Source: Aduncisulcus paluster (lineage: Eukaryota > Fornicata). From it: a stretch of DNA of 21,583 nt. Positions 1 through 21,583 of this stretch are shown here, piece after piece. The notes beneath the pieces are model-generated. The model was given only the letters and a program-made list of their open reading frames with translations, searched no databases and was not told the origin of the DNA. The translations under genes and the position numbers were made by a program. The DNA is taken from the NCBI GenBank assembly GCA_024181965.1, contig BQXS01010790.1, forward strand, positions 1-21,583, written 5' to 3'. Each line of letters begins with the position of its first letter. Position 1 is the stretch's first letter.

Positions 1-108
1 CGATTGTGGTGAAAATTGTAGCTAATTAAAAATAATAGATCACTAATGATGCACCCGTTACAAGGCTTAAAGGGACAAACAATCATATGATTCCATGGAT
101 CAGGGAAA

Positions 109-1374
109 TTACAAAAAATCGAATGGATCAGAGGTTTTGGGAGCAGGTTTAGAGGCCTTGAAAGGATCGGAAGCAGTCTTGGCATATCCTTGACTGGACC
201 TTCGCCCTGTGTAGCCCGTGTATGTACCTGCAAATGGATTGGAACCGCCGAACGGATCTTGGCTTCCAAATGCGGTGGGTTTCTTCGAGCCGACAATAAA
301 TGAGTTTGTTTGGAACGATGTATCAGGAGCTGTGCTGAAAGGGTTTGGCCCACTGGTGGAGGCCCCAGGAGAAGAGAACACGTCCATAATGTCTGCGGAC
401 ATGTCCATGGGCTTCTTGACAGGCGACTTGGGCTTGGCTGGAGCAAACGTCCCAGGACTGGAGGAAAAGCCCATCAGATCTGAAAATGGATCACTGACTT
501 CTTCTTTTTTGACATGGAGAGTGCTCTTTTTTGTAGGAGAATGTTTCGGAGCTTCGGTTTTAGGACCGCTGGATGGAGCACCAAAATCAAACAAATCCAT
601 CAATGGATCATCTTTCTTTGGGGTTTCAATCGGAGTTTCCTTCTGTTCAGGGGATTCTTTTTCATGTTTATGTCTTTCTTTACGATCATGGTGTTCGTGG
701 TGTCTGTGATGATGAGAATGAGCAGGAGGGGCGGCAGCAGAACGGAATTTCTCGGCAGCAGAGGAAGCTGCTGGAGCAGAAGAGGCACCTGGCTTTTTGA
801 ACCATTTACGTTCGACATATTTCAAACGAATGAACCGGGATGCCTTCTTATCGTCAGATGAAGAAGGAATGGGGAATTCTTGAGGGGTCCAAGTTGCCAA
901 GAATGCCTTTTGGGCATATCTATTTCCAGCTTTTTCTAATTGAGAGACGAAATCTTCTTTAAAATTGGTCATAGAAATATTCTGAGCATGGCGACCTTGT
1001 TCAATACTACAGGAAAAATAAGATATGAAAATAAAAAGTAAATAGAAAGTACGGTCGAAATATTCGTAATCGAACAAAAATATTGAAAATACATACTGTA
1101 GAGAAGCACATCTTGTACAAACAAAAATACGGAGTTCTTTAACAACATATCCAGGTGACTGAACGTTAAAAACAACAAATAATCAAAAATAAATAAGATT
1201 ACACAATAATATATTTAATAGGAGGAAGAATATAGGAATAAAGAATTGGATTCATACCTTACTGGAACAATCAGCACACACTCGATTATCAGGACGTTTA
1301 CGGAGAGCTTTTATCCTATCGTCTAGTTTCTTTTGGCTACTTATTGGCATTGAATGTGAACAAAATCCATTCAT
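109..1374 (-). CDS. AGFG-type ArfGAP zinc-finger protein with NPF/DPF endocytic motifs (3 exons)
   Basis: Exons on the minus strand are 1374-1258, 1158-1097 and 1006-109; splicing gives one frame of 358 residues ending in TAA. Exons 1-2 rebuild a complete ArfGAP zinc finger, C33-x2-C36-x16-C53-x2-C56, and exon 3 continues with the family pattern ISMTNF, then GNRYAQKAFLATW and FIRLKYVERKWF. A Tyr where most ArfGAPs have the zinc-finger Trp, and the ISMT stretch, point to the AGFG/Hrb subgroup. The position of the catalytic arginine finger (family pattern C-x-G-I-H-R) is Ile61, so GAP activity is doubtful. The tail has a His-rich patch, a DPLMDLFDF stretch, two NPF motifs (EH-domain ligands) and four DPF motifs (AP-2 ear ligands), the last at the very C-terminus. 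In known relatives such tails act as adaptors in clathrin traffic; that role here is inference. A second in-frame ATG lies at 1350. It is divergent from MMS19. Confidence 0.88.
1007..1096 (-). other. Spliceosomal intron 2 of the ArfGAP gene
   Basis: Ninety bases, donor GTATGT, acceptor TTTCCTGTAG after a T-rich stretch. Removing it joins CA to TATTGAA, giving the His codon right after the zinc-finger CASL and keeping the ArfGAP frame. The unspliced exon 3 frame has no ArfGAP start of its own. Confidence 0.88.
1159..1257 (-). other. Spliceosomal intron 1 of the ArfGAP gene
   Basis: Ninety-nine bases with donor GTATGA and acceptor AACGTTCAG. A TTAAC branch-point-like sequence sits just before the acceptor. 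It separates the two halves of the zinc finger, between the first and second Cys pairs. Splicing restores the exact x16 spacing expected for ArfGAP. Confidence 0.88.
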
Positions 1375-1594
1375 TCTGTCTGTCAATTTCCAATCTTTCA
1401 AAGGACTGTATTGTATTCACATTTCCATTAGTTATATGAATTAAAAATATATTTTGCTATTTTCCTTCTTGATGGATTCTATCGCTGAGAGTTCTGATGT
1501 TTTATATGTTTAGATTTCTGAGTGTTAAATTGAGGTATGACAATCATATATTTGATATCAGTGAATAAAAATCAATTGTTATGGCGATAATCAC
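1375..1594. promoter_or_regulatory. Shared upstream region of the divergent ArfGAP and MMS19 genes
   Basis: About 220 AT-rich bases separate the two start codons, so the promoters of both genes should lie here. I see no convincing TATA box, initiator or other named element, only A/T runs. The call rests on the head-to-head layout alone. Confidence 0.4.
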
Positions 1595-4500
1595 ATGAAA
1601 TACTTGAAATTATTGAATGAAATCATCAAGTTTTTCAAAATAGTGTTTTTCTTTGTCATTATCCTTGATTTGATTTTTGAAATGGGAATTTTAGATAATG
1701 AAATAGATAGTTTTCTTGATTTGAGTCTGCTTGAACCTGAAACACAACAATATGAGACCCGAATCAAGCGATTAATCGTCGTTGGGAGGCTTCCCGCGGC
1801 TGAATTAGCTCGAGAAGTCATAAAAAAGTGTGAAGGGAAAGAACATATGGCGGCTTTTAAATGTATTGCCATTGTGTGTCGAATTTTGAGAGACGTTCTC
1901 CACATTGGAGGGCTTTCAAACACTTCAAGTGTTATCGCTGCAGTTATGTCAATATCGAATCAAAGGTTATCGGTATGTTGCATGATTTGGTCAATTCTAT
2001 CTTTTATATGTGATACTCTTATTTTTTACTTCTTTTTTATGTCTATATAGTACGATTTGGAAAGGAGAGAATTATTTGCTACTCTTATTGCTGCCTATAA
2101 GGTTGATAGTACAACATTATCTCCACGAGTCATGTATTCCCTAATTTCTAATAACAGCAAGAATAGTATGCTGAAAAATCTCTCAATTTCTCAGAGAAAA
2201 TTGATCTGGAGTATATTTATAAGTGGTTGTGTGGACAATGGTATCATTAGTGATGCCGAAAAACAATTTGTTTTGAAGAAAACAACTTGGGGCAAGGACC
2301 AAGAGTCTGCAAGAATCAGTAGAAAACATCGAATTTCTGAATTAACAAAAGGAACAAAGGCTTATTCTTCAATGGTTGCAAAAATGCATGTCACATCTGA
2401 TGTTCTTTGTGATATTTCGTACGGGGAAGATAATCCCATTTGTTTGTTATTTTTTTTACGTATGGCTCGCTTGGTATTCGAACAATTACCATTTGACGAT
2501 ATAAAGGTGATGTCTCTGGATGATAAACGCCGCTTTGAACGTGTTTTCAACTCATATTCCTGCTATTTCCCCATAACCTATCAGCCCTCTTCCTCTGATA
2601 TTAATGCGATCCAGCGTTCTGATTTGATATTGGATATTGCGAGTCTCTGGTTGTGCCATCCCTATCTCCTCAAGAAGGGACAGGAATACCTGTTGGAGGG
2701 AGTCGACTATTCCCTCAATGGTGAGCATGTAGTCCAGCTATTTATGATGATTTCTCTGTGCATCGAACAGCAATATAAGGAATCTAAGACAATATCTGAG
2801 GGGAGGGCTGAGGTTTTGATTGATTTGTTGGAGTCTTACGGAAGTGATGTTTGGTGGATGATTAGTGACCAACTTACAAGCTCATCCGCTTCATTTTCAA
2901 CAGATTCGGACATCAAAAACTCAGTTAACTTTGACATTTCATCTATCCTTTCATCGAAAACATCCATTTCTGCATTTTCCTCTTTGTTAACGCACTCACC
3001 GAGAACATGGGCATTGCTATGTCTTAAGCAACTTCTTGTGCATACCACCATGAAAGATAGACCAAAACTACGCAAACTAACCTCCTCTAGCATCGTTGAT
3101 GATGAGTTTAAGCTTGGAACTTCAACCGAACAGATGAGTCCTTACCATTCTTCCGTCTCATCCTCTTCCAATGGAGCATCTGGGCTGAGCGCATTCATCT
3201 CGGCATTCGTAGACCATGTAAGTCGGGAGTTTATCTTTGACGGTGACAATAGAGCTGCACGGGCCGCGTGTATTGATTGTGTTGTGTGTGTGGCTGCATC
3301 TCTCAGAGAAATCTGTGCTAACATTGAACCAGACATCGAGGGAACTGATCTGATGCTTAAGGATGCTATAAAAATACAGGAAATATCGACAGCCAGGAAG
3401 AAAAGAGGTGTTACACTTGAAATGGTATCCCAAGTAGCTCCTTTGATTGAGCTGTTTGCCCAATTGTGTGTTGACCTGGTTCAGAAAGTGGCATTCACAG
3501 CCGATAAGCTTGGTAAAGTGATATTCAAATATTCTACTCTGATTAAGGAAGGAAAAGAACCTAAAATTGTCGGTACATATCGCACTGATTTGGCAGTGTG
3601 GTTACAATCCCTTGTTCGAGCTATGAATATGCTTCCATCTATTAAAAAATACATATATTTGATGAAGAAACAAGTTGCTGGCACCGATATTCTCAAGGAA
3701 GACTCTGATTTCTCGTCTATTTTTGGACTTGTTGAGTTATTAATGAATGAGATGTCTACAATGGTTGAGAGGGTGTTGTATATGGAGCATTCTTTTGTGG
3801 ATGTGATGGGAACCAGTGTGGCATCTGGAATTGAACAAGATACCACACTGATTCGAACTCTTGAATGTTTCAATCGGTGTTGTTCTATTTTGTGCATAAT
3901 TCCCACCAATGACGCTTTAATTGGAAGGATCGAATGGTTTGTAGGACTTCTTGAGGGAGAAACTCTTAAAGATCTGAGTGAATTCACATCTGAAGATGAA
4001 AAGTCTCTTGTCTGTTCTCTTCCTTCTCTTTCTTGTGATGAATCTCTCGTTTCGATCCAAACATTACTTCCAGAATTTCTTTTACATGCTAAAATATCTC
4101 TTAATCCTACATCTAAATCGTTCACTGGACTTTCTATGCTTCCCTTGGTAGATGATCTCGAAAGAAACGCTCAGATCGGTAGAAAAACGATCGATGTTGT
4201 TATTCCTCACATATATGTTAACAAATCTCTCTGTGCTTCAATGTTTTTGTATTGTAATGCAAGCATTTCAGAGTATTTAATCATAAAGTTGTTGCATTTC
4301 GGATCAGGAGATTCTTTCTCGGATCTTTTGAATAATCTTGACCAGATGATGTCTATTTTTGGACATATTTTGACTTTTCTTGACTCTCAATCCCAACTCA
4401 AGAAGATTAATGATCTCTGTTCTTACGTGGAAGGATACTGTCTGCGATATGTTCACAAGTATGATTCTGCCTTTTTACGCACTTCCTCCCTTGACATTTC

Positions 4501-5665
4501 GACTCAAATCGATATTATTTCGTTCAGTTGTCTCCTTTTATGCTTTGTACCTTTCTTCCCTTCACTGTCGTCTCTCTGTTCTTCTCTTCTTCCCATTGTT
4601 CTCCACTGTCTGAAATCCAAGCATATATTGGTATATGCACCCGTTTCTCTCTTGTCTTTCCTTTTATTTGCAACTCTTAATGCTGAATCCTCCGGCAGTG
4701 AGACTCGGGGTCAGAAAAGGGAAGATATTGTTGTGGCTTCTGTATTGTCTCTTGTCGAGTCTCTGTCAAGTGTGTTTCCTTCTTCCTCACTGGCTCTCAT
4801 GATATTATCTGTTATCCATCTCTCAGATATATGTGGAATTGATGCGAGTTCGTTGTACTCCATATGTGATCGAATTGTGGAGCTTCTAAGTTCTTCTGAC
4901 AATGAAATCCTTGCAATCTCTCTATCTGAATACTTTCCAATCTCTTTCTCACCTTTTTGCTGCTACATTTGTGGGAGATTTATAGATATAGCCGAATTAA
5001 AGGTGGTGTCTTCTTCCTCTGGAAGTAAGGTTATTTTGAATAACATTGTCAGTTTGTTGTGTCTATTATTAGATCGGTGTGACGATGAATCTAGACAGAA
5101 GATGTGTGAAAGGAAGGAAGGAAGTTTGATTATTTTCCTCGAGTCCTATCTTGAATGTCCTCGAGAAGTATTACACACAAAAACACTAGAATTCGATACC
5201 ATTGACATTCGCACAAAAGTACTATCCCTTCTGAACCTGTTGTTTATGTCTGGAAGTCGGCAAGGTGCCTTATTGTTCCGCAAATTCATCCAGGAGGTCG
5301 TGTGTGATCTACTCAAAGTTGAACGAGGAATTCTATCCTTTGATGGGGAGATTTCAGTCGGGTGTTCTGAAGAAGATGTACAGATTGAACTGATTTGGGA
5401 TGAAGGAGACGAGGAAATAGTTGATATTGGTAAGGAATTGAGAGATAAGGAGTGGACTAGGATCTTAGAGGATGATAAAACCATAGATTTTTATAGGAAA
5501 TTACTATTAATATCGGAACAACAAGCTGTTGCACCTGTTCCTCTTCAATTTAAGCAAGCAGACAAACGTGAGGTCACATTTAGATTGTTGAAATGGTTAG
5601 ATGCCCCCATCAAAGTGCTTAGGAAGGCTGCAAGAGAGGCTAGAAATGCCTGGTTTAAGTTGTAA
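1595..5665 (+). CDS. MMS19-like HEAT-repeat protein of the cytosolic Fe-S cluster targeting complex (2 exons)
   Basis: Exons are 1595-1972 and 2051-5665, giving 1,330 residues. Two stretches match MMS19 as I know it. Around residues 296-340, SCYFPI is followed by a Pro-containing stretch, I-x-R-x-DLIL and LLEGVD, matching the family's SCYFPI/DLIL/VD segment. The last ~28 residues (LLKWLD...LRKAAREARNAWF) match its C-terminal LDD...VRKEA..AR.xWF end. The rest is helix-rich and weakly repetitive, as expected for HEAT/ARM solenoids. MMS19 with CIAO1 and CIAO2B hands Fe-S clusters to DNA polymerases, XPD-type helicases and other nuclear enzymes in the cytosol and nucleus. The protein is longer than the usual ~1,000 residues, with Ser-rich inserts near residues 400-520. 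The first 29 residues are a hydrophobic stretch foreign to the family; the in-frame ATG at 1682 may be the real start. Family call is by eye on divergent sequence. Confidence 0.76.
1973..2050 (+). other. Spliceosomal intron of the MMS19-like gene
   Basis: Seventy-eight bases with donor GTATGT, a T-rich second half and acceptor TCTATATAG. The exon 1 frame runs into a stop at 2048-2050. Joining TCG at 1972 to TAC at 2051 links two open frames in phase 0 and gives a continuous helical protein. Confidence 0.88.
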
Positions 5666-6208
5666 TTCTGAATGGAACGGAATTTATTATTATTATTCTA
5701 ATTAGAATTCAATCATTGAATCAAAAATAAACTTGCACCGTGTCTTCGGATAGATTTTGTTGTACTTCTCTAACTCTCAAACCAAACCAAACTGACAAAG
5801 CAAAAATGTCATTCTCTTTGCCAAACCAACATTCTTCAAGCATGATTGAAAAAAACTCATGACAGATATAGAAATTTTCATTTTACATCAATAAAAGTTC
5901 CATTTTATTCAATGATAAGACAAAAAAAGGAACCAACTTCTATTTTTAGAAAATCTATTTTTAGAAATTGCCAAAATAATTCTCTTCAAAAATTCGATTA
6001 TATTTTGAATTTTATCAAAATTCCCATCATATCACAAAACTTAGCCTTATTTCATTTTTAATCTTCAAGATAGATCAATATTCAAATAGAATATCACATA
6101 TTCAAAATAATAACCCATAAAATAATGATATAATGATATATATTCACAATAGCTTATTATTTTCAGAGCTTTTAAAGATAATTATTCAATATTTTGAACA
6201 TTTCTAAC
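5666..6208. other. Tail-to-tail intergenic region, AT-rich, no gene seen
   Basis: This gap lies between the convergent 3' ends of the MMS19-like gene and the coiled-coil gene. It is strongly AT-rich with A and T runs. The only long frame in it (5846-6061, plus) has A/T-run composition and no domain, so I do not call it. It holds both 3' untranslated regions and a small two-copy tandem repeat. I see no tRNA or other RNA gene. Confidence 0.6.
5940..5969. repeat. Two-copy 15-bp tandem repeat
   Basis: Two adjacent copies of ctatttttagaaaWt differ only near the last bases. The repeat lies in AT-rich intergenic DNA, so simple slippage is a sufficient explanation and no function is implied. Confidence 0.6.
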
Positions 6209-6960
6209 TCATTTATCAGCATATTGGAGAGTGACTTTTTCTTCAACTAGTTTTTCCAACATCTCTTTTTTCAGACGGAGGGTAGATATTTCCTTTTCTG
6301 CCAAAGTAACATCGGTTGGGAGCCCTTGAAATGAATCAAGCTTTTCCCGCATTCCTTCAACTCTTCGCCTAAGATCTCTCAGAGCTTCTATCCGCTCACA
6401 CATGCCAGATGGAAGAATATCCTTCTTAGTTTCCAAAATATCATCAAAGGTTGGCTCGGAAATAATCGATGAAGCAGTAATCGGAGTTGATGGAAGAGCA
6501 TCAAAAGTAATTTCAGGAATAGACCCAATTAAAGAAGATTTATCCCTAATTTGATTAATATATTCAAATATTTTCTTCTTTGATTTTAAATCAGGGCCTT
6601 CAGATCCAATAAGAGAATGTAATTTTCGTTTAATAGTGGGTAATAGAAGCTCAAAGTCCTGCAAGACAAGAAAATCATGAATATGCAGTTCATCAGCAAG
6701 AATAATAAGAGGGTATAATTGTTCATTTAATCTTTCAAATGCTCGATTATCAATATGCATTGAAGACAAGACATCAGTTAATTCTCGTTCTAATTTGAAA
6801 AAATTAATTTGTTAGGAGAAAAAGCATATGTATTGATATAAAACTTTAAAATTGGATAAAGTAATATCTATAACATACCTAATTGAGTATATAAGGCTTG
6901 TTCTTTTTGCAACAGCATTACAAACGAAATAGGAATTCCATATTCAATCTTTTTTTGCAT
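6209..6960 (-). CDS. Coiled-coil protein of unknown function (2 exons)
   Basis: Exons are 6960-6879 and 6789-6209, giving 220 residues ending in TGA. I do not recognise the family. The start is the first ATG after an in-frame TAG. Residues ~15-95 look helical and charged. A Ser/Thr/Ile-rich, less structured middle around residues 125-155 follows. The C-terminal ~60 residues read as a coiled coil with heptad-like Leu spacing (LRDLRRRVEGMREKL, LRLKKEMLEKLVEEK). Size and layout would suit a small subunit of a cytoskeletal, kinetochore or tethering complex, but nothing in the sequence picks one. It is divergent from the V-ATPase subunit C gene, ~225 bp away, and convergent with MMS19. The splice model is well supported because it removes stops and keeps the frame. 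Confidence 0.78.
6790..6878 (-). other. Spliceosomal intron of the coiled-coil gene
   Basis: Eighty-nine bases with donor GTATGT, a CTCCTAACA branch-point-like site, a T-run and acceptor TTTCAAATTAG. Splicing in phase 1 joins CAATTAG to AACGAGAA and yields a continuous helical protein. Confidence 0.88.
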
Positions 6961-7185
6961 ATATCTCTATTTATAAGTTAGAATATACAATATGTTTGTA
7001 TTTATACTAAGATATCTCGAGAAAAAGAGTTATTGCGATGGCCTTTATTATAATGAAAAATGCACAAAAAACGAATAAATTGGAGTCTAAAAACAATAAT
7101 TTTGCATGTAACTCCTTTAATTTGTCTTTATATTTTCTTGTCGATGGGTGAAGTGTAAAATATTTTTTTGTCCACACATTGCATT
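6961..7185. promoter_or_regulatory. Shared upstream region of the coiled-coil and V-ATPase C genes
   Basis: This is an AT-rich gap of about 225 bases between two divergent start codons. A long T-run sits at about 7161-7169, some 17-25 bases before the V-ATPase ATG. No recognisable named promoter motif is seen; the call rests on gene layout. Confidence 0.4.
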
Positions 7186-8262
7186 ATGTCATACTATTTG
7201 TTGACTGCCCCGATAGATGATCCAGCTGTATTAAGTATTTCTTCAACCTTTCCAAAGGAGCCTTTCTGTCACGACGTTATTTCCATCGACTCCACCACTC
7301 TTCCTATTGGGATGCTCGATTCTCTGTTAGATTTATCAGAAGAGTTACCCCGTAAGATTATTAATACAAAGAATGTCTTTAATCGTGTCAAAAGACTCGC
7401 TGCTGATGTTGGAGAAACTGCCGATGAAAAAAGACTGTTAGATGTTATTTCTCAGACGATTAAAGACTTTAGATGGAATGAAATGCGTTTTCCTCTTGAT
7501 TTGACTCTTGAAGAAATGGTATCTTCCATTCAAGAAGCAGCTGAAGCGCTTGATGAAGTTATCCGGACTGATCATGAATCTATTGCAGAATTGAAGCAAG
7601 AAATGACAGCTATCACCCGTAAAACAAGTGGAGATCTTGCAATTCGTGATCTCACTGGGATTATTTCACCCAGAGACATTATCGACTCTGAGTTCATGCG
7701 TTCTGTGTTTTTGATTGTTTCTGCGGATAAAGAAGACTTTGTCAAGAAGGAATATCAAACATGGCATGAATATATCGTCCCAGAAAGCCTCATGAGTCAC
7801 ATCCACGAGAGTAATTTCTCTTTGTACTCTTTTGTGTGCTTCAAGAAGGATTATGAAGAGATTGTGGCTAAAATACGTATTCATGGCATTGGAATTCGTG
7901 ATTTACTTTCCGAAGATATGTCAGAACCTGTGAATTATGCCGAAAAGAAAGAAACCGTTAATCTTGAGCTTCGAATGGCCGAATCTGAGGTTTTGACGAA
8001 GCTTGACGATGCTACAAAGGAAATTGTTGGTCTTATCCTCCATATGTGTGTCATTGCAGGCCACGTTGAAGGGTGTTTGAGACTTGGAGTCGATACGCAT
8101 AGTGTTTCATATCGAATGAACATTCTCCAGATTGCTGAGGGAAAAGAAAGGCTTTTCCAGACTAAATTATCTGCTCATCTTGCCCATTTGTTAACAGGGG
8201 GATTCTCTGACGATGCCGAAAGTGGGCTTACCCCTTGGCATGTTATGAAACTAGATCTGTGA
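7186..8262 (+). CDS. V-type proton ATPase subunit C
   Basis: Single exon, 358 residues, TGA stop. The start is the ATG that gives MSYYLLTAP, matching the family's N-terminal WLIS.P. Along the protein I see the family signature: a GMLDSLLDLSEELP stretch (compare GTLD.LVGLSDEL) at about residues 43-56, FRWNEMRFP (compare FQWDMAKYP) near 95, TSGDLAIRDLTGII (compare GSLLTRSLA.IV) near 148, and a diverged C-terminal region where the family has IHIKALR.FVES.LRYGLP. Subunit C is a peripheral-stalk component of the V1 sector. It holds the collar of the rotary proton pump and is released when V1 and Vo come apart. Length is close to the usual ~380 residues, with a slightly short C-terminus. The pump acidifies endosomes and vacuoles, so with the ArfGAP this is a second membrane-traffic-related gene in the window. 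Confidence 0.92.
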   Translation: MSYYLLTAPIDDPAVLSISSTFPKEPFCHDVISIDSTTLPIGMLDSLLDLSEELPRKIINTKNVFNRVKRLAADVGETADEKRLLDVISQTIKDFRWNEMRFPLDLTLEEMVSSIQEAAEALDEVIRTDHESIAELKQEMTAITRKTSGDLAIRDLTGIISPRDIIDSEFMRSVFLIVSADKEDFVKKEYQTWHEYIVPESLMSHIHESNFSLYSFVCFKKDYEEIVAKIRIHGIGIRDLLSEDMSEPVNYAEKKETVNLELRMAESEVLTKLDDATKEIVGLILHMCVIAGHVEGCLRLGVDTHSVSYRMNILQIAEGKERLFQTKLSAHLAHLLTGGFSDDAESGLTPWHVMKLDL

Positions 8263-8439
8263 GTCACTCACATGTTTCTTGAATTATGTTGATTTGTGTT
8301 GAGAAAGTGCTCTTTTTATACCCATAATATTATGAAAAAACACTTAATTAATTCCTTTACCTTTTAGCTTAAACTGTTTATTGTTCAGAACAATATCAGT
8401 TCTGAAATAAATAATAATAATTATTAATTATCTCATGAT

Positions 8440-9003
8440 TCATGATTCATCGATTCTTGAAGAAAAGATAGATTGGAGGATTTTGATCAATGGTTCGCTA
8501 CCATTCTCAATTGAGAATTTCTCAATACAATCATCTGGACAGCTTTGGGTTGCACTTGATATAGAAATGCCTGAGAACTGATCTTGCAATAATGTCACAA
8601 CATTATTAATGTCACAAATATTGTTATCACTAATGTCAAGAGTGGTCAGATTGGAAGATGATATGATATCCTCGGTGAACAATACAGACACATCAGAAAT
8701 GTTGTTCGAAGAGAGATCTAAAGAGATGAGCTTGAAGTTGGATGTTGCATCGTCTTCAGCATGAATCGGGGTCAAATCAAGAACATCTTCGAGCTTATCA
8801 AGTGCACACCCACTCAGAGAGAGAGATGTGAGACCTGTGCTAATAGAACTATAAGAGTAGGAATATGATGCATCGACACCCTTAGCCAGTATTTGTATCA
8901 CGGAATGCGGTGGAAAGTGGGAGATATCTTGGGAAGAAAGGGTCAAGTTTATCAATTTTGGTTGTATAACTGGCACAAATACGAAAATAATCTTGCTCAG
9001 CAT
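8440..9003 (-). CDS. Leucine-rich-repeat protein, possibly the 3' exon or remnant of a longer gene
   Basis: The open frame encodes up to 187 residues from the ATG at 9003 to TGA at 8440. It has at least three SDS22-like repeats: LTSLSLSGCALDKL, LISLDLSSNNISDV and LTTLDISDNNICDI, with a weaker first one at LINLTLSSQDI. LRRs of this kind form a curved protein-binding surface; the partner is unknown. The N-terminus (MLSKIIFVFVPVIQ) does not look like a natural start, and CCAG within it could be a splice acceptor, so an upstream exon is possible. The C-terminal part after the last repeat shows no domain. The upstream frame at 9167-9496 on the same strand may belong to the same gene or its remains. 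Function is not assigned. Confidence 0.6.
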   Translation of the reverse strand: MLSKIIFVFVPVIQPKLINLTLSSQDISHFPPHSVIQILAKGVDASYSYSYSSISTGLTSLSLSGCALDKLEDVLDLTPIHAEDDATSNFKLISLDLSSNNISDVSVLFTEDIISSSNLTTLDISDNNICDINNVVTLLQDQFSGISISSATQSCPDDCIEKFSIENGSEPLIKILQSIFSSRIDES

Positions 9004-9166
9004 CTCCTTCAATCCAATGCTTCCTCACATCTTAATAGATGACCAATGAAAGTGTCAATAAGATCATTCAGATCAGAGATAGGAGAAAGATTTTAATTTC
9101 AGAAATATCATGACAAACAAACCATCTTAAACACAAAGAACAACCTCTCTCTTGTGCTCTTCAATC

Positions 9167-9496
9167 TCACTCTTTGATTGGAATGAAAGGAAGACAGAAA
9201 GAATCTCGATGTTCATGGTAGAGTTTGGAAGTTGATTCTGAGTCAGGACACTTGTTGATAGATTCAACCAATTCTAACCATTTCTTCAGAGAAGGATAAC
9301 AGTTAACAAGATATCTTATATAATCTTCACTCCAACCCCCATTATTCTTACACCATACCATGTCGGCATCATATTTAGGAGATATGTGAGGAACAAGAGA
9401 TGGAACAGTTGAGAGCATGGAAATGAATATGGACCAGTATTTGGTTCCCAAATCTTTGGATCCTTGGCTACCATCACCTTTCCCTTCTTCACTCTT
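9167..9496 (-). other. Open frame of ~110 codons after the kinase stop; exon, remnant or separate small gene
   Basis: This frame is open from just after two in-frame TGA codons (9505-9503 and 9499-9497) to a TGA at 9167. It is in the same reading frame as the giant kinase gene upstream. The product has protein-like composition, with Trp, Tyr, Cys and a stretch YPSLKKWLELVESIN followed by a C-terminal FCLPFIPIKE. The first ATG is internal, at 9418, so it lacks a good start of its own. Options are a 3' exon of the kinase (a 72-nt intron 9539-9468 would join the frames), a 5' exon of the LRR gene, or a decayed piece. I recognise no domain. Confidence 0.4.
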
Positions 9497-9502
9497 TCAC
9501 TT

Positions 9503-12500
9503 TCATATGCTCATAATAGATCCACGGTAACCTCCATACTTAACAAGCTGAGTCTTCACAATATCATCAATGGATGGACATTTCCACCCTTCTCCAATCT
9601 CTGGCAGTAAATGTTTGATGCTTTGCACTTTCTCACGAGCTTCATGTACACTCATACGTTTGTCAACATCAATTTGAGTTAAACCTGTGAAAACTTCATT
9701 CAAACATTCATGAACAGGTTGGAATTTACCTCCTTCAATGGTCTTCAAAGATCTAAACAAGGGAGATTGACTAAGTTTTGGAGCCAGATTCTTTTCCATT
9801 AGAACCATTAATATTCCTATAATCTTTAAATCAATCCTATCTTCAATGGGTTCTCTAACAACTTCTCTGAAGTTGGGCAATGAAACAAAAGGATGTTCAC
9901 ATATGAATAAAGCGAGAATCGACATTCCAAGAGAATATCCATCACTCTTCTGAGTTTGAGTTCCAGCTAAAAATGTTTCGTAAGAATTGTACACAAGAGT
10001 TCCACATATGGAGGCTTTTTGTTTCGAGGTTTCCTTTTTTTCTTTCTTTTCAAACTCAATGGGTTGAATCAAACCTGATTTGGTAGTTGTTGAAGATGAT
10101 ATGGAATCTAAGATCTGGGCCAATCCAAGATCAGAGAGAACAACAGTGCATTCTCTATGTTTGGGATCAACACGAACAAGGAAGTTGTCAGGTTTAATAT
10201 CTCGATGAGTAAGTTTTGGTTTGGCAGTGAACACATCATCGAGGCACTCAATCATTCCAACACACAAGGCACTCACTTTCACAGGGTTTAATGTCATGGG
10301 ATCAAAATGTTTGTGATCGTCACTATCTTCCTCTGAAGAAGAACATTCCTCTTCCTCTTCCTCTCCATCTTGAATACACCATTTCTTGGCAAATGAACTC
10401 ACACTGCCTCCAATACAAAATTCCATAAGGAATCCATATTCACCCTTCAAATCTGCAACAAGAAGATCAAGAATATACAAAGGACGAGGGATACGATTGA
10501 AACATTTGGGGTTATTAAATAACTTTCTTTGCACCTTAAATTCCTTGCGACATGTCTTGACAACCTTTTCATCAGCTTTCCGAAGCATCTTCTTCAGAAC
10601 ACAAGGAATGGGAATACCTTCAACTTCAACAAGAAGAACTTCACTAAATCCACCATGACCAATGATGCAGTGAGGTGTGATGGAGGAAGAGGAAGTGAGA
10701 GTGAAAGAGTCATGTTTGATAACATTAGAGACATTTTTCTTTCGCTGGGAGTTCTTCCCATCTTTCCCGTCCGATTCTTCTGAGGGAGTTTCTGATCCGC
10801 TATCATGAAGCGAACCAGGGAAGAAAGAAAGAAATTTTTCAATTCTTTCCTCAAACCTTTCCAACAATACTTTATGCATATATGTCGATTTCTTGATCTT
10901 TTCTTCACATTCAATCGTTGAAAGCCATGCATGGGCCTCTCGAGCTGAATTTAGATATGCACTAATAAATTCAGGTTTATCTAACAGAGAAATATACTCT
11001 TCAGATTTTAGTTGCATTCCAAGGTAATCAAACATTTCGAAGATAGCGATCAATAATTTGATATTTTCACAATGTTTAGAAATGTCATAGCTCGAATATG
11101 AGAATGAATGCTCACTTTTTGAGGAAATAAAATACATACATTTGAAAAATCTATCCAATTTCTCTCCAATCTGCTCTAGGGTCATATTCCCAGAATGGAA
11201 CATATTCTGCAATGTCTTCAAAAAACGTTGAAATATCCGAATAATTCTCGTAATTTCAAGTGGTCCATCAGAATAATGGAGTTCACGAAGAATTACACCT
11301 CTCCATTCATCCTCAGCAACAAAATTGCCCAATCCTTTCTCTTTCTTGTATCGATTCACCACAGCCTGAACTCCTGGATATGTAAGGTCGCATCCAACAC
11401 CGAGGAACATAATCGTATTCATCGGTTTCCTCAACGATTCAAGGAAATGATCAAAGTTCCTCCTCAATTCCGTTATAACATTTTTATCGGCTATTTTAAA
11501 ACTTTTAGAAGGATAAAATGGCATTCCATTGTGACCATTGAGTGTAACTGAGAACCGTTGATCTTTTGACTCACTTTCAGTTGGACCCACATTAATATAT
11601 TCCATGCAATATTTTGACAATTTCATTTCACTTGGATATTCCTTATATTCATCATATTCTGAGCCAGAAATGAGAATATTTCTCCATTTTGACACGTACA
11701 AATCACTCTCAACAACCATCTCTTCTTCGTTTATAAAAACATCGTCTCCCATTAATATTAGTTCGTCCACATTGATGTATTCCAGAAGCTTTGTTAAACT
11801 CGATATTTGCTCACCCATCGCATACGGGAACAGCTTTTCATCTTGTTGGGGAAGATGGATTCCAACCACGGTGACGCTTCCTATTTTTAGACTTGACATC
11901 TGAGTGAATCCTTTCTTTTTGGTGCTCTCATGGAAAATATCCCAAAATTGCTGGAAATGACAACTATGCTCAAAAGTCACAGATCTTATATTCGGGGCAA
12001 ACATCCAAACTGAGTCATCTCTATCGGGCAGTTCAGGCAAAGGTCCCCAAATTCCATATCCTCCAAGAAATCTTTTATCTAGACTTGAATCCCCATCTCC
12101 ATCTGCAGGTCTCAATAGAGTGACAAATGTTTCATATGCAGATTTATCCAATAGGGAGAGATTTGAAAGAGTGATGTGCTTAATCACAGAGTCACATAAC
12201 GGTTGAAGAGAGTGAGTCTTGGATTGTGATGTTATTCCTCCCCTTGGTCGCTTCCTCCTCGATCCAGTAAAGAAACAGCTCAGAAGAGGTGTATAGAACG
12301 AGGAAGATAGTGAAATGTGGGGGACCATATGACGACAATTCTCAAAAAGTATATAAATAGATTCAAGAACTGCATATATCGGTTCGAGAATAAGAAGATA
12401 TCTTTTTTTAGGAATAGGTTCAGAAATATCATCAACATGTAAAAAATGAATCAAATGCTCAAAATACCAAACAGATGAATACTCATTTGTAAAACAATAC

Positions 12501-15500
12501 GAGAAATTAGAAATATCAGGCAAAGAACTCGGATCTTTGCCTCTTTCTTCATGGAGAATCAACAGGGAGCATAATTGCAAATATCCAACAAGTTCAGAAA
12601 TAAAATGAATTAATACAGCAAATTTACGAGCTTTATGATAAAAAAACTTTCTAAACTCGGTTTGAGGACAAATTGAGTCCCTACACATGGCTTTCACAGC
12701 ACAACTTAAAGCTAAGAGGATATTTTGCAGACAAATATCAAGTGTTGGAAATGGGGATTTTTTCTGCTCAATCAAGCATGCAAAATATTGTCGTATTTTG
12801 ATTATTGATCTGTATTGAATAGCATGGTCCAAATTCGTATCGCTTGTCGAGAATGTGGACAACTTATAGAAATTACTCACACTATCATCAAATCTCTTGA
12901 ATAACCCAGAAAGAGATACGGAACCAGCTTGAGAAAAAGAAGAAACCCTTTCAAGTGGGGATCGAATCAGGGCTAAGAAATCAACTTCACTCACTTTAGT
13001 TTGGACTTTCTCACCCTCAAATTGTTCTATTTTATCAAGATTCTCAAAATTCTGGAAAATACGAGTTCCCACGGCTTGTCTCTGTGTCTCCAACGACCTC
13101 AAAATGATACTTGGATATGCATATGCAGAAATACCACACTCTCGAAAGTCGACCAAATCCTTCTTTCCTCGAGTTAATCTCTGATAGAGAATATATGGAG
13201 CAATCAAACAACTAGATCTTGACAAAATACCTCCATCTTGAGAATATTTGAATAAATTTGGATTATTCCTCAAAGATAGTCTATTAATAACCATTGGAAT
13301 CTCATCAAATCCTTTAATAAGTCCCAACGCAGCAAAATGATTGAGTTTGTTTTTTGTCAGAAAAATGACATATCCAATATTATCATCCTTTGAAAGAAGT
13401 TTCTTCAAAGAAACAATCAATTTAAACATTGTATTGACATATTTACCATCCTTGTCATTAAACTCTGTTGGGTATTTAATAGCTCCAGAGCCTGATTTCT
13501 TTGTTGAAATGCTATCATATTTTTGAGAATATCTGTATAATCGTTGTATTTTTGCAGATTCCACACGTCCTTCAATATTATTCATATCAAGTTTCAAAGA
13601 GATATAATTGACTTCCTTCTTCTTTTTTGCAGGAATGGGATTGGCTTGAATTCTATCCAATATCACAAAGAGATGGAAATCATCCATTTCAGCATCTTGA
13701 ATACATATGTCGTTCACACAACAATATCTGAACATCACACAGAGACTTAGAACAGAGAGTTTATGGGTTGAAGCATCATCTTCATCCCAAGTGACTCCTT
13801 TCCTTTCCTCGTCAAAAGAATAGAACTTTACATCCTTCTTCTCCTTTTTATCTTTGGAGAATGACGGTTTCTTAATTCCAATCACAGGCATCGTATCGTT
13901 TAACATAATAATGAGATAGAATAAAATGGAAAGAAGAACAGAAATTTCAAGCATATTCTTGGCGATTGTCTGGGTTACAAAGAGATAATCTCCAGGTGAT
14001 ATTGAGGGCAAAGGTCCAACCTTGGATGGGTCCGAATGGTAGAAGTCAAATAAAACGGACATCAGGCCAGGATCGTTTGCAGTAGATTGGGTATTTCCGC
14101 TCAAACTAAGAAGACTGTTCACAATATCTCTGACTGAAGAGTTAAATGTGCTCGATCTTTGAATTCTTTGTCCGATACCACGAATGATGGTATCTTGTGA
14201 TTCAAGATCATAAAAACAACGGACAAGTTGATAACGGGGTAAATTGGGAGAAATTTGCATGAAAATTCCAGTGTGAAGGTGGGAAATAGAATCAAACTTC
14301 TGCAAACGTTGAACAAATTCACGAAGAGAAGATATCTTGTTACTTTTTACAGTAGGAGGTTGACATAATAATCGAGATAATTGATAGAAATTCTGAGGGT
14401 ATTCATCTTCGGAGGCTAATTCCATTCCTTTTCCCAAAATAAGTCTTGTAGGATTTGAGAAAGTAAGAGTGGATAAAAATAGATGAGGCAAATCTGTAAT
14501 TTTTGATCTCAAATTTTTAGGAATTTCTGCCTTACTGTCAAAAGATTGTCGAAGAACTCCTTCTCTAATACGAGAATGTAAACAACTCATTTGCCACAAA
14601 GCTTGTATTGGGAATCGACAATCATGAGAAAAGAAAGCAGAAATCCAAAACACATTGACAAACACTTCCCAGAATTCAGCATTGAAGAAGGAAGATTTTG
14701 AAGAGTCTTTCAAACATACATTCCTGATATCAGTGCCAGTCCCCTGCACAAACAACCCATTAGAATCCATCCCACACTCTGAAGCACTAATGTTCGATGG
14801 AAGAATAACTTTTGGAAGTTTAGATTGCTGGAATAACAAAGAATGGAAATACCCTACGATCCTATCTACAAACAGAGCTTTATCACTGGATGATTCCATT
14901 GCTATTCGAACAAGATTATTCTCAGAAAGTTTCTCAATCCACATATCATGAAGAGGTTTTGCATCTCCCAGAGTCCATCCCCTAACAATATGACATCTAA
15001 ACAATCGAGTCAAAATCTTTGGTAAATTTGAGGAATAATAAGCGATGAGAGGAATTCTTTCAAGCACATCTGGACTAACCAATCGAAGTGAATCCATAAA
15101 TTCTTTAACAGGAGATGGACTTGTGAACAAGTCAGAAAATTCACACAAAAATTGAAAGGCCTTTTCATTCTCTTTTATCTTTGTTGATGGTTTAGTTCTA
15201 TACGCTACAATCTCAAAGGATGGAATCTTGTTTTGTTTTCTAAATAATTTTCTTTCATCTGTGGACAATGAAACCTTTGAATCTGGATATGCCAAAGATA
15301 TCTCAGGATTCTTTCTGAAATCCCAACATTTAAGAACCTCGGTCCATCGTTTATCATGTAAAATCCCTCCTAGTGTAAACTTGGCCTTTTTCCATTCCAA
15401 TTGAATATCACAGAGTACAGACGCTCTCTCATATAATGGACTTTTGATCCACGTTCTAATCTCATTGAGGGAATAAGATTTCATCAATTCAGAGGCTCCT

Positions 15501-18271
15501 GATAATACTTGCGCCTGTTTCGAACTCTGGGGGGCAGGAGGAGATTGATCATAAATAGAAGAGGTAAGCTCAGGGTTAATTGATAGAATAGTTCGCTTTT
15601 TAACTGAATTCGCATCCACGGAACCAATGTGAGATTCACTATCAAGATTTCGTGAAACCCTCACAGAATCGACATGATCGAAATTACACTTATGAATCAA
15701 ATATATAATAACTTGTGTCGATAAACATTCAAATGAATAATGTCCATATTTGAGAGAATATGCAAGAATAGTGAGAGCATCTGGGGAGTGGAACAAAGCC
15801 GTCATAAGAGAATGACCAGTACCAACAAAACAGAATTTGTGGGAGAAATGATGCAAGAATCGGAATAATTTGTTAGGGTCATCGATAATTGCCTGTAATC
15901 GCTTTCTATGCTCATCAATTCTTCTTTCGGAATCTTGAGGGTATTCAATTATAGATTTTTTTAAGATATATTCAATACATTCAACCAAATAAGCTCCCCC
16001 TGGGATAGAAACAAGTGGTACTGGACATATAGTCGGTATTGTCTCCCTCCCTTCAGCAACAGCATAGCATTCTTCAAGGTCAGATATAATGCCATCCCTG
16101 AATCGTTCATTGGATTTCCTCTCGGCCTCTCTCTTCGCTTCTTTCAACCCATTACAATGCTTCTTGATATATCCCATCTGAGGTTCTTCTGGTACCTTCT
16201 CAAGATGTGGAATCTCTTTATCACAATACCTCGTCCAGCACCTTGTATAATAATCTGTACATGAGAGGAATATATCGTGGGATACAGCTTCATAATCCAC
16301 TTCGGCGATGACTGGTTCTTCACTTTCTTCCCCTGGATCGAGGGGAAAAGATCCTTTCGTCAATATCAAGGGTTCATATAAGTTATCCCACATCCTCTTC
16401 TCTCTTATTTTCATTGAAGCCTGGTCAGCAACATCTACTTCGGCATAAAATCTATAATTAACCTCGTCTAAAGGATACAATATTGAGAATACAGCTATTT
16501 CAACACTTGGGAAATAAGACTGTCGAGGCATGCGTTTTGTATCCTCATTGATATTAATGATCAGAGGTGATGGTTGGAAGCTCCTTCTTGATGGGTATGG
16601 TTGGACATGGACCTCATTGAGAAGGTCATTCACAGCAAGAATATCAGCACAGAGTCTAGAGTAAAAACACATTGCGCAAGACCACATCTCTACAATATCT
16701 TGATGAGACTCGAAATATGGAAAATAAACAGGGGTCAAATAAAACTTTAAACCTTTGGGAACACCGTTCTCACTAAAAGTATGTGATTGGACGGCGTAAT
16801 CCTCACTGATAAATCTAGAAGGCTGACTTTTCTCGCTCTTCTGGGTTGCAGTTTTAATGGGACGATGTTTTAATAGCCATAAAAACCCCAAATCCTCAAG
16901 AGAAATATCAGTCACTTTAAATATATCAGTGATGCCCTTTCTTTTCTTGAGTATTCTTCTCTTTGTATCATTCCACATTAAACCAGTGATTCCATCCATC
17001 TTTCCGATACCTGAGCCATCCCAGTATGGATCAGCTTCGGCCATCATCCTTGCCATCCGAACCTTGAACATCTTGAAGAGGACAGAAAGGAAGCAAATAA
17101 GATGCTCCTGTTTTAAAACTTTTGATTTTTTGAGACATTCGTGTGAGACTGGCATGAAGAGAGGTGGTAGAATATAGAAGAAAGGGAAAGGACAGGAAGG
17201 TCTCTTTGGACAAGGAGATTGATCACCATCCATTGAAAAAGCAATGTACTCGTTGATATATTGCAGATGATCCCAATTCGCAGAAAGGATACCAAGCAAA
17301 CACTCCCTAATGGACCCATAGGCAACGGAACGGGAATGGGTCGAAAACACTTGATCGAGAGCTGCATAATCAGTGTGAATAAGCTCGGAATAAGGAACTT
17401 CTTCCAATGGAGATCCACAAATAGCATATCTACGGTTTCTGTACATTGTACATTGTTCCGGAATAAGAACCAATCCAAGATGATCCAGTCCTTCTTCTTT
17501 CGCATTAGGTATCTTCACCTCCTCAAACATTGAAAAATATGGGTATTTCGGTAGAAATGTTGATGGATGGGGAAAAGGGGCAGGCATTGGCACAAGATGA
17601 TTAATATCCTGATCGTAGAATGGCATTTCTGAGCCGACCATACCATTATGTCTTCCTCTCAAGAAGTCAAAATGTTTAGTTTTAGCAAACATGTGAATAA
17701 AACTTTTTTCGGTAATATGTGAGGACCAAATCTCAATGGGGGCCATAATTTGTGTCACTAAATGATGATCTTGTTTTTCAGCTGGAAAATACTGTTGAAA
17801 TTCAGTTATATAACCATATTCCGCATTAAATGAATGTATAGCATGTGCATTGTATATTGTAGGTCTTTGCATGATTACAGAAACGTCGCCACTAGGGATT
17901 TGAGTCAAATCCCATTTCTTTTGAAGTAAAGAATCAATTAATGATTGAAATCCGGGAAATATACCCGTTAAATCTTCTAAAGTTTCTTTAATTTTCTCAT
18001 GATCCTTATGGGTGCCAACACAACAAACCATTAATAATTGACATATTTGGGCGATGTGATATTGGCGATAAAAACTTCCAGAATAAATCTTACTATCCTT
18101 AGATTCAGCAAAATAATCTGGTATAGAACGAATACCATTCGCAGAGTTGAATTGTAGTACTTTCGATAATAGTATTAGGGATTTCTTTTTTTCAAGCTTT
18201 TCAATAGTAATATCTGGAGGATTATAACAAAAATTTAAGATCGCTCTATTCAATTTCTGCATAAGTTCCAT
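9503..18271 (-). CDS. Giant protein with C-terminal protein kinase domain (~2,920 residues)
   Basis: One uninterrupted frame encodes 2,922 residues from the first ATG (18271); it stays open upstream to about 18343, so an upstream exon is possible. The C-terminus is a protein kinase: Gly loop GHGGFSEV at 2538-2545, Lys2560 in VLKKM, an acidic/Ser insert at about 2634-2660, HRD at 2689-2691 with Asn2696, DLG (in place of DFG) at 2714-2716, a CGTLVYNSYE segment in place of the usual APE, then D-x-YSLG and a final Arg in DKRMS. All catalytic residues are present, so an active Ser/Thr-type kinase is likely. The ~2,500 residues before it are mixed helical, Leu/Ile/Phe-rich sequence with charged linkers (KKEKKD, KKKKEV) and no domain I recognise. 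There is no signal peptide and no clear membrane span apart from one hydrophobic stretch (MLEISVLLSILFYLIIML, near 13,910-13,960). Substrate and pathway are unknown. Confidence 0.93.
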   Translation of the reverse strand: MELMQKLNRAILNFCYNPPDITIEKLEKKKSLILLSKVLQFNSANGIRSIPDYFAESKDSKIYSGSFYRQYHIAQICQLLMVCCVGTHKDHEKIKETLEDLTGIFPGFQSLIDSLLQKKWDLTQIPSGDVSVIMQRPTIYNAHAIHSFNAEYGYITEFQQYFPAEKQDHHLVTQIMAPIEIWSSHITEKSFIHMFAKTKHFDFLRGRHNGMVGSEMPFYDQDINHLVPMPAPFPHPSTFLPKYPYFSMFEEVKIPNAKEEGLDHLGLVLIPEQCTMYRNRRYAICGSPLEEVPYSELIHTDYAALDQVFSTHSRSVAYGSIRECLLGILSANWDHLQYINEYIAFSMDGDQSPCPKRPSCPFPFFYILPPLFMPVSHECLKKSKVLKQEHLICFLSVLFKMFKVRMARMMAEADPYWDGSGIGKMDGITGLMWNDTKRRILKKRKGITDIFKVTDISLEDLGFLWLLKHRPIKTATQKSEKSQPSRFISEDYAVQSHTFSENGVPKGLKFYLTPVYFPYFESHQDIVEMWSCAMCFYSRLCADILAVNDLLNEVHVQPYPSRRSFQPSPLIININEDTKRMPRQSYFPSVEIAVFSILYPLDEVNYRFYAEVDVADQASMKIREKRMWDNLYEPLILTKGSFPLDPGEESEEPVIAEVDYEAVSHDIFLSCTDYYTRCWTRYCDKEIPHLEKVPEEPQMGYIKKHCNGLKEAKREAERKSNERFRDGIISDLEECYAVAEGRETIPTICPVPLVSIPGGAYLVECIEYILKKSIIEYPQDSERRIDEHRKRLQAIIDDPNKLFRFLHHFSHKFCFVGTGHSLMTALFHSPDALTILAYSLKYGHYSFECLSTQVIIYLIHKCNFDHVDSVRVSRNLDSESHIGSVDANSVKKRTILSINPELTSSIYDQSPPAPQSSKQAQVLSGASELMKSYSLNEIRTWIKSPLYERASVLCDIQLEWKKAKFTLGGILHDKRWTEVLKCWDFRKNPEISLAYPDSKVSLSTDERKLFRKQNKIPSFEIVAYRTKPSTKIKENEKAFQFLCEFSDLFTSPSPVKEFMDSLRLVSPDVLERIPLIAYYSSNLPKILTRLFRCHIVRGWTLGDAKPLHDMWIEKLSENNLVRIAMESSSDKALFVDRIVGYFHSLLFQQSKLPKVILPSNISASECGMDSNGLFVQGTGTDIRNVCLKDSSKSSFFNAEFWEVFVNVFWISAFFSHDCRFPIQALWQMSCLHSRIREGVLRQSFDSKAEIPKNLRSKITDLPHLFLSTLTFSNPTRLILGKGMELASEDEYPQNFYQLSRLLCQPPTVKSNKISSLREFVQRLQKFDSISHLHTGIFMQISPNLPRYQLVRCFYDLESQDTIIRGIGQRIQRSSTFNSSVRDIVNSLLSLSGNTQSTANDPGLMSVLFDFYHSDPSKVGPLPSISPGDYLFVTQTIAKNMLEISVLLSILFYLIIMLNDTMPVIGIKKPSFSKDKKEKKDVKFYSFDEERKGVTWDEDDASTHKLSVLSLCVMFRYCCVNDICIQDAEMDDFHLFVILDRIQANPIPAKKKKEVNYISLKLDMNNIEGRVESAKIQRLYRYSQKYDSISTKKSGSGAIKYPTEFNDKDGKYVNTMFKLIVSLKKLLSKDDNIGYVIFLTKNKLNHFAALGLIKGFDEIPMVINRLSLRNNPNLFKYSQDGGILSRSSCLIAPYILYQRLTRGKKDLVDFRECGISAYAYPSIILRSLETQRQAVGTRIFQNFENLDKIEQFEGEKVQTKVSEVDFLALIRSPLERVSSFSQAGSVSLSGLFKRFDDSVSNFYKLSTFSTSDTNLDHAIQYRSIIKIRQYFACLIEQKKSPFPTLDICLQNILLALSCAVKAMCRDSICPQTEFRKFFYHKARKFAVLIHFISELVGYLQLCSLLILHEERGKDPSSLPDISNFSYCFTNEYSSVWYFEHLIHFLHVDDISEPIPKKRYLLILEPIYAVLESIYILFENCRHMVPHISLSSSFYTPLLSCFFTGSRRKRPRGGITSQSKTHSLQPLCDSVIKHITLSNLSLLDKSAYETFVTLLRPADGDGDSSLDKRFLGGYGIWGPLPELPDRDDSVWMFAPNIRSVTFEHSCHFQQFWDIFHESTKKKGFTQMSSLKIGSVTVVGIHLPQQDEKLFPYAMGEQISSLTKLLEYINVDELILMGDDVFINEEEMVVESDLYVSKWRNILISGSEYDEYKEYPSEMKLSKYCMEYINVGPTESESKDQRFSVTLNGHNGMPFYPSKSFKIADKNVITELRRNFDHFLESLRKPMNTIMFLGVGCDLTYPGVQAVVNRYKKEKGLGNFVAEDEWRGVILRELHYSDGPLEITRIIRIFQRFLKTLQNMFHSGNMTLEQIGEKLDRFFKCMYFISSKSEHSFSYSSYDISKHCENIKLLIAIFEMFDYLGMQLKSEEYISLLDKPEFISAYLNSAREAHAWLSTIECEEKIKKSTYMHKVLLERFEERIEKFLSFFPGSLHDSGSETPSEESDGKDGKNSQRKKNVSNVIKHDSFTLTSSSSITPHCIIGHGGFSEVLLVEVEGIPIPCVLKKMLRKADEKVVKTCRKEFKVQRKLFNNPKCFNRIPRPLYILDLLVADLKGEYGFLMEFCIGGSVSSFAKKWCIQDGEEEEEECSSSEEDSDDHKHFDPMTLNPVKVSALCVGMIECLDDVFTAKPKLTHRDIKPDNFLVRVDPKHRECTVVLSDLGLAQILDSISSSTTTKSGLIQPIEFEKKEKKETSKQKASICGTLVYNSYETFLAGTQTQKSDGYSLGMSILALFICEHPFVSLPNFREVVREPIEDRIDLKIIGILMVLMEKNLAPKLSQSPLFRSLKTIEGGKFQPVHECLNEVFTGLTQIDVDKRMSVHEAREKVQSIKHLLPEIGEGWKCPSIDDIVKTQLVKYGGYRGSIMSI

Positions 18272-18319
18272 CAACCGTCGTTCAGAAAAGGTGGTGATTG
18301 TTTGTCCAACCCTCAGCAC

Positions 18320-18442
18320 ACTTGAAAGAAGAATTAAAAACTAATAATAAATGATTCAAGGAAAAAGTAAATAAAAATAATAATGATCTTTTATTTCAAT
18401 ACAAAATATGAATAGAGCCGGAAATATTTAAATTGTGTGTGA
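18320..18442. other. Short AT-rich gap between the kinase gene 5' end and retroelement sequence
   Basis: Composition changes from AT-rich to near-balanced at about 18440-18470. On the minus strand TCTTTCAAG just before the kinase frame could be a splice acceptor, and ACGGGTAAGG near 18450-18460 could be a donor, but I see no coding exon upstream. No target-site duplication can be checked because the other end of the element is outside the window. Confidence 0.4.
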
Positions 18443-19719
18443 TTAGAGGCCTTACCCGTTAGTAGAGAGCTGAAACAACGCGTATACTCAAATGTGGCAG
18501 ACCGTTACCTTGCTACCGCTGAGGATTTGTTTATCCCAGCAAGAGGAGTCCCCCAAGGCAACCCCCTGAGTCCTCTTGAGTTCTCCTATGGCATAAATGA
18601 CCCCCTGAAGGAGGCTGGCAAGCTGGTAGGTAACTGGAAGTACAAAGGCAGCTGGAAACACGAGGATACAGAGCACAAGTTTGAGTTAAACATCCCGAAA
18701 GTCACTGCATACCTGGACGACATTGCTGTTACTGCGTCTTCCCTCGAGGAACTCCACGAAGTCTTCACCCTCCTGCGGGAAAGGATGGCAGACATCGGTC
18801 TCCACTTCAATCCGGAAAAATGCAAGGTCCTGCATCTGCACAAGTATGGCCCGGCAGCACCAAGGCAGCTGGAAGGAGCGAAGTTTGTCACATGTGCCAA
18901 GCTGATGGGAGTATGGATCAGTGAAACGGATGAGGAAGCGGATGAGATGATGCAGAAGTTGTTTGAGCAGAACCTCAAAGAAACCAAGAAGCTCAAGAAA
19001 ATGCTGGGCCTGGAACATTTCTATGTATACCTCAGGAACTCTATTCTCAAAAGAGAGGCATATGCAAGGGAGAACACACCGGTGAACTGGGAGGAAGTGA
19101 AGAAGCATGACGCGGAGTATAGTACAATCATTGCAGAAGCGTTTGAATTACACAATTTGCCGAAGTCTCAGATTCCCCTGGCCGTCAATCAAGGAGGTTT
19201 GGTTTGCAGCGTTCCATCTCAACACACAGTGGCGGGCACCAGGAGAGCGGTGCGACGAGTTCTCCTGAACAAACAGGGCTGGATAAAAGGATCAGTGCCT
19301 GCATTCCTGATGACCATCGATGATAAGGCGAGACAACAGATGAAGTCCTTGAGAGAGCGCCTGGAACTTGACTTGGAAACAACCAAGAAGTCAATCACCA
19401 AATCAGTCGAAGCGATAGCCGAAGGTCTCAGGAAAAACCAAGCTGCCTTGAGAAAGGACACAGAGGAAACTTTGACGGCCATCATGGAGAGTGAACATGC
19501 GACGGACGAACAGAAAGAATCGGCGAAAACCCAATTGATCACTCTGAGAGGTAACGCGACGAAAAGGAATGTGATGAACTATCTGCTGCTCAAACACCCT
19601 TTTGTGGGAGACAGGACGGAGCCAGTGACAGCAGAAAGGTGGGCAGTTTTCCTTAGTGGTCTGGCTTCCCATTTTGGTACCAAGATATCCGGAACACCTG
19701 ACAGCTCAACATTGACGGA
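18443..19719 (+). pseudogene. 5'-truncated LINE reverse transcriptase (RT1), frameshifted before its zinc knuckle
   Basis: The frame opens after a TGA at 18440-18442. It carries RT motif B (GVPQGNPLSP), the catalytic YLDD at 18710-18721, then thumb-like sequence and a long charged helical region (LRERLELDLE...). The palm motif A (the first catalytic Asp) and the fingers are missing, so this copy cannot be an active polymerase. Clear RT sequence starts around ELKQRVYSNVADRYL. The same frame stays open to 19825, but its last ~35 codons are out of frame with the family: the zinc knuckle that should follow lies in the -1 frame from about 19702. The 5' truncation is typical of incomplete target-primed reverse transcription. 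It lies ~170 bp upstream of the giant kinase gene, in the opposite orientation. Confidence 0.86.
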
Positions 19720-20640
19720 ACATGTCCAAACTGTGGAAAAGAGGTCGAAAACAACAAGAAGGATCATTTTAGAAACTGTAAATGGTCAGCCAAAGGAAGA
19801 CAAGTCGGGCATGATGCAATGGTGAGATGTGTCAAAGAAAGTCTCAGGAAGGTGAAAGGATTGAAAGTGGCGGCTGAGAGCAACTTCTATACCAAAAACA
19901 TGGGATACAAGCCAGACGTGTTAGTATATGCTCCAGATGAGTCAACCGGTGTCCAGGGTATTGATGTGGTGATACGGGACATGGCGTACACTCGATCAAG
20001 CCAAATCAGCATCACAAGGAGAGCCGAAGCAGAAAAGATGAAGAAGAAGCAGGAGAAAGGAATCGCTAGAGCAATCGAACAGGGTGTCAACCCGAGTGTA
20101 ACCATCCAATCCCAGTTAGAAACAGTATTCTACACCACTTCAGATAAAGGCTACTGCCACCAATCAACACCCTCACCCCCCCCTCCAATTCTGCTGACTC
20201 CACCCGCCCTCATCTCTGGCCCAAACCCCAGTGTTGCTTCAACGTCAACCCCCCACAATACCCAAACACCAAAGAAAAGGGGAAGAAAGAAGAAACGGAT
20301 AAGATGTGACTTATCACAAGAAGACATTGAAACAACACAATCCAAAAACCGGCCCACCAGGAATAAGCTCCCCTCCATCATTGAGCAGAAGGATAAAGAA
20401 AACTCCAAATTCCTCAAAACAGCAAGGAAAAGGCGAAAACCCAAACCTCCCTTGCAGGAAATCTTAGAGGATAAGCCTGCTGAAGAGATGGCCGCGATGA
20501 TCCCGATCCCCCCCTCCGTTCCTAGGAATATTCGATCATTTTCCCGTGGTGTAATACCTGTTTCAAAACGCCGGACAATCTCCGTATCCCCGGATTTGGT
20601 CCAAACCTCAGACCAAGAGACAGAACCGACAACCCCTTCA
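19702..20640 (+). CDS. LINE CCHC zinc knuckle and restriction-like endonuclease, with Pro/Lys-rich linker
   Basis: The frame opens after a TGA at 19699-19701 and has no stop to the window edge. It begins NIDGTCPNCGK: a C-x2-C-x10-H-x3-C knuckle at 19723-19779, then GRQVGHDAMVRC, which resembles the family's R-H-N segment. KPDVLV at 19909-19926 and IDVVIRD at 19960-19980 supply the PD...D catalytic pattern, and Lys-rich AEKMKKKQEK follows. In R2-like LINEs this endonuclease nicks the target DNA to prime reverse transcription. The domain seems to fade near 20160 (TTSDKGYC). From there to about 20640 runs a linker rich in Pro, Ser, Thr, Lys and Arg, including a basic KKRGRKKKR stretch that could be a nuclear signal or nucleic-acid contact. 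No start codon context is visible; it was presumably once in frame with RT1. Reading continues into RT2. Confidence 0.82.
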
Positions 20641-21583
20641 AAGAAACGATCTCTTGCTCTTCTTGACTTCTCAAATGCCTTCAACAGTGTGTCCGTGGAG
20701 GCAGTTTTGGCAGCTGTTAACCGTCTCAAAGTCTCATCCACAATTAAAAATGCTTTGCTAACTTATCTGCAGAGCATTCAAATCGTTCATGATGGTAAGG
20801 CCTTTGCCCTGTTGCGTGGTCTTTGCCAAGGTGATGCTCTTTCCTCGTTACTCTTTGCCGTCATTATCCATCATCTTGTTGAGAAGCTTCATAAGGATTG
20901 GGGTATGTTGAAGCTAAAAACCAACGAGAGTGTGGAGGATTCCCCAACTATTGTGGAATTGCCACGCACGACATCTTATTTGGACGACATTTCTGTCATT
21001 GTGGACTCAGAAGATGACTATAAAAAGCTTCTCAGTTTTGTTGAAGTGAATGCCATACAGTTTGGTCTTGAGCTTAATGCTGACAAGTCCAAATGTCTCC
21101 CACTTCACAAAACCCCCGGCGTTGAGCACATTGTTAAATTTATGGGAATCTCGCTGTCCAATTGTGACAAACTGATGCGCAGGGCAGCTAAAGATGAACT
21201 GAATGATATCCATGCTAATGCCATCAAGGGCAAGAAAGGCTTTGACCTCCAGAACTTCCTTGAAGTAATGAGGACGGTCGTTCTTCCCAGATACTCTCAT
21301 CAAGTCTTGTTCGCCCCTGTGAAGGAGAGCTTCCTTAAGAATCTTGATAAAGGAATAGCCTCTCTTTTCAAGGACATGATTGAAATACCTGTGGTCTCTA
21401 CCACCAGGATGTCCTTACCTTTCAAACATGCTGGCCTCAATATGAAGCTGCCTGGTGCTGACTTGCTCAGGATCAGATTGATTGGTCTGGCTCACTTCAT
21501 CAATGACACAAGACACATCTTCCCCCAGGGTGCAGGGGCCTTCTTGAAGGATGTTGCAGAAGACTCTCCTTATTTCCTTCGTG
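20641..21583 (+). CDS. Second LINE reverse transcriptase (RT2), starting at motif A, cut by the window edge
   Basis: This part continues the endonuclease/linker frame with no stop. It begins KKRSLALLDFSNAFNSV, which is RT motif A with its catalytic Asp, and continues with motif B as GLCQGDALSSLLF and motif C as SYLDDISV (YLDD at 20977-20988). GLELNADKSKC follows (compare GL.LN..KC in the family), then thumb-like sequence to the edge. The finger motifs that normally precede motif A by over 100 residues are absent; the upstream sequence is low-complexity linker. RT2 differs clearly from RT1 in every motif, so it is not a duplicate but a different LINE lineage. Without fingers it should not be an active polymerase, unless an unusual architecture supplies them elsewhere. 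Confidence 0.86.

Follow-up and report, generated by a model that had tools for sequence, protein, structure and literature searches.

Two truncated R2-like LINE remnants, very probably a mosaic joined in frame, at a contig end of Aduncisulcus paluster

Results

Organization of the locus

The window, by which we mean the whole stretch of 21,583 nucleotides that was analysed, is contig C82 of the draft searched here (7.09 Mb, 397 contigs). Its G+C content is 38.4%, and its genes are of eukaryotic kind, with frames of the MMS19 type and of kinases recognized by Pfam. The published A. paluster genome has a G+C content of 39.1%, a highly fragmented draft of 25,863 contigs and numerous introns (11,743, Table 1; PMC9933649). 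To the left of the feature described below, the minus strand has a frame of 2945 aa (9503-18340) whose kinase domain lies close to its end. By eye, frames resembling this one are found in contigs C265, C285 and C217 (L030, L031, L032), and the same contigs bear remnants of reverse transcriptases (RTs) or endonucleases. Rfam gave no match at the gathering score, and none of 29 pattern matches in the viral contigs was confirmed.

The feature itself occupies 18443-21583 and shows the order RT1, CCHC/PD-D endonuclease, a linker of about 0.5 kb and RT2. This arrangement had been proposed in the first-pass annotation and is borne out by the open reading frames and by Pfam matches to RVT_1. The annotation had also spoken of "almost" one open frame, and the qualifier was well chosen, as RT1 is encoded in a different frame from the one shared by endonuclease, linker and RT2. 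No stop interrupts the shared frame between 19702 and the contig end at 21583 (627 aa), in keeping with the claim of more than 1.8 kb without a stop. Both RTs are indeed dissimilar, with 26% identity across their common stretch and 25% in a second comparison. Five matches were obtained with NCBIfam, to RTs of group II introns, Drt or retrons, each of them below the cut-off. In the following, the part that carries RT1 is called LINE-A and the part that carries RT2 is called LINE-B.

LINE-A carries a truncated RT, a zinc knuckle and an endonuclease

RT1 lies in a plus-strand frame of 460 aa from stop to stop (18443-19825), and its match to RVT_1 (E 2.8e-12) covers only positions 110-194 of the 205 positions of the profile. 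Alignment to RT2 and to the RTs of C265 and C285 places its beginning just past motif A, with the fingers and motif A itself absent. GVPQGNPLSP, YLDD, the thumb and a helical stretch are contained in the frame. Between 19702 and 19825 (plus strand) the RT1 frame overlaps with the following one, and LINE-A changes frame there at the CCHC knuckle. LINE-A has no single complete open frame with an N-terminal DNA-binding part: this copy is a remnant, 5'-truncated after motif A, frame-broken and non-working. Elsewhere in the genome, C265 has a fingers-like sequence (KVVIIPKPGRPGKFRPVT, by eye) farther upstream in a shifted frame, and C31 holds small LINE-A pieces with 77-86% identity in short stretches.

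Compared alone with solved structures, RT1 found no R2 protein; its only hits were a group II maturase at E 0.007 and one chance match. The best matches of profile A2, which combines five RTs of this genome with RT1 as one row, were R2 proteins of solved structure (E 1.1e-16). Together with the Pfam match, this profile indicates an RT domain of the LINE/R2 type in the LINE-A remnant.

RT1 is followed by a CCHC-like zinc knuckle and a restriction-like (PD-D) endonuclease at 19723-20163 (plus strand), for which homology supports 19723-20055 and the remainder was assigned by eye. No Pfam family matched the endonuclease. When it was aligned locally with the C-terminal 330 residues of nine LINE-like database proteins, two showed similarity, P0007 with z 7.5 (window 19732-20055) and P0005 with z 3.9 (19723-20055), in both cases with knuckle and PD-D included. 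For the other seven, z ranged from 3.3 to -0.7; two of these, P0012 and P0019, are LINEs with a different type of endonuclease. A search of PDB sequences with the endonuclease alone returned three matches at chance level and no R2 protein. Both the order of the open frames and the alignments place the knuckle and then the PD-D endonuclease C-terminal to the RT in LINE-A. Counted in the translation, the knuckle has the spacing CX2CX10HX3C and does not fit the pattern CX2-3CX7-8HX4C that is given for RLE LINEs (PMC5678591). The database relative P0005 deviates as well, and the spacing is therefore treated here as variable and not as defining.

To the right, LINE-A DNA reaches at least position 20133, where the match to a 68-bp copy of window 20066-20133 in C244 (98.5% identity) ends. 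We considered 20133 as an element boundary and rejected it: the C244 fragment is cut on both sides and shows no clear flanking repeat, and its end need not be that of the element. This copy (L028:7697-7764) is a lone fragment of the LINE-A endonuclease between open frames with no clear flanking repeats, and the same contig contains a 43-nt imperfect inverted repeat at L028:7907-7999, with the word AATAAAGTTTATT occurring twice. A genome search with endonuclease and linker recovered the window itself, C244 and two weak matches. The first, in C217 (E 0.02), concerns the endonuclease part; the second, in C255 (E 0.04), concerns a stretch including the start of the linker and a long frame that appears coiled-coil-like by eye. 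Inspection of C217 revealed two stretches that by eye resemble further endonuclease remnants with CCHC-type motifs, arranged tail to tail (L032:2822-3839 on the plus and 4210-5430 on the minus strand), one of which includes a long low-complexity part.

LINE-B starts at motif A and has linker-free relatives

RT2 extends from 20650 to 21583 on the plus strand. Pfam and the comparison with C263 and P0002 show that it begins with motif A (SLALLDFSNAF) and contains YLDD, with the fingers absent. The RVT_1 match (E 8.4e-17, profile positions 64-203 of 205) identifies an RT domain of the LINE/R2 type also for the LINE-B remnant. Among solved structures, RT2 matched 8gh6_A, labelled 'Reverse transcriptase-like protein' (E 7.5e-4), and, only weakly, the R2 proteins 9nl3_A (E 0.44) and 9dou_A (E 0.76); we take chain 8gh6_A to be R2 of Bombyx mori. 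The contig ends inside RT2, and among the LINE-B copies found none extends further in the 3' direction. Based on the endonuclease alignments and on the RT profile that finds R2 proteins, we call LINE-A and LINE-B remnants of R2-like RLE LINEs.

Single-sequence protein searches, at E <= 0.001 and likewise at E <= 10, found only the gene model of the window itself. With a profile built from the 627-aa window frame, RT1 and the RT frames of C265, C263 and C285, 20 proteins scored E <= 1, among them the window's own; the best of the others were two partial A. paluster proteins. Each of these protein searches scored roughly 8000 candidates that share most words with the query. The two partial proteins, P0002 (ADUPG1_005370) and P0003 (ADUPG1_003551), stem from contigs of 766 and 485 bases and are 94% and 89% identical to RT2 over 132 and 44 aa, respectively. 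In both, the RT fingers (FLPKKAPGT) continue through REGKEMF into LALLDFSNAFNSV, and the linker occupies that place in the window. P0002 reads ...FLPKKAPGTFRPVVPGEG...REGKEMFLALLDFSNAFNSV..., with the fingers leading directly into motif A, whereas the window reads ...TTPSKKRSLALLDFSNAFNSV... across the junction. Apart from GTVRPVV and one other residue, P0003 equals P0002 in the shared part; the two may be two versions of one locus, which would lower the number of independent copies.

A third copy is located in C263, with 93% DNA identity over 445 bp. It reads SREGKEMFLALHDFSNAF, including REGKEMF, and has about eight normal RT codons upstream before intergenic DNA follows. The linker is absent from all three other RT2 copies that cross the junction (P0002, P0003 and C263). 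The first-pass annotation had asked for separate elements with an end at about 20640; the copies that cross this position in linker-free form speak in favour of a mosaic. The 143 codons common to the window and C263 differ at 23 positions (10 silent, 13 amino-acid changing). We do not use these differences as evidence for decay of LINE-B, since they fit weak constraint as well as neutral drift.

The C263 copy (L026:3541-4020) is an internal LINE-B fragment of 454 bp that is cut at both ends and flanked by a 13-nt direct repeat with 12 of 13 positions identical (AGTTTAGAAGTTC and AGTCTAGAAGTTC; score 10, while the best of 200 shuffles scored 9). It looks like an internal piece of RNA that was inserted with target-site duplication and offers a clear case of an internal LINE fragment between the two copies of an apparent target-site duplication. 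A mild argument against a mosaic is that the LINE-B copies of the window and of C263 begin at nearly the same place, no more than about 21 bp apart, which would have to be a coincidence.

The linker is a single-copy stretch and likely the tail of LINE-A

Similarity to other LINE-B copies sets in at 20632-20652 (plus strand), which defines the junction between linker and LINE-B. In the DNA comparison with C263 the match is clear from 20652 on, with a blurred zone that reaches back as far as 20640. At the protein level, the BLASTP alignment with P0002 begins at about 20638, and the protein search of the genome extends to 20632. The linker upstream of it (20164-20649, plus strand) is rich in Pro, Ser and Thr, stop-free in the shared frame and, judged by eye, does contain the basic patch that had been described before. 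A second copy was not detected in the 7.1-Mb genome, neither by DNA nor by protein at E <= 1.

Under a first-order Markov model based on the composition of the stretch itself, the chance of 20134-20639 being open in this frame is 0.0026, and in any of the plus-strand frames 0.01. Two possible identities of the linker were tried. We reject divergent fingers of RT2, as the linker resembles the fingers of C265 and C285 no better than shuffled sequence does (p 0.31 and 0.13); as a positive control, the fingers regions of C265 and C285 resemble each other (p 0.002). A tail of the same kind as in the endonuclease-like frame of C217 is not supported either (p 0.58).

When codon usage is modelled with RT1 and RT2 as training sequences, the switch from LINE-A to LINE-B falls at 20649, in agreement with the break in homology. 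For the linker (20134-20649) the score is +8.6 nats in favour of LINE-A, and other training sets give +10.5 for 20164-20646 with a bootstrap probability of no preference of 0.02. The same test in the two wrong frames yields +15.0 and +5.6, so that the signal reflects base composition as much as coding, which weakens the argument from codon usage for a linker encoded by LINE-A. Free composition models place their change points elsewhere, namely at 20497 (one), at 20101 and 20449 (two) or at 20155, 20263 and 20443 (three). Given the preference in wrong frames and these composition breaks, we regard the linker as the tail of LINE-A with a modest degree of confidence only: likely, and not beyond that. 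If this assignment is correct, the open frame needs only a one-in-three agreement of frames, whereas a third, non-coding sequence in this place would have a chance of about 0.003 of staying open.

Origin of the composite locus

The database contains a gene model of 1019 aa (P0001) that spans both LINE remnants (window 18443-21583). It joins the RT1 frame to the endonuclease by placing an intron at about 19744 to 19801, which removes the zinc knuckle. Although an intron as such is conceivable given the many introns of A. paluster, this one is unlikely to be right, because RLE LINEs are said to show high conservation of the knuckle at this position (PMC5678591), and P0001 is probably an annotation artefact.

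The idea of a real element or gene that encodes a fused RT1-endonuclease-linker-RT2 protein, with the two RTs as a built-in pair, draws on this model uniting all parts, on the 627-aa frame over endonuclease, linker and RT2 and on the low chance probability of the stop-free linker (0.0026), but is contradicted by the parts themselves. RT1 is devoid of motif A and fingers and RT2 of its fingers, which leaves both too incomplete for activity. The model bridges the differing frames of RT1 and endonuclease only at the cost of the knuckle, and the linker is missing in P0002, P0003 and C263. Recurrence of the endonuclease-linker-RT2 order, named in the first-pass annotation as the mark of a real element, was checked as well: we found one locus in the genome, a lower bound because the genome searches score the best candidates only. 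Owing to this single occurrence and the linker-free copies, we reject the fused two-RT element, which appears very improbable. The same low credence applies to a chimeric protein, host-captured or element-derived, in which the RLE endonuclease with its basic tail would be fused in frame to the RT palm of a second LINE and expressed here. Such a chimera, if real, could for instance pair with the proteins of active LINEs and have a dominant-negative effect on them.

Of the two readings in the first-pass annotation, the mosaic, which it called the simpler one, finds support and the fused protein does not. Region 18443-21583 is very probably a mosaic of two dead, 5'-truncated R2-like RLE LINEs that are joined in frame. 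LINE-A would contribute RT1 from just past motif A together with knuckle and endonuclease, and probably also the linker as its tail; LINE-B would contribute RT2 from motif A onward. Target-primed reverse transcription commonly yields 5'-truncated LINE copies, and each of the two copies may have arrived by this route. The tail of LINE-A would then have received LINE-B by insertion or been template-joined to it; the shared frame would be a one-in-three accident for which a fused protein is unnecessary. In line with a mosaic, a scan of ten longer relatives, picked by length from the 17 hits other than self, P0002 and P0003, showed one RVT_1 stretch per protein in every case. The stop-free linker (chance 0.0026) counts against it, since an accident of this kind is plausible only if the linker itself is LINE-A coding sequence. 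No target-site duplication was detected between the left edge of LINE-A and 20100-20700 (best score 6, shuffled median 7), and the right edges lie off the contig.

A one-event variant of the mosaic, and not an alternative to it, is a template jump, in which the RT switched from LINE-B RNA to LINE-A RNA during synthesis. Both parts have the same orientation, and chimeric retrogenes that were made in this way are described in a fungus (PMC2104539). The jump would have to link internal parts of both RNAs and not the end of one RNA, and we consider it unlikely.

An artificial join between fragments of two unrelated LINEs, at 20640 or close to it, would suit a fragmented draft of 397 contigs with low-copy repeats at a contig end, as does a contig that stops inside RT2, and the published draft is split into 25,863 contigs (PMC9933649). 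Nevertheless, a false overlap requires sequence that is shared across the junction, and a DNA search with 20100-20700 found nothing elsewhere common to both of its sides. This absence counts against an assembly join, although it is a weak point, and we rate such an artefact as quite improbable.

Discussion

Reading the locus as a mosaic of two LINE remnants removes a tempting but false architecture and flags P0001 as a model that would suggest it. The remaining value lies in the indication that a little-studied fornicate flagellate has two or more R2-like LINE families of low copy number. Our literature search found no paper that pairs 'Aduncisulcus' with 'retrotransposon'. In total, the genome gave 31 RT matches, and 20 of 30 loci were looked at by script. 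Most of the RT frames among these appear Ty3/gypsy-like, judged by eye and by their motifs, and L033, L035, L036, L039 and L040 contain long frames that resemble polyproteins of the Ty3/gypsy type by eye. L055 (C214) has a frame of more than 1000 aa with GVPQGASISS and YVDDY, which by eye resembles telomerase reverse transcriptase.

With the RLE LINEs of the R2 group, LINE-A shares the order of RT, CCHC-type knuckle and PD-D endonuclease. It differs from them in that the copy of the window is truncated and frame-broken and in that its knuckle has the spacing CX2CX10HX3C; if the linker is its own, its tail is also long and of low complexity. The LINE family of ADUPG1_005370 and ADUPG1_003551 is closely similar to RT2 (94% and 89%), yet has kept its fingers and does not contain the linker. 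Chimeric retrogenes formed by template jumps and nested 5'-truncated LINEs likewise consist of unrelated retroelement pieces that are joined in one orientation; here, in contrast to these, the frame happens to stay open across the join and the right border is missing.
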